Of a stretch of 64,000 nt of DNA, positions 1-64,000 are shown piece after piece. A model generated the notes under the pieces. That model had not been told where the DNA came from. It did no database searches and was given only the letters and a program-made list of their open reading frames with translations. Position 1 is the stretch's first letter; every line of letters begins with the position of its first letter. This DNA is from Thermanaerovibrio acidaminovorans DSM 6589. GTDB taxonomy: Bacteria > Synergistota > Synergistia > Synergistales > Synergistaceae. The position numbers and the translations under genes were made by a program. The stretch is from the NCBI RefSeq assembly GCF_000024905.1, contig NC_013522.1, positions 620,001 to 684,000 on the forward strand, in the 5' to 3' direction.

Positions 1-1
1 G

Positions 2-1564
2 TACGTGATGGCCATTCGCGGCTCCGTTCAGCGGAGGCCCCAGGGGACCGAGAACCCGGACATGCCCACCGGCCAGGTGGAGGTGGTGGCCCAGGACATA
101 CTGGTGCTCTCCCCGTCCAAGCCGTTGCCCTTCGAGATAGGGGAGGCGGATCGGGTGGACGAGAACCTCCGGCTCCGATACCGGTTCCTGGACCTGAGGC
201 GGGAGAGGATGCAGCATAACCTGAGGGTTAGGAGCGCCGCCGCCCAGTTCACCCGGAACTACCTGGTCCAGAACGGGTTCCTTGAGGTGGAGACTCCCAT
301 GCTCACCAAGTCCACCCCCGAGGGGGCCAGGGACTTCCTGGTGCCCAGCCGGGTGAACCCGGGCAAGTTCTTCGCCTTGCCCCAGTCGCCCCAGATATTC
401 AAGCAGATACTGATGGTCTCCGGCTGTGACCGCTACTTCCAGATAGTCAAGTGTTTCCGGGACGAGGACCTGAGGGCGGACAGGCAGCCGGAGTTTACCC
501 AGGTGGACCTGGAGATGAGCTTCATCACCGAGGAGGACGTGTTCTCCCTGCTGGAGGGCTACATGAGGGGCCTCTTCAAGGAGATCCTGGGGGAGGAGAT
601 ACCCACCCCATTCCGCAGGATCACCTGGCGGGAGGCCATGGACCTCTACGGTAGCGACAAGCCGGACCTTCGGATCCCGGAGGCCATGGTGGACCTGACG
701 GAGGTCATGGGCTTCGAGGGGTCTCCCCTCCAGGAGGTCAAGGAGTCCGGCGGGGTGGTCAAGGGGCTTAGGCTGCCCGGCGGGGCCAAGCTATCCCGGA
801 AGGAGGTCTCCAACCTGGAGGCCAGGGCGGTTGAGCTGGGGGCTCGGGGCCTGGCGGTGATCCAGCGCAACGGGGAGGCCCTAAAGGGTCCCTTCGTGAA
901 GATCATGGACGAGGCCGCCAGGGCCAGGCTAATTGAGGCGTCGAACCTGGGTGACGGGGACGCGGTCCTCATCCTGGCTGACCGGTCCTGGAGGACCGCC
1001 TGCGAGGTCCTTGGGGCATTGAGGCTCGAGGTCTTCCGGTCCATGGGGCTGGTGGAGGAGGGCTGGCGCTTCCTCTGGGTGGTGGACTTCCCCCTTTTCG
1101 AGTGGGACCAGGAGGAGGGCCGGTACGTGTCGGTGCACCACCCCTTCACTTCCCCCAAGGAGGAGGACCTTGATCTGATGGAGAGGGACCCCGGATCGGT
1201 CCGGTCCAGGGCCTACGACCTGGTGCTCAACGGAAGCGAGGTGGGGGGAGGGTCCATAAGGATCCACCACCCGGTGGTTCAGGAGCGGGTCTTCAAGGCC
1301 CTTGGCTTCGAGGAGGAGCAGCTGAGGGACCGGTTCGGCTTCCTGTTGGATGCCCTATCCTACGGTACCCCGCCTCACGGGGGGCTTGCCCTTGGCTTCG
1401 ACCGGCTCACCATGATGCTCTGCGGCGCCAGGTCCATAAGGGAGGTAATGGCGTTCCCCAAGACCCAGAGGGCCCAGTGCCTACTGTCCGGGGCCCCGTC
1501 CCAGGTGGACAGGTCCCAGCTGGACGAGCTCTTCATAGCCAGCACCGCGGAGGAGGCCCAGTAG
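2..1564 (+). CDS. aspS: Aspartyl-tRNA synthetase, 5' end cut by window
   Basis: Charges tRNA-Asp (or tRNA-Asp/Asn if non-discriminating) with aspartate in the cytoplasm. The reading frame is already open at base 2. The first visible residues match the end of the N-terminal anticodon-binding OB fold (the NPDMPTGQVEV stretch), so roughly 70-80 N-terminal residues lie upstream of the window. Class II motifs follow: RYRFLDLRR, the catalytic block ETPMLTKSTPEGARDFLVPSR, FRDEDLRADRQPEFTQVD (motif 2), the bacterial GAD insertion in the middle, and GLALGFDRLTMMLCG (motif 3) near the end. About 520 residues are visible; the family is usually about 590. The in-frame GTG/ATG at the left edge should not be taken as the start. 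Confidence 0.96.
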   Translation, partial: YVMAIRGSVQRRPQGTENPDMPTGQVEVVAQDILVLSPSKPLPFEIGEADRVDENLRLRYRFLDLRRERMQHNLRVRSAAAQFTRNYLVQNGFLEVETPMLTKSTPEGARDFLVPSRVNPGKFFALPQSPQIFKQILMVSGCDRYFQIVKCFRDEDLRADRQPEFTQVDLEMSFITEEDVFSLLEGYMRGLFKEILGEEIPTPFRRITWREAMDLYGSDKPDLRIPEAMVDLTEVMGFEGSPLQEVKESGGVVKGLRLPGGAKLSRKEVSNLEARAVELGARGLAVIQRNGEALKGPFVKIMDEAARARLIEASNLGDGDAVLILADRSWRTACEVLGALRLEVFRSMGLVEEGWRFLWVVDFPLFEWDQEEGRYVSVHHPFTSPKEEDLDLMERDPGSVRSRAYDLVLNGSEVGGGSIRIHHPVVQERVFKALGFEEEQLRDRFGFLLDALSYGTPPHGGLALGFDRLTMMLCGARSIREVMAFPKTQRAQCLLSGAPSQVDRSQLDELFIASTAEEAQ

Positions 1565-1601
1565 GTACGACCCTTAAACCCCATTAGGGAGGTGTCTTAC
1601 G

Positions 1602-2279
1602 GTGCTTAAGGTGAGGTTCCTTGGACACGCGGCTTTTCACTTGGAGGGGGACGGGTTCAGCGCCCTGGTGGATCCGTTCTTGAGTGGCAACCCCGCATGT
1701 GCCGGGGCGGAGGGGATAGAGCCCCAGTGGATATTCGTCACCCACGGCCATGGGGATCACCTGGGTGACACGGTGTCCATCGCCAAGAGGACCGGGGCCA
1801 CGGTGGTGTGCAACTACGAGCTCTCCCTGATCCTGGGTAGGCAGGGGGTCAACACCATGGGGATGTACTTCGCCGGCAGGACCCAGATGCCCTTCGGGAC
1901 CGTGAGGATGGTGAAGGCCCTTCACGGCTCCGGGGTGGTGGAGGGGGACCGGGTGCTCTACGGAGGGCTGGCGTGCGGGTTCGTGATAGAGGCCTGTGGC
2001 GTGAAGGTCTATCACGCGGGGGACACGGGGCTTACCTCCGACATGGCTCTCCTGGCTCAGGATGGGATAGACCTGGCCCTTCTGCCCATAGGGGGCTTCT
2101 ACGTGATGGATTGCGAGGACGCCGCCCGGGCGGTGGGGATGATAAGGCCCAAGCGGGTGGTGCCCATGCACTACGACACGTTCCCCCCCATAAAGGCGGA
2201 CCCTCGTAGGTTCGCCCAGCTGGTGGGGGACCTGGCGGAGGTTAGGGCGCTCAAGCCCGGGGAGGAGATGGAGCTGTAG
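1602..2279 (+). CDS. UPF0173 family metal-dependent hydrolase
   Basis: A 225-residue metallo-beta-lactamase-fold protein of the UPF0173 (YtkL-like) family, with unknown substrate. The metal-binding signature THGHGDHLGD sits near residues 48-57. A second histidine is in the KALHGSG segment, an Asp in YHAGDTGL, and a final His in VVPMHYDTFPP. The GTG start is chosen because a GGGAGGTG ribosome site lies just upstream. The gene begins 37 bases after aspS on the same strand and is followed by a strong terminator, so it probably ends that transcription unit. Function beyond hydrolysis is not established. Confidence 0.9.
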   Translation: MLKVRFLGHAAFHLEGDGFSALVDPFLSGNPACAGAEGIEPQWIFVTHGHGDHLGDTVSIAKRTGATVVCNYELSLILGRQGVNTMGMYFAGRTQMPFGTVRMVKALHGSGVVEGDRVLYGGLACGFVIEACGVKVYHAGDTGLTSDMALLAQDGIDLALLPIGGFYVMDCEDAARAVGMIRPKRVVPMHYDTFPPIKADPRRFAQLVGDLAEVRALKPGEEMEL

Positions 2280-2297
2280 GTTCGGGGAGGGATGCAG

Positions 2298-2337
2298 ACC
2301 AGGGGACGGGCCTCAAGTCGGTCCCCTGGTTTTAATT
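2298..2337 (+). terminator. Rho-independent terminator after the UPF0173 gene
   Basis: A perfect 10-bp stem (ACCAGGGGAC pairing with GTCCCCTGGT) with a 13-base loop is followed by TTTTAATTT. It separates the plus-strand unit from the convergent RpiR-family regulator. Confidence 0.85.
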
Positions 2338-2347
2338 TGGGTCTAGG

Positions 2348-3214
2348 TCAGTACTTGAGGCCGAACACCGGGTGGAAGATCCGCTCGTCGTGGAGGAACC
2401 GGGCCTGTTCCTCCAGGGCCTTCTTTGCCCTGTCCCCCATCCTTATGGCCAGGATGGAGGTGAGCACGTGGACCAGGAAGAGGGGGCCTATGATGCTGCT
2501 CCCGAAGGTGGGGGAGGAGGCGGAGACGAAGAGGGACAGGTCCGCGAACCGGCAGACCGGTGCGGCGGGGCTGTCGGTGATGGATATTATTCGGCAGCCG
2601 TTGGAGTGGGCGATCTCCACCGACTCGGTGACCTCCACCACGTAGCTGGGCAACTCGCACACCACCAGCAGGTCCCCCTCCCGGGCCACCCGGACCTGTT
2701 CGTGCAGGGTTAGGGTGCCCCGCTTGAGGAGGAAGGAGTTTAGGTTCATGACCCTAAGTCGCACCTGGAGGGACTCCGCCACCATGGAGGAGATGCCCCA
2801 TCCGAGGCAGTATATGTTGTTGGCCTCGGTGACCATCTGGCAGAAGGAGGCGGAGCTGGCGGCGGACATCTGGGTCCAGGTGTCGTCCAGGTTGGCGTGT
2901 TCCATCTTGTAGATGGTGTCCGGCAGGCTGTCCTCCGAGTTGGACACCTTGGCCAGCATGGCGGCGGGGTTCACCTGTTCCAGGATTGCCCTCTGGAGGG
3001 CGTCCTTGAGCTCCGAGTAGCCCTCGAAGCCCAGCATCCGGGCCACCCGGACCAGCTGGGCCTTGGAGACCTTCAGGTCCTCCGCCACGTCCCCTATGGA
3101 CCTGAAGGCCGCCTCCCTCATGTTGGACAGCAGGTACTCCACCACCCGCCTTGCCTTGTTGGGCATGCTGTCTATCCTGTCCATCATCAGCGCCTGAAGC
3201 TGGGCACTGTCCAT
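2348..3214 (-). CDS. MurR/RpiR-family transcriptional regulator
   Basis: A 288-residue regulator with an N-terminal RpiR-type helix-turn-helix (about residues 1-77; the SKAQLVRVARMLGFEGYSELK segment is the recognition region). A C-terminal SIS phosphosugar-binding domain follows (about 110-250; NIYCLGWGISSMVAESLQ is the nucleotide-like loop). Such proteins sense sugar phosphates or, in some lineages, amino-acid-derived ligands. ATG start with GGGGTGG upstream. It stands alone, downstream of and co-directional with the VOR operon but separated from it by a hairpin, so its target cannot be read from context. It might act on the neighbouring fermentation operon; that is a guess. Confidence 0.88.
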   Translation of the reverse strand: MDSAQLQALMMDRIDSMPNKARRVVEYLLSNMREAAFRSIGDVAEDLKVSKAQLVRVARMLGFEGYSELKDALQRAILEQVNPAAMLAKVSNSEDSLPDTIYKMEHANLDDTWTQMSAASSASFCQMVTEANNIYCLGWGISSMVAESLQVRLRVMNLNSFLLKRGTLTLHEQVRVAREGDLLVVCELPSYVVEVTESVEIAHSNGCRIISITDSPAAPVCRFADLSLFVSASSPTFGSSIIGPLFLVHVLTSILAIRMGDRAKKALEEQARFLHDERIFHPVFGLKY

Positions 3215-3462
3215 AATGCCACCCCTTCCGAGAACTTTTGTTTATAATTAAATTATCCCAACCGGGGAATTGCGTTCATTTTTGGTCATCAATTGGGGGG
3301 ACCTACCGGGTTTTATGGGGCACAGAGGGAGCTCAGCTAAACCCATTGGAGACACATGTTCAAGATCCCATGTACATTATAGTACCTGAAGGGGTAAAAA
3401 GAAACTGATTTTCCGTATGGATTACATGTTCCATGGTGACAAGGTTGAGGTGATGGGGTAGT
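3215..3462. other. Intergenic region with rpiR promoter candidate
   Basis: No credible gene. On the minus strand a perfect TATAAT lies at 3381-3376, without a convincing -35 box 16-18 bases upstream. It would give a leader of about 150 bases for the RpiR gene. The stretch near 3240-3260 is AT-rich and could hold a closer promoter, but no good pair of hexamers is visible. Confidence 0.4.
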
Positions 3463-3488
3463 GGGGAGGGTCCTCTAGGACCCTCCCC
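3463..3488 (-). terminator. Strong hairpin after the VOR operon
   Basis: A perfect 11-bp stem (GGGGAGGGTCC with GGACCCTCCCC) around a 4-base loop lies 17 bases past the last gene of the oxidoreductase operon. No U-run follows on the minus strand, so it may stabilise the mRNA 3' end or terminate inefficiently. Confidence 0.55.
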
Positions 3489-3504
3489 GGTTGCTGGAGG
3501 GGTA

Positions 3505-4062
3505 CTACTTTGAGGCAACCGCCGCCTTGGCGGTCTCGAAGCCCCGCTCGATGGCGTTCTTGTTCACCTCTATGAGGGCCGCCTTGCCGCCCGCGGAGAG
3601 CTTCTTCTCCAGGGCCTTTACGATGCTCTCCTTGGAGACCACCCCGGTGGCCCCCGCCACGGCGCCCAGCATGACCATGTTGGCCACCTTGAGGTTGCCC
3701 AGCTTCTCGGCGATCTCGTTGCAGGGGACCTTGACGGAGACCAGGTCGGTTCGTTGGGGCTCCCGGTCTATGACGGACTGGTTTATAAGCAGACACCCGT
3801 TGGGGGTCACCGCGGGCTCGAACTTGACCAGGGAGGGGATGTTCATGGCCACCACCACCTCCGCGTCGTTGGTGACCGGGGAGGCCACCTCCTGGTCGCT
3901 TATGACCACCGTGCAGTTGGCGGTTCCACCCCTCATCTCCGGGCCGTAGGAGGGCATCCAGGTGACGTGCTTGCCCTCCAGCATGCCCGCATAGGAGATT
4001 ATCTGTCCCATGAGCATGACGCCCTGGCCGCCGAAGCCGGCGAAGATCATACGAGTGTTCAT
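3505..4062 (-). CDS. 2-oxoacid:acceptor oxidoreductase, gamma subunit
   Basis: A 185-residue gamma subunit of a four-subunit pyruvate/2-ketoisovalerate-type ferredoxin oxidoreductase. The glycine-rich FAGFGGQGVMLMGQ near the N-terminus and the MRGGTANCTVVIS segment are typical of the family. The gamma chain helps bind CoA and packs against the alpha and beta chains. It is the last gene of the operon, 3 bases after the beta subunit. The context (aminotransferase, butyrate kinases) favours branched-chain 2-oxoacids over pyruvate, by inference. Confidence 0.93.
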   Translation of the reverse strand: MNTRMIFAGFGGQGVMLMGQIISYAGMLEGKHVTWMPSYGPEMRGGTANCTVVISDQEVASPVTNDAEVVVAMNIPSLVKFEPAVTPNGCLLINQSVIDREPQRTDLVSVKVPCNEIAEKLGNLKVANMVMLGAVAGATGVVSKESIVKALEKKLSAGGKAALIEVNKNAIERGFETAKAAVASK

Positions 4063-4065
4063 GGT

Positions 4066-4815
4066 CTACTCACCCACCTTGTCCACGAATACTCCCAAGG
4101 GATACTCGGGAACCATGTTCTCCTCCAGCCACTTGAGGGACTTGACCGGGTCCATTCCCCAGTTGGTGGGGCAGGTGGATAGCACCTCCACCATTCCGAA
4201 CCCGATGCCCCTCACCTGGGCCAGGAAGGCCTTCCGGATGGCCTCCTTGGTCTTCCTGACGTCCTGGGGGGTGTTGACCTTGGTCCGGGCCAGGTAGGCC
4301 ACGCCCCGGGTCTCCTTGATGATCTCCGAGACCCTAAGGGGGTACCCGTCGTTCTCCGCCTTCCTGCCGTAGGGGGTGGTGGTGCTCTTCATCCCCAGCA
4401 GGGTGGTGGGGGCCATCTGGCCGCCGGTCATGCCGTAGATGGCGTTGTTGACGAAGATGGTGGTTATCTTCTCACCCCGGTTGGCGGCGTGGACTATCTC
4501 GGCGGTGCCGATGGCGCCCAGGTCCCCGTCCCCCTGGTAGGTGAAGACGTACAGGTCCGGCCTGGCCCTCTTTATGCCCGTGGCCACCGCCGGGGCCCTG
4601 CCGTGGGCGGCGATGGTGCCGTCGGTGTCGAAGAACTCGTAGGCGAACACCGAGCAGCCGATGGGGGCCACGGTGATGGTGTTCTCCCTCATGTCAAGCT
4701 CGTCCAGCACCTCCGCCACCAGCCGGTGGATAACCCCGTGGGTGCAACCGGGGCAGTAGGTGAACTCCCTCATGGTGAGGCTCTCGGGCCTCTTCATAAC
4801 AACCTGGAAAGTCAT
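4066..4815 (-). CDS. 2-oxoacid:acceptor oxidoreductase, TPP-binding beta subunit
   Basis: A 249-residue beta chain that binds thiamine diphosphate and takes part in oxidative decarboxylation of a 2-oxoacid to acyl-CoA with reduction of ferredoxin. The YCPGCTHGVIHR motif, APIGCS, the TPP/Mg motif QGDGDLGAIGTAEIVHAAN and the NNAIYGMTGGQMAPTT stretch are all present. The ATG is preceded by GGAGGTAAG. It sits between the alpha and gamma genes with spacings under 10 bases, so the chains are co-translated. No ferredoxin domain is fused; that role belongs to the separate small gene upstream. Confidence 0.94.
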   Translation of the reverse strand: MTFQVVMKRPESLTMREFTYCPGCTHGVIHRLVAEVLDELDMRENTITVAPIGCSVFAYEFFDTDGTIAAHGRAPAVATGIKRARPDLYVFTYQGDGDLGAIGTAEIVHAANRGEKITTIFVNNAIYGMTGGQMAPTTLLGMKSTTTPYGRKAENDGYPLRVSEIIKETRGVAYLARTKVNTPQDVRKTKEAIRKAFLAQVRGIGFGMVEVLSTCPTNWGMDPVKSLKWLEENMVPEYPLGVFVDKVGE

Positions 4816-4822
4816 ATCCGGC

Positions 4823-5884
4823 TTACCTCCCCAGCTTAGAGTTTAGGGCCCCGAGGATCTCGTCGGGGGTGGGGACAACCCCGCCCATCCGCTTGAAGAA
4901 CTCTATGGGGGCGTTGTCCTTCACCGCCAGCTTCACGTCCTCCAGCATCTGCCCCATGTTCATCTCCGCGTCGAAGATCAGCTTCTTGCCCTTGGAGAGC
5001 TCCTCCAGGCGCTTGTAGGGGAAGGGCCAGATGGTGATGGGCCTGAAGAGCCCCGCCTTTATGCCCTGTTCCCTGGCCTGGTCCACCACGCTCTTGGCTA
5101 TCCGGGCCACGGTGCCGAAGGCGGTGATAACCACCTCCGCGTCCTCGAGCCGGTACTCCTCCCACCGGGTCTCGTTCCGCTCCATCTCCTCGTACTTGGC
5201 CACCAGCGCCAGGTTCATCTGCTCCAGCCGGTAGGGATCCAGGTCGAAGGGGGCCACGACCCTCTTCTGGCGGCCCTTGTTGCCCTTGAGGGCCCAGGTG
5301 TCGTGGGTGGGTAGCTGGGACAGGTCAACGAAGTCCGGGAAGGTAACGGGCTCCATGATCTGGCCGATGACCCCGTCCGCCACGATGAGGGTGGGGTTCC
5401 GGTACTTGTCCGCCAGGTCGAAGGCCAGCACCGTCAGGTCCACCGCCTCCTGGACGGTGGAGGGGGCCAGGACTATCAGCTTGTAGTCCCCGTGTCCGCC
5501 CCCCTTGGTGGCCTGCCAGTAGTCCCCCTGGGAGGGCTGGATGTCCCCCAGCCCCGGTCCTCCGCGCACCACGTTGACCAGCACCGCCGGCAGCTCCGCG
5601 CAGGCCATGTAGGAGACCCCTTCCTGCATGAGGCTGTAACCCGGCGAGGAGGTGGAGGTCATGACCCGGGTGCCCGTGCAGGCGGCCCCGTAGACCATGT
5701 TTATGGTGGCCACCTCGCTCTCGGTCTGGAGGAAGGTGCCGTTCACCTCCGGCATCCGTTTGGACATGTACTCCGGGAGCTCGTTCTGAGGCGTTATGGG
5801 GTAGCCGAAGAACAGCCTGCAGCCCGCCCTAACGGCCGCCTCTCCCATGGCTTCAGTTCCCTTTACCAAAACTCTCTCGGCCAT
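4823..5884 (-). CDS. vorB: 2-oxoacid (3-methyl-2-oxobutanoate type) oxidoreductase alpha subunit
   Basis: A 353-residue alpha chain most like VorB, the catalytic partner of the TPP-binding subunit in branched-chain 2-oxoacid:ferredoxin oxidoreductase. Landmarks are FFGYPITPQNELPEYM, the glutamate-containing QTESEVATINMVYGAA, TSTSSPGYSLMQEG and VVRGGPGLGDIQPSQGDY. The C-terminal third carries the transketolase C-like domain. The start ATG has GGGAGGGG 8 bases upstream. It lies between the ferredoxin subunit and the beta subunit. Substrate choice is inferred from family resemblance and from the butyrate kinase neighbours. Confidence 0.92.
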   Translation of the reverse strand: MAERVLVKGTEAMGEAAVRAGCRLFFGYPITPQNELPEYMSKRMPEVNGTFLQTESEVATINMVYGAACTGTRVMTSTSSPGYSLMQEGVSYMACAELPAVLVNVVRGGPGLGDIQPSQGDYWQATKGGGHGDYKLIVLAPSTVQEAVDLTVLAFDLADKYRNPTLIVADGVIGQIMEPVTFPDFVDLSQLPTHDTWALKGNKGRQKRVVAPFDLDPYRLEQMNLALVAKYEEMERNETRWEEYRLEDAEVVITAFGTVARIAKSVVDQAREQGIKAGLFRPITIWPFPYKRLEELSKGKKLIFDAEMNMGQMLEDVKLAVKDNAPIEFFKRMGGVVPTPDEILGALNSKLGR

Positions 5885-5923
5885 CTACGTTCCCCTCCCA
5901 ATCTTGGTTTGGACCCAGCTCTC

Positions 5924-6154
5924 TTAAGCGTTCTCCACTTCCTTGTAGACGGTTATGCAGACGTCGGGGCATATGTTGTAGCAGAACCCGCAACCGATGC
6001 ACTTGTCCACGTGCTTCGCCTCCGCCGGGTGGTAGCCCTTGTTGTTGAAGTTGTCCCCGAACTCGATGACCTTCATGGGACACACGCTCACGCAGAGCCC
6101 GCAGCCCTTGCACCTCTCCTGATCGATTTCGATCTTTCCCTTGGCCTTTGCCAT
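5924..6154 (-). CDS. 4Fe-4S ferredoxin-type delta subunit
   Basis: A 76-residue two-cluster ferredoxin subunit. It carries CKGCGLCVSVCP and CIGCGFCYNICP, each a CxxCxxCxxxCP cluster signature. It would pass electrons from the TPP site of the oxidoreductase to free ferredoxin. The ATG at 6154 is preferred because the ribosome site GGAGGTG is well spaced from it; the in-frame GTG at 6163 overlaps that site. It is the first of the four oxidoreductase genes, directly downstream of the P-loop protein. Confidence 0.94.
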   Translation of the reverse strand: MAKAKGKIEIDQERCKGCGLCVSVCPMKVIEFGDNFNNKGYHPAEAKHVDKCIGCGFCYNICPDVCITVYKEVENA

Positions 6155-6178
6155 CCCGCTCACACCTCCGTAAAGGGT

Positions 6179-6832
6179 CTATATTTCCATCCGCATGAAC
6201 CGGCGTATCTTGAAGACCGGGAACCGAAGGCCCTGGACGTCCAGGAAGTCCGGCACCACCGTGTACTTCACCGGTATGGACAACCTCTCCGACGCCTCCG
6301 CCAGGACCTCCTCCCCCCGACGGATCAGGTCCGGGGTGGTCTCCCTGGAGAGGTTGGGGTTGTTTATCAGGTAGTCCACCTTGAGGTCCGCCACCCGGGA
6401 GAGGTCATTGAGGGCCCTCTCGATCCCCGCCACAGTGGAGGAGAAGGGACGGGCCACGTTGACCACCATGGATATCTCGCAGTCCCCCAGGTGGGGCTTC
6501 AGATAACCGAGCACCACCACGCCCCCCTCCTCGCCCCCCACGTCCATCACCGTCTTATACTCCTGTCGCTCCAGGTAGCCCCTGGCGGCGCCGGTGATGA
6601 CCGGAAGGTCCCCATTTCTCAACGCCCCCTTTGGGTACACGGGGGTGAGCCCCATCTCCTCCAGCTCCTCCGCCACGTCCCGGCTCCTGAAGTAGGGGGA
6701 GATTATGTCCCCGTCCACTATGGCCACCTGGGGGTGCTGGCTCCGGAGGTACAGGGCCCAGTTTATGGCCATCTCGGTCTTGCCGCTTCCGAACAGGCCG
6801 ATGAAAGCGTAGTTCTTCCTCAGTTGGGTCAC
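6179..6832 (-). CDS. P-loop NTP-binding protein of unknown function
   Basis: A 217-residue protein with an N-terminal Walker A loop GLFGSGKTEMAIN (about residues 13-25), a following acidic strand AIVDGDIISPYFRSR, and a Walker B-like VMDVGGEEGG near residue 95. The fold looks like the SIMIBI/MinD-CobB class of P-loop proteins, with NNPNLSRE in the position of a base-recognition loop. It has no transmembrane segments. GTG start with TAGGAGG upstream. It sits between the butyrate kinases and the ferredoxin subunit with gaps of about 10-25 bases, so it is translated with the fermentation enzymes. A role in metal or cluster delivery, or in regulation of the oxidoreductase, is speculation. Confidence 0.75.
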   Translation of the reverse strand: MTQLRKNYAFIGLFGSGKTEMAINWALYLRSQHPQVAIVDGDIISPYFRSRDVAEELEEMGLTPVYPKGALRNGDLPVITGAARGYLERQEYKTVMDVGGEEGGVVVLGYLKPHLGDCEISMVVNVARPFSSTVAGIERALNDLSRVADLKVDYLINNPNLSRETTPDLIRRGEEVLAEASERLSIPVKYTVVPDFLDVQGLRFPVFKIRRFMRMEI

Positions 6833-6842
6833 GCTGGGCCTC

Positions 6843-7946
<1,104 letters not shown>

Positions 7947-7954
7947 TTAGTGGC

Positions 7955-9043
7955 TTAGTTTGAACCCCCGGCGGAGAAGGTGAACTCCTTCGCCGCCTCC
8001 TGGCCGGTCATCACCCGCAGGGCCCCGTACGCCAGGGCCTCCATCTCCATCTCTCCCGGCACGGTGAACACCCGGGCGAAGCGCCCCACCCGGGACTGGA
8101 TCATCTGGACGAACCGATCGCTGTGGGCCATCCCGCCGGTGATGACGATGCAGTCCACCCTGCCCTTGAGGGCCACGCACATGGCCCCTATCTCCTGGGC
8201 TATCTGGTAGGCCATGGCCTCTATGACCTCCAACGCCTTGGGGTCCTCCTGGGCCATCTTGAAGGCCTCCCGGAGGTCATTGGTCCCCAGGTAGGCCACC
8301 AGCCCCCCTTTGCCCACGAAGGTCTTCTTGAGCTGGTCCTTGGTGTACTGTCCCGAGTAGGCCACCTTGACCACGTCGCCCACCGGGAGCTCCCCGGACC
8401 TCTCCACGCTGAAGGGGCCCTCGTCGTTGGCGTTGTTCACGTCGAACATGCGTCCCCTCTCGAAGGGGGCCACGGAGATGCCGCCCCCCAGATGGGCTAT
8501 CACCATGTTGGTCTCGTTGAAGGGGCGCTTGAGCTCCTCCTCCGCCACCTTGATGCCCACCACCCGCATGTTGGATATGTGGGACAGGCACTTGCGCTCC
8601 AGGTCCTTTATGCCCGATATGCGGGCCACCGGATCCATCTCGTCCACGCTGACCGGATCGGTAACGTAGACCGGGATGGGCTTGGAGGCCTTCCGGGCCA
8701 TGTCCAGCCCTATCACCGCCGCCAGGTTGGACGCGTGTTGCACCCTGGCGTGGTGGAGCAGGAAGTCCTCCATGGCCTGGTTGGCCAGGTAGGTGCCGCT
8801 CTCCAGTGGTGGCAGTATCCCCCCCCGGGCGGCTATGGCGTCCAGCTGATCCAGCGACACCCGGTTCGTCGCCAGGAAGTCCATTATGGCCCTCTCCCGG
8901 AGCTCCCGCTGGTCCATAAGGGTCTCGTACCGGTCCAGCTCCTCCGCCGGGTGGGACAGGTTCTCCTGGGATATCCTATCCCTGTCCTCGAAGAGGGCCA
9001 CCTTGGTGCTGCTGGATCCGGGGTTTATGACCAGTATCTTCAT
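7955..9043 (-). CDS. buk: Butyrate kinase, copy 2
   Basis: A 362-residue paralogue of the neighbouring kinase, starting with an almost identical [20 protein letters not shown]. The AHLGGGISVAPFERGRMFDVNNANDEGPFSVERSG and VITGGMAHSDRFV motifs are conserved. The two copies have diverged over most of their length, so this is an old duplication rather than a recent one. The start ATG lies next to the stop of the aminotransferase (ATGTAAC then ATG), which implies tight translational coupling. Different chain-length or branching preference for the two copies is plausible but not visible in sequence. Confidence 0.93.
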   Translation of the reverse strand: MKILVINPGSSSTKVALFEDRDRISQENLSHPAEELDRYETLMDQRELRERAIMDFLATNRVSLDQLDAIAARGGILPPLESGTYLANQAMEDFLLHHARVQHASNLAAVIGLDMARKASKPIPVYVTDPVSVDEMDPVARISGIKDLERKCLSHISNMRVVGIKVAEEELKRPFNETNMVIAHLGGGISVAPFERGRMFDVNNANDEGPFSVERSGELPVGDVVKVAYSGQYTKDQLKKTFVGKGGLVAYLGTNDLREAFKMAQEDPKALEVIEAMAYQIAQEIGAMCVALKGRVDCIVITGGMAHSDRFVQMIQSRVGRFARVFTVPGEMEMEALAYGALRVMTGQEAAKEFTFSAGGSN

Positions 9044-9044
9044 G

Positions 9045-10280
9045 TTACATCAGCCCCTTCTCCCGACCGTACTGGGCGATCACGTCCTTTAGGCGCCTTA
9101 CCCCCTCCACGATCCTCTCCTCCGGCGGCAGGCAGAAGGAGAGCCTCATGGAGGTGGACGGGGTCTTCTCTATGGAGAAGGCCTCGCCGGGTATGTAGTA
9201 GACGTTCTTGGCCTTGGCCACGTCGAACATGCCTATGGTGTCGAAGCCCTGGGGCAGGGTGACCCACACGAAGAGGCCCCCCTCGGGGTCCACCCACTTG
9301 GCGCCCTTTATCTCCGAGAAGTGCTCGTTCAGGGCCCTTATCATGGTATCCTTCTTGCCCCGATAGAGCTCTATGCCGGGCTTCAGCTGCTCCACCAGGT
9401 CGTGCCTCTCCAGGTACCGGGCGGCTATCCGCTGGGTCAGGGTGGGGCAGCAGAGGTCCATGGCCTGCTTGGCCATGGTGGCCCGCCTTATGATGGAGCT
9501 GTGGCCCACCATCATCCCTATGCGGAGCCCGGGGGTGAGCACCTTGCTGAAGGAGTTGAGGAGCACCACCCGGTCGGGACCCGCCAGCTTGTAGAGGGAG
9601 GGCAGGCGCTCGCCGCTGAAGCGGAGCATCCCGTAGGGATCGTCCTCCAGGATGAGGATGTCGTACCGGTCGCATATCTCGATGAGCTTCTTGCGCTTCT
9701 CCAGGCTCATGGTGACGCTGGCGGGGTTGTGGAAGTTGGGGACCGTGTAGAGGAACTTGACCTTCTTTATCTCCCCCTTGGCGTCCAGCTCCCGGAGGCG
9801 GTTCTCCAGGTAGCCCACGTCCATGCCGTCGTCCTCCAGGGGGACGGTCTCGAAGCGGGGGAAGGACATCCTGAAGGCGCTGACCGCCCCCAGGTAGGCG
9901 GGGAACTCCAGGAAGCAGATGCTGTCCTTGTCCAGGAAGATCCGGGCCATCAGGTCCAGGGCCTGCTGGGATCCGGTGGTGAACAGGAGCTGGTCCCGCT
10001 GGACGTCCGCGATGCCGTAGATGCGGTTAAGGAGCTTGATTATCTGGACGGCCAGGAGGTCATCCCCCTCGGTGGTGCCGTACTGGAGGGTGTAGGAGTA
10101 GTCCTGTTCCACCACCTCCTTGGCTATCTCCGCCAGCTGATGCCTGGGGAAGGTGTTGGGATCCGGCACCCCGCCGCCGAAGGATATGGCCTCCGGCGAG
10201 GCGGCGAACTTCAGGAGCTCCCTTATGATGGAGGAACGCAGGTTGAGCCCCACCTCTGACAGCCTGTCTTCAAATGACAT
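9045..10280 (-). CDS. PLP-dependent class I aminotransferase (LysN/ARO8-like)
   Basis: A 411-residue fold-type I aminotransferase. It has the substrate loop ISFGGGVPDPNTFP, the cofactor region YGTTEGDDLL, VPNFHNPASVTMS, ILEDDPYGMLRF and the PLP lysine in LLNSFSKVLTPGLRIG. Members handle 2-aminoadipate, aromatic or branched-chain amino acids. As first gene of the butyrate kinase/VOR operon it most likely makes 2-oxoacids for oxidation. The ATG at 10280 is chosen because AAGGAG lies 8 bases upstream. A longer frame back to 10376 would run through the promoter hexamers described below, so it is rejected. Confidence 0.9.
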   Translation of the reverse strand: MSFEDRLSEVGLNLRSSIIRELLKFAASPEAISFGGGVPDPNTFPRHQLAEIAKEVVEQDYSYTLQYGTTEGDDLLAVQIIKLLNRIYGIADVQRDQLLFTTGSQQALDLMARIFLDKDSICFLEFPAYLGAVSAFRMSFPRFETVPLEDDGMDVGYLENRLRELDAKGEIKKVKFLYTVPNFHNPASVTMSLEKRKKLIEICDRYDILILEDDPYGMLRFSGERLPSLYKLAGPDRVVLLNSFSKVLTPGLRIGMMVGHSSIIRRATMAKQAMDLCCPTLTQRIAARYLERHDLVEQLKPGIELYRGKKDTMIRALNEHFSEIKGAKWVDPEGGLFVWVTLPQGFDTIGMFDVAKAKNVYYIPGEAFSIEKTPSTSMRLSFCLPPEERIVEGVRRLKDVIAQYGREKGLM

Positions 10281-10347
10281 GACACCCACTCCTTCGTCTC
10301 TTTTATGACCCCCCGCGGCAACCGCCGCCTTATCGGGCAATGGAAGG

Positions 10348-10376
10348 ATACTTAACACCCTGGGACCGCTTGTCAA
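10348..10376 (-). promoter_or_regulatory. Promoter P1 of the aminotransferase-buk-VOR operon
   Basis: On the minus strand TTGACA (10376-10371), a 17-base spacer, then AAGTAT (10353-10348). Transcription would start near 10341 and give a leader of about 60 bases before the ATG at 10280. Confidence 0.65.
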
Positions 10377-10452
10377 GTCGAGTAGAGTTTCACAAGGTCA
10401 CTGCATACACGTGACGCCCAACCTTTTTTATGTGATTTTCTGGGCAAACCTT

Positions 10453-10468
10453 TGGTATAAAGTTACCA
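10453..10468. promoter_or_regulatory. Operator-like inverted repeat just downstream of P2
   Basis: TGGTA-TAAAGT-TACCA: 5-bp perfect arms with a 6-base centre, at about +5 to +20 of P2, where a repressor would block initiation. Its TTGGTATAA-like half also occurs in the palindrome at the liv promoter. The repeat is short, so confidence is low. Confidence 0.3.
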
Positions 10469-10478
10469 TCTGGCGATA

Positions 10479-10507
10479 AGTTTAAACTTGCCAATGGGGG
10501 GTGTCAA
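10479..10507 (-). promoter_or_regulatory. Promoter P2 of the same operon
   Basis: On the minus strand TTGACA (10507-10502), a 17-base spacer, then TAAACT (10484-10479). It lies about 130 bases upstream of P1 and faces the same way, so the operon may have two start points. Confidence 0.55.
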
Positions 10508-10608
10508 CTGGATGGGTTTGAAGGTTCTAAATTTTTTCATTCTTTATGTCCGGGGCTGGAACTTAAGTATCAAAAACCATGATCTATCCGTTAAGGGCCC
10601 GGGGAGCG

Positions 10609-11046
10609 TCAAGGGCAGTCCCACTGGGAGTAGTCCCCCCGGGACCACTCGGGCCACACGGCGGCCCAGGCGAAGTGGTCCGCCTCCCGCTCGAACCGGC
10701 TCAGGGGCTGGAAGGTCCGCTCCCAGAAGGCCTTCCCCTTGGGGTGTTTCACTATGTGGTAGATCTCGTGAAAGAGGGTGAACCGGCGCCAGAAGGGGGG
10801 AAGCCCCGCGTTTATGAGTATGGCTCCCCTGGAGCCCCGGCAGACGTGAAAGCCGAACACGTCCTCCGGCAGGTCCACGTAGCGGACCTCTAGGGACCTG
10901 CCGCTCAGCTCCTCCGCCATCACCAGCACGTCGAACTGGTCCTTCCCAACCCAACGCCGGGCCTCCTCCCGGGCCCAGCGAGGTATCTCCTCCGGGGGGG
11001 AGGGGTAGCTGAACCTCAACCCCCCGCTACTCCTGGTCTTCCTCAT
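10609..11046 (-). CDS. ImmA/IrrE-family metallo-endopeptidase
   Basis: A 145-residue zinc peptidase of the ImmA/IrrE (COG2856) group. The HEIYH motif in FTLFHEIYHIVKHP supplies two zinc ligands and the catalytic Glu. The downstream EREADHFAWAAVWP helix carries the third ligand region. Family members cleave a partner XRE-type repressor, often in stress responses or mobile elements. The partner is immediately upstream here: the two genes overlap by 20 bases (11027-11046). No phage or conjugation genes accompany them, so this looks like a chromosomal regulator/protease module. GAGGAG lies upstream of the ATG. Confidence 0.85.
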   Translation of the reverse strand: MRKTRSSGGLRFSYPSPPEEIPRWAREEARRWVGKDQFDVLVMAEELSGRSLEVRYVDLPEDVFGFHVCRGSRGAILINAGLPPFWRRFTLFHEIYHIVKHPKGKAFWERTFQPLSRFEREADHFAWAAVWPEWSRGDYSQWDCP

Positions 11047-11380
11047 CCCACTCCTCTAGGATGGTCTCCACCAGCCGGTTTATCCTCTTTACCTCCCTGG
11101 GGGAGAGCTTCCTGCTCCTGTACCACACCTCCACCTGGCCGGAGGCAAGCACCTCCTCCAGCTGCATTCGCTTACCGTCCCCGGGGGAGTCCTTCACCAG
11201 GTCCGCCACCGTGACGTCCAGCGCCTCCGCCAGCCTCTCCAGCAGGTCCATGGAGGGCCTCCGACGGTTGCTCTCGATGGACTGAATGTAGACCCGGCTG
11301 ACGTTCACCGTGTCCGCCAGCCCCTGCTGGGTCAGCCCCTTGGCCCGCCGCAGCACCTTGACCCTCATCCCTAAGCTCAA
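11027..11380 (-). CDS. XRE-family transcriptional regulator paired with ImmA
   Basis: A 117-residue protein with an N-terminal helix-turn-helix: GLTQQGLADTVNVSRVYIQSIESNRRRPSMDLLERLAEALDV is the standard XRE DNA-binding unit, split here across residues 14-56. The C-terminal half is charged and probably dimerises or is the cleavage region. The TTG start overlaps the stop of citG; an ATG 12 bases inside (11368) is an alternative. A near-consensus promoter lies inside the 3' end of citG (11419-11447), so the pair can be expressed independently of citG. Confidence 0.85.
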   Translation of the reverse strand: MSLGMRVKVLRRAKGLTQQGLADTVNVSRVYIQSIESNRRRPSMDLLERLAEALDVTVADLVKDSPGDGKRMQLEEVLASGQVEVWYRSRKLSPREVKRINRLVETILEEWDEEDQE

Positions 11381-12330
11381 CTCATCACCCCCCGCCTGTC
11401 AATTCTATGTAAGTCAAAATTATAGTTCACAATCTTTGGGTTATCAACAAGGTGGCGCCTAAGCCCCAGGGCGAAGAGGCCGCAGGCCAGCAGGTCCGCC
11501 GCCCCCCCGGGGCTCACCCGCAGCTCCTTTAGCCGCAAGTCCAGCCGGAGGATGGGGGAGTAGTCCCCCGCCAGGGGATCGAACTCCCCGAGGGCCCGCA
11601 GGGCCGCCTCCCGGTAGGGGCCCCTCCAGAGCTGGTAACCCCCCCGGTGGATCACGTTGCTGTCCTGGCAGGTCCCCATGGCGGCCAGGAGCCCCGCGAT
11701 GGACGCGTCGTTCAGCGTGGCCCCCCTCGAGAGCCACCCGCTGATGGTGGGGCAGATGTGTCTCACCACCGTGGGGAAGCCCCCCTCCGCCTCGCCCCTT
11801 ATGCCGGTGACCCCGTGCTCCAGGTAGAGCCTCTCCCCGTGGGTAAGCTCCCTCCCTGGAAGCCTCCCCTCCTTCAAGGGGCGGAGCTCCCTATCCACCG
11901 CGCCCATCACCGGCTCGGCGGCTCTAAATGCCACCTCCTTAGGTTCCGGAGGCCTTCCCTCCCGGGCGCACCTACCTGCCCCGTAGAGCCATAGGGACAG
12001 GGCGAAGATGAGCCCCTTGTGGGTGTTGACCCCTCCGGTGGCTTTGAACATGGCCTCCTCCATCCGGAGCCCCACGGGCCTCATGGCCTTCAGGGCCTCC
12101 TCCCCCTGGAGACCAAGGAGCCCCGCCATGGCCTGTTCCTCCCACAGGGGGGCCAGGGCGGAGGAGCTGTGGAGGAACGTAACCCAGTCCATATCCAGAT
12201 GGGCCCCCCGGTCCAGGGGGTCCACCAGGCCAGGCTTCGGCGCCACCAGCACCTCCGTGGTGGCCGCCCAGGCGGCCAGGGCCCCGAGCGATCTGGCCAG
12301 CCAGCGCACCCCCATGGGATCCTCAGCCAT
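11377..12330 (-). CDS. citG: CitG-family triphosphoribosyl-dephospho-CoA synthase
   Basis: A 317-residue protein of the CitG/MdcB family, which makes the 2'-(5''-triphosphoribosyl)-3'-dephospho-CoA precursor of the citrate or malonate lyase prosthetic group. It has TEVLVAPKPGLVDPLDRGAHLDM near the N-terminus (given here in two overlapping pieces: TEVLVAPKPGLVD and GAHLDM), ATGGVNTHKGLIFALS, and YLEHGVTGIRGEAEGGFPTV. The ATG is preceded by GGAGGTGAG. No citrate lyase or malonate decarboxylase gene is in the window, so the client enzyme is elsewhere. The last 20 or so residues are encoded by AT-rich DNA holding a promoter and look like a non-conserved tail. Confidence 0.85.
   Translation of the reverse strand: MAEDPMGVRWLARSLGALAAWAATTEVLVAPKPGLVDPLDRGAHLDMDWVTFLHSSSALAPLWEEQAMAGLLGLQGEEALKAMRPVGLRMEEAMFKATGGVNTHKGLIFALSLWLYGAGRCAREGRPPEPKEVAFRAAEPVMGAVDRELRPLKEGRLPGRELTHGERLYLEHGVTGIRGEAEGGFPTVVRHICPTISGWLSRGATLNDASIAGLLAAMGTCQDSNVIHRGGYQLWRGPYREAALRALGEFDPLAGDYSPILRLDLRLKELRVSPGGAADLLACGLFALGLRRHLVDNPKIVNYNFDLHRIDRRGVMS
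11419..11447 (-). promoter_or_regulatory. Internal promoter for the XRE-ImmA pair
   Basis: On the minus strand TTGATA (11447-11442), 17 bases, TATAAT (11424-11419). This is among the best matches to the sigma-A consensus in the window. It lies within the last codons of citG in a locally AT-rich patch, and initiation would occur about 30 bases before the XRE start codon. Confidence 0.6.
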
Positions 12331-12427
12331 GGCGCACTCACCTCCCGGTTGATCCCTCAGGATTCGATGTTAAACTTTGGTCCTGAAGAGTATATCAGAG
12401 CCCCATGGCCGTAAGGAGGGAAGGGCT

Positions 12428-12907
12428 ATGACCGCAGATTTGGATCCGGTGGCCCTGGTGGAGGGGCGTCTCAGAGAGCTTCGCTACCAGGGGAGGATCT
12501 TGAGGTCCCAGGACACGATCCACACGGTGGACGATGCCGCCCGGACCGTTGGTGTTGAACCCCGGCGGATATTGAAGAGCATACTGGTGATGGACCAGGG
12601 GGAGCTGAAGCTGGCCCTCATGTGCGGCCCCAACAGGTTGGACCTCAAGAAGATGGCCCGCCTCATGGGGGTCAAGCGTCTCAGGATGGCCACCTTCGAC
12701 GAGGTGGTGTCCATGACCCCCTTTAAGCCCGGCGGAGTGCCCCCCCTGGGCTACCCGGTCCAGCCCCCCGCCGCCATGGATCAGGACCTGTTCCAGTACG
12801 ACGTGGTCTGGGCCGCCGCCGGGGACGACCACTCGTTCTTTCCCGTGTCCCCCGGGGACCTTAGGGACTACACCCAGGCCCTGGTGGGGGAGATAGCCAA
12901 GGCGTAG
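12428..12907 (+). CDS. YbaK/EbsC-family (ProX-like) aminoacyl-tRNA deacylase
   Basis: A 159-residue protein of the YbaK/ProX fold, related to the editing domain of prolyl-tRNA synthetase. Family members hydrolyse misacylated tRNAs. Matching segments are TVDDAARTVGVEPRRILKSILV, LMCGPNRLDLKKMARLMG (split residues 57-75), FKPGGVPPLGYP with the conserved GGVPP-like loop, and the final AAGDDHSFFPVSPGDL. The ATG at 12428 has AAGGAGGG at 12413-12420. Which tRNA it edits cannot be told from sequence alone. It stands alone between two minus-strand genes, convergent with the asparaginase-like gene. Confidence 0.85.
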   Translation: MTADLDPVALVEGRLRELRYQGRILRSQDTIHTVDDAARTVGVEPRRILKSILVMDQGELKLALMCGPNRLDLKKMARLMGVKRLRMATFDEVVSMTPFKPGGVPPLGYPVQPPAAMDQDLFQYDVVWAAAGDDHSFFPVSPGDLRDYTQALVGEIAKA

Positions 12908-12924
12908 CCCCGGGGGCTGGCCCC

Positions 12925-13881
12925 TCAGGAGAGCATGTACTCCCTGATCTCCTCCTCGTCCATGCCGGCCCCCACCGCCACCGCCAGCCGGAGCCTCGCC
13001 TGGAGGGGCCGGAGGGTCCCCCCGTCTATGGCCCCCATGTCCAGGAGGCGGCTGGCGGATCCCTCGAAGTCGTAGAGGGAGAGCACCCTTCCCAGCTGGC
13101 ACCTGGAGGTGAGCACCACCGGCACCCGGCGGCGGATCAGGTTCTTGATGTGGGGGGTCCAGGAGGGGGGCACGTTACCGGTGCCGAAGCACCCCAGCAC
13201 CAGCCCCTTGAGGGACTCGTCCCGGAAAAGGTGCGAAAGGGTCAGCTCCCCGCCTCCCAGGGAGGCGTAGAGCACCTCCACGTCCTTGGCGGGCACCACC
13301 GGCCGGTCAATGACCCGGGCCCTCCGGGGGTGCCTTGCCACGTAGACCCGGTTCTGAACCACCTCCCCAACCGGTCCCGCTCCGGGGGAGGCGAAGTCGT
13401 GCCCCCGGTGGCTGTAGAACTTGCAGGCCTCCGAGGCGGCGAAGAGCTCCCCCCGGGAGAAGATGAGGACCCCCATCCCCCAGCAGGCCTCCGACGAGGC
13501 GGCCACCACCGCCTGACGCAGGTTCACCGCCCCCTCGTTGCTGCCGTGTCTGGCGGGGGAGCCCAGGCCGGTGAAGACTATTGGGTTGGGGTAGGGCCAG
13601 AGCAGGTCCACCAGGTAGGCCATCTCCTCCATCACGTCGGTCCCGCTGGCCACCGCTATGCCGCTGTAGCCGTCTCCTAGCAGGGATCGGAAGAGCTCCA
13701 GCAGGTCGGTGGTGACCCTTATGGTGTAGTGGCTGCTGGGTTGTCTGCTCCATTCGATCACCTCCGTCTCCCCCACCAGCTCGGGGGGAAGGGAGATGAG
13801 GGACTTCACCGACTCCACCGGGGACATGTCCCCCAGGGACGGACTCCCGGCGAAGACCAGGGCGGTCTTCTGCGATGCCAT
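12925..13881 (-). CDS. L-asparaginase-family protein with altered first active-site motif
   Basis: A 318-residue protein of the type I/II asparaginase fold. The second catalytic motif is recognisable as VASGTDVMEEMAYLVDLL (Thr-Asp kept, His replaced by Ser). The lysine motif is kept in ASEACKFYSHRGHDFASP, and GCFGTGNVPPSW matches the usual GxGAGN loop. The N-terminal nucleophile motif TGGTI is replaced by FAGSPS, so the usual Thr is apparently Ser or missing. It may therefore be a variant amidohydrolase or inactive. The ATG has GGAGGGG upstream. It is co-directional with, and downstream of, the LUD-domain gene. Confidence 0.75.
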   Translation of the reverse strand: MASQKTALVFAGSPSLGDMSPVESVKSLISLPPELVGETEVIEWSRQPSSHYTIRVTTDLLELFRSLLGDGYSGIAVASGTDVMEEMAYLVDLLWPYPNPIVFTGLGSPARHGSNEGAVNLRQAVVAASSEACWGMGVLIFSRGELFAASEACKFYSHRGHDFASPGAGPVGEVVQNRVYVARHPRRARVIDRPVVPAKDVEVLYASLGGGELTLSHLFRDESLKGLVLGCFGTGNVPPSWTPHIKNLIRRRVPVVLTSRCQLGRVLSLYDFEGSASRLLDMGAIDGGTLRPLQARLRLAVAVGAGMDEEEIREYMLS

Positions 13882-13943
13882 GATACCCCTCCTCGGCGGG
13901 GATCCCCCGCCATGTGGTCTTCAGGTGCTGTAAAGCCTCGGAC

Positions 13944-14588
13944 TCAGTAGCCCAGGTTTTGAAGGACTATTATAACGTGGGCGTCCCTTCCCATGGGGCA
14001 CCTCTCCAGTATGGAGATCACCCGGCACATCCTCTCGGGCACATTGCAGTCCACGCAGAAGCCGGTCCTGCCGCATGGCACCGGGGAGTTGAGCCTCGAG
14101 GCGTTGGGGGAGGCAGCCTGCCGGGCCCGCTTGAGGGCCGCATCCAGGTCGTGGACTATCTTGTTCACCCCCACCACGAAGATCAGCTTGCCGGGGCCGA
14201 AGGATATGCCCGCCACTCGGTTCCCCGCCCCGTCGATGTTGACTATGTGGCCATCCTTGGACAGGGCGTTGGCGCTGGTGACGAACGCGTCCGCCATTAT
14301 CTCCTCCAGCAGCCGCTGTTTCCGCTCCTCGGGGGTCATGTCCCCCCAGTGCTGTATAACCCGGTTCCCCCGCCTCTCCAGGGCCCCCAACAGACCTATA
14401 TCCCGTACGGTTACGCTGCCCGGCACGCCCACGTGAGCGTCCTCGGGTATGAGGGACAGGATCAGCTCCCGGGCGGAGTCCCGGTCCTCAACCACCGATG
14501 CGGAGTACCCCCGCTCCCTCAGCCTGGTGGCGGTGCTCTCCGCAAGGGCCCTAAGGGCGTTACGGCGGTGATCCTCGAAGCCGTTCAT
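13944..14588 (-). CDS. LUD-domain (LutC/DUF162-type) protein
   Basis: A 214-residue protein with the LUD domain seen in lactate utilisation proteins LutB/LutC. Landmarks are DAHVGVPGSVTVRDIGL, ADAFVTSANALSKDGHIVN and DGAGNRVAGISFGPGKLIFVVG (residues split around 120-145). Near the C-terminus is a cysteine group, CGRTGFCVDCNVPERMC, which may bind a metal or Fe-S cluster. The ATG at 14588 is chosen because AAGGAGG lies 10 bases upstream, and the longer frame would run into the divergent acylphosphatase gene. No LutA/LutB partners are adjacent, so a lactate role is not shown. Confidence 0.82.
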   Translation of the reverse strand: MNGFEDHRRNALRALAESTATRLRERGYSASVVEDRDSARELILSLIPEDAHVGVPGSVTVRDIGLLGALERRGNRVIQHWGDMTPEERKQRLLEEIMADAFVTSANALSKDGHIVNIDGAGNRVAGISFGPGKLIFVVGVNKIVHDLDAALKRARQAASPNASRLNSPVPCGRTGFCVDCNVPERMCRVISILERCPMGRDAHVIIVLQNLGY

Positions 14589-14711
14589 TGGAAGGATACC
14601 TCCTTCTGACAGGTTATGGCGATCCCCCCGATTATACCCCTTGTGGAGTCCCGCCTTGCTATGGCATTTTGGTGCCTGTATCATCCTTGAGTCTCCAGGG
14701 GAGGGATTCGA

Positions 14712-15017
14712 ATGACCTTGTCTTGCGGGGATGAGAAGGTGGCCCTCCGTGTCCTGGTCAGAGGGCGGGTTCAGGGGGTCGGCTTCAGGCACTTCGTGCA
14801 TATGAAGGCGGCGGAGCTGGGCCTTAGTGGCTTCGTCAGGAACGTGGGGGAGGACCAGGTGGAGGCCCTCCTGGTGGGCCCCAGGTCCGCGGTGGAGGCG
14901 GCGGTGGAGGCCACCTCCAGGGGACCCAGGTGGTCCCGGGTGGACCAGCTATCCACCCAACCGGTGCCATTGGAGGCCTGTGAGGACGGGCCCTTCAGGG
15001 TGCTGACGTCCATATGA
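14712..15017 (+). CDS. acyP: Acylphosphatase
   Basis: A 101-residue enzyme hydrolysing carboxyl-phosphate bonds such as acetyl phosphate or carbamoyl phosphate. The signature VRGRVQGVGFRHFV holds the catalytic Arg, and GFVRNVGEDQVEALLVG holds the catalytic Asn. Length and order match the family (about 90-100). It begins a plus-strand group of four closely spaced genes and is divergent from the LUD gene. In an organism that makes acyl phosphates for ATP it could limit their build-up; that is inference. Confidence 0.92.
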   Translation: MTLSCGDEKVALRVLVRGRVQGVGFRHFVHMKAAELGLSGFVRNVGEDQVEALLVGPRSAVEAAVEATSRGPRWSRVDQLSTQPVPLEACEDGPFRVLTSI

Positions 15018-15024
15018 GGGGGAG

Positions 15025-16209
15025 ATGCGGATGCCAAGGGTAACTTGGTTTGAGAGGCTGAAGGGGGATCGGGTGGATCTGTGCCTGGACGAGAACCCCT
15101 TCCACCTGGCCGGCGGGGGGCAGCCCGGTGGAAGGGGCATGCTAGTGTCCCCCGGTGTGCAGGTGGAGGTCCAGGACTGCCGAGTTAGGGATGGCCGGGA
15201 GGTCCTGACCGGAAGGATCATCGGCGGGGATATGGCCCTCGGGGAGACGGTGGAGGCCCAGGTGGACCTCCAGTGGAGGGACTGGGTGGCCCGGATGCAC
15301 TCCGGGGAGCACGCCCTCTCCAGGGCCCTGGAGAGGAACCGGCCGGGGCTTCGGGTCTTCAAGGTCAACATCGGCGAGCGGGAGGGGCTGATAACCCTCG
15401 ACTTCCAGGGGGACCTCACCTGGGACCTGCTGTGGGTCGCGGAGGAGGAGGCCAACCGGGTGGTGGGGGAGGACCTGCCGGTGACGGTGGAGGAGCTGAC
15501 CGGGTATCGGGCGGCGGAGGATCCGGACCTCAAGGCCAACTGGGAGCGACTTCAGCTGGATCCGCCGGAGATCATAAGGGTGGTCAGCCTGGGCGGCTAC
15601 GACCGGGTGGCCTGCTGCGGGGTCCATGTGGAGCGCACCGGCCAGATAGGGGGCGTCATGGTGCTGGGCTTCAAGGGATCCAGCCCCCGGTGGGAGGTTC
15701 GATACACGGTGGATCCCGTGAGGACCCAGCTCATGATGGAATGGAGCCGCATGGTCCGCCGGATGTCCCGGGAGATAGGCTGTCCCCCGGAGGACATCGA
15801 GAGGGTCTACTGGGGGGCCTTCGAGGACGCCAAGGCCAAGGCCAAGCTGTTGGACAGGCTGAGGGACCACCTGTGCCTTCCCTTCGAGGAGAGGGTCCGG
15901 GGGGGGCATCGGTTCCACCTATTGGATCTGAGGCCCCTGGGGATGGTGCCGGCGGAGATGATGAACTTCGCGGTCCGGCGGCGGGTGGAGTCGGACCCGT
16001 CCTCCCTGGGGGTTGGGGTGGTCCCCGCCGAGCAGGGCCTCCGGTTCGTGGCCTGCCGGGGGGCCGGATGTCCGGTGGACCTGTCCGCCTGGCTTAAGCG
16101 GATGAGGCCCAGGGGCCTCAAGGGGGGCGGATCGCCCCAGATGGTGAGCGGGGTGGCGGAGGAGTGCCCCCTGGATGAGTGGATCGATTCGATGCTGGAG
16201 GGGGTTTGA
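15025..16209 (+). CDS. AlaX-like alanyl-tRNA editing protein with DHHA1-like C-terminus
   Basis: A 394-residue stand-alone relative of the AlaRS editing and C-terminal domains, expected to deacylate Ser-tRNA-Ala or Gly-tRNA-Ala. The N-terminal part has [18 protein letters not shown], typical of the AlaRS/AlaX beta-barrel. The zinc ligands are in [13 protein letters not shown] (HxxxH) and [14 protein letters not shown] (CxxxH). After residue 215 a helical linker leads to a DHHA1-like domain. It starts 7 bases after acyP. Length fits the larger AlaX-L class (about 390-400). Confidence 0.88.
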
Positions 16210-16211
16210 AC

Positions 16212-16829
16212 TTGGGCATTCTGCATTGGTTGGTGGACTTCCTGGTGAGCACCGTGGGAAGGATGGGGTACCTTGGGGTGGTGGGGCTCATGTTCCTGGA
16301 GTCCTCCTTCTTCCCCTTCCCCAGCGAGGTGGTGGTACCCCCCGCGGGCTACCTGGCCAGCAAGGGGGAGATGAACCTGGGGCTCGTGATAGGGGCCGGA
16401 ACGCTGGGTAGCCTCCTGGGGGCCTGGTTCAACTACTGGATAGCGGTCCGGTTCGGGCGCCCCTTCTTCGAGCGGTACGGCAGGTACTTCGGGGTGACCC
16501 CATCGGCGCTTGACAAGGCGGAGCGGTTCTTCGACAGGCACGGCCACGTGGGGACCTTCACCGGCCGGCTGGTGCCGGTGGTCCGGCAGTACATATCCCT
16601 CCCCGCCGGGGTGGCCAGGATGTCCCTCATCTGGTTCTCGGTCTACACCGCCCTGGGGGCCGGGATATGGGTCACCGTGTTGGCCCTGGCGGGCTACTGG
16701 TTCGGAAGCAACGCGGACATGGTGCACCGGTTCGTGGGGAAGGCCTCCTTCGCCCTCATGGGGCTGGTGGCGTTGGTGCTTTGCGCCTACGCCTACCGGG
16801 TGGGCCGGTCGTCCCGGGACGGGGGTTGA
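16212..16829 (+). CDS. DedA-family membrane protein
   Basis: A polytopic inner-membrane protein of about 205 residues in the DedA/SNARE-associated (VTT) family. Members are linked to undecaprenyl phosphate or phospholipid recycling and to proton-dependent homeostasis. It has [21 protein letters not shown] with the conserved re-entrant Glu, the [10 protein letters not shown] loop, [28 protein letters not shown] (split residues 104-131) with the conserved Arg-Pro pair, and hydrophobic segments near both ends. The TTG at 16212 is preferred for its spacing from GGAGGGGG; the TTG at 16206 is possible. Confidence 0.88.
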
Positions 16830-17911
16830 TGGGGCCCCTTGCCGGGTATCGGGGGTTGGCCCTGGCCCTCCTGGCGGTCCTGCTCTCCTCCCCCTGTTGG
16901 GGCCGGGAGGGGCTGGTTCTGGCCCCCCCTAAGGTGGGGATCTACCTTGGGGGGCATCCCACGTCGGGTCCCTACGATGACCAGCTGACCCAGGAGGCCA
17001 TAGACCGGTTCCTGGAGGACACGGGCCGCAGGCCCGTCTGGATGTACGTGAGCTGGAACTGGGACGGGGATAGCCCCTTCCCATCCGAGATCTGCCGGCT
17101 GATCCACGCCAACCGGATGATCCCCTTCGTAGGCGTCATGCCCTGGAGCACCCGGGTGCAGAACCGGAGGGAGCCGAAGGTGACCCTGGACGCCATAGCC
17201 AGGGGCCTCTACGACCCTCAGCTGGCCCGGGCGGCCAGGGCGGCGCGGGAGTTGGGGTTCCCCATAATGATCTCCTTCGGCCCCGAGGCGGACGGGGGGT
17301 GGTTTCCCTGGTCCGGGCGCTTCAACGGCGGGAGCCGCTGCGATCTTTACGGGGACCCCAAGGTCCCCGACGGGCCCGAGAGGTTCCGGGACGCGTTTCG
17401 CCGGTTCGTGGAGGTCTTCAGGGCCAACGGGGCGGTGGACGTCACCTGGGTGTTGCACCTGGCGGAGCGGCCCGGACCGGACCTGCCCTGGAACCAGGCG
17501 GTCCACTACTACCCGGGGGACGTGTGGGTTGACTGGGTTGGGGTCAGCCTCTACGGGCGGCTGGGGGTCAACCCGGTCCGCTCCATGGAGGAGCTCCTGA
17601 GCCGGGCGGTGCCCCGGCTACTGGAGGTCTCCAAGGGGGGGAAGCCCCTGGCGGTGCTGGAGTGGAACGTGGCGGATGGACCCGGGGTGGACAAGCCCCG
17701 GTGGGTGGAGGAGGCCTTCGCCGCCTTCGCCCGGTGGGAGGGGAGGGGGCTCAAGGGGGTCGCCTGGTGGGACAAGGCGATGCGGCCCGATGGGACCCCC
17801 TCCTGGCTGGACCTCAGGTCCTCCCCCCACTCCGCCCAGGTCTACCGGAGATGGGCCCTGACGGACCTCTTCGCGCCGGAGCCGGTCTTCGTCCCGAGAG
17901 GGTCGTTTTAG
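16829..17911 (+). CDS. Secreted glycoside hydrolase family 26-like protein
   Basis: A 360-residue protein with an N-terminal signal peptide (LALALLAVLLSSPCWG) followed by a TIM-barrel segment resembling GH26 (beta-mannanase type). The candidate acid/base glutamate lies in ISFGPEADGGWFPW, which resembles the GH26 block around HExNGxWFPW but has Pro in place of His. The candidate nucleophile is in AVLEWNVADGP. WWDKAMRPDG is near the end. The ATG overlaps the dedA stop by one base, so the two are coupled. Activity on mannan or another beta-glucan cannot be assigned. A signal-peptidase I or lipoprotein-like Cys near the cleavage site leaves the final location open. Confidence 0.75.
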   Translation: MGPLAGYRGLALALLAVLLSSPCWGREGLVLAPPKVGIYLGGHPTSGPYDDQLTQEAIDRFLEDTGRRPVWMYVSWNWDGDSPFPSEICRLIHANRMIPFVGVMPWSTRVQNRREPKVTLDAIARGLYDPQLARAARAARELGFPIMISFGPEADGGWFPWSGRFNGGSRCDLYGDPKVPDGPERFRDAFRRFVEVFRANGAVDVTWVLHLAERPGPDLPWNQAVHYYPGDVWVDWVGVSLYGRLGVNPVRSMEELLSRAVPRLLEVSKGGKPLAVLEWNVADGPGVDKPRWVEEAFAAFARWEGRGLKGVAWWDKAMRPDGTPSWLDLRSSPHSAQVYRRWALTDLFAPEPVFVPRGSF

Positions 17912-17916
17912 GGGCC

Positions 17917-19776
17917 TCAGGATTTCGAGGCCTTCTTGCGCTCGTTGGGGTCCAGAATAGCCTTCCTAACCCGGATGGACTGGGGGGTTATCTCCACCAG
18001 CTCGTCCTCGGCGATCCACTCCAGGGCCCCCTCCACGGTGAGGGGCCGCGGGGCGTCCAGGATCACCGTGGCGTCCTTGGTGGCGGACCGGTGGTTGGTG
18101 AGCTGCTTCCTCTTGGCGGGGTTGCAGGGCAGGTCGTTGCCCCTGGAGTGTTCCCCCACCACCATTCCGCAGTAGACCATGTCCCCCGGGGAGATGAAGA
18201 GGGTGCCCCGGACCTGGAGGTTCTCCAGCGCGTACGACGTGGCCTGCCCGTCGTCCACGCTCACCATGGATCCCCTGGTCCTTCCGGAGATCTCCCCCGC
18301 CCAGGGGGTCTGGCCGATGACCCGGCTGGACATGGTGCCCAGACCCTTGGTGTCCGTGAGGAACTCCCCCCGGTAGCCTATGAGTCCCCGGGTGGGGATC
18401 CTGAACTCCAGCCTGACGGAGCCAAGCCCAGGGTTGGAGACCGAGACCAGCTCCCCCTTGCGGAGGGAGAGCTTCTGGATCACCGCCCCCTGGAACTCCT
18501 CCGGCACGTCTATTACCAGCTCCTCCAGAGGCTCCAGGGTGTGGCCCTCGGGGTCCATGGAGGTTATGACCTCCGGGCGGGATACGCAGAACTCCATCCC
18601 CTCCCGCCTCATCTCCTCGATGAGGATCGCCAGGTGTAGCTCCCCCCGGCCGGACACCTTGACCCCGTCGTGGCGCCCCAGGTCCTCCACCTTAAGGGCC
18701 ACGTCGGTCCTGCTCTCCCTCTCCAGCCGGGCCTTCAGCTGCCTCAGGGTGACCGCCTGCCCCTCCCTTCCCGAGAGGGGGCCGTTGTTGACCAGGAAGA
18801 ACATGGATACCGTGGGCTCCTCCACGTCCAGGGGGGGCATGGGGGCCACGTCGGATCCGGCGGCGGTGAAGGTGTCCCCCAGGGCTATCTCGTCCGGGCC
18901 GGAGAACCAGACGATGTCCCCCGCCTGGGCCTCCTCCACCTCCACCCGGTCCAGCCCGTCGGTGACGAACAGGTGCTCGCAGCGGCAGTCCCCGGTCCAG
19001 ACGGGCTCAAACCGGTTGGCCCTCCGGTCGGTCCAGGCCACCCGGACCTGTCTTAGGTCCTGGGACCTCCTCATGGTGCCGCTGAGGATCTTTCCGCAGC
19101 CGATCTGGCCCAGGTAGTCGCTCCAGGCCAGGGTGCAGACCTGCATGAGGAGGGGTCCCTCGGGATCCACCTTGGGGGGAGGGACGAAGTCCACGATGGT
19201 CTTGAAGAGGTCCTCCATGCCCTCCCCCTGGGTGGCTAGGTCCCTGGTGACCCATCCGTTGAGCCCCGAGCCGTAGAGGATGGGGAAGTCGCACTGCTCG
19301 TCCGTGGCCCCCAGTTCCACGAAGAGGTCGAAGGTCCTGTTGAGGGCCCCCTCCGGGTCCCCATGGGGTCTGTCCACCTTGTTGACGATCACGATGGGCC
19401 TCAGGCCCATCTTGAGGGCCCTGGAGAGCACGTACCGGGTCTGGGGCATGGGGCCCTCCACCGCGTCCACCAGGAGGAGCGCCGAGTCCACCAGGGAGAG
19501 GACCCGCTCCACCTCTCCGGAGAAGTCCGCGTGTCCCGGGGTGTCCACGATGTTTATCTTGTAGTCTCCCCAGCGGACGGTGCAGTGTTTGGCCTTGATG
19601 GTGATGCCCCGCTCCCTCTCCAGGTCGTGGCTGTCCATTATCCTCTCCGAGAGCCTGGCGTTCTCCCGGAAGGTCTTGGCGGCCCTGAAGATGGAGTCTA
19701 TGAGGGTGGTCTTTCCGTGGTCTATGTGGGCTATTATGGCCACGTTCCGTATCTTCTCGTGGGACTTCATTTTCAT
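17917..19776 (-). CDS. typA: Ribosome-associated GTPase TypA/BipA
   Basis: A 619-residue translational GTPase of the EF-G superfamily involved in ribosome assembly and stress adaptation. The G1 motif [13 protein letters not shown]2 region [12 protein letters not shown]3 DTPGHADF and G4 [10 protein letters not shown] are all in the first 140 residues. EF-G-like domains and the TypA-specific C-terminal domain ([18 protein letters not shown]) follow. Length is standard (about 610). The first ATG lies inside the arm of a small inverted repeat whose loop carries the AAGGAAGG ribosome site; the ATG two codons later (19770) is an alternative start. It converges on the GH26-like gene. Confidence 0.97.
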
Positions 19777-19795
19777 ACCTTCCTTCCTTGGTATG
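19774..19795 (-). promoter_or_regulatory. Small hairpin holding the typA ribosome binding site in its loop
   Basis: CATACC and GGTATG (6 bp) flank a 10-base loop AAGGAAGGAA that is the Shine-Dalgarno sequence. The 3' arm contains the first ATG. It may modulate initiation of translation, but the stem is short. Confidence 0.3.
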
Positions 19796-19883
19796 CGGCG
19801 TTGGGCCGCAAAAAATTAGAATACCACAAAAGTCCCCCGATTGGACCCCTTAGGGAGTCTTTTGTCGATTTTTAGACGCATAT

Positions 19884-19912
19884 TTGACGTCAATCGTTGG
19901 AGGGTTTAGAAT
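19884..19912 (+). promoter_or_regulatory. Promoter of the urocanase gene
   Basis: TTGACG (19884-19889), 17-base spacer, TAGAAT (19907-19912). The -35 box is part of a perfect 10-bp palindrome TTGACGTCAA (19884-19893), which could be an operator or chance. The leader to the ATG at 19967 would be about 48 bases. Confidence 0.6.
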
Positions 19913-19966
19913 TCGAACCGCAGGTGCCCCGTGCGCACTCACAACTTCCGGGAGGAGGAGATGCAT

Positions 19967-21994
19967 ATGATATCTAACGAGGATATCCGGCGGGCCATGA
20001 CCGTGAGGCTTGATGAGGTTCCGGAGGAGATACCCCCCTTCGAGCCCGGGATCCGAAGGGCCCCCGACAGGGGCTTCACCCTAACCGAGGCTCAGACGGT
20101 GGTGGCGCTGAAGAACGCCCTCAGGTACGTGCCCGAGGAGTACCACGAGAAGCTCGCCCCGGAGTTCCTTAACGAGCTGATGACCCGGGGCAGGATATAC
20201 GGCTACCGCTTCAGGCCCAAGGGGCGCATATGGGGCAGGCCCATAGACCAGTATCAGGGCCGCTGCCTGGAGGGCAAGGCCTTCCAGGTGATGATCGACA
20301 ACAACCTGGACTTCGACGTGGCCCTCTACCCCTACGAGCTGGTCACCTACGGGGAGACCGGCCAGGTGTGTCAGAACTGGATGCAGTACCGGCTGATAAT
20401 GAAGTACCTCCAGGTGATGACCCAGGACCAGACCCTGGTGATCCAGTCGGGGCACCCCCTGGGGCTCTTCAAGTCCCACCCTGAGGCGCCCCGGGTGATA
20501 ATCACCAACGGGCTCATGGTGGGCCTCTACGATAACCCCGCGGATTTCCACCTGGCCACCCAGCTGGGGGTGGCCAACTACGGCCAGATGACCGCCGGTG
20601 GGTGGATGTACATAGGTCCCCAGGGGATAGTGCACGGCACCTTCAACACCATCCTCAACGCGGGCCGGCTGAAGTTGGGCATAAAGGACCACGAGGATCT
20701 GAGGGGACACCTATTCATATCCTCCGGCCTGGGGGGCATGAGCGGCGCCCAGCCCAAGGCGGCGGAGATAGCCGGCGCGGTGGGCATAATCGCCGAGGTT
20801 GACTTCAGCAGGATAAAGACCCGGCTCGACCAGGGCTGGGTCAGCAAGTGCTCCTCCGACCTGGACGAGGTGTTCCGCTGGGCCAACGAGGCCCTCTCCA
20901 AGCGGGAGCCCCTGTCCATTGCCTACCACGGCAACATAGTGGACCTGCTCCAGTACTGCGTGGACAGGAACGTAAAGGTGGAGCTACTGTCCGACCAGAC
21001 CTCGTGCCATGCGGTCTACGAGGGGGGCTACTGTCCCCAGGGGCTCACCTTCGATGAGAGGACCAAGCTCCTCAAGGAGGACAGGACCCGGTTCTGCGAG
21101 CTGGTGGACCGGAGCCTGAGGAAGCACTTCGAGCTGATCAAGACCCTGACCGACCGGGGGGCCTACTTCTTCGACTACGGCAACTCCTTCCTCAAGGCGG
21201 TGTTTGATGCGGGGGTCCGGGAGGTCTCTAAGAACGGGGTGGACGACAAGGACGGGTTCATCTTCCCCTCCTACGTGGAGGACATAATGGGCCCCATGCT
21301 GTTCGACTACGGCTACGGTCCCTTCCGCTGGGTGTGCCTCTCCGGTGACCCCGAGGACCTCAGGAAGACCGACCGGGCCGCCATGGAGTGCATCGACCCC
21401 AACCGGCGGGGCCAGGACCGGGACAACTGGGTGTGGATCCGGGACGCGGAGAAGAACCGCCTGGTGGTGGGCACCCAGGCCAGGATCCTCTACCAGGACG
21501 CGGAGGGCCGGGTCAGGATAGCCCTGAGGTTCAACGAGATGGTCCGCAAGGGGCAGGTGGGCCCCATAATGCTGGGCAGGGACCATCACGACGTGTCCGG
21601 CACTGACAGCCCCTTCCGGGAGACCGCCAACATAAAGGACGGCAGCAACATGATGGCGGAGATGGCCACCCACTGCTTCGCCGGCAACGCCGCCAGGGGC
21701 ATGAGCCTGATCGCCCTTCACAACGGCGGCGGAGTGGGCATAGGCAAGTCCATAAACGGCGGATTCGGCCTGGTGCTGGATGGGTCCCGCCGGGTGGACG
21801 AGATAATAAGGTCCGCCCTTTCCTGGGACGTGATGGGCGGGGTGGCCCGCCGGGCCTGGGCCAGAAACCGGAACGCCATGGAGGTTTCCATGGAGTACAA
21901 CCTGAAGTCCGATGGACGGGACCACATAACCCTCCCCTACGTGCCTCGGGAGGGGCTGGTGGAGGAGCTGGTCCACCGGGCTCTCAAGGGTTAG
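19967..21994 (+). CDS. hutU: Urocanate hydratase, long form
   Basis: A 675-residue urocanase converting urocanate to imidazolone propionate in histidine breakdown, using tightly bound NAD as electrophile. The NAD-binding loop is in SSGLGGMSGAQPKAAEIAGA. The QMTAGGWMYIGPQGIVHGT block and the C-terminal HNGGGVGIGKSINGGFGLVL block are conserved. It is about 120 residues longer than the classic 550-residue form and resembles the long form known from some anaerobes. The ATG at 19967 is chosen for spacing from GGGAGGAGG. No hutH, hutI or formiminotransferase gene is nearby. Confidence 0.93.
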   Translation: MISNEDIRRAMTVRLDEVPEEIPPFEPGIRRAPDRGFTLTEAQTVVALKNALRYVPEEYHEKLAPEFLNELMTRGRIYGYRFRPKGRIWGRPIDQYQGRCLEGKAFQVMIDNNLDFDVALYPYELVTYGETGQVCQNWMQYRLIMKYLQVMTQDQTLVIQSGHPLGLFKSHPEAPRVIITNGLMVGLYDNPADFHLATQLGVANYGQMTAGGWMYIGPQGIVHGTFNTILNAGRLKLGIKDHEDLRGHLFISSGLGGMSGAQPKAAEIAGAVGIIAEVDFSRIKTRLDQGWVSKCSSDLDEVFRWANEALSKREPLSIAYHGNIVDLLQYCVDRNVKVELLSDQTSCHAVYEGGYCPQGLTFDERTKLLKEDRTRFCELVDRSLRKHFELIKTLTDRGAYFFDYGNSFLKAVFDAGVREVSKNGVDDKDGFIFPSYVEDIMGPMLFDYGYGPFRWVCLSGDPEDLRKTDRAAMECIDPNRRGQDRDNWVWIRDAEKNRLVVGTQARILYQDAEGRVRIALRFNEMVRKGQVGPIMLGRDHHDVSGTDSPFRETANIKDGSNMMAEMATHCFAGNAARGMSLIALHNGGGVGIGKSINGGFGLVLDGSRRVDEIIRSALSWDVMGGVARRAWARNRNAMEVSMEYNLKSDGRDHITLPYVPREGLVEELVHRALKG

Positions 21995-22011
21995 GCCTTA
22001 GGACATCTGCA

Positions 22012-22036
22012 GGGGGGCTTTACGCCCCCTTTTTTC
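22012..22036 (+). terminator. Rho-independent terminator of hutU
   Basis: GGGGGC stem, 5-base loop TTTAC, GCCCCC, then six T. It marks hutU as a single-gene unit. Confidence 0.9.
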
Positions 22037-22108
22037 GTTTGCAGGACCGCTTGTGCCCCGGTTCTGATATCATAAGAACGTGATGAGGCGCGGAAGGGGG
22101 GATCCGCC

Positions 22109-22408
22109 GTGAGGATATTCGGAGCCGTGGAGAGGTCTGGTTTCCCCGTGCCCGGTGAGGTGTCCTACCTCTACGGGCGGTCCCGGTGGGACGATGTGTC
22201 CGTGTCCCCCGCCTGGCCCGACCGGGTTATGGTCCGGGGGGTCCGGGACATGGACGTGGTCTACCAGTACCGGGTGTTGGAAGGCTGGGAGGGGGACATT
22301 CCGGTGACCCTCACGTACCTGGTGGCCCGCCGGAGCTACCGGGAGACGGACCTTATGTTCCGGGAGTACGGGTACGGAAAGGGGCAGTTCAGGCAGTGGC
22401 TGGCGTGA
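22109..22408 (+). CDS. Hypothetical protein, 99 residues
   Basis: Not recognised. A small, soluble, Arg- and Tyr-rich protein without signal peptide or membrane segment. The sequence has alternating hydrophobic and charged residues suggesting a beta-rich fold, and ends in a basic/aromatic stretch (YGYGKGQFRQWLA). GTG start with AAGGGGGG upstream. Codon use is like its neighbours (G/C third positions, AGG arginine). It lies between the hutU terminator and tRNA-Ser, with the tRNA opposing it 7 bases beyond its stop. Treat as a probable real gene of unknown role. Confidence 0.6.
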   Translation: MRIFGAVERSGFPVPGEVSYLYGRSRWDDVSVSPAWPDRVMVRGVRDMDVVYQYRVLEGWEGDIPVTLTYLVARRSYRETDLMFREYGYGKGQFRQWLA

Positions 22409-22415
22409 CCATTTC

Positions 22416-22502
22416 TGGCGGAGGGCGCAGGATTCGAACCCGCGGTGGCAGTGCCACAACTGATTTCAAGTCAGCCGCCTTAGACCGCTCGGCCAGCCCT
22501 CC
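22416..22502 (-). tRNA. tRNA-Ser (anticodon UGA), CCA encoded
   Basis: An 87-base tRNA on the minus strand. The 7-bp acceptor stem pairs GGAGGGC with GCCCTCC, followed by discriminator G and encoded CCA. The D-arm starts GCCGAGCGG as in other serine tRNAs. The anticodon loop CTTGAAA carries TGA, reading UCA and related Ser codons. A long variable arm, diagnostic of class II tRNAs, precedes the T-arm with GGTTCGAAT. It is a single tRNA with no tRNA cluster around it. Confidence 0.95.
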
Positions 22503-22566
22503 GCACGCAACCGAGATTTTAGCACAAAGGCCTGGGGTTGGCACCCGGAGGGTAGGTCCCCTGCGG

Positions 22567-22917
22567 GTGCTTATCCTTCTGTTGATCCTGCTCGCCGCCT
22601 CCCCGTCCCTGGGGGCCGATAAGTCCCCCAAGGCGATCATAACCCATGTAAGCTGGAGCTACGACCCCTCCTCCCGATCCGGCAGGGCGGTGATCAAGCT
22701 TCTCAACCCGGGCGTATCCAGGATACCGTCCCCCCGGGTGGCGGTGGTGCTGCTGGACCCCCTGGGGGGGCAACTGGGGAGCGTTTGGGGAAGGCCCAAT
22801 GGGGCCTGGATCAAACCCAAGGGGACCGGGGTGGTGAACCTCACCCTGTCGTCTCCATTGATACCCTCGGGGGTAAGGGTTATGCTTCTGGACGAGGGGT
22901 GCTCAACCTGCAACTGA
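22567..22917 (+). CDS. Small exported protein of unknown function
   Basis: About 116 residues. A strongly hydrophobic N-terminus (LILLLILLAASPSLGA) looks like a signal peptide with cleavage near Ala-Asp. The rest has short hydrophobic strands (KAIITHVSWSY, RVAVVLLDPLGG, GVVNLTLSS) suggesting a beta-sandwich. Two cysteines end the protein in GCSTCN. The start is uncertain. GTG 22567 is used here, while a CTG at 22561 would add an Arg before the hydrophobic core and sits better relative to GGAGGG. No family is recognised. Confidence 0.6.
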   Translation: MLILLLILLAASPSLGADKSPKAIITHVSWSYDPSSRSGRAVIKLLNPGVSRIPSPRVAVVLLDPLGGQLGSVWGRPNGAWIKPKGTGVVNLTLSSPLIPSGVRVMLLDEGCSTCN

Positions 22918-22980
22918 TTTAGATTGGTTCCCCGGCGCTGTCGGACGTGGCATGAGGATTTCCAACAGGGGGTGTGTTGC

Positions 22981-23391
22981 GTGTCCCACTCGGAGATGGA
23001 GGATGCGGTCAGGGTATCTAAGAGGGTGGCCCTGGTAGGGGCCTCTATGAAGGAAGATAGGATGTCAAACCGGGTGCATCGGTATCTGAAGGCCAACGGC
23101 TTCGAGGTCCACCCGGTGAACCCCTCGTTGGCGGGACAGGAGGTCAACGGGGACGTGTGCCTTGGGTCCCTGCGGGAGCTCCCCGTGGAGGTGGACCTGG
23201 TGACCCTGTTCCTGTCCCCCGCCAACCAGGCCCAGGTGCTGGAGGACCTTAAGGGTTTGCCCTACCGGCCCCACTTGTTCTTCCAGCCCGGGGCGGAGAA
23301 CCCGGAGGCCCAGCTGTCCCTGGAGGAGATGGGTTTCAAGGTATTCCCCGGGTGTGTCATGGCGGTGCACATGTCCTTGGGGGGGCGATGA
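22981..23391 (+). CDS. CoA-binding domain protein (YccU-like)
   Basis: A 136-residue Rossmann-like CoA-binding protein of the YccU/COG1832 family. RVALVGASMKEDRMSNRV is the nucleotide-binding loop, GFEVHPVNPSLAGQEVNG the second strand region, and LFFQPGAENPEAQ the glycine-turn near the end. Function is not established; the fold resembles the N-terminal domain of succinyl-CoA synthetase alpha. GTG 22981 is chosen because AGGGGGTG lies just upstream. The stop overlaps the ATG of the following thioesterase gene, so the two are coupled. Confidence 0.85.
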   Translation: MSHSEMEDAVRVSKRVALVGASMKEDRMSNRVHRYLKANGFEVHPVNPSLAGQEVNGDVCLGSLRELPVEVDLVTLFLSPANQAQVLEDLKGLPYRPHLFFQPGAENPEAQLSLEEMGFKVFPGCVMAVHMSLGGR

Positions 23392-23798
23392 TGGAGAGGC
23401 CCAGCTCCAGCGTGACCCTCCGGGTGAGGTACAGCGAGACGGACCAGATGGGGATGGCCTACCACGCTAACTACCTGGTCTGGTTCGAGGTGGCCCGGAC
23501 CGCCTTCTGTGAGTCCCTGGGGGTCACCTACCGGCAGTGGGAGGAGCGGGGGGTGTTGCTCCCCGCGGTGGAGGCCCGGTGCCGGTACAAGAGGCCCGTC
23601 AGGTACGATGACGAGATCACCGTGGAGTGCCGGTTGGAGTCCCTGTCCTTTCACACCGTGTCCTTCCGGTATCGGGTCACCTGTCAGGGGGCCTTGGTGG
23701 CGGAGGGGATGACCCGGCACGGGATATGCGATCCGTCGGGGCGGCTCTTCAAGGGGGAGAACCCCTTCCATGCCTGGCTGGTAGAGAGGGGGGCCTGA
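23388..23798 (+). CDS. YbgC/4HBT-family acyl-CoA thioesterase
   Basis: A 136-residue hotdog-fold thioesterase. The active-site motif YSETDQMGMAYHANYLVWFEVAR (given here as YSETDQMGMAYHANY) carries the Asp typical of the 4-hydroxybenzoyl-CoA thioesterase family, and RCRYKRPVRYDDEI follows. It probably hydrolyses short- or medium-chain acyl-CoAs, or acts in acyl chain quality control. It overlaps the upstream CoA-binding protein by 4 bases, which suggests a shared role in CoA ester handling (inference). Confidence 0.9.
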   Translation: MMERPSSSVTLRVRYSETDQMGMAYHANYLVWFEVARTAFCESLGVTYRQWEERGVLLPAVEARCRYKRPVRYDDEITVECRLESLSFHTVSFRYRVTCQGALVAEGMTRHGICDPSGRLFKGENPFHAWLVERGA

Positions 23799-23810
23799 CA
23801 TGGGGAGAAG

Positions 23811-24284
23811 TTGGGTGTTTTCGTAGGGCGAAGGGGCTACTCGCTGGTGGAGCTCCTGGTGGCCCTGGCGATCCTGGGTGCCCTTATGGGCTCCCTGGCC
23901 CTTGGCTTCGCCGGGGGTTCGCCGGAGGGCACCGAGGATCAGCGGTGCGTCAAGGCCGCCCATGAGGCGGTCCAGTGGCTCCGGGGGATGATAGTCAGGG
24001 CCCGGGCGGAGTCGCGGGCGTTTCAGTTCCAGGTGTCCGTCTCATCCAACGTGGACAGGCTGGAGATCTTCTGGCTGGATGACAACCGGTGGGAGAGGTT
24101 CAACTCCGCCGGGAGGGTCTACTTCAAGGCCAACCTGGCCACCAACTGGGTGACCTATCAGCCCCGTTGGCATACCTTCTCCCCGGGGCTAACGCTTTGG
24201 TTCTACAAGGATAGGTCCAGCCGTCTTCCGGTGGGCAGGATCGTGATAACCCCCTTGGGGGCGGTTAACCTGACGGTTTTCTAG
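23811..24284 (+). CDS. Prepilin-like protein (type II secretion/type IV pilus pseudopilin)
   Basis: A 157-residue protein with the type IV prepilin leader: RRG then YSLVELLVALAILGAL, a methylated-residue position followed by Glu at +5 and a hydrophobic helix. Prepilin peptidase would cut after the Gly near residue 9. The rest is a beta-rich globular domain resembling minor pseudopilins (GspH-like). TTG start with GGGGAG upstream. No other pilin, secretion ATPase or peptidase gene is nearby, so the machine it joins is encoded elsewhere. Confidence 0.82.
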   Translation: MGVFVGRRGYSLVELLVALAILGALMGSLALGFAGGSPEGTEDQRCVKAAHEAVQWLRGMIVRARAESRAFQFQVSVSSNVDRLEIFWLDDNRWERFNSAGRVYFKANLATNWVTYQPRWHTFSPGLTLWFYKDRSSRLPVGRIVITPLGAVNLTVF

Positions 24285-24313
24285 GGAAAATATAGAGATA
24301 GAGGAGGATGAAT

Positions 24314-26473
24314 TTGCAGGAGGGAGTTAGACGCACCTATCGAGTCTCCGGGATGACCTGTGCCACCTGTGCCAGGATGCTGCAGAGGTCCCTTTCCAGG
24401 GTGGAGGGAGTGATCTTTGCCTCCGTCGATCTGGCCACCGAGACCGCGCTGGTCATCTCCTCCGATGATGTGCCCGAGGGGGTCTTGCTCAAGGCGGCGG
24501 AGTCTGCGGGCTACCCCATGGTGCCCTTCGATCAGGCCCCGGACGTGGAGGAGGGCCGGTACCGGCGGGTGATCCGGGACCTTGCGGCATCCCTCGGGCT
24601 GTCCCTTCCGGTTTGGATAAACATGGTCCATCACATGGTCCTGCACGGCGGGGGCCTTATCCCCCGGTGGCTGGAGGTGGTCCTCGGCTTCGGGGCGGTG
24701 TTCCTTGGGGGTCGGGGGATCTTCCGGGGGGCCTACATAGCGGTGTCCCACCTTCACGCCAACATGGACGTGCTCATAGGGCTTGGTGCCGCCGCGGGTT
24801 GGATCACTGGCCTGGTTAACCTTCTAGCCCCGGAGGTGCCGTCGTTCCTGCCGGTGGGCACCATGATGGTGGCCCTTCACCTGCTGGGGCGGTTCATCGA
24901 GTCCCACCTGAGGGACCGGGCATCCAAGAAGGTGAAGGGGCTTCTGAACCTGAAGGCCCGGACCGCCCGGGTCGTCCGGGATGGGGTGGAGGAGATCCTG
25001 CCGGAGGAGATGCTGAGGGAGGGGGATCTGGTTAGGCTCCTGCCCGGGGAGCGAGTCCCCGCCGATGGGGTGGTGCTTGAGGGGGAGTCCGCCCTGGACG
25101 AGTCCTTCATAACCGGTGAGTCCAAGGCGGTGCACAAGCGGCCCGGGGACCAGCTGACCAGCGGGTCCGTGAACCTCAACGGGGTGCTCCTGATGGAGGC
25201 CCAGCGGGTGGGGGATGACTCCTTCGTTTCCCAAATGGTCCGGATGGTGAGGGAGTCCCAGGGGGCCAGGACCCCGATCCAGGCCCTGGCGGACCGGGTG
25301 ACCATGTACTTCGTCCCCGGGGTCCTGCTGTTGGCCCTGGTCTCCGCCCTGGCCTGGCACTTAGGGTTCCCCATCATGGACGGTCTGAGGACCCGGGTGG
25401 CGGGACTTGTGGGTCTAGGTGGCGGTCAGGTCCCCTGGCCATGGCTCTACGCTGCCATGGCCACCCTGGTCATCGCCTGTCCCTGCGCCCTGGGGCTCGC
25501 CACTCCCATGGCCCTGGCGGTGGCCACCGGGGAGGCGTCCAGCCTGGGAGTTCTTATCCGGGACGGGGAGGCCTTTCAGGAGCTCGGCAAGGTGGACGTG
25601 GTGGTCTTCGACAAGACCGGCACGGTGACCCACGGCCGCCCCAGGGTTGTGGATCACTCGTTGCCCCCTTGGGCTCTCTCGGCGGTCCTCTCCCTGGAGG
25701 CCCGGTCGTCCCACCCCATAGCCAAGGGGGTATGCGCGTTCCTGACCGATCTGGGGGTCCAGCAGGTCCCGGTGGAGGACCAGGCGGAGGAGCCCGGGAG
25801 GGGAGTGGTGGGAACCGTGGACGGGGTCCGCTGGTTCGTGGGGCGCCCCGATGGGGATCGGTGGGACAGTTGGTCCCGGGAGGGGCTCACGGTGGTGGAG
25901 GTCAGGAGGGATCGGGAGGTGGTGGGGGCCCTGGCCCTTCGGGATCCCCTTCGGGAGGACGCCAAGCGGGTGATAGAAGAGCTGGTTTCCAGAGGGATAA
26001 GGCCCATGATGGCCACCGGGGACTCCCAGGAGGTGGCCTCTCGGGTGGCGGCGGAGCTGGGGCTCCAGGACTGGTCGTTCCGGATGAGGCCCCAGGACAA
26101 GCTTCAGCTGGTCAACCGCCTTCAGTCCCAGGGGATGAGGGTGGCCATGGTGGGGGACGGGATAAACGACGCCGCCTCCCTCAAGGGGGCCAATGTGGGC
26201 ATTGCCATGGGGTCCGGCCTGGACTTGGCCATCGAGAGCGCGGACCTGGTGCTGGTCCGGGGAGGCCTCTACGGGGTGGTGGGGGCGGTGGACGTATCCA
26301 GATCCCTAACCAGGATCATAGCCCAGAACCTGGCGGGGGCCTTCATATACAACGTCCTGTTCATCCCCATGGCCATGGTGGGGCTTATGCACCCCATGCT
26401 GGCGGAGCTGGCCATGCTGTGTAGCTCCATAACGGTTATAATCAATTCGCTCAGGATAAGGGCGAGGCGTTAG
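24314..26473 (+). CDS. copA: Copper-translocating P-type ATPase
   Basis: A roughly 719-residue P1B-type ATPase exporting Cu(I). One N-terminal heavy-metal domain has GMTCATCARM. Later come TGES in ESFITGESKAVHK (actuator), the membrane metal site IACPCALGLATP, the phosphorylation site FDKTGTVTHG, the HP motif SSHPIAKG, and the hinge GDGINDAASLKGA. The TTG at 24314 is preferred because GAGGAGG directly abuts the ATG at 24308, leaving that ATG poorly spaced. It is followed 17 bases later by a copper chaperone gene. No CsoR or CopY regulator is visible nearby. Confidence 0.94.
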   Translation: MQEGVRRTYRVSGMTCATCARMLQRSLSRVEGVIFASVDLATETALVISSDDVPEGVLLKAAESAGYPMVPFDQAPDVEEGRYRRVIRDLAASLGLSLPVWINMVHHMVLHGGGLIPRWLEVVLGFGAVFLGGRGIFRGAYIAVSHLHANMDVLIGLGAAAGWITGLVNLLAPEVPSFLPVGTMMVALHLLGRFIESHLRDRASKKVKGLLNLKARTARVVRDGVEEILPEEMLREGDLVRLLPGERVPADGVVLEGESALDESFITGESKAVHKRPGDQLTSGSVNLNGVLLMEAQRVGDDSFVSQMVRMVRESQGARTPIQALADRVTMYFVPGVLLLALVSALAWHLGFPIMDGLRTRVAGLVGLGGGQVPWPWLYAAMATLVIACPCALGLATPMALAVATGEASSLGVLIRDGEAFQELGKVDVVVFDKTGTVTHGRPRVVDHSLPPWALSAVLSLEARSSHPIAKGVCAFLTDLGVQQVPVEDQAEEPGRGVVGTVDGVRWFVGRPDGDRWDSWSREGLTVVEVRRDREVVGALALRDPLREDAKRVIEELVSRGIRPMMATGDSQEVASRVAAELGLQDWSFRMRPQDKLQLVNRLQSQGMRVAMVGDGINDAASLKGANVGIAMGSGLDLAIESADLVLVRGGLYGVVGAVDVSRSLTRIIAQNLAGAFIYNVLFIPMAMVGLMHPMLAELAMLCSSITVIINSLRIRARR

Positions 26474-26490
26474 GAGGGGATCGGATCGCC

Positions 26491-26685
26491 ATGATTACCT
26501 TGAAGGTGGATGACATGTCCTGTGAGCATTGCGTGAGGAGGATAACCGATGCGCTCAAGTCCGCGGGAATCCAGGGCTTCACCTTGGACTTGAGCTCCAA
26601 GTCGGTCTCCTTGGCCAGCGAGGGGGATGTGGAGAGGGCCGTGGAGGCCTTGGAGGGGGCGGGCTACCCAAGCCGGGTGGCCTGA
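26491..26685 (+). CDS. copZ: Copper chaperone (heavy-metal-associated domain)
   Basis: A 64-residue single-domain protein with the metal site DDMSCEHCVRRIT (CxxC), delivering Cu(I) to CopA. Length matches CopZ (about 65-70). It lies 17 bases after copA in one operon. The end of its coding sequence, including the TGA, forms part of the terminator hairpin. Confidence 0.92.
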   Translation: MITLKVDDMSCEHCVRRITDALKSAGIQGFTLDLSSKSVSLASEGDVERAVEALEGAGYPSRVA

Positions 26686-26698
26686 GCCCCCCTTTTTT
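26655..26698 (+). terminator. Terminator overlapping the 3' end of copZ
   Basis: GGGGGC (26655-26660) pairs with GCCCCC, with an inner, slightly imperfect stem, then six T. The copZ stop codon lies within the 3' arm region. A strongly AT-rich stretch follows (26698-26720). Confidence 0.7.
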
Positions 26699-26740
26699 GC
26701 AATTTAAATTAAATTTGCATTTGGTTTCGGGGGTGGGGAT

Positions 26741-27166
26741 TTGATCTCGGTGGATGCCTTGCCGTCCAGGCTGCGTGAGCTTGGCTTTGAGCCCTGGGAG
26801 GGGTTCGGCGTCCGTGGGGCTTTTAGGCAGGTCACCTTCGTCAAGGACGCGTTGCTTGGAGAGGTCTGCCGGTACCACGCGCTGGATCACCTGATCTGGG
26901 GGACGGTGGACGTCTCGCTGGCGGACCGGATACTGGCCGGATCGTCTCCCCTGGAGGACGTGATGACCCAGAGGTTCCTTATATGGACCAGGAGTGGCGG
27001 GGACGGCCGGCGCCGGGTCCGGTCGTTCCTTTTCGGTTTCAGGGGTTTCGCGGAGGTCTGCGTAATGGGCCCCGGCATGAGGCCCCCCAGGGGGTTCGAG
27101 GACCTTGTCGTCCTGGCGGAGGCCTCCCTTGAGGGGCCAAAGGGGGGAGGTGATGGCCGGGTTTGA
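26741..27166 (+). CDS. Hypothetical protein, 141 residues
   Basis: Not recognised. Soluble, mixed alpha/beta composition, with the segments CRYHALDHLIWGTVDVSL and FLFGFRGFAEVCVMGPG the most hydrophobic. Three cysteines do not form a motif. TTG start, preceded by GGGGGTGGGG. Codon use matches the surroundings. It lies between the copZ terminator and cstA, and the gap to cstA (57 bases) holds a ribosome site but no clear promoter, so it may be co-transcribed with cstA. Confidence 0.6.
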   Translation: MISVDALPSRLRELGFEPWEGFGVRGAFRQVTFVKDALLGEVCRYHALDHLIWGTVDVSLADRILAGSSPLEDVMTQRFLIWTRSGGDGRRRVRSFLFGFRGFAEVCVMGPGMRPPRGFEDLVVLAEASLEGPKGGGDGRV

Positions 27167-27223
27167 CGTGGCGATTGAATCTAGGCGGCTGGGTTTGAGT
27201 TAGCATATTTGGGAGGTGTTATC

Positions 27224-28843
27224 ATGCTGTTCGGTCTTCTGTTGGCGGCCATAGCGTTGTTCGCCGTCTGTTACAGGGTCTACGGGTTCAAGATGGCCAG
27301 GATATATGGCCTGGACGACACCAGGAACACCCCGGCGGTGGAGATCTGCGATGGGTTCGACTACTGTCCCGCCCATCCGTCGGTCCTCCTGGGGCACCAC
27401 TTCTCCTCCATAGCCGGGGCGGGGCCCATAGTGGGACCCATAACCGCCGCCTCCATGTTCGGCTGGCTTCCCGCCTACCTGTGGTGTCTGGTGGGATCCG
27501 CATTCTTCGGGGGCCCCCACGACTTCGGCGCCCTGGTCTCCTCCATGAGGCACGAGGGCAAGTCGGTGGGGGAGGTGGTGGACCGCTGGATAGGCCACAG
27601 GGGGAAGACCCTGTTCCTGTGCTTCACCATTCTGGCGCTGGTCCTGGTGGTGGCGGTGTTCCTGCAGCTTGCGGCCAACTCCTTCGCGGCGGACCCGGCG
27701 GTGGCCTTCTCGGGCATGCTGTACATAGGCCTGGCCATGGTGTTCGGCGTGCTGGTTTACCGCTATCGCATATCCATCCTCTGGGCCACGGTGGTGATGG
27801 TCCCCCTGGTCATCTACGCCTGCTGGTACGGCAACAGCGCCCCCTGGGTCTCCCGGGTCTTCACCCTCTCGAGCGATACCTGGCGCTGGGTCCTGGCGGC
27901 CTACATATTCTTCGCTTCGGTCCTTCCCGTCTGGCTTCTGCTTCAGCCCAGGGACTACCTGGCCTCCTACTTCCTCTACTTCTCGGTGATAATAGGGACC
28001 ATCGGGATGGTCCTGGGCCGGGGGGCGGACTTCCAGGTGACCCTGCCTGCCTTCAAGGGCTTCACCGCCGGAAGCCAGTACATGTGGCCCATGCTGTTCG
28101 TGGTGGTGGCCTGCGGGGCCATCTCGGGTTTCCACTCCCTGGTGGGCAGCGGCACCACCTCCAAGCAGCTTCGCAGGGAGACCGACGCAGTGGCGGTTGG
28201 CTACGGTTCCATGCTGCTGGAGGGGGTGGTGGCGGTCATAGCCATAGGCACCGTGATGATAAGCGGCGGCGTGGACCAGGGAGGGCCGGTGGTAACCTAC
28301 GCCAAGGGGTTCGGCAAGTTCGCTGGCCTTCTGGGGATAGATCCCAAGGTGGGCATGTCCCTGGGTCTGCTGGCCATAAACTCGTTCATCCTCACGTCCC
28401 TTGACACCGCCACCAGGCTCACCCGGTACCAGATCCAGGAGCTCACCAACAACAGGGTGGACAAGTACACCGCCACGGTTATAACCGTCATAGGCGCCCT
28501 GGCGCTCCTGCTGGTAAAGATCCACGGGGCGGACGGCAAGGAGGTCCCCGCCTGGGCGGCCATCTGGCCCGTCTTCGGCGCCTCCAACCAGATGGTGGCC
28601 GCCCTGGCGTTGCTCTCCATCGCCGTGTGGGTGGCCAAGGGGCTCAAGAAGGACAACCGGTTCCTCATGGCCCCCATGTGGTTCATGTTGCTCACCACCG
28701 TTGGGGCCCTGGTCCTGATGATCAAGGACAACCTGATGCTGGCCACCCCCAACTACGTGCTGGTGGTCCCGTCGGTTCTTCTGCTCATCCTGGCCATCAT
28801 GATGGTCAAGGAGGCTTTCGACGCCCTGAAGAGGGCCAGCTGA
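27224..28843 (+). CDS. cstA: Carbon starvation protein CstA family transporter
   Basis: A 539-residue membrane protein with many transmembrane segments. Signature stretches are HHFSSIAGAGPIVGP, DFGALVSSMRHEGKSVGE, HSLVGSGTTSKQL and SLDTATRLTRYQIQEL. Members carry peptides or pyruvate (the E. coli paralogues CstA and BtsT). This is a shorter form than E. coli CstA (about 700). The ATG has GGGAGGTG upstream. In a peptide fermenter, peptide or pyruvate uptake would both make sense; sequence does not decide. Confidence 0.92.
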   Translation: MLFGLLLAAIALFAVCYRVYGFKMARIYGLDDTRNTPAVEICDGFDYCPAHPSVLLGHHFSSIAGAGPIVGPITAASMFGWLPAYLWCLVGSAFFGGPHDFGALVSSMRHEGKSVGEVVDRWIGHRGKTLFLCFTILALVLVVAVFLQLAANSFAADPAVAFSGMLYIGLAMVFGVLVYRYRISILWATVVMVPLVIYACWYGNSAPWVSRVFTLSSDTWRWVLAAYIFFASVLPVWLLLQPRDYLASYFLYFSVIIGTIGMVLGRGADFQVTLPAFKGFTAGSQYMWPMLFVVVACGAISGFHSLVGSGTTSKQLRRETDAVAVGYGSMLLEGVVAVIAIGTVMISGGVDQGGPVVTYAKGFGKFAGLLGIDPKVGMSLGLLAINSFILTSLDTATRLTRYQIQELTNNRVDKYTATVITVIGALALLLVKIHGADGKEVPAWAAIWPVFGASNQMVAALALLSIAVWVAKGLKKDNRFLMAPMWFMLLTTVGALVLMIKDNLMLATPNYVLVVPSVLLLILAIMMVKEAFDALKRAS

Positions 28844-28852
28844 GTCGGTCCC

Positions 28853-28882
28853 AAGGGCCCGGGGAGTTTCCCGGGCCTTTTT
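28853..28882 (+). terminator. Rho-independent terminator of cstA
   Basis: GGCCCGGG, 6-base loop, CCCGGGCC, then five T. The A/T pairs flanking the stem lengthen it. Confidence 0.9.
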
Positions 28883-28902
28883 CCCTCTCTCGTCGGCGGG
28901 GC

Positions 28903-28930
28903 TTGACTTGCGGGGAGGAGGAGTTAAACT
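28903..28930 (+). promoter_or_regulatory. Promoter of the korAB operon
   Basis: TTGACT (28903-28908), 16-base spacer, TAAACT (28925-28930). The leader to the GTG at 28959 is only about 20 bases. Confidence 0.55.
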
Positions 28931-28958
28931 AAAATAGTTATAGATTGGAGGGGTGACA

Positions 28959-30698
28959 GTGGGGACCGTGCTTCCTTCCTCGCCCGGCGGGGACCTATCG
29001 ATCGTCATATGCGGAGCCGCCGGGCAGGGGCTCCAGACGGTGGAGACCCTGGGGGCCGCCATGTTCAAGCGGATGGGGCTTCACGTGTTTGCCACAAAGG
29101 AGTTCATGTCCCGGGTTAGGGGGGGCAGCAACTCCTCCCAGCTTCGCCTGTCGGAGCTCCCGGTCAGGGCCCTGGTGGACCGGATCGACCTCTTGATCTG
29201 CCTGAACCGGGGCCTTCGGGACAACGTGATCCGGAGGATCTCCAAGGATACCCTGGTGATCGCCGACCCGGAGGAGATGGGGGGTGAGGCGGAGGGCCTG
29301 GGTGGCCGGTTCGTTCCCTTCCCGATCCTCTCCATGGCCCGGTCCTCCGGCGGTCCTGCCCTGGCCAGTTCGGTGGTGCTGGGGCTGATGGGGGCCCTGG
29401 TGGGTGTCCAGTGGGAACTCCTGGAGAGGGAGGTCAGGGGCCGTTTCGCCGCCAAGGGGGAGAAGGTCTTGAGCGGCAACCTGAAGGCCGCCCAGGAGGG
29501 GTTCCATGGGGCCCTGGGGCTTAAGTCCTCGGAGGGAATCGTGGTCAACCTGGTGCCCCGTTCATCCCTCTCGGGGCGGCTCCTCATGTCCGGCAACGAC
29601 GGGGTCTTCATGGGGGCCATAGCGGGGGGATGCGACTTCGTGACCGCCTACCCCATGTCCCCCGGGAGCGGGGTCCTGCACCTGATGGCCCAGCACGCCA
29701 GGGCCTTCCGGGTGGCGGTGGAGCAGGCGGAGGACGAGATCGCCGCCGCCAACATGGTGCTTGGGGCCTGGTACGCCGGCGCCAGGGCCATGGCCACCAC
29801 CTCCGGAGGTGGGTTCGCCCTCATGTGCGAGGCGGTTAGCCTCTGCGGCGTCTCCGAGGTCCCCATGGTGGTCCACATAGGCCAGAGGCCTGGTCCCGCC
29901 ACCGGAATGGCCACCAGGACCGAGCAGGCGGACCTCAACCTGGCCCTCTACGCGGGGCATGGGGAATTCCCCCGGGCCATATTTACCCCCGGGGACGTGG
30001 AGGAGGCCTTTCACTGCACCCGGGCCGCCTTCGAGGTGGCGGATCAGTGCCAGGTGCCCGCCTTCGTCCTCACCGACCAGTACCTGCTGGACAGCTCCCA
30101 TGACCTGGACCCTTTCTCGGTGGGGCACATCTCCACCAATTGGGTGGTGGAGACCTCCTCCGACTACGGAAGGTACCGGATCACCCCCGATGGGATATCC
30201 CCCCGGGGCGTACCGGGCCTGGGGGAGGGGCTCGTATGTGTGGACAGCCACGAGCACGACGAGTGGGGGCACATGAAGGAGGACTTCCAACTCCGGGTCA
30301 GGATGACCAGGAAGCGGCTCGCCAAGGAGGAGGTCTTGAGGGCCCGGGTCATGCCCCCGGTCTTCAACGGCCCCTCGGACGCCCCCTTCGTGGTGGTTGG
30401 TTGGGGCTCCACCAAGGAGATAGTCCGGGAGGCCATATCCAGCCCGGAGCTTGAGGGCCGGTTCTGCCAGGTCCACCTTCCCCAGGTTTGGCCCCTGCCC
30501 CTTAAGGCCTTGAGGGATCTGATCCGGGATCGGCGGGTGGTGGTCCTGGAGGGCAACGCCACCGGACAGTTGGATGCGCTACTCAGGATCCACGGCATAT
30601 GCTCCCACGGGAGGATCAACCACTTCTCGGGCCTTCAGATGCCCGTAGAGGACGCGGTGGCGGCCCTTCGGGAGATGGACTTTGAGGGGGGTGCTTAG
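28959..30698 (+). CDS. 2-oxoacid:acceptor oxidoreductase, fused gamma-alpha subunit (KorA-like)
   Basis: A 579-residue fusion. The N-terminal 190 residues are a gamma domain (IVICGAAGQGLQTVETLG, FMSRVRGGSNSSQLRLS). The rest is the alpha, TPP-pyrimidine domain (MSGNDGVFMGAIAGGCDF, EQAEDEIAAANMVLGA, MATTSGGGFALMCEA). This layout is typical of 2-oxoglutarate or 2-oxoacid:ferredoxin oxidoreductases of the KorA type. The GTG at 28959 has GGAGGGG well spaced upstream. It is followed 2 bases later by the beta subunit. It is clearly distinct from the four-subunit enzyme at 3.5-6.2 kb. Substrate not determined. Confidence 0.9.
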   Translation: MGTVLPSSPGGDLSIVICGAAGQGLQTVETLGAAMFKRMGLHVFATKEFMSRVRGGSNSSQLRLSELPVRALVDRIDLLICLNRGLRDNVIRRISKDTLVIADPEEMGGEAEGLGGRFVPFPILSMARSSGGPALASSVVLGLMGALVGVQWELLEREVRGRFAAKGEKVLSGNLKAAQEGFHGALGLKSSEGIVVNLVPRSSLSGRLLMSGNDGVFMGAIAGGCDFVTAYPMSPGSGVLHLMAQHARAFRVAVEQAEDEIAAANMVLGAWYAGARAMATTSGGGFALMCEAVSLCGVSEVPMVVHIGQRPGPATGMATRTEQADLNLALYAGHGEFPRAIFTPGDVEEAFHCTRAAFEVADQCQVPAFVLTDQYLLDSSHDLDPFSVGHISTNWVVETSSDYGRYRITPDGISPRGVPGLGEGLVCVDSHEHDEWGHMKEDFQLRVRMTRKRLAKEEVLRARVMPPVFNGPSDAPFVVVGWGSTKEIVREAISSPELEGRFCQVHLPQVWPLPLKALRDLIRDRRVVVLEGNATGQLDALLRIHGICSHGRINHFSGLQMPVEDAVAALREMDFEGGA

Positions 30699-30699
30699 A

Positions 30700-31557
30700 A
30701 TGGATCCCAGGGTCTTCGACGTGCCGGGGGATAACTCCTGGTGCCCCGGTTGCGGGAACTTCCCCATCCTGGACTGCCTCAAATCCGCGGTGGCGGGGCT
30801 GGGGTTGGCCCCCAAGGATGTGGTGGTGGTCTCCGGCATAGGCCAGGCGGCAAAGCTCCCCCACTACTTCAGGAGCCACTTCTTCAACGGCCTCCACGGC
30901 AGGGCCATCCCGGTGGCCACCGCCATCCAGGCGGCCAATCCATCCCTCAAGGTCATATGCGTTGGAGGGGACGGGGACATGTACGGCGAGGGGGGGAACC
31001 ACTTTATCCACGCGGTGAGGAGGAACCCGGACATCCTGCACATGGTGCACAACAACATGGTATACGGTCTGACCAAGGGGCAGGCGTCCCCAACCAGTCC
31101 AAGGGGCATGGTGACCCCGGTGCAGGTGGACGGGGTCTCCTCGGAGCCCTTCAACCCCCTGTCGGTGGCGGTGGCCCTGGGGGCCTCCTTCGTGGCCCGG
31201 GTCTTCTGCGCCGACAAGGAGATGATGGTCCGGGTGTTGCAGGAGGCCATCAACTGGGAGGGGTATGCCCTGGTGGACATATTCCAGCCCTGCGTCTCCT
31301 TCAACAAGATAAACACCTACCAGTGGTTCAAGGAGAACACGGTGCCCGTAGGGGAGGACCACGATCCCCACGATCGAGAGGCGGCCATGAGGCTGGCCCT
31401 GTCGGGTCCCCCTTACCCGGTGGGGGTCATCTACAGGAACAAGGGGGTTCCCTTCCACCGGAACCTGGCCCCCTACGCCGACGGGGACCAGACGCCCCTT
31501 TACAGGAGATCCCGATCCGTTGAGGAGGTGGACTCCTTCCTGGAGCGATACCGGTGA
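30700..31557 (+). CDS. 2-oxoacid:acceptor oxidoreductase, beta subunit (KorB-like)
   Basis: A 285-residue TPP-binding beta chain with SWCPGCGNFPILDCL (Fe-S/TPP region), VCVGGDGDMYGEGGNHFIHA (as ICVGGDGDMYGEGG) and HNNMVYGLTKGQASPTS. The cysteines in WCPGCGN and later FCADKE and QPCVSF could hold the single 4Fe-4S cluster of this class. The ATG is preceded by GAGGGGGGTG inside the end of the alpha gene. Together with the upstream fusion it forms a two-subunit oxidoreductase making acyl-CoA and reduced ferredoxin. Confidence 0.93.
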   Translation: MDPRVFDVPGDNSWCPGCGNFPILDCLKSAVAGLGLAPKDVVVVSGIGQAAKLPHYFRSHFFNGLHGRAIPVATAIQAANPSLKVICVGGDGDMYGEGGNHFIHAVRRNPDILHMVHNNMVYGLTKGQASPTSPRGMVTPVQVDGVSSEPFNPLSVAVALGASFVARVFCADKEMMVRVLQEAINWEGYALVDIFQPCVSFNKINTYQWFKENTVPVGEDHDPHDREAAMRLALSGPPYPVGVIYRNKGVPFHRNLAPYADGDQTPLYRRSRSVEEVDSFLERYR

Positions 31558-31634
31558 ACCCAGGCATCCGTTTTGCGGGAGAGGTGCGGTTCGGTTAAAT
31601 CATATTAAAACCATACACATAGGAGGAGATCATC

Positions 31635-32090
31635 ATGACGGAGCAGATCAAGGTGGGCGATCAGGTTAGGGACTTCACCCTCAAGGACCAGGACGGGAAC
31701 GATGTGACCCTGTCCTCCCTTAGGGGTAAGAAGGTGCTGTTGTCCTTCCATCCCCTGGCTTGGACCCCCATATGCAGGGACCAGATGAAGGCCCTGGACG
31801 ACCTCTACGACCGGTTCGTCGCCAAGGGGGTGGAGCCCCTGGGGCTCAGCGTGGACCCGATACCATCCAAGAAGGCCTGGGCGGACTCCATGGGGATAAG
31901 GAGCTTGAAGCTGTTGTCGGACTTCTGGCCCCACGGGGCGGTGGCGGACTCGCTGGGACTCTTCATCGAGAAGCACGGGTTCTCCGGCCGGGCCAACGTG
32001 CTGGTGGACGAGGAGGGCCGGGTCCAGTGGGTCAAGGTCTACGAGCTAAAGACCCTCCCGGACTTTGAGGAGGTGCTGAACCTGTTGTAA
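31635..32090 (+). CDS. Peroxiredoxin with a single cysteine
   Basis: A 151-residue AhpC/TSA-family peroxidase. The peroxidatic cysteine is in PLAWTPICRDQM, matching the PxxxTxxC active site. It is the only cysteine in the protein, so resolution needs an external thiol or partner. The thioredoxin-fold strands are KVLLSFHPL, PLGLSVDPIPS and ANVLVDEEGRVQW. Preceded by AGGAGGAG. The next gene encodes a superoxide-reductase-like protein, so the pair looks like an oxidative stress unit in an anaerobe (inference). Confidence 0.9.
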   Translation: MTEQIKVGDQVRDFTLKDQDGNDVTLSSLRGKKVLLSFHPLAWTPICRDQMKALDDLYDRFVAKGVEPLGLSVDPIPSKKAWADSMGIRSLKLLSDFWPHGAVADSLGLFIEKHGFSGRANVLVDEEGRVQWVKVYELKTLPDFEEVLNLL

Positions 32091-32116
32091 ACTATCCTCG
32101 AGAGGGGGTGTTCCCT

Positions 32117-32461
32117 TTGAGGAAGTTGCTTGCGATCCTTTTGGCCATGGGGTTCCTGCTGGGGTCCTTCCAGGGGGCCATGGCGCACCCGCCGGCGGAG
32201 GTGCTCCTTGACTACGACGGGTCGGTGCTCACCGTGACGGCCAGGCATCAGGTGTCTGACCCGGCCAAGCATTACGTGAGCCGGATATCGGTCTTCATCG
32301 GGGGCAAGCTGGTGGAGCAGCGGGAGTACAAGTCCCAGGGGGACGGTTCCAAGGAGGTTGACCAGTTTCAGATAGGTTCCATCCCCAAGGGATCGGAGAT
32401 CAAGGTGACCGCGGTCTGTTCCATCATGGGCAGCGCCAGCGGCACGCTCAAGGTCCAGTGA
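32117..32461 (+). CDS. Exported superoxide-reductase-like domain protein
   Basis: A 114-residue protein with an N-terminal signal peptide (KLLAILLAMGFLLGSFQGAMA). The mature part resembles the desulfoferrodoxin/neelaredoxin iron-binding domain: DPAKHYVSRISVFIGGKLV matches the family HPMxxxHYI strand, and ITAVCSIMGSA-like KVTAVCSIMGSASGTL matches the terminal CNxHG strand. The Cys is kept but the last His ligand is replaced (SIMG instead of NIHG), and the HP pair is lost. Two other histidines remain (ARHQ and KHYV). It may bind metal differently or have lost activity. The TTG at 32117 is chosen for spacing from GAGGGGG. Confidence 0.65.
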   Translation: MRKLLAILLAMGFLLGSFQGAMAHPPAEVLLDYDGSVLTVTARHQVSDPAKHYVSRISVFIGGKLVEQREYKSQGDGSKEVDQFQIGSIPKGSEIKVTAVCSIMGSASGTLKVQ

Positions 32462-32477
32462 GCCCCACCTAGGGGCA

Positions 32478-32517
32478 GGATCCGGGGCGGGGGTGATCCC
32501 CCGCCCCGGATCCTTTT
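32478..32517 (+). terminator. Very strong terminator after the peroxiredoxin unit
   Basis: A perfect 16-bp GC-rich stem (GGATCCGGGGCGGGGG with its complement) around a TGAT loop, then TTTTCT. It separates this unit from the convergent folK. Confidence 0.9.
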
Positions 32518-32565
32518 CTGCCCGGTGCTTCCCCTGGGCCGATGGGACCCATCCCCTTTGGTCGA

Positions 32566-33063
32566 TCAGCCGATCAGCAGGTTGGTTATGTTGAATATCC
32601 CACGGGTGTCCACCTTCTCCAGCATCCCCATCACCGACTCCCCGGTCTCCGGGTGGACCCAGTTGGGCTCTATGTGGGACAGGGGCACCAGGACGAAGGC
32701 CCTTTGGGGGATCCCCCGGTGGGGCACGTCCAGGTCCTGCCCATGGTAGACGGTGGACCCGGAGAATAGGATGTCTATGTCGATCTCCCTTGGGCCGTTC
32801 CTGAACCTCTCCATCCGCCCCATCTTGGCCTCCACCTCCTTGACCGTTTTGAGCATCTCCTGGGGGTCATCGGTGGGGCACTCCATGGTCACGCAGGCGT
32901 TCAGGAACGGGGGCTGGTCCTCGTATCCGAAGGGTGGGGTCTCAAAGACCGGGCTGGCCCGGAGCACCCTCCATCCCTGGGCGGTGAGGTGCTCCACCGC
33001 GGTTCGTAGGGCCCATAGCCGGTCCCCCAGGTTGGCCCCAAGGGCCAGCGTCACCTCAGTCAT
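32566..33063 (-). CDS. folK: 6-hydroxymethyl-7,8-dihydropterin pyrophosphokinase
   Basis: A 165-residue enzyme adding pyrophosphate to hydroxymethyldihydropterin in folate synthesis. LALGANLGDR opens the protein, ETPPFGYEDQPPFLNAC is the pterin site, and RNGPREIDIDILF contains the Mg/ATP aspartates. VPHRGIPQRAFVLVPL is also conserved. The ATG at 33063 is chosen for the AAAGGAGG upstream and overlaps the end of folP by 4 bases, so the two genes are translated together. Confidence 0.95.
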   Translation of the reverse strand: MTEVTLALGANLGDRLWALRTAVEHLTAQGWRVLRASPVFETPPFGYEDQPPFLNACVTMECPTDDPQEMLKTVKEVEAKMGRMERFRNGPREIDIDILFSGSTVYHGQDLDVPHRGIPQRAFVLVPLSHIEPNWVHPETGESVMGMLEKVDTRGIFNITNLLIG

Positions 33064-34274
33064 AGCCCTGCCTCCTTTACGGCTTCTATCATCTTTATGG
33101 TCTTGACGTTCTCCTCCACGTCGTGCACCCTGACCAGCGCAATCCCCCTCATTGCACACAGGGAGGTTATGGCCAGGGTCCCCTCCAGCCGGTCCTCCGG
33201 GTCCTTGGAGTCCGTGGCGATCCCAACGGTGCTCTTCCTGGAGGCCCCTATCAGGATGGGCCTGCCGTGGGTGGAGAAGGCCTCCAGCTGCCGCAGGATC
33301 TCCAGGTTATGCTGGTAGGTCTTGCCGAAGCCTATCCCCGGGTCCAGGATGATCCGGTCCCTGGGGATGCCCCCTCTCTCCGCCAGGTCCATTTGGTGCT
33401 CGAAGAAATCGGATATCTCCCCCAGCAGGTCCCGGTAGGTGGGGTTCTGTTGCATGTCCTTGGGGCGCCCCTTTATGTGCATGAGCACCAGGGCACACCC
33501 GCTATCCGCCACGGTCCTGGCCATCTCTGGGTCGAAGGATAGGCCGGAGATGTCGTTCACCATGTCCGCCCCCTCGGCGGCGCAGGCCCGGGCGGTGGCG
33601 CTTCGGTAGGTGTCCACCGATATTACCGCCTCCGGGAACTCCCGCCTTATGGCCCTGAGGGGGGGCAACATACGGGTCAGCTCCTCCTCTGGGCTCACCG
33701 GGTCCGAGCCGGGCCGGGTGGACTCCGCCCCCAGGTCCAGCACGTGGGCCCCCTGGCTCAGCATCCTCTCCGCCGTCTCCAGGGCCCCATCGGGCCCCTG
33801 GTGGCGGCTGCCGGGGAAGAAGGAGTCCGGGGTGAGGTTTATTATCCCCATAACCTTGGTGATCCTCCCCAGGGAGAGGACCCGGCCCCCGGGGAGGGGC
33901 ACCTCCCAGTTGGAAATATCGAGGTTGTCCAGGGCGGCTTTCAGGCCGCTTCGGACCTCCTCTAGGCCGAAGTAGGGCATGTGGGCCAGCTTTTCCTGCA
34001 GGCTACGAAGTTGCCCCGGGGTGCCCATCAGTATGACCCGGGTCCTGTACACCGTGCCGGCTATGGCGCCCCCGTGGACCACCGCGTCCCCGCCCCGCGC
34101 CAGGAGCTCCTGTTTCAGCGCGTTGGCGGCCCGGAAGTCCACCGGGCCCAGGCGGAGGCACAGCACCCCCCTCTTCCTCATGAAGTAGGGGACGCTCCTC
34201 AGGTCCGCTCCAACCTCTTTGACCCTGTGCTGTAGCTCCCTAGGGTCCCACATATCCAGTTTTTGTGGAATCAT
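33060..34274 (-). CDS. folP: Dihydropteroate synthase with N-terminal extension
   Basis: About 404 residues. The C-terminal 270 form the DHPS barrel joining para-aminobenzoate to the pterin: MGIINLTPDSFFPGS, LDLGAESTRPGSDPVSPEEE, VISVDTYRSATA, VNDISG, DPGIGFGKTYQHN, and IGASRKSTVG. The first 130 residues are an extra alpha/beta domain seen in several Gram-positive and Synergistota-type enzymes, of unknown role. The ATG at 34274 is preferred to the GTG at 34286 because GGGGTG then sits at a normal distance. It overlaps folK by 4 bases. Confidence 0.94.
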   Translation of the reverse strand: MIPQKLDMWDPRELQHRVKEVGADLRSVPYFMRKRGVLCLRLGPVDFRAANALKQELLARGGDAVVHGGAIAGTVYRTRVILMGTPGQLRSLQEKLAHMPYFGLEEVRSGLKAALDNLDISNWEVPLPGGRVLSLGRITKVMGIINLTPDSFFPGSRHQGPDGALETAERMLSQGAHVLDLGAESTRPGSDPVSPEEELTRMLPPLRAIRREFPEAVISVDTYRSATARACAAEGADMVNDISGLSFDPEMARTVADSGCALVLMHIKGRPKDMQQNPTYRDLLGEISDFFEHQMDLAERGGIPRDRIILDPGIGFGKTYQHNLEILRQLEAFSTHGRPILIGASRKSTVGIATDSKDPEDRLEGTLAITSLCAMRGIALVRVHDVEENVKTIKMIEAVKEAGL

Positions 34275-34376
34275 ATAAAGCTTCACCCCGTGGCTTTACA
34301 GGCGTTATGGGACCCATCCCGCCGGCGGGTCCGATAAATTGTACATTACCCGGGGGGCAATTTTTTTTGACCTGTC

Positions 34377-34405
34377 TTGACAATTGGCCGACTAGGGGGT
34401 AATTT
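34377..34405 (+). promoter_or_regulatory. Heat-shock operon promoter
   Basis: TTGACA (34377-34382), 17-base spacer, TAATTT (34400-34405). Initiation near 34413 puts the CIRCE element at about +12 to +38. Confidence 0.7.
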
Positions 34406-34423
34406 TAATGCCGTGTGGTGGTG

Positions 34424-34450
34424 TTAGCAGTCTCGCCAGTAGAGTGCCAA
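34424..34450 (+). promoter_or_regulatory. CIRCE operator (HrcA binding site)
   Basis: TTAGCAGTC, 9-base spacer, GAGTGCCAA. The known consensus is TTAGCACTC-N9-GAGTGCTAA; one base differs in each arm. Located between the promoter and hrcA, so HrcA should repress its own operon. Confidence 0.88.
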
Positions 34451-34469
34451 CGTTCCGGAGGTGGAGACG

Positions 34470-35483
34470 GTGCTTACCGAGCGGCAGCTTGAGATAGTCC
34501 TTTCGGTGGTCTACGAGTACATACGGAGCGGCGAGAGCGTGGGTTCCAGGACGGTCTCCAAGCGATATCTGAGCTCCCGCAGCCCCGCCACCATAAGGAA
34601 CGAGATGGCGGACCTGGAGGGGATGGGTTTCCTTGCCCAGCCCCATACCTCCGCGGGGAGGATCCCCACCACCCGGGCGTACCGGCTCTACGTGGACTCG
34701 GTATTGCAACGCCAGAGGCACTCCTCCGGGGTCGGTATCCCCCTGGCGGAGACCTTGATCCGCAAGAGGCGGGATCTTGAGGGCTTCCTGGACGAGGCCA
34801 GCGACCTGCTCGGCAGGCTAACCCACTACGTGGGGATAGGCGCCATAGCCCCCCTGAAGGACGTGGTGGTGAGGAGCGTTGGCTTCTTCAAGGTGGACAC
34901 CAGGAACGTGTTGCTGGTGGTGGTCCTGGAAGGTGGTCTGGTGCACCAGAAGGTGATCACCGTCCCTTGGGAGCTCTCCTCCGACGAGCTGGAGGAGCTC
35001 TCCAGGAGGCTGAACTTGGTGGCCTCCGGCAGGCCTTGGGGGGAGGTAAAGAGCGCCCTGGAGGGGTACCTGATGGGTGAGCTCTCCCGGTTCTCCGAGG
35101 CGTGCAGGCTGGCCATAGCCACCCTGGGGGAGATGTTGGGCTCCAGCCCGGTCAAGGTCTTCACCGGTCGGGTCAGTCAGATGCTCAACCTGCCGGACTT
35201 CCAGGACCTTAGCCGTCTCAAGGCCTTCTTCTCCCTGCTGGAGCAGGAGGAGGAGCTGGCGGATCTGGTGGCTCGCCACTCCCTGGGTAACGGGGTCAGC
35301 GTGGTGATAGGCGAGGAGGCCCAGAGGCCCGGTCTCGAGGAGTGCTCGCTGGTGTTGGCCTCCAGCCCCAGGGGGGGAGCCAAGGCGATAGTGGGCATAT
35401 TGGGGCCCAAGAGGATGGATTACGAGAGGGTCATAGCCTTGCTTGAAAACGTGGCAAAGGCCATGGAGGATGTGGAGGATTAG
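34470..35483 (+). CDS. hrcA: Heat-inducible transcription repressor HrcA
   Basis: A 337-residue repressor that binds CIRCE and is kept active by GroEL. The N-terminal winged helix shows VGSRTVSKRYLSSRSPATIRNEMADLE (split residues 27-53) and GFLAQPHTSAGRIPTTRAYRLYVD. The C-terminal GAF-like domain has VLVVVLEGGLVHQKVI-type strands and IGEEAQRPGLEECSLV. The GTG at 34470 is chosen because GGAGG lies 8 bases upstream. First gene of hrcA-grpE-dnaK-dnaJ. Confidence 0.95.
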   Translation: MLTERQLEIVLSVVYEYIRSGESVGSRTVSKRYLSSRSPATIRNEMADLEGMGFLAQPHTSAGRIPTTRAYRLYVDSVLQRQRHSSGVGIPLAETLIRKRRDLEGFLDEASDLLGRLTHYVGIGAIAPLKDVVVRSVGFFKVDTRNVLLVVVLEGGLVHQKVITVPWELSSDELEELSRRLNLVASGRPWGEVKSALEGYLMGELSRFSEACRLAIATLGEMLGSSPVKVFTGRVSQMLNLPDFQDLSRLKAFFSLLEQEEELADLVARHSLGNGVSVVIGEEAQRPGLEECSLVLASSPRGGAKAIVGILGPKRMDYERVIALLENVAKAMEDVED

Positions 35484-35486
35484 ATC

Positions 35487-36056
35487 ATGGACAGGGAGCA
35501 CGTATCTGGGGTGGAGCCACTGGAGGATCAGGACCTGGCGGGGCTCGCCAAGGTGGAGTTGGTGGAGATGATTCGTGGTAGGGATAGGGACCTGAAGCGG
35601 GTGGAGGAGGAGCTCGAGAGGCTCAGGGCCAGCTACGACGACCTGATGGGGGAGGCCCAGAGGAACAAGGCGGACTTCGCCAACTACGTTCGCCGTGTGG
35701 AGAGGGACCGGGAGCTGGACAGGAAGCGTTCCGCCGAGTCGGCGGTGATGGCTCTTCTCCCGGTTCTGGACAACCTGGAGAGGACCTTGTCGTCCTGTAG
35801 GGACCAGGAGGACCCCATATTCAAGGGGGTCCAGATGGTGACCCGCCAGTTCCTGTCCGCCCTGGAGTCCCTGGGGCTTGAGTGCATATCCGTGGAGGGC
35901 AGGTTCGACCCGGCGGTGCACCATGCGGTGGACTTCGAGGAGACCCAGGACCCGGATAGGGAGGGGCTCATCGTGGCGGAGCTGCAGAGGGGCTACCTGC
36001 TGGGCGGCAAGGTGATAAGGCCCGCCCTGGTCAGGGTGGCCAAACTCAAGGATTAG
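35487..36056 (+). CDS. grpE: Nucleotide exchange factor GrpE
   Basis: A 189-residue DnaK cochaperone releasing ADP. A long N-terminal coiled coil (about residues 15-90, rich in Glu, Arg and Lys) carries RNKADFANYVRRVERDRE. The C-terminal beta-wing carries FDPAVHHAVDFEE and LQRGYLLGGKVIRPALVRVAK. It starts 3 bases after hrcA. Size and order are standard. Confidence 0.96.
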   Translation: MDREHVSGVEPLEDQDLAGLAKVELVEMIRGRDRDLKRVEEELERLRASYDDLMGEAQRNKADFANYVRRVERDRELDRKRSAESAVMALLPVLDNLERTLSSCRDQEDPIFKGVQMVTRQFLSALESLGLECISVEGRFDPAVHHAVDFEETQDPDREGLIVAELQRGYLLGGKVIRPALVRVAKLKD

Positions 36057-36114
36057 CGATCCATCTGTTTCTCTATATACTAAAAGCTAAAAATTCGAAA
36101 GAGGGTGTGAATCC

Positions 36115-37917
36115 ATGGGAAAGGTTATAGGAATAGACTTGGGGACCACCAACAGCTGTGTGGCGGTCAAGGAGGGTGACAACATAACGGTCATCCCCAA
36201 CGCGGAGGGCAACAGGACCACCCCGTCGGTGGTGGCCTTCACCAAGGATGGGGAGAGGCTGGTGGGCCAGCTGGCCAAGCGGCAGGCCATAGTCAACGCG
36301 GATCGGACCATAATCTCCATCAAGAGGAAGATGGGGACCGACTACAAGGTCAACATCGACGGCAAGTCCTACACTCCCCAGGAGATCTCCGCCATGATCC
36401 TTCAGAAGCTGAAGAAGGACGCGGAGGACTACCTTGGTGAGCCGGTGACCCAGGCGGTCATAACCTGCCCCGCCTACTTCACCGATGCCCAGCGTCAGGC
36501 CACCAAGGACGCGGGCACCATAGCGGGGCTCGAGGTGCTTAGGGTCATCAACGAGCCAACCGCCGCGTGTCTCGCCTACGGGGTAAACAAGGAGGGGGAC
36601 CACAAGATCCTGGTGTTCGACCTTGGGGGCGGAACCTTCGACGTGTCCATCCTGGACGTGGGTGACGGGGTGTTCGAAGTGATGGCCACGTCGGGGGACA
36701 ACCATCTGGGCGGCGACGACTGGGACATGCGGATCGTGGACTGGATGATCGACGAGTTCCGCAAGGCGGAGGGCATAGACTTGAGGAACGACAAGATGGC
36801 CTTCCAGCGTCTCCGGGAGGCGGCGGAGAAGGCCAAGATAGAGCTGTCCTCCATGACGGAGACCACCATATCGCTACCCTTCATAACCGCGGATCAGAAC
36901 GGTCCCAAGCACCTGGAGCTTACCCTCACCCGGGCCAAGTTCGAGGACATGACCCAGGACCTGCTGGAGAGGACCGTGGCCCCCACCAAGAGGGCCCTGG
37001 AGGATGCGGGTCTAACCGCCTCCCAGATAGACAAGGTGCTCCTGGTGGGGGGCTCCACCCGGATGCCAATGGTGCAGCGGAAGGTGAAGGAGCTCCTGGG
37101 CAAGGAGCCCACCAAGGGGATCAACCCGGACGAGTGCGTGGCGGTTGGTGCCGCCATCCAGGGGGCGGTTTTGAGCGGTGAGAAGAGCGGCATAGTCTTG
37201 GTGGACGTCACCCCCCTGTCGCTGGGTCTCGAGACCCTGGGAGGGGTGTTCACCAAGATAATCGAGCGGAACACCGCCATCCCCTGCTCCAAGTCCCAGG
37301 TGTTCACCACCGCGGCGGATAACCAGCCCCAGGTGGAGATAAGGGTTCTCCAGGGGGAGCGTCCCATGGCGAACGACAACGTTGAGCTGGGTAGGTTCAT
37401 CCTGGATGGGATCCCCCCCGCACCCCGTGGGGTCCCTCAGATCGAGGTCACCTTCGAGGTGGACGCCAACGGCATAGTGAACGTAACCGCCAAGGACAAG
37501 GGGACCGGCAAGGCCCAGCACATAACCATCCAGTCCTCCAGGCTCTCTGAGGCGGAGATCGAGCGCCTGCGTAGGGAGGCGGAGCAGCACGAGGAGGAGG
37601 ACCGGCGGAAGAAGGAGCTGGCGGAGGCCCGCAACGAGGCGGAGAGCTTCGTCTACAACACCGAGAAGACCCTGAAGGACCTGGGGGACAAGCTGACCCC
37701 CGAGGAGAGGGCCCCCATAGAGGAGAAGATAAGGCAACTCCGGGAGCTGACCGCCAAGGAGGATGCCGCCGCCATAAGGGGTGGCATCGAGGAGCTCACC
37801 AAGGCCCTTCACGGGATCTCCCAGAAGATATACTCCCAGGGGCAGCAGGGCGCCCAGGATCCGTCCTCCCAGGGCGGTTCGGTGGACGCGGACTTCAAGG
37901 ACGCCGGAAGGGCGTAA
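36115..37917 (+). CDS. dnaK: Chaperone DnaK (Hsp70)
   Basis: A 600-residue Hsp70. The ATPase domain has [42 protein letters not shown] and [14 protein letters not shown]. The substrate domain starts after [14 protein letters not shown], and the helical lid holds the coiled [18 protein letters not shown]. The C-terminus ends in an Asp-rich [11 protein letters not shown] tail. An AAAGAGGGTG site lies before the ATG. It is slightly shorter than the E. coli protein (638). Confidence 0.98.
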
Positions 37918-37926
37918 GGGGGGACC

Positions 37927-39081
37927 TTGGCAGTGGCTGCTCCGGGACGCAAGGACTATTATGAGATACTGGGAGTCTCCCGGGAGGCCACGTCGGAGGA
38001 GATAAAGAAGGCCTACCGCAAGCTGGCCCGGAAGTACCATCCGGACGCCAACCCGGACGACAAGGATGCGGAGGCCAAGTTCAAGGAGATCAACGAGGCT
38101 TACGAGGTCTTGAGCGATCCCGCCAAGCGGTCTCAGTACGACCAGTTCGGGTACGTGGGGGACGCCCCTCCGGGGGGCAACCCCTTCGAGGGCTTCGGCG
38201 GGTTCGGTGGGGATCCGTTCGGGGACCTCTTCGGCGATCTTTTTGATAGCTTCTTCGGGGGAATGGGTGGGCGCCCTGGCCGGGGTTCCACCGCCCCCCG
38301 CAGGGGTGCCGACGTGGAGACGGTGATCCAGGTCACCCTTGAGGAGGTCTTTCGGGGGGCCGTTAAAGAGCTCACCATACCCCGCTGGGAGACCTGTGAA
38401 AGGTGCGGCGGCTCCGGGGCGGAGCCCGGGAGCGAGCCCGAGACGTGTCCCACCTGCGGCGGTCGGGGGCAGGTGGAGCAGGCCATGAGGACCCCCTTCG
38501 GCCAGTTCGTCCAGGTGAACACCTGCCCCCGTTGCTCCGGCCGCGGAAGGGTCATAAAATCTCCTTGCCGGCAGTGCAAGGGCCAGGGGCGTGTTAGGGT
38601 GCCCCACAAGGTGGAGGTCCGGATACCCCGGGGGGTCGAGACCGGCACCAGGCTGAGGATACCCGGTGAGGGCGAGGCGGGCCTGAACGGGGGGCCCAAC
38701 GGGGATCTGTTCCTGGTGGTGGAGGTCATGCCCCACGGATCCCTGGAGAGGAACGGGGCGGACCTGTACACCCGGATAACCTTAGCGTTCCCCCAGGCGG
38801 CCCTGGGGACAGAGGTGCCCATAAAGACCCTGGAAGGGGAGGAGAGGGTGGAGGTCCCTCCGGGGACCCAGCCGGGCTCGGTGCTGAGGATCAAGGGGAG
38901 GGGCATGCCCCGGATGAACGGCGGCCGGGGCGACCTGGTGGTCCAGGTCCGGGTGGAGGTCCCCAAGAACCTGACCGAGCGACAGCGGGCCCTTCTTCAG
39001 GCCCTGGCTCAGGAGATGAACGTCAAGGTGAGGCAGGAAGAGGGTATACTAGACAAGCTGAAGGGCTTTTTCGGGGGGTAG
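37927..39081 (+). CDS. dnaJ: Chaperone DnaJ (Hsp40)
   Basis: A 384-residue class A J-protein. The J domain has [12 protein letters not shown] and the HPD motif in KYHPDANP. A Gly/Phe-rich linker follows ([16 protein letters not shown]). The four zinc-finger repeats are [24 protein letters not shown] and CRQCKGQG, and then the two substrate domains. Start TTG 37927, with a GTG two codons in (37933) as an alternative better spaced from AAGGGGGG. Last gene of the CIRCE operon. Confidence 0.96.
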
Positions 39082-39090
39082 GATCTCCGC

Positions 39091-39121
39091 GGGGGAAGTG
39101 CTCTTGGCGCTTCCCCCTTTT
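39091..39121 (+). terminator. Terminator after dnaJ
   Basis: An 11-bp stem GGGGGAAGTGC with GCGCTTCCCCC (one G-U), 5-base loop, then TTTT. It ends the heat-shock operon. Confidence 0.82.
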
Positions 39122-39148
39122 GGACTTTCGGAGGAGAGGTGTTGAACT

Positions 39149-40015
39149 TTGGGCTCGTTCTGGTGGTACATAACCCTCAAGGGTCCCGATGGTTCCGAGG
39201 AGGCGCTCATGTCCGCCGCGGACCTGGCGGGGAGCTGCGGTTCGGAGATACAGGAGCTTCCAGAGGGGGTCCGGATCCGCTACTACTTCCTGTCCTCCAA
39301 CGACCTGGGGTACTGGCAGATGCGGCTGCTCGAGGCCCTGGGCGACGGGGTGGACGTGGAGGTGGAGGATTCGGGCAAGCTGGAGAACCAGCAGTGGTAC
39401 CGGGTCTGCGAGGAGGGCTTCACCCCCGTGGAGGCCGGCAGGGGGTTCATAATAACCGCCCCGTGGCACGCCCAGTCCTGCGGCTCGGACAGGATCCCGC
39501 TGATCATAAAGCCCGGTAGCGCCTTCGGCACCGGCTACCACGAGAGCACCAGGATAGCCCTTGGCCTGTTGGAGGATGCCCGGGAAATGTTGGGCCCGGG
39601 CTTCACCCTTCTGGATGTGGGCACCGGCTCGGGGATACTGGCCATAGGGGCCATCAAACTGGGGGCCGGCACCGTGTACGCCAGGGACCTGGATGGCACG
39701 GTCCTTCCGGAGCTTCGTGAGAACCTGGAGCTGAACCACCTGGAGGGGGCGGTCCAGTTCGAGGAAGGGGATCTGCTAAAGGGCTTCCAGCACCGGGTGG
39801 ATCTGATCACCGCCAACATCCTGAAGGACCCGCTTATAAGCATGCTACCCCATGTTCACGGGGTGCTGAGCCCCCGGGGCCTCTGCGTCTTCTCCGGCCT
39901 GCTCCTGTCCGAGAGGGAGGAGTTCCTGTCCGCCCTGGAGGCCAACCGCCTCCGGCCGGAGAAGGAGTCATCCCAGGGCGATTGGTGGGGTGTCCTTGCA
40001 TCGAATAAGGCTTGA
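39149..40015 (+). CDS. prmA: Ribosomal protein L11 methyltransferase
   Basis: A 288-residue SAM-dependent methyltransferase. The N-terminal domain binds L11 and the C-terminal catalytic domain has PGSAFGTGYHESTRIAL, LLDVGTGSGILAIGAIKLGA (SAM motif I) and LITANILKDPLISMLP, in place of the NPPY-like motif. TTG start with GGAGGAGAGG upstream. It is a common neighbour of dnaJ in Firmicutes-like gene orders. It overlaps the start of rsmE by up to 26 bases. Confidence 0.92.
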   Translation: MGSFWWYITLKGPDGSEEALMSAADLAGSCGSEIQELPEGVRIRYYFLSSNDLGYWQMRLLEALGDGVDVEVEDSGKLENQQWYRVCEEGFTPVEAGRGFIITAPWHAQSCGSDRIPLIIKPGSAFGTGYHESTRIALGLLEDAREMLGPGFTLLDVGTGSGILAIGAIKLGAGTVYARDLDGTVLPELRENLELNHLEGAVQFEEGDLLKGFQHRVDLITANILKDPLISMLPHVHGVLSPRGLCVFSGLLLSEREEFLSALEANRLRPEKESSQGDWWGVLASNKA

Positions 40016-40715
40016 GCCCTGCGAGAGGCTCTTCCCCGGCAGGTACCGGCTGGACCCTCAGCAGGCCAGGCACCTTGTTAAGGTGCTTAGGTGCTACACC
40101 GGGGCCCTGGTGGAGGGATTGGAGGAGGGCCGGAGGGTTATCCTGCGGCTTTCGGTGTCCAACGGAGTGGTGGAGGCCAAAGAGGTGGTTGACCAGGAGG
40201 ACCTGGGGGGGTATGCCTCCCGGGTGGTCCTCCTGGTGGGGCTGTTGAAGGCGGACCAGTGGGACCAGGTCTTGAGGTTCTCCTGCGAGCTGGGGGTGGA
40301 CCAGATAGTTCCCGTTATCTGCGAGAGGTCCGTTCCCCGGCCGGACGACTGGCACCGGAAGGTCCAACGATATCGGCGGATCCTGCTGGAGTCCACCAGG
40401 CAGTGTGGGGCCCTTCGTCCACCCACCATAGGGGATCTGGTCTCCCTGCGGGAGCTGGACCCATCGGGGCTACCGGAGCTGAGGCTGGGGGCCTTCCTTG
40501 CCGATGGGGCGGTGCCCATTGGGGAGGTGGTTCCCTGCGGTGACGTTGCCCTGGCGGTGGGGCCCGAGGGGGACTGGGCCCCCTGGGAGGCGGAGGCCCT
40601 GATCGGGATGGGGTTCAGGCCCGTCTCCCTGGGGCCTAGGGTTCTTCGGGCCTCCACCGCGGTGGCCGCCGCGGTGAGCCTGGTTCGACTCTCGTCCTGG
40701 GGGGTGGAGAGGTGA
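39990..40715 (+). CDS. rsmE: 16S rRNA (uracil-1498-N3)-methyltransferase
   Basis: A 241-residue SPOUT methyltransferase. The N-terminal PUA-like part has ARHLVKVLRCYTG. The knotted C-terminal domain shows ESTRQCGALRPP, LAVGPEGDWAPWEAEAL and SLGPRVLRASTAVAAAVSL, the usual SAM-binding knot. The GTG at 39990 lies inside the prmA end; a TTG at 39996 is an alternative. It overlaps mtaB by 4 bases, forming a tight prmA-rsmE-mtaB set. Confidence 0.93.
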   Translation: MSLHRIRLEPCERLFPGRYRLDPQQARHLVKVLRCYTGALVEGLEEGRRVILRLSVSNGVVEAKEVVDQEDLGGYASRVVLLVGLLKADQWDQVLRFSCELGVDQIVPVICERSVPRPDDWHRKVQRYRRILLESTRQCGALRPPTIGDLVSLRELDPSGLPELRLGAFLADGAVPIGEVVPCGDVALAVGPEGDWAPWEAEALIGMGFRPVSLGPRVLRASTAVAAAVSLVRLSSWGVER

Positions 40716-42031
40716 GCCGCCCCTTTAGGTTTAAGGTGATCTCCCATGGATGCAGGGTGAACCAGTACGAGGGGGATGCCCTGGCGGCGGAGCTGGAGGC
40801 GGCGGGGGGGATCCCTTCCGCCCCGGAGGAGGCGGACTGCCTGGTGCTGGTGAGCTGTGCGGTCACCGCCGAGGCGGAGAGGAAGACCCGCCAGGAGCTC
40901 CGGCGTCTCAAGCGCAGGAGCCCAGGGGCCCTACTGGTGGTCTGTGGCTGCTGGGTCAACCGGGTCTCCGACCAGGACCTGGAGTCCATGGGGGTGGACG
41001 TGGCGGTGTCCAACGGCCTCAAGGGCACCATACCGGGCCTGGTGGAGAGGCACCTTCATGGGTTCCCGGTGGGAGGGGTCTACAGGTCCTCCGCCGCCGG
41101 GTGGGATCCCCTGTCCCTCCGAAGGACCACCCGGCACACCAGGGCCTTCGTCAAGGTCCAGGACGGTTGCTCCAGGGGCTGCACCTACTGCATAGTGCCC
41201 AAGCTCCGGGGGCCCTCGATCTCCCGTCCTTTCCAGGAGGTGTTGTCCGAGGTGAGGTCCCTGGTTGAGTCCGGGGCCCTGGAGGTGGTCCTCACCGGGG
41301 TGCACCTGGGGGACTACCGGTGGGACGGCCTTGACCTGGCGGACCTGGTGAGGGCCCTGTCCTCCGTGGAGGGACTTGGGCGGATCCGCTTCGGGTCCAT
41401 AGAGCCCTTCGGGCTGTCCCAACGGCTCCTGGAGGCCCTTGGGGGGAGCCGGTCCTTCATGCCCCACCTTCACGTACCCCTTCAGAGCGGGGACGACCAG
41501 GTCTTGAGAAGGATGGGCAGGGGTTACGGTGGATCGGACTACGTTGAGATGGTTCGCAGGGCCCGGCAGGTCCTGGGGGATGACCTCCACGTGAGCGCCG
41601 ACGTGATGGTGGGCTTCCCAGGGGAGGACCAGGTGGCCTTCGACAACACCCTGAGGGTTCTGGAGGAGGCTCGGGTGGGGCGCCTTCACGTCTTTCCCTA
41701 CTCCCCAAGACCTGGCACCGCGGCCTACCATTGGCCCAGGCCCCAGGATGATACGGTGAGGGAGCGGGTCCAGCGCCTGTTGGAGTTTGGGAGGCGCTCC
41801 CTCGGGGATTTCGCCCGGGGGTTCGTGGGCCGGGAGGTCCGGGTCCTGGTGGAGAGGGTGGAGGATCGGATTGGGGACGGCCTTGCGGAGCCGTTCCTCC
41901 GGGTCCGATTCCCCTATGAGGGTCCACCGGGGCGGGTGGTGTCCGTGGTGCCCACCGGGGAGGTGGAGGGCCTCCTGGTGGTTGGGGACCGGGCGTTTGA
42001 ATCCCCCGGGGACCTGTTATATCCTCTATAG
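40712..42031 (+). CDS. mtaB: tRNA t6A37 methylthiotransferase MtaB
   Basis: A 439-residue radical SAM enzyme that methylthiolates t6A37 in ANN-decoding tRNAs. The N-terminal domain holds auxiliary cluster cysteines in SHGCRVNQYE, VSCAVTAEAERK and CGCWVNR. The radical SAM cluster motif is DGCSRGCTYCIVPKLRGPSI (CxxxCxxC). The C-terminal TRAM-like region is recognisable by VRVLVERVED. MtaB is favoured over MiaB by the CRVNQYE and RGPSISR signatures. Confidence 0.92.
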   Translation: MSRPFRFKVISHGCRVNQYEGDALAAELEAAGGIPSAPEEADCLVLVSCAVTAEAERKTRQELRRLKRRSPGALLVVCGCWVNRVSDQDLESMGVDVAVSNGLKGTIPGLVERHLHGFPVGGVYRSSAAGWDPLSLRRTTRHTRAFVKVQDGCSRGCTYCIVPKLRGPSISRPFQEVLSEVRSLVESGALEVVLTGVHLGDYRWDGLDLADLVRALSSVEGLGRIRFGSIEPFGLSQRLLEALGGSRSFMPHLHVPLQSGDDQVLRRMGRGYGGSDYVEMVRRARQVLGDDLHVSADVMVGFPGEDQVAFDNTLRVLEEARVGRLHVFPYSPRPGTAAYHWPRPQDDTVRERVQRLLEFGRRSLGDFARGFVGREVRVLVERVEDRIGDGLAEPFLRVRFPYEGPPGRVVSVVPTGEVEGLLVVGDRAFESPGDLLYPL

Positions 42032-42093
42032 GTTTACGAGTTTCGGTTTCTCTGGGTGGCGTAGGGGCCCTTCGCTTCGCGGGAGGTGAGATC

Positions 42094-43668
42094 TTGAGGG
42101 AACCAGTGATAGGCATAGACCTTGGGACCAGGTACTCCCTGGTCTCCTACTGTCCCCCCGATGGGGGGCCCAGGATCTTGACCAACCGGTGGGGGAAGAC
42201 CCGTACCCCCTCCTACGTGGCCTTCCGGGACGGCCGGTTCCTCTGCGGTGAGGACGCCCTTAGGGGGGTCCCCCTTTCCGGGGACGTGTGGTGGGACGTG
42301 AAGCGGAAGCTGGGCTCCGACTGGGTTGTCCGGTGCGGCGGCAGGGCCTACGGGGCGGAGGACCTGTTGAGCCACCTCCTGTGTCTGTTGCGGGAGGACG
42401 CGGAGGCGGCGCTGGGGCGCTTCGTGACCTCCGCGGTCATAACCGTTCCCGCCCACTTCGGCTTCCCAGAGAGGGGGGCCCTGTACAGGGCGGCCAAGGG
42501 GGCGGGCTTCGACTTCGTGAGGTTGATAAACGAGCCCACCGCGGCGGCCCTCTCGGTGGCCTCCGACGGCAGGTTCCTAATCTTGGACTTCGGCGGCGGG
42601 ACCTTGGACATATCGGTCCTGGAGGGGGAGGACGGGGTGTTCCAGGTGCTGGACAGCCTGGGGAGGAAGGACCTGGGGGGTTACGACCTGGATCGGCGCC
42701 TGGCGGTCTGGATCTGGAGGTGTCTTGGTCACGTTCCAATGGACGAGGTGGACCCCCGGTGGATAATGGTCCTTCGGGAGGCGGAGCAGATAAAGATAGC
42801 CCTGTCGGACGTCCAGGCGGTGGAGTGGGTGCCCCCCGCGGGCTTCGGTTGCGAGGGTACCATCCGGATCACCCGGGAGGACCTGGAGGGCATAATATCC
42901 CCCGCCATAGACGAGGTGGTGAGGTTGGCGGAGCGACTCTTTCGCCGACACTCGCCGGATCGGCTTGTGGTGGTGGGGGGTAGCGGCAGGATACCGCTGC
43001 TGAGGCAACGTCTATCCCAGCGGGTGGGTCAGATAGAGCACCTTAAGGTCTGTCCCGATGAGGCGGTGGTCCTGGGGGCTAGCCTCTTCGCCCGGCAGTG
43101 CGGAGAGCGGCTCCTGATAGACGTTTTGAGCTCCTCCGTGGGTGTGGTTCTGCGGGACGGTTGCGTCCAGACCCTGGTCCAGCGGGGGACTCCACTTCCC
43201 GCGGAGGCGTCGGTCTCCATCGGGGCGGAGTCCCTCATGTCCGGTTCCATTGACCTGGTTCAGGGGGAGGGGGCCATGAGGGACCCCCGGGGCTCCAGGG
43301 TGATATACCGGGTGGACGTGCCGGATGGCTACCGGGGGGATGTGCGCCTCTCGGTGGTGGTGGACACCGGGGGTCTGCTCCGGGTGAAGGTGGTGGGCTC
43401 CGGCTGGTCCGCCAGCCGGGTGGTTGATCTGACCCTGTCGGGGGGTGCGGTGCCCTTCGACCTGGAGCGGGAGATAAGGGAGAGGCAGTCCCGGCTCGTG
43501 GGGATCAGCTCTGCCCTGAGCCCGGCACTTCAGGACCGGTTGAGCTCCCTCCTGGGGAAGGTTAGGCGGGTAGGGGCCCTTGGGAACGATGGCCTATCCA
43601 TGGAGGCCCTGGAGGTCTTCGATAGGCTCATGTTGGACATGGAGAGGGTGCTTGGCGGTGAGCCTTGA
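42094..43668 (+). CDS. Second Hsp70-family protein, truncated relative to DnaK
   Basis: A 524-residue Hsp70 relative with a full ATPase domain: IGIDLGTRYSLVSY, LINEPTAAALSVAS, ILDFGGGTLDISVLEGE and LVVVGGSGRIPLLRQRLS. The substrate-binding beta domain is recognisable but degenerate, and the helical lid is short (ends in a helical stretch around LSMEALEVFDRLMLDMERV). It is not HscA, since no Isc genes are adjacent, and it is not a second DnaK copy by length. It overlaps the following J-domain gene by 11 bases, which makes a dedicated Hsp70/Hsp40 pair likely. Client unknown. Confidence 0.86.
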   Translation: MREPVIGIDLGTRYSLVSYCPPDGGPRILTNRWGKTRTPSYVAFRDGRFLCGEDALRGVPLSGDVWWDVKRKLGSDWVVRCGGRAYGAEDLLSHLLCLLREDAEAALGRFVTSAVITVPAHFGFPERGALYRAAKGAGFDFVRLINEPTAAALSVASDGRFLILDFGGGTLDISVLEGEDGVFQVLDSLGRKDLGGYDLDRRLAVWIWRCLGHVPMDEVDPRWIMVLREAEQIKIALSDVQAVEWVPPAGFGCEGTIRITREDLEGIISPAIDEVVRLAERLFRRHSPDRLVVVGGSGRIPLLRQRLSQRVGQIEHLKVCPDEAVVLGASLFARQCGERLLIDVLSSSVGVVLRDGCVQTLVQRGTPLPAEASVSIGAESLMSGSIDLVQGEGAMRDPRGSRVIYRVDVPDGYRGDVRLSVVVDTGGLLRVKVVGSGWSASRVVDLTLSGGAVPFDLEREIRERQSRLVGISSALSPALQDRLSSLLGKVRRVGALGNDGLSMEALEVFDRLMLDMERVLGGEP

Positions 43669-44743
43669 TATGGATCTCAAGACCCTGGGCTTGAGTCCCG
43701 GGGCCAGCTGGGAGGACGTCAAGAGTGCCTTTCGGCGGCTAGCCAGGACCTATCATCCCGACGTGGCGGGGCCAGAGCACTCGGTCCGCTTCGCGGAGAT
43801 AAACCGGGCCTACATGTCCATAAGGGAGGCGGTCCAGCGGGGCACCTACGGGGCCTATGGATCCGCCACCTCCGCCGGCGCATCGAGCCCCTTCAGCGGT
43901 GGGACCGGGACCTATTACGAGGGGCGGACCCAACGGCGGGCCAGGTCCAGGAGGCCGTCCCGGGGCATCCGGATTGGGGGTTTGGGTTGGCTCAGCTCCC
44001 TGGGGTCCGCCATAGCCCGGGGGGCCAGCGCCATTTTCAACCAGGAGGAGAGGCGCCGCAGGGAGTCGGAGCGGCGGGCCCAGGAGCTGGAGCGAATCAT
44101 CGGCGAGGCCATGGACCTGGCGGGTAACCGGCTGGATGGGATATTGAGGCGTTCCAGGCCCGCCTACGATGGTTCCTCGTCTCCCCACCTGGAGACCCGG
44201 CTGTTCAGCCGGCATCCGGGGGTGGTGGTCTTGGCCATGGAGGAGCTTAGGAGGCTGGAGGACAGGGCGTTGGCGGAGAGGCTAATGGGCTCCCTGCTGT
44301 CCAGGGGGGTGCCGGACGGGGAGGTCCTCAAGAAGGCCCTGGGCATGTTCCGCCCCGCCTGTTCCGAGGTGGCCCGGGCCATCTGCCGTTGGGGGGCCTC
44401 CTACGGACGGGAGGAAGCGGTGTCGGTGATCCGGTGGCTAAAGTATGGGGGGGCCAGGGATCGGGCCCTGTTCAAGCCCTTCTGCTCCAGCCAGGATCCG
44501 GTGGTCTTGGTGACCCTTCTGGACGCCTGGCCCATGGGGTGTGGCCTGCCGGACGTGTCCGACATGTCCCGGTTCCTCAAGTTCGAGGACGAGCACCTTT
44601 TGGGGGCCGCCTTGAGGCTCATCAAGAGGGAGGGGCCTCAGGGGTGGATGATGCCCAGGCTGGAGCGGCTGGCCTCCAGTCACGGTTCGGCGGCGGTGAG
44701 GGTGTGGGCCTCGGCTATTGTTAGAACCAGGCCTATGGAGTAG
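43658..44743 (+). CDS. J-domain protein with helical-repeat C-terminus
   Basis: About 361 residues. Residues 1-65 are a J domain: LGLSPGASWEDVKSAFRRLA and the HPD motif in TYHPDVAGPEHS. A low-complexity Gly/Ser/Arg linker follows. From residue 140 there is a long run of amphipathic helices (LAMEELRRLEDRALAERLMGSL, VLKKALGMFRPACSEVARAI, LLDAWPMGC, LRLIKREGP) resembling HEAT-like repeats. It lacks zinc-finger and class A/B substrate domains. GTG 43658 has GGAGAGGG upstream. Being coupled to the upstream Hsp70, it is probably its specific cochaperone and client selector. Confidence 0.8.
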   Translation: MSLDMDLKTLGLSPGASWEDVKSAFRRLARTYHPDVAGPEHSVRFAEINRAYMSIREAVQRGTYGAYGSATSAGASSPFSGGTGTYYEGRTQRRARSRRPSRGIRIGGLGWLSSLGSAIARGASAIFNQEERRRRESERRAQELERIIGEAMDLAGNRLDGILRRSRPAYDGSSSPHLETRLFSRHPGVVVLAMEELRRLEDRALAERLMGSLLSRGVPDGEVLKKALGMFRPACSEVARAICRWGASYGREEAVSVIRWLKYGGARDRALFKPFCSSQDPVVLVTLLDAWPMGCGLPDVSDMSRFLKFEDEHLLGAALRLIKREGPQGWMMPRLERLASSHGSAAVRVWASAIVRTRPME

Positions 44744-44777
44744 AATGTTAGGAACTGGCTGTTCGGGGGAATCTGCT

Positions 44778-45116
44778 GTGGCTGAACCGTGTCTATTCTG
44801 TGAGATAGTGTCAGGCCGGGTGCCGGCCCGGAGGGTTTACGAGGATGAGAGGGTCTTGGCCTTTCACGACATAAACCCCATGGCGCCGGTACACGTTTTG
44901 GTGGTGCCAAAGGTGCACATCTCCTGTGCCGCCGACGATCCGGGCTCAGAGGTCTGGGGGGCGGTTATGGACGGGGCGGTTCGCGTGGCGGAGCTGTTGG
45001 GGGTCAGCGGTGGTTACCGGCTGGTCGTGAACAGCGGAGAACAGGCCGGTCAGACTATTCCCCACCTGCACGTTCACGTGCTTGCGGGCCGACGGTTTAA
45101 CTGGCCGCCGGGATAG
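44778..45116 (+). CDS. HIT-family nucleotide hydrolase/transferase
   Basis: A 112-residue histidine-triad protein (HinT-like) cleaving nucleoside phosphoramidates. CLFCEIVSGRVPARRVYEDE at the N-terminus and the triad IPHLHVHVLAGR (HxHxH) at the C-terminus are clear. GTG 44778 is chosen because GGGGGA lies just upstream and the protein then begins at the normal HinT N-terminus. Short gap to the ribosomal protein S21 gene. Confidence 0.92.
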   Translation: MAEPCLFCEIVSGRVPARRVYEDERVLAFHDINPMAPVHVLVVPKVHISCAADDPGSEVWGAVMDGAVRVAELLGVSGGYRLVVNSGEQAGQTIPHLHVHVLAGRRFNWPPG

Positions 45117-45147
45117 AGCAGGTGGCAGAGGAAAGGGGGGAACAGGG

Positions 45148-45330
45148 ATGACCACTGTCGTTCGTAGGGATAATGAGTCTTTGGAGGACACCCTAAAGCG
45201 TTTCAAGCGGGAGCTACGGAAGGTGGGCGTGCTGCGGGAGGCAAGGAAGCACGAGCACTACGAGAAGCCCAGCGAGATAAAGAAGCGCAAGAAGGCCGCT
45301 CAGGCCAAGAATCGCAGGAGGGCTGGTTGA
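45148..45330 (+). CDS. rpsU: 30S ribosomal protein S21
   Basis: A 60-residue basic protein. TTVVRRDNESLEDTLKRFKR and the Lys/Arg-rich KKRKKAAQAKNRRRAG tail match S21. The ATG has AAAGGGGGG upstream. HIT-rpsU-yqeY is a widespread gene order. It overlaps yqeY by one base. Confidence 0.97.
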   Translation: MTTVVRRDNESLEDTLKRFKRELRKVGVLREARKHEHYEKPSEIKKRKKAAQAKNRRRAG

Positions 45331-45785
45331 TGAAGCCGGTTGATAGGGTTCAGGCTGACCTGGTGTCGGCCATGAAGCAGAGGGATCAGCTGGCCCTATC
45401 GGTGCTTCGCATGTTGAAGTCCGCCCTTCAGGTGGCCATGACCGAGAAGGGTGGGGGCGGTGATGTGTCCGAGGACGCCTTCATATCCATAGTGCAGCGG
45501 CTGGTAAAGCAACGGGAGGAGGCGGCGGAGCAGTACCGGGCTTGTGGTGCCTCCGATAGGGCCCAGGCGGAGATGCTGGAGGCGGAGTTTCTTAGGCGCT
45601 ATCTGCCGGAGCAGCTGTCCGACCGGGAGCTGGACGAACTGGTGACCCGGGAGGCGCTTGGGCTTGGCGTAACGGGTCCCAAGGACATGGGCCGTCTCAT
45701 GGGCAGGATCATGCCCTTGGTCAAGGGCCGGGCGGACGGCAACCGGGTTAGGGAGAGGGTATCGGCCTACCTGTCCTCCCTTTAG
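45330..45785 (+). CDS. yqeY: GatB/YqeY domain protein
   Basis: A 151-residue helical protein resembling the tail of GatB (glutaminyl-tRNA amidotransferase subunit). DLVSAMKQRDQLALSVLRMLKSAL, LVKQREEAAEQYRACG, EAEFLRRYLPEQLSD and MGRLMGRIMPLVKGRADGNRV are family landmarks. It probably binds tRNA, but the exact role is unknown. GGAGGG precedes the ATG and the start overlaps the rpsU stop. Confidence 0.93.
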   Translation: MKPVDRVQADLVSAMKQRDQLALSVLRMLKSALQVAMTEKGGGGDVSEDAFISIVQRLVKQREEAAEQYRACGASDRAQAEMLEAEFLRRYLPEQLSDRELDELVTREALGLGVTGPKDMGRLMGRIMPLVKGRADGNRVRERVSAYLSSL

Positions 45786-45817
45786 AAGTTAGAAGCCACC
45801 TAAAGGTCAGCTATACC

Positions 45818-45851
45818 GGGCGGGGGCGCACCCTTCGGGGCGTCCCCGCCC
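45818..45851 (+). terminator. Large hairpin after yqeY, no clear U-run
   Basis: GGGCGGGG and CCCCGCCC flank an inner stem capped by a TTC loop with one bulged A. The following bases (CCTGTCTTGC) are only weakly T-rich, so termination strength is uncertain. Confidence 0.5.
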
Positions 45852-45867
45852 CCTGTCTTGCGGATCT

Positions 45868-45888
45868 AGATTGTAATCGTTACAATCT
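45868..45888. promoter_or_regulatory. Perfect 9-bp inverted repeat, possible operator
   Basis: AGATTGTAA, 3-base centre TCG, TTACAATCT. The core TTGTAAT-C-GTTACAA resembles Fur/PerR/Zur-type 7-1-7 boxes with one mismatch. It lies about 55 bases upstream of the candidate nrdR promoter -35 box. Confidence 0.45.
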
Positions 45889-45942
45889 GCAAGGGGCTCC
45901 AGACCCAAAAACATGGGACCAGGGACCCCTCCTTTTCCCCCC

Positions 45943-45971
45943 TTCACACTCCCCAACACCCCAAATATGGT
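45943..45971 (+). promoter_or_regulatory. Candidate promoter of nrdR-nrdD-nrdG
   Basis: TTCACA (45943-45948), 17-base spacer, TATGGT (45966-45971). The -10 box lies inside the first NrdR-box-like site. Confidence 0.45.
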
Positions 45972-45973
45972 GT
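45958..45973 (+). promoter_or_regulatory. NrdR box 1 (weak)
   Basis: Core CCAAATATGG with flanks ACC and TGT, about 12 of 16 positions matching the known ACACWATATATWGTGT-like consensus. Overlaps the candidate -10. Confidence 0.5.
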
Positions 45974-45989
45974 ATCATACCCTAGCAAG

Positions 45990-46005
45990 CCACAATATAT
46001 AGTAG
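45990..46005 (+). promoter_or_regulatory. NrdR box 2
   Basis: Core CAATATATAG matches the NrdR consensus core CWATATATWG exactly; flanks CCA and TAG are weaker. Core-to-core distance from box 1 is 32 bases, three helical turns, as in known tandem NrdR boxes. Confidence 0.65.
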
Positions 46006-46019
46006 TTCTGGAGGGTGCC

Positions 46020-46499
46020 ATGCTCTGTCCCCGTTGTTCCTTGAGCGAGACCCGGGTGATCGAGACCCGGACGTCTGAGGGAGGTAGGGTCGTAAGGCGC
46101 AGGCGGGAGTGTCCCTCCTGCGGATACCGGTTCACCACCTACGAGAAGGTGGAGGAGCGGGGGATCCTGTGGGTGGTCAAGAAGGACGGCAGGCGGGAGA
46201 GTTTCGACCGGCAGAAGTTGCTCCGGGGTCTCATGAGGGCCTGCGAGAAGTTGCCGGTTCCGCTGGATGTTCTGGAGGAGGCGGCCAGTCGGATAGAGGC
46301 CCTTCTCAGGGAGAGGGAGTCCGGTGAGGTACTTAGCCTTGAGGTGGGGGACCTGGCCATGGAGGAGCTCCGCAGGATAAACAAGGTGGCCTACGTTAGG
46401 TTCGCCTCCGTCTACCGGGAGTTCACCGATCTGTCCAACTTTGCCGCGGAGATAGCTCGGCTTATAGAGGAAAGGGAGGATAAGCATGATAACCACTGA
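46020..46499 (+). CDS. nrdR: Transcriptional repressor NrdR
   Basis: A 159-residue repressor of ribonucleotide reductase genes. The zinc ribbon CPRCSLSETRVIETR and ECPSCGYRFTTYE is at the N-terminus and binds DNA. The ATP-cone (residues 50-135: VKKDGRRESFDRQKLLRGLM, VAYVRFASVYREFTD) senses ATP/dATP. Length is standard (about 155). The ATG has TGGAGGGTG upstream. It overlaps nrdD by 14 bases and so is coupled to the enzyme it should control. Confidence 0.96.
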   Translation: MLCPRCSLSETRVIETRTSEGGRVVRRRRECPSCGYRFTTYEKVEERGILWVVKKDGRRESFDRQKLLRGLMRACEKLPVPLDVLEEAASRIEALLRERESGEVLSLEVGDLAMEELRRINKVAYVRFASVYREFTDLSNFAAEIARLIEEREDKHDNH

Positions 46500-48615
46500 C
46501 GGAGTCATCGTTAACGATAGCGCCCTTGGGGGGCGTCAACAGCACCTCTTCGGTGCCGGGGAGTCCACCGACCTGGCCCTCATGGTGGATGCCCTGGGGC
46601 ACGAGGAGCGTTACGAGTGGGACCCGGTCAGGATAAAGAACGCCCTCATCCTGGAGGCCCAGGTGGACCCGGAGGTGGCGGCCAGCATAGCCTCCGAGGT
46701 GGAGGACGACATAGTTCGCTACGGTAGGGACAGGGTCACCACCCGGCTCATAAGGGAGATGGTGAACGTAAAGCTGTTCCAGCGAGGGCTAGACGCCAAG
46801 CTGGCGGATCACAGCCAGGTTGGTCTGCCGGTCAGCGACCTGGAGACCATGTTGCTCAAGCCCAACAAGGAGAACAGCAACACCACCCATAACCCGGAGT
46901 CCATAAACCTCTCCATAGCCGAGCGGGTCCTCAAGGAGTACTCCCTGAGCAAGGTGTTCTCCCCCGACGTGGCCTCCGCCCACTTGAACGGGGACATCCA
47001 CCTTCACGACCTAGGTATGGTCAACAGGCCCTACTGTTCGGGCCAGAGCATAGCCTACGTGGCCCGTTACGGGCTGAACATCCCCTCCATAACCAGCGTC
47101 TCCGCCCCGGCGAAGCACGCGGACGTGTTGCTGGCCCACGTGCTCAAGATGACCTCGGTGTTGCAGAACAACTTCGCCGGCGCCATCGGCTGGGACGCGG
47201 TGAACATGTTCTTCGCCCCCTACATGGTGGGGGCCACCGATAGACAGTACAAGCAGCTGGCCCAGCAGCTTATCTTCGAGTTCAACCAGCTGGCCGGGGG
47301 CCGGGGCGGGCAGGTGGCCTTCACGGACATAAACCTCTACTACGAGATCCCCAACCACTTCAGGGACGTGCCCGCCATAGGTCCCGGTGGGGAGTTCACC
47401 GGCAAGACCTACGGGGAGTACGATCAGGAGTCCAAGAAGTTCCTCAAGGCCCTCTTCGAGGTCTACCTGGAGGGGGACAGCCGGGGGCAGCCCTTCTTCT
47501 TCCCTAAGCCGCTCCTTCACATAACCGACTACTTCTTCAAGGAGCCCGGGTGGGAGGAGTTCCTGGAACTGGCCTGCCGGGTGGCCTCCGAGAAGGGGAA
47601 CACCTACTTCGTCTTCGACCGGGGTGGGGTGGCCAAGCTGTCCGAGTGCTGCCGGCTCTCCTTCGAGCTCAGCGAGGAGGACCTGAGGGAGGCCCACCAG
47701 CCCTGGAAGATGCGCTACTGCGCCCTCCAGAACGTGACCATCAACCTGCCCCGGCTGGCTTACCGGGCCAAGGGGGACCAGGAGGTGCTGTTTGACCTGG
47801 TGGATCAGTACATGGAGCTATCCGCCAAGGCCCACATGCAGAAGAGGGCCTTCATCAAGGAGATACTCGACCTGGGCAAGCGGGGGCCCCTTAGCGCCCT
47901 CTGCGTGGATCACGACGGGGAGGCCTACCTCCGGTTCCACAAGGCCTCTCACCTGATAGGGATCCTGGGGGTCAACGAGATGGTCCAGGTGATGACCGGA
48001 CATGAGCTCCACGAGGACAAGGGGGCGCTGGACCTGGCCCTGTCGGTGATCAAGTACATGGAGCTCAAGTGCGACCAGTTGAGCGAGCGCTACGGGGTGA
48101 AGATGGTGCTGGAGCAGACCCCGGCGGAGAGCACCGCCCATCGGTTCGCCAAGCTGGACCTGAAGACCTTCCCGGAGGAGGCCTCCCGGGTCATCAAGGG
48201 GGACTTCAGGACCAACGAGATCTACTACACCAACAGCACCCACCTGAACTATCACCTGGCGCTGGATCCGATCCAGCGGGTGGTGGAGGAGGGGATGTTC
48301 CATCCAATGATAAAGGCCGGTGCCCTGACCCACGTGTGGATGGGGGAGCACAAGCCTGATCCCCGCTCGTTGAGCTCCCTGGTGCAGAAGATATTCCACC
48401 ACAGCGAGAACGCCCAGGTGGCCTTCAGCCCGGAGTTCACCGTTTGCAACTCCTGCAACCGGGTACACCGGGGGCTGTTCGAGAGCTGTCCCACCTGCGG
48501 GTCCGCCGACGTGGACGGGATAACCAGGATAACCGGTTACTTCACCAGGACCTCCAGCTGGAACGCGGGCAAGAGGGGGGAGCTCAGGGATCGCAGCCGG
48601 GTGGCGGTGTCCTGA
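46486..48615 (+). CDS. nrdD: Anaerobic ribonucleoside-triphosphate reductase, class III
   Basis: A 709-residue oxygen-sensitive enzyme making dNTPs from NTPs via a glycyl radical. An N-terminal ATP-cone-like region (residues 30-90) is followed by the barrel: KPNKENSNTTHNPESINLS, GDIHLHDLGMVNRPYC, QNNFAGAIGWDAVN and SECCRLSFEL. The C-terminal zinc site is VCNSCNRVHRGLFESCPTCG (four Cys) and the glycyl radical site is RITGYFTRT. The final segment WNAGKRGELRDR is typical. It indicates an anaerobic lifestyle. Confidence 0.96.
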   Translation: MITTDGVIVNDSALGGRQQHLFGAGESTDLALMVDALGHEERYEWDPVRIKNALILEAQVDPEVAASIASEVEDDIVRYGRDRVTTRLIREMVNVKLFQRGLDAKLADHSQVGLPVSDLETMLLKPNKENSNTTHNPESINLSIAERVLKEYSLSKVFSPDVASAHLNGDIHLHDLGMVNRPYCSGQSIAYVARYGLNIPSITSVSAPAKHADVLLAHVLKMTSVLQNNFAGAIGWDAVNMFFAPYMVGATDRQYKQLAQQLIFEFNQLAGGRGGQVAFTDINLYYEIPNHFRDVPAIGPGGEFTGKTYGEYDQESKKFLKALFEVYLEGDSRGQPFFFPKPLLHITDYFFKEPGWEEFLELACRVASEKGNTYFVFDRGGVAKLSECCRLSFELSEEDLREAHQPWKMRYCALQNVTINLPRLAYRAKGDQEVLFDLVDQYMELSAKAHMQKRAFIKEILDLGKRGPLSALCVDHDGEAYLRFHKASHLIGILGVNEMVQVMTGHELHEDKGALDLALSVIKYMELKCDQLSERYGVKMVLEQTPAESTAHRFAKLDLKTFPEEASRVIKGDFRTNEIYYTNSTHLNYHLALDPIQRVVEEGMFHPMIKAGALTHVWMGEHKPDPRSLSSLVQKIFHHSENAQVAFSPEFTVCNSCNRVHRGLFESCPTCGSADVDGITRITGYFTRTSSWNAGKRGELRDRSRVAVS

Positions 48616-49298
48616 TGTGTCAGGTGATCGTGGGGGGGTACGTGCCCACCTCCCTACTGGACTGGCCTGGCATGGTCTGCGCCAGCCTGTTCACCGCGGG
48701 ATGCAACCTCCGGTGCCCCTTCTGCCACAACCCGGAGCTGGTGCCGGTTCCGGTGGCGGGGGACGGCCCGGAGGCCTTCCTCCGGGTGGTGGAGGGGCGT
48801 AGGGCCTTCCTGGACGGGGTGTGCATAAGCGGGGGAGAGCCCTGCATGCACCGGGGCCTTGGGGAGCTGATGGCAAGGATAAGGTCCATGGGGCTCAAGG
48901 TTAAGCTGGACACCAACGGCACCTATCCGGAGGTGCTCCAGGACCTCCTATCCCGGGGTCTGGTGGACTTTGTGGCCCTGGACGTGAAGGCCCCCTGGGA
49001 CCGGTACGGGGACCTGACCGGGGGCTTCGATGTGGCCTCCAAGGTTAGGACATCGATCGGGATCATAAGGTCCTGGGGGGGCGATTACGAGCTGAGGACT
49101 ACCTGGGTTCCTAAGCTCCTGTCGCTGGAGGATATCAAGGCCATTCGGTTCATGCTGAAGGACGACGCCCACTGGGTGGTGCAGCTTTTCAGGCCCGGCA
49201 GGTGCCTGGATCCCTCCCTGGACCAGGAGGACCCGGCCAGCCCGGCGCCCCTGGAGGAAGAGCTTAGGGGTATCCGGGTAAGGGGCATCGGGGCATAG
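48615..49298 (+). CDS. nrdG: Anaerobic RNR activating protein (radical SAM)
   Basis: A 227-residue radical SAM activase that installs the glycyl radical in NrdD. It has the cluster motif TAGCNLRCPFCHNPEL (CxxxCxxC) and VCISGGEPCMHRGLGELM. LKVKLDTNGTYPE and FVALDVKAPWDRY are also present. The ATG overlaps the nrdD stop by one base (TGATG). It is longer than the E. coli NrdG (154) and matches the alternative pflA-like NrdG group. Confidence 0.93.
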   Translation: MCQVIVGGYVPTSLLDWPGMVCASLFTAGCNLRCPFCHNPELVPVPVAGDGPEAFLRVVEGRRAFLDGVCISGGEPCMHRGLGELMARIRSMGLKVKLDTNGTYPEVLQDLLSRGLVDFVALDVKAPWDRYGDLTGGFDVASKVRTSIGIIRSWGGDYELRTTWVPKLLSLEDIKAIRFMLKDDAHWVVQLFRPGRCLDPSLDQEDPASPAPLEEELRGIRVRGIGA

Positions 49299-49393
49299 GT
49301 TTTAATTTTAGCTGATATAGCCGGGCTCGTTGCCAACAACAAGGGGTCGGAGCGGATTTAGGGTTTAATTTCTCAAAAATTCTCTCCGGCCCT

Positions 49394-49421
49394 TTGTTTT
49401 ATTATACCCCATTGGTATAAT
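49394..49421 (+). promoter_or_regulatory. Promoter of the liv operon
   Basis: TTGTTT (49394-49399), 16-base spacer, TATAAT (49416-49421). The -10 is perfect. Confidence 0.6.
49402..49420. promoter_or_regulatory. Operator-like palindrome overlapping the liv -10 box
   Basis: TTATACC, 5-base centre CCATT, GGTATAA: 7-bp perfect arms covering the spacer and the -10. A repressor here would block the operon. Confidence 0.5.
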
Positions 49422-49464
49422 TAGATCGTCGGTTTAGTCTTCAAAAGCGATAGGGGGTATGGGA

Positions 49465-50601
49465 ATGAAGGGCTTCAAGGTAGTTGGTCTTGGGTTGTTG
49501 TTGGCCATGGTCTTCGCTGGGGGTGCCCTGGCGGCGGACACCATCCGGATAGGGGTGTACCTGCCGCTGACGGGTCAGAACGCCTTCGGTGGCCAGCTAG
49601 AGCTGGAGGGGGTCAAGATGGCCCACCGGGAGGCTGGCACGGTGTTGGGCAAGAAGGTGGAGCTGGTGGTGGTGGACAACAAGTCCGACAAGGTGGAGGC
49701 CGCCAATGCGGTTAAGCGCCTGGTGGAGAAGGAGAAGGTGGTGGCCATAATAGGCACCTACGGCTCCTCCCTGGCCATGGCGGGGGGCGAGATATCCGAG
49801 AAGGCCAAAATCCCCGCGGTGGGCACCTCCTGCACCAACCCGTTGGTGACCCAGGGCAAGAAGTACTACTTCCGTACATGCTTCATAGATCCCTATCAGG
49901 GTGCCGGGGCCGCCGCCTTCGCCATGAGGGACCTGAAGGCTAAGAACGCTGCCCTGCTCATCGACGTGGCCCAGGACTACAGCGTGGGGCTCGCCTCATT
50001 CTTCGAGAAGGCCTTCACCAAGGGGGGCGGCAAGATCGTGGCCAAGCTGAGCTACAACTCCGGTGACCAGGACTTCACCGCCCAGCTGACGGAGATCAAG
50101 AGCAAGAACCCGGACGTGCTCTTCATCCCCTCCTACTTCGCCGAGGGGGCCATCATAATGAAGCAGGCCCGGGACCTGGGGGCCAAGTTCCACATCCTGG
50201 GTGGGGACGCCATGGACAACCCGGACATAGTCAAGATCGGAGGTAAGGCGGTTGAGGGCTTCGCCTACACCACCTTCCCGTACGATCCCACCATGAAGAA
50301 CATGAACCCGGTAGCCAAGAAGTTCACCGAGCGCTGGCGGAAGGAGTTCCCTGGCAAGGAGCCCAACGTGAACGCCGCCCTTGGGTACGACACCTACATG
50401 CTGATCATTGACGCCATAAAACGGGCGGGCAAGGCGGAGCCCGAGGCTATAAGGAACGCCTTGGCGTCCACCAAGGGCTTCTTGGGGGTCACCGGGGTGA
50501 CCAACATAAACGCCACCGGGGACGCGGAGAAGCCGGTGGGCATAATGCAGATCAAGAACGGCAAGAGGATCTTCCTCACCACCGTGGAGCCCAAGCTGTA
50601 G
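49465..50601 (+). CDS. livK: Branched-chain amino acid ABC transporter, substrate-binding protein
   Basis: A 378-residue periplasmic binding protein (type I fold). A signal peptide (VVGLGLLLAMVFAGGALAA) is followed by DTIRIGVYLPLTGQNAFGG. AIIGTYGSSLAMAGGEISEKAKIPAVG (split residues 96-122) contains the ligand-binding loop, and PDVLFIPSYFAEGAIIMKQA the second domain. The ATG at 49465 is better spaced from AGGGGGT than the one at 49459. First gene of a full livKHMGF set. Confidence 0.92.
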   Translation: MKGFKVVGLGLLLAMVFAGGALAADTIRIGVYLPLTGQNAFGGQLELEGVKMAHREAGTVLGKKVELVVVDNKSDKVEAANAVKRLVEKEKVVAIIGTYGSSLAMAGGEISEKAKIPAVGTSCTNPLVTQGKKYYFRTCFIDPYQGAGAAAFAMRDLKAKNAALLIDVAQDYSVGLASFFEKAFTKGGGKIVAKLSYNSGDQDFTAQLTEIKSKNPDVLFIPSYFAEGAIIMKQARDLGAKFHILGGDAMDNPDIVKIGGKAVEGFAYTTFPYDPTMKNMNPVAKKFTERWRKEFPGKEPNVNAALGYDTYMLIIDAIKRAGKAEPEAIRNALASTKGFLGVTGVTNINATGDAEKPVGIMQIKNGKRIFLTTVEPKL

Positions 50602-50673
50602 GGGGAACTACAACTCGATGCGGGGGAAGGGGGATCCTCTTCCCCCGCGTTCCTTGGGGGAGGGTGTTGATAG

Positions 50674-51567
50674 TTGAGCCTGGATATGTTTATACAACAT
50701 CTGTTTAACGCCCTGATGCTTGGGAGCCTCTACGGACTGGTGGCCATCGGTTACACCATGGTCTACGGGATACTGAGGCTTATAAACTTCGCCCACGGGG
50801 ACGTTTTCATGCTGGGGGCCTATGGGGTCTTCTGGAGCTTCACCCTGTTCAACTTCCCGTGGTCCGCGGCTGTGGTGCTTTCGGTGGTGGCGGTGGCGGG
50901 CATAGGGATAATGGTGGATCGGATCGCCTACAGGCCCTTGAGGGACGCGCCCAGGATAAGTGCCCTAATAAGCGCCATAGGGGTCTCCTTCTTTATCGAG
51001 AACGTTTGCATCGTGGTCTTCTCCGGCATCCCCCGTCCGGTGCCCTCTCCCGAGTGGCTGGTGAGGGTGGTGGAGCTGGGGAACGTCCGGATCCTTCCGT
51101 TGGCAGTGGTGGTGCCTGTGGTGTCGTTGCTCCTGGTGGCCTTCCTCTTCTGGGTGGTCTACCGGACCAAGCCCGGGTTGGCCATGAGGGCCATATCCAA
51201 GGACATAGAGACCACCCGGCTTATGGGGGTGAAGGTGGACCACATAATAGCCATGACCTTCGGCCTGGGGTCCGCCCTGGCCGCCGCGGCGGGGATAATG
51301 TGGTCCCTCCGCTATCCCCAGATCCACCCGCTGATGGGCATCTTCCCGGGCTTCAAAGCCTTCATAGCGGCGGTCATAGGGGGCATCGGCTCTATCCACG
51401 GGGCCCTGGTGGGGGGCATGATGCTGGGGTTCATCGAGATAATGATCGTAGCCTTCATGCCCACCCTGTCGGGATATCGGGATGCCTTCGCCTTCGTTCT
51501 GCTTATACTGATTCTTCTTTTCAAACCCACCGGACTCATGGGTGAGAAGCTGGAGGATAAGGTATGA
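50674..51567 (+). CDS. livH: Branched-chain amino acid ABC transporter permease LivH
   Basis: A 297-residue inner-membrane permease with about eight transmembrane helices. LFNALMLGSLYGLVAIGYTM and YGILRLINFAHGDVFMLGAY are LivH signatures. MRAISKDIETTRLMGVKVD is the cytoplasmic coupling loop for the ATPases. TTG start with GGGGGAGGG upstream. It overlaps livM by 4 bases. Confidence 0.94.
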   Translation: MSLDMFIQHLFNALMLGSLYGLVAIGYTMVYGILRLINFAHGDVFMLGAYGVFWSFTLFNFPWSAAVVLSVVAVAGIGIMVDRIAYRPLRDAPRISALISAIGVSFFIENVCIVVFSGIPRPVPSPEWLVRVVELGNVRILPLAVVVPVVSLLLVAFLFWVVYRTKPGLAMRAISKDIETTRLMGVKVDHIIAMTFGLGSALAAAAGIMWSLRYPQIHPLMGIFPGFKAFIAAVIGGIGSIHGALVGGMMLGFIEIMIVAFMPTLSGYRDAFAFVLLILILLFKPTGLMGEKLEDKV

Positions 51568-52607
51568 TGGACAAGAAGAAGAGAGATCTGATCCTCAACG
51601 GCGCCTGTCTTGCCCTCCTGGGCCTCTTCCTTTGGTGGGCCGATGGCCACCTGGACGGCTACAAGATCCAGGTGCTGAACCTGATCGCTATCAACGCCAT
51701 CCTGGCGGTGAGCCTCAACCTGATATACGGCTTCACCGGCATGTTCTCCCTGGGGCACGCGGGGTTCATGGCGGTGGGGGCCTATACCTGTGCGCTCCTG
51801 ATCCTCCCCCCCATACAGAAGGAGATGATCTACATCCTGGATCCCCTCATCTGGCCCCTGTCGGTGATGCAGGCCCCATTCTTCGTGGCGGTCTTGGCGG
51901 GGGGGATAATGGCGGCCCTCTTCGGCCTGGTGATAGCCATGCCGGTGCTTCGGCTCGGGGGGGACTACCTTGGGATAGCCTCCCTCGGGTTCGCGGAGAT
52001 AATAAGGGTGGTTTTCACCAACGCCAAGTCGGTCACCAACGGTGCCCTGGGCATAAAGGGGATTCCTCCTTATGCGAACCTGTGGTGGAACTGGGGATGG
52101 TTTCTCATCACCCTCTACGTGGTGGTAAGCCTCCTTAGGAGCAACTTCGGCAACTGCCTCAAGGCCATAAGGGATGACGAGGTTGCCTCCCGGGCCATGG
52201 GGATCGACACCTTCCGCTACCGGGTCACGTCCTTCACCATCGGGGCCTTCTTCGCCGGGGTTGGCGGGGCCCTCATGGGGAGCCTGATAACCACCATAGA
52301 CCCCAAGATGTTCACCTTCCTGCTCACCTTCAACGTGTTGATGATAGTGGTGGCCGGTGGTCTTGGGTCCGTGACCGGCAGCGTGCTTGGTAGCGTGGTG
52401 ATAACCATCCTGCTGGAGTGGCTCAGGTTCGTGGAGAACCCCATCGACCTGGGGCCCATTCACATCCCGGGCATCCCGGGCATGAGGATGGTGATCTTCT
52501 CCCTGGCGTTGCTGTTCATAATCCTCTTCCGTCGGGAGGGCATGATGGGCCAGCGGGAGTGGTCCTGGGACGCCCTCATTGGTCTTCTCACCAGAAGGGG
52601 GGCGTGA
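51564..52607 (+). CDS. livM: Branched-chain amino acid ABC transporter permease LivM
   Basis: A 347-residue permease paired with LivH. NAILAVSLNLIYGFTGMFSLGHAGFMAVGAY (shown split around residues 40-70) is the LivM signature. LKAIRDDEVASRAMGIDTFRYR is its coupling loop and GGVGGALMGSL-type turns follow. Hydrophobic segments run through the whole protein. ATG overlaps the livH stop. Confidence 0.94.
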   Translation: MMDKKKRDLILNGACLALLGLFLWWADGHLDGYKIQVLNLIAINAILAVSLNLIYGFTGMFSLGHAGFMAVGAYTCALLILPPIQKEMIYILDPLIWPLSVMQAPFFVAVLAGGIMAALFGLVIAMPVLRLGGDYLGIASLGFAEIIRVVFTNAKSVTNGALGIKGIPPYANLWWNWGWFLITLYVVVSLLRSNFGNCLKAIRDDEVASRAMGIDTFRYRVTSFTIGAFFAGVGGALMGSLITTIDPKMFTFLLTFNVLMIVVAGGLGSVTGSVLGSVVITILLEWLRFVENPIDLGPIHIPGIPGMRMVIFSLALLFIILFRREGMMGQREWSWDALIGLLTRRGA

Positions 52608-52610
52608 TCC

Positions 52611-53393
52611 TTGGAGGAGCACATACTGAGGACCCAGGGGATAGTGATGCGCTTTGGGGGCCTCACGGCGGTTAACGGCTTCGAGATAGCGGTCAAGCGG
52701 GGCGGCATAGTGAGCCTCATAGGTCCCAACGGGGCGGGGAAGACCACCTGCTTCAACATAATGACCGGTTTCTACACCCCCACGGAGGGTCACGTGTTCT
52801 TCAACGGGGAGGACATAACCGGGCTCCCCCCCCACAAGGTTTGCGCCCGGGGGATGGCCAGGACCTTCCAGAACATAAGGCTCTTCTCGGGGGGCACCGT
52901 GCTGGAGAACGTTCTGGTGGGCTTCCGGGTGAGGCAACGGTCCCCCTGGTGGGCGGCTCCCCTGATGCTACCGTCGCACCTCCGGGAGGAGAGGGAGATA
53001 AGGGAGAGGGGGATGGAGCTCCTGGAGTCAGTGGGGCTTGGGAAGCTGGCCTTCGAGATGGCCACGTCGCTTCCCTACGGGGCTCAGCGGAGGCTGGAGA
53101 TAGCCCGGGCCCTGGCCACCGGTCCCTCGTTCCTCCTGCTCGACGAGCCTGCGGCGGGCATGAACCCCCAGGAGTCCCTGGAGCTGATGGGTTTCATCAG
53201 GAACATCCGGGACAGGTTCGGCCTCACCATACTCCTCATCGAGCACGACATGAAGGTGGTCATGGGCATATCGGAGTACATATGGGTTCTGGACTATGGG
53301 ACCATCATAGCCGAGGGCCTTCCGGAGGAGATAAGGTCCAACCCGAAGGTCATAGAGGCCTACCTTGGGGAGGAGGCGCTGGAGCATGCTTGA
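52611..53393 (+). CDS. livG: Branched-chain amino acid ABC transporter ATPase LivG
   Basis: A 260-residue ATPase. Walker A is IGPNGAGKTTCFN, the Q-loop region has ARTFQNIRLF, the signature segment is YGAQRRLEIARAL (a Gln-for-Gly variant common in LivG), Walker B is FLLLDEPAAGMNPQE, and the H-loop is LIEHDMKVV. TTG start at 52611, 3 bases after livM; an ATG overlap leads into livF. Confidence 0.94.
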   Translation: MEEHILRTQGIVMRFGGLTAVNGFEIAVKRGGIVSLIGPNGAGKTTCFNIMTGFYTPTEGHVFFNGEDITGLPPHKVCARGMARTFQNIRLFSGGTVLENVLVGFRVRQRSPWWAAPLMLPSHLREEREIRERGMELLESVGLGKLAFEMATSLPYGAQRRLEIARALATGPSFLLLDEPAAGMNPQESLELMGFIRNIRDRFGLTILLIEHDMKVVMGISEYIWVLDYGTIIAEGLPEEIRSNPKVIEAYLGEEALEHA

Positions 53394-54090
53394 GGTGGAG
53401 GCCCTTCACGTCCACTACGGCGGGATCCACGCCCTCAAGGGCATATCCATGGAGGTGCCCAAGGGCAAGATCGTTACCCTCATAGGGGCCAACGGGGCGG
53501 GTAAGTCGAGCACCCTGAGGGCCATAGCGGGCCTGGTGAAGGACAAGAGGGGCAGGGTCCGTTGGAACGGGGGGGACGTGACCCAGATGACCCCCGAGTC
53601 CGTATTGAGGAGCGGCATCGCCCTTTGCCCCGAGGGGCGTAGGATCTTCCCGCATCTCACGGTGATGGAGAACCTGATGTTGGGGGCCTACATAAGGGAT
53701 GACCAGGTGGGGGTGAAGGCCACGCTGGACTGGGTCTTCGAGCTGTTCCCCCGTCTTAAGGAGAGGACCTGGCAGAAGGGGGGCACCCTCTCCGGCGGGG
53801 AGCAACAGATGCTTGCCCTGGGGAGGGCCCTCATGAGCCAGCCGGACCTGGTCATGATGGATGAGCCCTCCCTGGGATTGGCCCCATTGTTGGTCAAGGA
53901 GGTCTTCGAGATAATCCAGGCGATCAACGTGGAGGGCAAGACGGTGCTGCTGGTGGAGCAGAACGCCTTCGCCGCCCTCAAGGTGGCGGACTACGCCTAC
54001 GTGCTTGAGGTGGGCTCCCTGGTGTTGGATGGCCCGGGGAGTAAGCTCCTGGAGGATCCGCGGGTCAAGGAGGCCTACCTGGGAGGTTGA
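53386..54090 (+). CDS. livF: Branched-chain amino acid ABC transporter ATPase LivF
   Basis: A 234-residue ATPase. Walker A is IGANGAGKSSTLR, the Q-loop area is CPEGRRIFPHLTVMENL, the signature is TLSGGEQQMLALGRAL, Walker B is LVMMDEPSLGLAP, and the switch is LLVEQNAFAAL. The ATG at 53386 is preceded by GGGAGGAGG and overlaps livG by 8 bases. It completes the importer. Confidence 0.94.
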   Translation: MLEVEALHVHYGGIHALKGISMEVPKGKIVTLIGANGAGKSSTLRAIAGLVKDKRGRVRWNGGDVTQMTPESVLRSGIALCPEGRRIFPHLTVMENLMLGAYIRDDQVGVKATLDWVFELFPRLKERTWQKGGTLSGGEQQMLALGRALMSQPDLVMMDEPSLGLAPLLVKEVFEIIQAINVEGKTVLLVEQNAFAALKVADYAYVLEVGSLVLDGPGSKLLEDPRVKEAYLGG

Positions 54091-54107
54091 CTTTCGTCGG
54101 TTCATCT

Positions 54108-54135
54108 AGGGGCCTTCGGGCCCCTTTTCTCTTTT
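54108..54135 (+). terminator. Terminator of the liv operon
   Basis: GGGGCC, UUCG tetraloop, GGCCCC, then TTTTCTCTTTTT. UUCG-capped stems are unusually stable. Confidence 0.92.
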
Positions 54136-54194
54136 TATGTGATATAAATTTCCTGAGGGCCCGAGCCCCTACAAAAAAATCGGAGGGATGTGCC

Positions 54195-54740
54195 GTGTCG
54201 TCTCTTAACCTTCCCAACCTGTTGAGCCTTTCTAGGGTTTTCCTGGCCCCGGTGGTGATGGTTATCCTCACCATGAGGACCCAGTTCGGTAGCTTCCTTG
54301 GGATGCCTTTGGGGGACCTGCTGGCCCTTCTGGTGTTCGTGGTGGCCTCCGTGACCGATGCGGCGGACGGCTACATAGCCAGGAAGCGGGGGATGGTGAC
54401 CAACCTGGGCAAGTTCATCGACCCCCTGGCGGACAAGATCCTGGTGACCGCCGTGTTGGTGGCGCTGGTGGAGCTTCAGCGGCTTCCAGCCTGGATCGTG
54501 GTGGTGGTGGTCTCCAGGGAGTTCATAGTCACCGGTCTCAGGATGGTGGCTGCCGCTGAGGGGGTGGTCATAGCCGCCAGCAAGGGGGGCAAGGCCAAGA
54601 CGGTGAGCCAGATCGTGGCCATATCGATGATGATACTGGACCTGCCGGGAGGCATATGGGTCATGTGGGTGGCCATGATCCTCACCGTGTGGTCCGGAAT
54701 GGACTATCTCATAAAGGGCAAGGATTTCCTGAGCCGCTGA
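54195..54740 (+). CDS. pgsA: CDP-diacylglycerol-glycerol-3-phosphate 3-phosphatidyltransferase
   Basis: A 181-residue membrane enzyme making phosphatidylglycerol phosphate, the first step to PG and cardiolipin. The CDP-alcohol phosphotransferase motif runs as TDAADGYIARKRG then LGKFIDPLADKI (DGxxAR-x8-GxxxDxxxD). Four to six hydrophobic helices. The GTG at 54195 has CGGAGGG 7 bases upstream. Follows the liv terminator, so has its own transcript. Confidence 0.93.
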   Translation: MSSLNLPNLLSLSRVFLAPVVMVILTMRTQFGSFLGMPLGDLLALLVFVVASVTDAADGYIARKRGMVTNLGKFIDPLADKILVTAVLVALVELQRLPAWIVVVVVSREFIVTGLRMVAAAEGVVIAASKGGKAKTVSQIVAISMMILDLPGGIWVMWVAMILTVWSGMDYLIKGKDFLSR

Positions 54741-54765
54741 CATTAACCCCTCTGGAGGTGTTCCC

Positions 54766-56001
54766 TTGAGCAGATTCTGTGGCGATCCGTTGGACGATAA
54801 GGTCTTGGCCTACGAGGGGGCCATGGTGGAGGCCCTGTGCGGGCTGGTGAGGCGTCCTGCCATATCCCCCGATGACGGCGGTCTAGGGGAGTATGACAAG
54901 GCGCTCTACATCGAGTCCCTGGTGTCCTCTCTGGGCCTGGGTCCCGTGGAGATGTACGGCTCGCCGGATCCTAGGGCCAAGGGGGGCGTGAGGCCCAACC
55001 TGGTGCTAAGGGTGCCGGGGAGCTACCGGGACCTTCCGCGGCTTTGGATCTTCACCCACATGGACGTGGTCCCCGAGGGGGACCGGGGCCTATGGGAGTC
55101 GGATCCCTTCGAGCCGGTGGTGAGGGACGGGATGGTGATCGGCCGGGGGGCCAACGACAACGGTCAGGAGCTGGTGGCGTCCCTCTTCGCCCTCAAGGCG
55201 GTGGTGGACCAGGGGGGACCCGGGCGGGAGGTGTGTCTCGCCTTCGTGGCGGACGAGGAGGTGGGTAGCGAGCACGGCATCGGCTTCCTCATGAGGGAGC
55301 ATCGGGACCTGTTCTCCCCCTCCGACCTGGTCCTGGTGCCCGATGGTGGGAACGAGGCAGGGGACTTCATCGAGGTGGCGGAGAAGACCATCCTATGGGT
55401 CGAGTTCCAGGTGCTGGGCCGTCAGGTCCACGCCAGCCGCCCCGATCAGGGGATCAACGCCTGCCGGGTGGCCAACGAGCTGTCGGTGAACCTGGACAGG
55501 GCCTTGAGGAGCGCGTTTCCCGAGTCGGACCCCCTCTTCGAGCCCGCGATATCCACCTTCGAGCCCACCAGGCGACTTCAGAACGTGGCCAACGTGAACA
55601 CCGTGCCGGGGAGGGAGGTCTTCGCCCTGGACTGTCGGGTGCTGCCCCACGTGCCGGTGTCTGAGGTGGAGAAGGTGATCGCCGCCGAGGTCCGTAAGGT
55701 GGAGGACGCCTACGGGGCCAAGGTCTCCCACCGGTTCCTCCAGAAGGGGGATCCCACGCCGGTGACCGATCCCGCCTCCCCGGTGGTGGAGCTTTTGACC
55801 CGGTCGGTTCAGTCGGTCCTGGGGGTAAGCCCCCGGGTGGGGGGCATAGGGGGCGGCACCTGCGCCGCCTTCTTCAGGGCCAACGGCATCCCTGCGGCGG
55901 TCTGGGCCCAGGAGACCGACACGGCCCACATGCCCGGCGAGTACGCCCTGGTGGAGCACATGCTGAACGAGGCCAGGGTCTTCGCCCGGATGTTTGCTTA
56001 A
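54766..56001 (+). CDS. M20-family metallopeptidase/dipeptidase
   Basis: A 411-residue di-zinc aminoacyl hydrolase of the ArgE/DapE/PepV group. LWIFTHMDVVPEGDRGLWESDPFEP has the first His-Asp zinc ligands (HMDVVPEG), and GRGANDNGQELVASLFAL the bridging Asp. FVADEEVGSEHGIGF has the catalytic Glu pair, VPDGGNEAG is also conserved, and HMPGEYALVEHM has the final His. A peptidase-like role in dipeptide use would suit a peptide fermenter. TTG start with TGGAGGTG upstream. Exact substrate unknown. Confidence 0.9.
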   Translation: MSRFCGDPLDDKVLAYEGAMVEALCGLVRRPAISPDDGGLGEYDKALYIESLVSSLGLGPVEMYGSPDPRAKGGVRPNLVLRVPGSYRDLPRLWIFTHMDVVPEGDRGLWESDPFEPVVRDGMVIGRGANDNGQELVASLFALKAVVDQGGPGREVCLAFVADEEVGSEHGIGFLMREHRDLFSPSDLVLVPDGGNEAGDFIEVAEKTILWVEFQVLGRQVHASRPDQGINACRVANELSVNLDRALRSAFPESDPLFEPAISTFEPTRRLQNVANVNTVPGREVFALDCRVLPHVPVSEVEKVIAAEVRKVEDAYGAKVSHRFLQKGDPTPVTDPASPVVELLTRSVQSVLGVSPRVGGIGGGTCAAFFRANGIPAAVWAQETDTAHMPGEYALVEHMLNEARVFARMFA

Positions 56002-56023
56002 ATCAAGTTCGGTTCCGCTGTCT

Positions 56024-56054
56024 GCCCCGGGTTATGGCTCCCCGGGGCTTTTTT
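56024..56054 (+). terminator. Terminator after the M20 peptidase gene
   Basis: GCCCCGGG, 9-base loop, CCCGGGGC, six T. Confidence 0.92.
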
Positions 56055-56215
56055 AGTGACCTCCGTTCCACTGGGGAGGGGATCCGGTCCGCGGGTTTTG
56101 AAGCTTAAGGGTTGATTTTTGCAAATTTAAGTGCTAGGCTTATGAAAGCCAGAGCCGAGGAAGGCATCGAGTCAAGCCCAGATGAGCCGAAGACCAGTCA
56201 AGGGAGGAACTTGTT

Positions 56216-57610
56216 GTGGTCAGACGCATTCAGCCGGAGCCTTTTCGCATCAAGATGGTGGAGCCCGTGTCCATACCGGACAAGGCTCAGCGGGAGGAGG
56301 CGCTGAAGAGGGGGCATTTCAACCTTTTCGGCTTGAGGTCCGAGGACGTCTACATAGACCTTCTCACCGACTCCGGAACCGGGGCCATGAGCAAGCAGCA
56401 GTGGGCGGCGCTCATGAGGGGTGACGAGGCCTACGCGGGGGCCACGAGTTTCTACGCCCTCAAGGAGGCGGTCAAGGACATCCTGGGCTTTGACTACGTG
56501 ATCCCCTGCCATCAGGGCCGGGCGGCGGAGAACGTCACCTTCGGTGCCCTCGTGAAGCCCGGTGACAGGATCCCCTTCAACATGCCCTTCGACACCACCA
56601 GGGCACACATCTTCAACGTTGGGGCCGAACCGGTGGACTGCGTGATAGACGAGGCCTATGATCCCGCCAAGTACCATCCCTTCAAGGGCAACGTGGACAT
56701 TGCCAAGCTGGAGAAGGCCATACAGACCTACGGGGTGGAGCGGATCCCCCTGATCATGGTGACCATCACCAATAACTCCGGCGGCGGTCAGCCGGTGAGC
56801 CTTGCGAACCTTCGGGAGGTCCGCAAGGTGGCGGACAAGTACGGCATACCCCTCTTCCTGGATGCGGCCCGGATGGCGGAGAACGCCTACTTCATAAAGA
56901 CCCGGGAGGAGGCCTGCAAGGACATGTCGGTGGCGGAGATCCTCAAGGCCTGCATGGACTGTGCGGACGCCATAACCGTCTCTGCCAAGAAGGATCCCCT
57001 GGTGAACATAGGCGGCCTGGTGTGCACCAGGACCGAGGACCTCTACTACAAGATCCTGCCCCGGGTGATCCTCTTCGAGGGCTTCGCCACCTACGGTGGT
57101 CTTGCGGGCCGGGACCTGGAGTGCCTGGCCCAGGGGCTCCGGGAGATGGTCCAGGAGGACTACCTGTCCCACCGGATAGCCCAGGTGGCCTACCTGGGTG
57201 ACCTGTTGGATGAGGCGGGTGTTCCCTTCGTGAAGCCCACCGGTGGTCACGCCATCTTCATCGACGCCGCCGCGTTCCTCCCCCACATCCCCCAGAAGTA
57301 CTATCCCGCCGACGTGCTGGGTGTGGAGGTCTATCGGGAGGGGGCGGTCCGGGGCATAGGCCTTGGGGCCCTGGCCTTCGCCACCGAGGACGAGGCCACC
57401 GGGGAGATCGTCTACCCCAAGCTGGAGCTCTTCCGTCTTGCCATCAACCGCAGGACCTACACCAACAGCCACATGGAGTACGTGGCGGAGACCATAATCA
57501 ACGTCTACAAGAGGCGGGACAGCATCCGCTATGGCCTCAAGGTGGACTTCGCCCCGGCGGCCAAGGGGCTACACCACTTCCTTGCCCACCTGAGCCCCGT
57601 CAGCCTCTAA
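56216..57610 (+). CDS. tnaA: Tryptophanase (beta-eliminating lyase)
   Basis: A 464-residue PLP enzyme of the tryptophanase/tyrosine phenol-lyase family. It has YIDLLTDSGTGAMS, MRGDEAYAG and HQGRAAENV, and the PLP lysine in TVSAKKDPLVNIGG. The residue set favours tryptophanase: FDTTRAH has the Asp found in TnaA (Thr in tyrosine phenol-lyase), and the position of the phenol-lyase Arg381 is Leu (VRGIGLG). The products would be indole, pyruvate and ammonia. GTG start with GGGAGG 8 bases upstream. No tnaC-type leader or tnaB permease is visible. Confidence 0.87.
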   Translation: MVRRIQPEPFRIKMVEPVSIPDKAQREEALKRGHFNLFGLRSEDVYIDLLTDSGTGAMSKQQWAALMRGDEAYAGATSFYALKEAVKDILGFDYVIPCHQGRAAENVTFGALVKPGDRIPFNMPFDTTRAHIFNVGAEPVDCVIDEAYDPAKYHPFKGNVDIAKLEKAIQTYGVERIPLIMVTITNNSGGGQPVSLANLREVRKVADKYGIPLFLDAARMAENAYFIKTREEACKDMSVAEILKACMDCADAITVSAKKDPLVNIGGLVCTRTEDLYYKILPRVILFEGFATYGGLAGRDLECLAQGLREMVQEDYLSHRIAQVAYLGDLLDEAGVPFVKPTGGHAIFIDAAAFLPHIPQKYYPADVLGVEVYREGAVRGIGLGALAFATEDEATGEIVYPKLELFRLAINRRTYTNSHMEYVAETIINVYKRRDSIRYGLKVDFAPAAKGLHHFLAHLSPVSL

Positions 57611-57648
57611 ATCGATAGTTAGACCCTTTACGCGCCGCGAACGACCCG

Positions 57649-57675
57649 GGGGCCGGCCCAGTGCCGGCCCCTTTC
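57649..57675 (+). terminator. Terminator of tnaA
   Basis: GGGGCCGGC, 5-base loop CCAGT, GCCGGCCCC, then TTT. The U-run is short, so efficiency is uncertain. Confidence 0.7.
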
Positions 57676-57728
57676 ATGTAATCCGGGCCCGTTACGTGTT
57701 ATCCTTTGGTGGCCTAGGAGGGGTGAGA

Positions 57729-58757
57729 ATGAGGATAAAGGTTGCAGATAATCTGGCCATAGGTGACGGGGAGCGCTGTTTCGTGATAGCCGAGGTGGGG
57801 GCCAATCACAACCGGTCCATGTCATTGGCGAAGGAGCTGGTGGACGCGGCGGTGGAGGCCAAGGCGGACGCGGTCAAGTTTCAGATATACACCGCCGAGG
57901 GGCTCTACTCCCGCAGGACCCCCATGCACTCCGGCTACTCCAAGGACCTGTTCAGCCTGATCAAGGAGATAGAGACCCCCAGGGATTGGCTGCCGGAGCT
58001 GTCCGAGTACTGTGCCAGCCGGGGGATAGTTTTCTTCGCCACCCCCTTCGACTTCGCCGCGGTGGACGAGTTGGATCCCCTGAGCCCCCTTTTCAAGATA
58101 GCCTCCTTTGAGCTGGTGGACCTTCCGCTCATAAGCTACTGTGCCTCCAAGGGGAAGCCCATGATAATCTCCACTGGCCTTGCCACCCTGGGGGAGATAG
58201 AGGACGCGTACGGTGCCGCCCTTGAGGCGGGGAACCCCAACGTGGCCTTTCTGCAGTGTGCCTCCACCTACCCGGCGCCCCCTTCCATCATGAACCTTCG
58301 GAGCATGGAGACCATCCACAGGGCCTTCGGCACCCCGGTGGGTCTTTCGGATCACACCACCGGGATCCATATCAGCGTAGCGGCGGTGGCCATGGGGGCC
58401 AAGATAATAGAGAAGCACTTCACTTTGGATCGGACCATGGAGGGTCCAGACCATCCCTTTGCCATCGAGCCCCGGGAGCTCTGTGAGATGGTGAGGCAGA
58501 TAAGGGACGTGGAGGCCGCCCTGGGGGACGGGAGGAAGCTGGGGCCCAGGCCGGAGGAGATGGAGTTCTATCAGAAGGCCCGGCGCAGCGTGCATGCGGC
58601 GGTGGACATCCCCGCCGGGACGGTGATAACCCGGGAGATGCTGACCGTGAAGCGTCCCGGGTACGGCATAAGGCCCAAGTTCGTGCCTTTGATAGTGGGC
58701 CGTGCCGCCAAGTGCCACATCGAGGCGGACCAGTGGATAACCTGGGAGATGATATAG
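57729..58757 (+). CDS. pseI: Pseudaminic acid synthase (NeuB family)
   Basis: A 342-residue enzyme condensing a 6-deoxy-hexosamine with phosphoenolpyruvate to make pseudaminic acid. VIAEVGANHNRSMSLAKELVDAA (split residues 17-39) and VKFQIYTAEGLYSR start the NeuB barrel. PMIISTGLATLGEIE, VGLSDHTTGIHISVAAVAMGA (split) and EKHFTLDR follow. A C-terminal SAF domain (from RRSVHAAVDIPAGTVI) ends it. PseI is preferred over sialic acid synthase because PseH and PseG homologues are next door. Confidence 0.9.
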   Translation: MRIKVADNLAIGDGERCFVIAEVGANHNRSMSLAKELVDAAVEAKADAVKFQIYTAEGLYSRRTPMHSGYSKDLFSLIKEIETPRDWLPELSEYCASRGIVFFATPFDFAAVDELDPLSPLFKIASFELVDLPLISYCASKGKPMIISTGLATLGEIEDAYGAALEAGNPNVAFLQCASTYPAPPSIMNLRSMETIHRAFGTPVGLSDHTTGIHISVAAVAMGAKIIEKHFTLDRTMEGPDHPFAIEPRELCEMVRQIRDVEAALGDGRKLGPRPEEMEFYQKARRSVHAAVDIPAGTVITREMLTVKRPGYGIRPKFVPLIVGRAAKCHIEADQWITWEMI

Positions 58758-58759
58758 AT

Positions 58760-59320
58760 TTGATAGACTACCGAGATATCCTGAGCGAACCCCGAGAGGT
58801 CCAGTTTCTGGTCCTACGCTGGCGGAACAGCGATCACGTTAGGCATCAAATGCTGAACAGCTCCATCATAACCGAGGAGGAGCACGCCCGATGGCTTGAT
58901 TCCTTGTCAGGGGAGCCCAAGCGTCAGGTGGTGAGGGTGGCCCACCTGGATGGGGTGCCGTTCGGGGTGGTCACGTTGAAGGACCTGGATCGGGAATCCC
59001 TGCGTTGCGATTGGGGCATGTACATAGGCGAGAGGGAATACCTTGGGAGGGGCCTGGCTAAGAGGATGTTGTTCCACCTGATGGATTGGGCCTTTGATGA
59101 AGAGGGTTTGGAGCGGATGTACACTTCTGTGGTTGGATCCAACGTGGGGGCCATCTCCATGTACCTGAAGTTCGGTTTCAAGGTGGAGGGCCGGTTCGAG
59201 AGGCACATCAGGTCTCCCCAGGGATCGTGGGAGGACCTCTACTGGATGGCCACCTTCCGGGAGGATTGGTTCGGAAGGCGGGCTCGGATGGCTGAGATGC
59301 TGGATGGCCTGTCCGGCTGA
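58760..59320 (+). CDS. pseH: PseH-type N-acetyltransferase
   Basis: A 186-residue GNAT acetyltransferase acetylating the 4-amino sugar in pseudaminic acid synthesis. WRNSDHVRHQMLNSSIITEEEH is the typical PseH N-terminus (split residues 21-42). GMYIGEREYLGRGLAKRM is the acetyl-CoA binding motif A, and NVGAISMYLKFGFKVEGRF motif B. The TTG at 58760 lies 3 bases after the pseI stop; GGGAG is about 11 bases upstream, so the start is moderately certain. Confidence 0.88.
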   Translation: MIDYRDILSEPREVQFLVLRWRNSDHVRHQMLNSSIITEEEHARWLDSLSGEPKRQVVRVAHLDGVPFGVVTLKDLDRESLRCDWGMYIGEREYLGRGLAKRMLFHLMDWAFDEEGLERMYTSVVGSNVGAISMYLKFGFKVEGRFERHIRSPQGSWEDLYWMATFREDWFGRRARMAEMLDGLSG

Positions 59321-59340
59321 CGGGTCTTTGGGTTGAGGGC

Positions 59341-60309
59341 ATGCTTCTCATAGTCACCCATGGTGGGCCGGGGATAGGGGGAGGCCACGCCTCCCGGTGC
59401 CTGGCCCTGGCGGAGGCATTTAGCTCCCTGGGGTTCCCGGTGGTCCTGGCGGCGAACCGGTGGGCGGTGGAGTTCTTCCAGTCCAACTGGGACTCCAACC
59501 AGCCCCTCCAGGTGCTGGAGTTGCGGGACCCGCTGGACGCGGCGGTGGGGGATCTGGTCCCCCGCATGTGGGACCTAAGGCCCACGCTGACCGTGGCGGA
59601 CAGCTACCTCCTGGGTTGCCGGGAGCTTGATGCCTTGAGGGGCTTGGGCAGGCTGTTCGTCATAGATGATCTGAGGACCTTACCGGTGGATCTGCATGCC
59701 CATGGGGTGCTGAACTACAGCCTCACTGCCCATGAACTGGGCTACGTCCGGGGCAGGCTCCTGCTGGGGCCCCGCTACGCCCTGTTGCGAAGGATATTTT
59801 GGCGTCTGGAGCCCCGAGGGGGGGAGCGGATCTTGGTGATCCCCGGCGCATCGGACCCCCTTGGGGTCAACCTGGAGCTCCTCCGCTGGGACCTGCCCTT
59901 CCCACTGGATCTGGTGGTGGGCCCCATGGTGCCCCGGGATCTGGTGGAGGAGCTGACCGCCCTCTCGAAGGGGGCTCGGAACGTGCGGGTGCTGGTCTCT
60001 CCCCCGGACCTGCCGGATCGGATGGCCTCGTGCGGGACGGTGCTTTGCACCTCCAGCGTCACCGCCTACGAGGCTCTGGCGCTGGGCAAGCGGATCGTCA
60101 CTTTCCAGGTGGCGGACAATCAGGCCTCCAACGGTAGGGCCATAGGGGAGATGGGGCTTGGGATAGATCTGGGGCCTTGGGGCTCCTGGGGCAGGGGGGA
60201 GCTGATCTGGGCTGTTGAGAGGGCCTTCCCGCCCCCGCCAGGGGCGGTGGATCCCAGGGGGGCGCTCAACGCGGCGGAGGAGATGGCCCGTTGGGCTGTG
60301 GAGGGCTAG
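59341..60309 (+). CDS. pseG: PseG-type UDP-sugar hydrolase
   Basis: A 322-residue GT-B-fold hydrolase removing UDP from 2,4-diacetamido-2,4,6-trideoxy-altropyranose. GGPGIGGGHASRCLALAEAF is the PseG N-terminal loop with the conserved His. DSYLLGCRELDAL and LFVIDDLRTLPVDLHAHGVLN (split) follow. The C-terminal domain has GTVLCTSSVTAYEALALGKRI and VADNQASNG. Third gene of a pseI-pseH-pseG set; PseB, PseC and PseF are not in the window. Confidence 0.88.
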   Translation: MLLIVTHGGPGIGGGHASRCLALAEAFSSLGFPVVLAANRWAVEFFQSNWDSNQPLQVLELRDPLDAAVGDLVPRMWDLRPTLTVADSYLLGCRELDALRGLGRLFVIDDLRTLPVDLHAHGVLNYSLTAHELGYVRGRLLLGPRYALLRRIFWRLEPRGGERILVIPGASDPLGVNLELLRWDLPFPLDLVVGPMVPRDLVEELTALSKGARNVRVLVSPPDLPDRMASCGTVLCTSSVTAYEALALGKRIVTFQVADNQASNGRAIGEMGLGIDLGPWGSWGRGELIWAVERAFPPPPGAVDPRGALNAAEEMARWAVEG

Positions 60310-60389
60310 TTTGGGGATATAATCTACGGGTTGATCGGATCTAACCGGGCCTATGGGCTCGTTAAAGCATGAAAGGTGGTATTGGCTGG

Positions 60390-63035
60390 ATGATCAAGGG
60401 GATCATCAAGATGCTGGGCCTGGATCCCAACGACAGGGCCCTGTCCAGGTACAGGAAGATGGTGGATCAGGTGAACCAGCTGGAGGACCGGGTGTCCGCC
60501 CTGTCGGATCTGGAGCTGGAGGGGACCGCGGTTGAGTTCCGGGGCCGTCTGGAGGCGGGGGAGGGCCTGGATGCTCTGTTGCCTGAGATGTTCGCTCGGG
60601 TGCGGGAGGTTTCCAGGCGTCGCCTGGGGCTCCGCCACTTCGACGTGCAGCTCATGGGGGGCATGGCCCTTCACGAGGGCAAGATAGCGGAGATGAAGAC
60701 CGGGGAGGGCAAGACGCTGGTGGCCACCCTGGCGGTGGCGCTCAACGCCCTGGAGGGCAAGGGGGTTCACGTGGTAACCGTGAACGACTACCTGGCCAAG
60801 CGGGACGCGGAGTGGATGGGGCCGGTCTACCGGGGGTTGGGGCTCACAGTGGCGGTGATCGAGCCCTTCATGTCCCAGGAGGACCGGTACGCCGCCTACC
60901 GGGCGGACATAACCTACGGCACCAACAGCGAGTTCGGCTTCGACTACCTGAGGGACAACATGGCCCTGTCCAAGCGGGAGCAGGTCCAGCGGGGTCACTG
61001 GTACTGTCTGGTGGATGAGGTGGACTCGATCCTCATCGACGAGGCCAGGACGCCCCTAATTATATCCGGCCCGTCGGAGGATTCGGTGGAGCCCTACCGG
61101 GTGGCGGACTCCTGTGCCCGATCCCTGAGGAAGGGCGAGGACTTCGAGGTGGACGAGAAGGAGCGCAACGTGGCCCTCACCGAGAGGGGCATAGCCCGTT
61201 GCGAGGAGATCCTCAAGGTCCCCAACCTGTTCAGCGACTACGGCATGTCCGAGCTGGCCCACAAGGTTATCCAGGCCCTCAAGGCCCACCACCTCTTCCA
61301 GCGGGACGTGCACTACGTGGTGAAGGACGGGGAGATCGTTATCGTTGACGAGTTCACCGGCAGGCTCATGTTCGGCCGGCGCTACTCCGACGGGCTTCAC
61401 CAGGCCATCGAGGCCAAGGAGAGGGTCCGGATAGGCCGGGAGAGCCAGACCCTGGCCACCATAACCCTCCAGAACTACTTCAGGATGTACAAGAAGCTCT
61501 CGGGCATGACCGGAACCGCCGCCACCGAGGCGGAGGAGTTCAAGGAGATATACGGAATGGACGTGGTGGTGATCCCCACCCACCGTCCCATGATAAGGGT
61601 GGATCACCCGGACGTGATCTTCAGGACCCAGCGGGAGAAGTACAACGCGGTGGCGGACCTGGTGGAGGAGCGTCACCGGTCCGGTCAGCCGGTTCTGGTT
61701 GGCACCGCTTCCATAGAGAACTCCGAGCGGGTGAGCAAGCTCCTCAAGGCCCGGAAGATCCCCCACCACGTGCTGAACGCCAAGTTCCACGACAAGGAGG
61801 CCGCCATAGTTGCCCAGGCGGGCCGCTTCGGTGCCGTCACGGTGGCGACCAACATGGCTGGGCGAGGCACCGACATCCTCCTGGGGGGCAATCCGTCGTT
61901 CCTGGCCAAGGAGGATGCGGCCTCCAAGGGGATAGACCCCATCGGGTCTCCGGAGGAGTACCGGGAGATCCTGGAGCGCTACCGGAAGCTGTGCGAGGAG
62001 GAGCGGAAGAAGGTGGTGGCCGCCGGTGGGCTCTGCATCTTGGGGACCGAGCGACACGAGTCAAGGCGGATCGATAACCAGCTCAGGGGGCGGGCGGGCC
62101 GCCAGGGGGACCCGGGGGAGAGCCGGTTCTTCATCTCCCTGGAGGACGACCTGCTCCGCCTGTTCGGCTCCGACCGGATCCAGGGCTTCATGGCCAAGAT
62201 GGGGATGGAGGAGGGGGAGTCGGTGGAGCACTCCCTGCTCACCAAGGCCATAGAGAACGCCCAGCGGAAGGTTGAGCAGATGCACTTCGACATCCGGAAG
62301 CAACTGCTGGCCTACGACAACGTGATGAACCAGCAGCGGGAGGCGGTCTATAAGGAGAGGCAGGAGATCCTCTGGGCGGATAACCTGATCGATCGGGCTT
62401 GGTCCATCCTGGAGGACACGGTGTCCGCCATACTGGACTCCCACTCCCAAGGGGGGGAGGACGGTGGTTTCGACCTGAAGGGCTGCTCCCTGCGGCTTAG
62501 GTCCGTCTTGGGTCCCGGCTTCGACGCCCCCCTTGGGGAGGACAAGGACCTGGAACAGGTCAGGGGGGAGATCCTGGATCTGGTCCGAAGGGCCTTCGAG
62601 ACTAAGGTGTCGGAGCTGGGGGAGCAGAACGCCAGCGAGCTCTTCCGCTTCCTGCTGCTCAACGTTCTCGACTCCCACTGGAAGGAGCACCTTCTGGCCA
62701 TGGACGAGCTGCGCCGGGGGATAGGCCTCCGGGCGATAGGTCAGAAGGACCCCCTCCTGGAGTACCAGTTCGAGTCCTTCAACCTGTTCAAGGAGATGCT
62801 GGACAAGGTCCGGGAGGGGTTCTGCGAGCTGGCGCTCCGGGTCAGGATCGTGGAGGAGCGCCGCCCCGCCAGGGTCCAGGAGGGCAGGGGGCCCATGCTT
62901 CTGGGGTCCTCGCCTGGAGACGGGGCGGAGGAGGGGCATAAGCCGTTCCATCGGGGGCCCAAAGTGGGTAGGAACGATCCCTGCCCCTGCGGGAGTGGCA
63001 GGAAGTACAAACACTGCTGTGGCAGGGGGGAGTAG
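60390..63035 (+). CDS. secA: Protein translocase ATPase SecA
   Basis: An 881-residue motor of the Sec export pathway. MKTGEGKTLVATLAVAL is Walker A and VDEVDSILIDEARTPLI the DEAD-like motif II. GMTGTAATEAEEF starts the second nucleotide fold, and TNMAGRGTDILLGG and LRGRAGRQGDPGES are helicase motifs V and VI. The helical scaffold and wing follow. The C-terminal SEC-C zinc motif is DPCPCGSGRKYKHCC. The ATG at 60390 fits the usual SecA N-terminus and has AAAGGTGG upstream; the ATG at 60369 lacks a ribosome site. Confidence 0.97.
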   Translation: MIKGIIKMLGLDPNDRALSRYRKMVDQVNQLEDRVSALSDLELEGTAVEFRGRLEAGEGLDALLPEMFARVREVSRRRLGLRHFDVQLMGGMALHEGKIAEMKTGEGKTLVATLAVALNALEGKGVHVVTVNDYLAKRDAEWMGPVYRGLGLTVAVIEPFMSQEDRYAAYRADITYGTNSEFGFDYLRDNMALSKREQVQRGHWYCLVDEVDSILIDEARTPLIISGPSEDSVEPYRVADSCARSLRKGEDFEVDEKERNVALTERGIARCEEILKVPNLFSDYGMSELAHKVIQALKAHHLFQRDVHYVVKDGEIVIVDEFTGRLMFGRRYSDGLHQAIEAKERVRIGRESQTLATITLQNYFRMYKKLSGMTGTAATEAEEFKEIYGMDVVVIPTHRPMIRVDHPDVIFRTQREKYNAVADLVEERHRSGQPVLVGTASIENSERVSKLLKARKIPHHVLNAKFHDKEAAIVAQAGRFGAVTVATNMAGRGTDILLGGNPSFLAKEDAASKGIDPIGSPEEYREILERYRKLCEEERKKVVAAGGLCILGTERHESRRIDNQLRGRAGRQGDPGESRFFISLEDDLLRLFGSDRIQGFMAKMGMEEGESVEHSLLTKAIENAQRKVEQMHFDIRKQLLAYDNVMNQQREAVYKERQEILWADNLIDRAWSILEDTVSAILDSHSQGGEDGGFDLKGCSLRLRSVLGPGFDAPLGEDKDLEQVRGEILDLVRRAFETKVSELGEQNASELFRFLLLNVLDSHWKEHLLAMDELRRGIGLRAIGQKDPLLEYQFESFNLFKEMLDKVREGFCELALRVRIVEERRPARVQEGRGPMLLGSSPGDGAEEGHKPFHRGPKVGRNDPCPCGSGRKYKHCCGRGE

Positions 63036-63037
63036 GA

Positions 63038-64000
63038 TTGAGGCTCCGTGGATGGCTGGTTCCTTTGGCGGCTTGGCTTTTCCTGGTCCTGTCAACCGGG
63101 GCCCACGCCTTTGACTTGGCTCCTGAGGGGGTGAGGGCCCTCAAGGAGAAGGTGCCGTCCCTGGCGGCCTTCTCTTCCGATGGTCTGGTGTGGAGGCTGG
63201 AGCGCCGTTACCGGATGCTCTCCGATGGCTCCACCGAGGCGTCCTGCACCCTGGTGGCCCAGATTGGGGAGCGGATCCCCGGCGCCCTTCGGAGGCTCTT
63301 CGTCCCCGTCCCCGATGGGGGCAGCGCCCAGGCGGGCCTTCGCTACTACGATCCCATGACCTGGCGGGAGGTGGGGTCGGTGAGTCCCAAGGAGACCCAG
63401 CTGGAGGGGGTGCGGGGGCTCGAGATGAGCCTGCCTCAGGACGCGGCGGGCCGGGTGGTTCTGATCACCCTGGTTCAGCGGGTGCCCTCCAGGGCCAGCC
63501 TCTCGGGCTTCGTGTCCTTCGGCATGGAGCTACCGGTGTGGGAGGAGGTCCTATCGGTGGAGATCCCCTCCGGCAGGGGGCTCAACTTCAAGCAACAGGG
63601 CGTCCAGGAGCCGGTGGTGGGCTCCCTGAGCGGGGTTGAAGCCTACGTTTGGATCAACCGCAACCAGCCCCCCATGTCGGATTCGGGGCTGGTGGATCGG
63701 CAGAGGCCCTGGGTCTCCTTCAGCACCTCCCGGGGGCCCGAGGCCGCCTCCCTCAGGCTTCGGGAGATGGATTCCGTCCGCACCGATCGCCTGTCCGGTC
63801 TTCCCAAGGACCCCAAGGGGAAGCTGGAGGCCCTGGAGTCCAGGTGGTCCTCCTCCCTCAAGGGGGTGCGGGTCATGTCCCTGGTGGGAGGGTCGGATCC
63901 GGTGGGCTCCCGCCTGACATTGGCGCTTCGGGACGCCCTTGAGGCGGAGGGGCATCACGTGGAGACCTGGTGGGCCCCGAAGAGCGGCTTCGCACCCGGG
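63038..64000 (+). CDS. Exported protein, DUF3857/transglutaminase-like, cut by window end
   Basis: An open frame from the TTG at 63038 to the last base (321 codons, no stop), so the gene runs on past the window. A signal peptide (WLVPLAAWLFLVLSTGAHA) is followed by a beta-rich domain resembling DUF3857 (YRMLSDGSTEASCTLVAQIG, YDPMTWREVGSVSP, VWINRNQPPM). In full-length relatives a transglutaminase-like domain follows. The Shine-Dalgarno GGGGGGAG lies 6 bases upstream. Family call is by resemblance only. It starts 2 bases after secA and is probably co-transcribed. Confidence 0.7.
   Translation, partial: MRLRGWLVPLAAWLFLVLSTGAHAFDLAPEGVRALKEKVPSLAAFSSDGLVWRLERRYRMLSDGSTEASCTLVAQIGERIPGALRRLFVPVPDGGSAQAGLRYYDPMTWREVGSVSPKETQLEGVRGLEMSLPQDAAGRVVLITLVQRVPSRASLSGFVSFGMELPVWEEVLSVEIPSGRGLNFKQQGVQEPVVGSLSGVEAYVWINRNQPPMSDSGLVDRQRPWVSFSTSRGPEAASLRLREMDSVRTDRLSGLPKDPKGKLEALESRWSSSLKGVRVMSLVGGSDPVGSRLTLALRDALEAEGHHVETWWAPKSGFAPG

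Follow-up and report, generated by a model that had tools for sequence, protein, structure and literature searches.

The 217-residue P-loop protein encoded on the minus strand at positions 6179–6832 is probably the private helper or switch of the VOR-type 2-oxoacid:ferredoxin oxidoreductase whose genes follow it, as indicated by near-constant adjacency to those genes and by joint gain and loss with them. The near-exclusive, co-inherited pairing of the gene with VOR is well supported, and, as judged by Pfam, NCBIfam and the open-access literature, the family is new, its functional kind being already known and its client new to that kind. The odds are about even that the protein is dedicated to VOR and uses ATP to help assemble, activate or repair this enzyme, much as MeaB, CooC or HypB do for their clients. 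It may even be the first dedicated ATPase of the OFOR superfamily, one that moves from phylum to phylum together with VOR, uses ATP to activate, repair or gate it, and was missed earlier because model OFORs lack it, though here the balance tilts slightly against.

OFORs are ancient, oxygen-sensitive enzymes, central to anaerobic carbon and energy metabolism. To our knowledge, no dedicated NTPase partner is known for any of them, and in the open-access literature no paper was found on this P-loop gene, on an OFOR assembly factor or on an OFOR-specific NTPase. VOR is an anaerobic enzyme through which amino-acid-derived keto acids yield energy, and a family present in nearly every Thermotogota genome and in roughly half of the Synergistota genomes sampled would offer a handle on OFOR assembly, protection or control; it could also improve OFOR production in engineered hosts.

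The gene and its operon

The window, that is, the whole stretch of 64,000 nucleotides that was analysed, corresponds to bases 620001–684000 of the complete 1.85 Mb genome of Thermanaerovibrio acidaminovorans DSM 6589. The operon lies on its minus strand in the order aminotransferase, buk1, buk2, P-loop gene, vorD, vorB, vorA and vorC. The P-loop gene, defined by its ORF, its homologues and an AlphaFold2 model, starts with GTG at 6832 and stops with TAG at 6179; its sequence shows a Shine-Dalgarno element, TAGGAGG (6839–6845, minus strand), overlapping the TAG stop of buk2. The gene is separated by 10 nt from the upstream buk2 and by 24 nt from the ATG of vorD. An earlier sequence-only reading of this DNA had described the ORF, the Walker A motif GLFGSGKTEM, the butyrate kinase and ferredoxin-subunit neighbours and gaps of about 10–25 bases, all of which were confirmed here; the minus strand, which it had left unstated, is now added. 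Identities of 85–86% to same-genus orthologues and of 71–73% to Fervidobacterium orthologues, together with 14 invariant residues in 98 homologues, show that the ORF is not a chance one.

By profile matches, the genes 3' of the P-loop gene are those of a predicted four-subunit VOR-type enzyme: vorD (5924–6154), a 2x[4Fe-4S] ferredoxin-type subunit of 76 aa; vorB (4823–5884), the alpha subunit (NF005507, 563 bits against a cut-off of 399); vorA (4066–4815), the TPP-binding beta subunit with a CPGC motif and further Cys (PF02775); and vorC (3505–4062), the gamma subunit (PF01558). On the 5' side, likewise on the minus strand, lie buk2 (6843–7928) and buk1 (7955–9043), both scoring far above the cut-off of the butyrate kinase model TIGR02707 (547 and 429 bits, respectively), and a class I aminotransferase gene (9045–10280, start approximate; PF00155), the first gene of the apparently transferred block discussed below.

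Two further features of the neighbourhood were observed. The ptb gene, which sits between both kinase genes in Thermotogota, is absent from the window operon and likewise in the two other genomes of the genus, and a native ptb-buk pair lies elsewhere in the genome (G000:C1, about 482000–484060). Directly downstream of vorC and on the same strand, an RpiR-type regulator gene (HTH_6 plus SIS; 2348–3214) is kept next to vorC in 3/3 genomes of the genus and is a possible operon regulator.

Fold and conserved motifs

No Pfam or NCBIfam model of a named family was matched above cut-off by the P-loop protein or by 36 homologues, which bears out the statement of the sequence-only reading that no named family was recognisable; a clear match to a known metabolic kinase, which that reading held would refute its proposal, likewise did not appear, no kinase family exceeding its cut-off. 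Below threshold, the protein and 35 relatives matched CbiA, NUBPL/ParA, SRP54 and APS kinase. Searching the PDB with the single sequence gave no significant match, and the hits obtained with the family profile were for the most part confined to short P-loop stretches (best E = 0.0019). An AlphaFold2 model based on 36 sequences had a mean pLDDT of 88 and a pTM of 0.88, and Foldseek returned 181 PDB structures for it at E <= 0.001, with SRP54/FtsY in front (E = 7e-7, TM about 0.6, 14–22% identity), HypB next (E = 2.7e-5, TM about 0.5) and no Mrp among the top 50. Given this ranking, the protein is, on the predicted model, a SIMIBI-class NTPase without a close solved relative. The model and the invariant motifs together provide the SRP/MinD/BioD-class fold, the Walker A motif, the switch I Asp and the Walker B Asp that define the class.

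The 14 residues conserved in 98/98 aligned homologues are G12, G15, G17, K18, D40, D42, R51, D97, G99, G100, N125, R128, P129 and N158. The first four belong to the Walker A motif, residues 12–19 GLFGSGKT (6776–6799), which is followed by Glu20 (97/98). D40, D42 and R51 fall in the presumed switch I, residues 40–51 DGDIISPYFRSR (6680–6715), and D97, G99 and G100 in the presumed Walker B/switch II, residues 97–104 DVGGEEGG (6521–6544). An NxxRP motif spans N125–P129 (6446–6460), and N158 (6359–6361), whose adjoining columns vary, is the lone Asn of a reduced G4 motif without NKxD; all of these motifs are read on the minus strand. Since the guanine-specific NKxD is cut to one Asn, as in the ATPase CooC, where G4 is likewise reduced to a lone Asn (review PMC9164220), the nucleotide is probably ATP. 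No column of the alignment holds Cys or His in at least 50% of the 98 homologues. A divergent member adjoining VOR in another genome (L094, 8348–9178) has a switch I motif without the PYF part (DLDFVKSDFTLRS), and its activity may therefore be altered.

Membership of several known families was considered and rejected. The signature lysine of the MinD/ParA/Mrp class (deviant Walker A, xKGGxGK[ST]) is found at position 13 in only 1/98 homologues. The G3E GTPases (HypB, UreG, CobW) are set aside on the variable residues that follow N158 and on the lack of conserved Cys/His; the cobW model was matched by 4/36 members only, with a best E of 0.0045. An adenylylsulfate kinase or other metabolic kinase is opposed by a PF01583 score of 14.5 bits against a cut-off of 21.1, over 35 matched residues.

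Distribution and linkage to VOR

The family is present in 95/103 Thermotogota genomes, in 95 of about 188 Synergistota genomes and in 15/204 genomes of other groups, two of these 15 being Thermotogota duplicates with the same coordinates (G340 = G147, G482 = G169) and the remaining 13 belonging to ten bacterial families. Linkage was scored from the position of the P-loop gene relative to that of VorB (NF005507), on the same strand and within 4 kb; by this measure about 95% of loci (204/214) are linked, namely 93/95 in Thermotogota, 98/104 in Synergistota and 13/15 in the others. The association with the oxidoreductase proposed from the sequence is thereby strongly supported, and homologues scattered with no link to 2-oxoacid oxidoreductases, which would have spoken against it, were not what was found. 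The gene usually lies directly upstream of vorD, the median gap to vorB of 274–322 nt leaving room for vorD only, and in several lineages it overlaps vorD by a few bases.

Neither Thermotogota exception is a real separation: the vorB of G155 is adjacent but frame-broken, and that of G108 starts at base 1 of a different contig. Two of the Synergistota exceptions, G284 and G220, lie at contig starts, and in G276 the gene adjoins vorC and a kinase gene; G046 and G048 are also exceptions. True separations were found in G097 (Synergistota), G430 and G374, in all three of which VOR is encoded elsewhere in the genome. Outside Synergistota, VorB occurs in 15/15 genomes that have the P-loop gene and in 82/204 generally (Fisher p = 5e-7, or p = 3e-6 without the two Thermotogota duplicates), p-values that overstate independence since the genomes are related.

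The surroundings of the pair vary. Thermotogota have aminotransferase-buk1-ptb-buk2-P-loop-vorDBAC, Synergistota have def-fmt-P-loop-vorDBAC without a kinase gene, and in G403 the kinase position is taken by what seems, from sequence resemblance alone, to be an ADP-forming acyl-CoA synthetase; the constant part is the P-loop gene plus vorDBAC. A link to butyrate kinase instead of VOR was rejected, as the Synergistota cassettes follow def-fmt without kinases. In one Synergistota family, a conserved 154-aa protein, CheX-like by eye only, is encoded between fmt and the VOR genes (L102, 5814–6275; L110, 4259–4720; L111, 5302–5763).

Paralogues, transfer and loss

Eight Synergistota genomes (G100, G209, G215, G216, G225, G226, G269 and G273) have two VOR operons, and a separate P-loop gene accompanies each of them; G276, a split assembly, also has two P-loop genes. 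The second paralogue type is monophyletic in both trees, with a support of 0.995 for the P-loop protein and 1.0 for VorB. One copy per VOR operon is unlike a shared metabolic enzyme, which would need no such copy. In some two-operon genomes the gene comes after vorC rather than before vorD, so that the pairing with VOR outlives gene order.

The aminotransferase-to-vorC block (3505–10280) appears to have been acquired by horizontal transfer from a Fervidobacteriaceae-like member of the Thermotogota. In each tree, the P-loop protein or VorB of the window falls in a 13-member clade with Fervidobacteriaceae (support 1.0); all eight operon genes are 61–86% identical to Fervidobacterium-like operons, the aminotransferase being 69–72% identical to those of Fervidobacteriaceae, and native Synergistota P-loop proteins share only about 35% identity with that of the window. 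At the native locus of this genome (L153, 5395–6829), the gene right after def-fmt is NUDIX-like, and relatives (e.g., L100) carry P-loop-vorDBAC between fmt and the NUDIX-like gene. Clade placement, identities and the bare def-fmt locus thus indicate the absence of the entire native cassette and the presence of an entire foreign one.

The gene can also be lost by itself, with clean losses in Thermotoga-type and in Synergistota relatives. In two Thermotogota genomes (G192 and G195) vorD directly follows buk2 with no P-loop gene between them; G205 and G207 lack the gene, which their relative G206 has. A tree of 112 VorB proteins, sampled so that 20 of them had no P-loop gene next to theirs, shows at least 10 changes between presence and absence, and outside the two main phyla 67/82 VorB-bearing genomes lack the gene. 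Many VORs without the gene and clean losses in close relatives show that the protein is an accessory and not an essential subunit: VOR can be built without it, and it helps in some settings. OFOR operons cloned in Escherichia coli were active, with no such P-loop gene mentioned (PMC13290082). At two Thermotogota loci (L107, 3533–4939; L108, 3599–4989), in genomes apparently close to Thermotoga maritima by their neighbouring genes, the P-loop gene is lost and the rest of the operon kept, while other Thermotogota keep the gene.

Possible functions of the P-loop protein

Maturing or gating of the Fe-S enzyme, as first proposed, fits both the fold and the genetics. The reading of the protein as a dedicated assembly, activation or repair partner is favoured by the linkage to vorB, the per-operon paralogues, the co-transfer, the SIMIBI fold with its HypB match and the lone-Asn G4 resembling that of CooC. 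It is weakened by the many VORs that do without the gene, by the clean losses, by the activity of OFOR operons in E. coli with no such gene mentioned, and by the lack of a conserved Cys or His that could hold a metal. The client would be a single enzyme, the four-subunit VOR encoded by the next four genes. The ATP form of the protein, probably a dimer, would dock on incomplete or damaged VOR, and switch I (D40, D42, R51) and switch II (D97–G104) would couple ATP hydrolysis to a conformational step allowing the assembly, activation or repair of this Fe-S/TPP enzyme, after which the ATPase would depart. Of these steps, contact with VOR, dimerisation and the assembly or repair outcome are those that we infer. 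An AlphaFold2 model of a read-through P-loop/VorD chain gave a pTM of 0.70, about as for two unconnected domains, a value with no sign of an interface.

Another reading, unlikely but deserving attention, is that the protein is a small-molecule kinase or ligase acting on a substrate, product or side product of VOR, such as a keto acid, an acyl-CoA or a thiamine or CoA derivative. SIMIBI folds include ligases such as BioD, the invariant R51 and R128 and the near-invariant D75 could bind a substrate, adenylylsulfate kinase models match weakly (E = 0.04), and kinase genes adjoin the P-loop gene in the window. However, the pairing with VOR persists where kinase genes are absent, no kinase family is matched over cut-off, the DxD of switch I and the DxGG of switch II resemble those of a switch protein, and a small-molecule enzyme serving both operons would not be expected to come in a separate copy for each.

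Roughly one chance in a handful may be given to an ATP/ADP-responsive gate, which would bind mature VOR and tune electron flow to ferredoxin by the energy state of the cell, with no role in assembly. This reading draws on the same genetics as the assembly or repair partner; the clean losses suit a dispensable regulator, feedback is plausible in a pathway that makes ATP via acyl-CoA, phosphotransferase and kinase, and, of all inner segments, three conserved loops (about 41–50, 71–80 and 101–110) were modelled with the least certainty, as expected of mobile switches. Against it, the protein has no sensory domain, its hydrolysis motifs are fully conserved, beyond the needs of nucleotide sensing alone, and no OFOR is known to us to be gated by an ATPase in this way.

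Far less probable is an Mrp/NUBP-type carrier delivering Fe-S clusters to VorD and VorA, the plainest version of the maturation idea. Its appeal lies in a client that holds several [4Fe-4S] clusters, in a DxDIxxP motif like that of Mrp and in weak PF10609 (NUBPL) matches in 35/36 members, but these matches are short and below cut-off (PF10609, 14.8 bits against 27.1; NF008669, 12.2 against 348), and solved structures rank SRP and HypB first. The lack of conserved Cys/His and of the signature lysine, together with the many VORs, those of close relatives included, that manage without the gene, disfavours it. Finally, the idea that the gene is an unrelated passenger, retained in the operon by accident, draws on its dispensability in several lineages but is very hard to reconcile with pairing at about 95% of loci in distantly related groups, with duplication and transfer alongside VOR, and with a cassette lost in one piece.

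Comparison with known systems

The SRP54/FtsY GTPases are the best structural matches of the P-loop protein, which differs from them in having no N domain, no TKxD and no link to secretion. With the Mrp/ApbC/NUBP carriers it has in common DxDIxxP after the P-loop and weak sequence similarity, but neither the signature lysine nor a CxxC motif. The nickel GTPase HypB shares the fold and an ordinary GxxGSGKT-type Walker A, whereas metal-binding Cys/His and NKxD are absent from the P-loop protein. At the level of the pathway, OFOR-Ptb-Buk fermentation clusters follow the same logic, from keto acid to acyl-CoA, acyl-phosphate and finally acid plus ATP, as in the amino-acid fermentation cluster HpdDEFG-J-K, for which no P-loop gene is mentioned (PMC13285125).

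Functional parallels are also offered by CooC and MeaB. CooC, the ATPase of carbon monoxide dehydrogenase, shares the ATP-type reduced G4 with its lone Asn and an anaerobic Fe-S client; it carries the deviant Walker A lysine (PMC9164220), which the P-loop family lacks, as it lacks conserved Cys, and membership was rejected on that lysine and on a client that is VOR and not CODH. MeaB/MMAA, a G protein that acts as chaperone to methylmalonyl-CoA mutase, works with GTP and a switch III on a B12 client, whereas the client here would be a TPP/Fe-S enzyme, and membership was rejected since the MeaB model PF03308 was matched in 4/36 members, with a best E of 0.028. MeaB nevertheless belongs to the same SIMIBI fold class and serves a dedicated client enzyme, and the Asp and Arg of its switch I (D92 and R108; PMC10481361) have a counterpart Asp and Arg in the P-loop protein.
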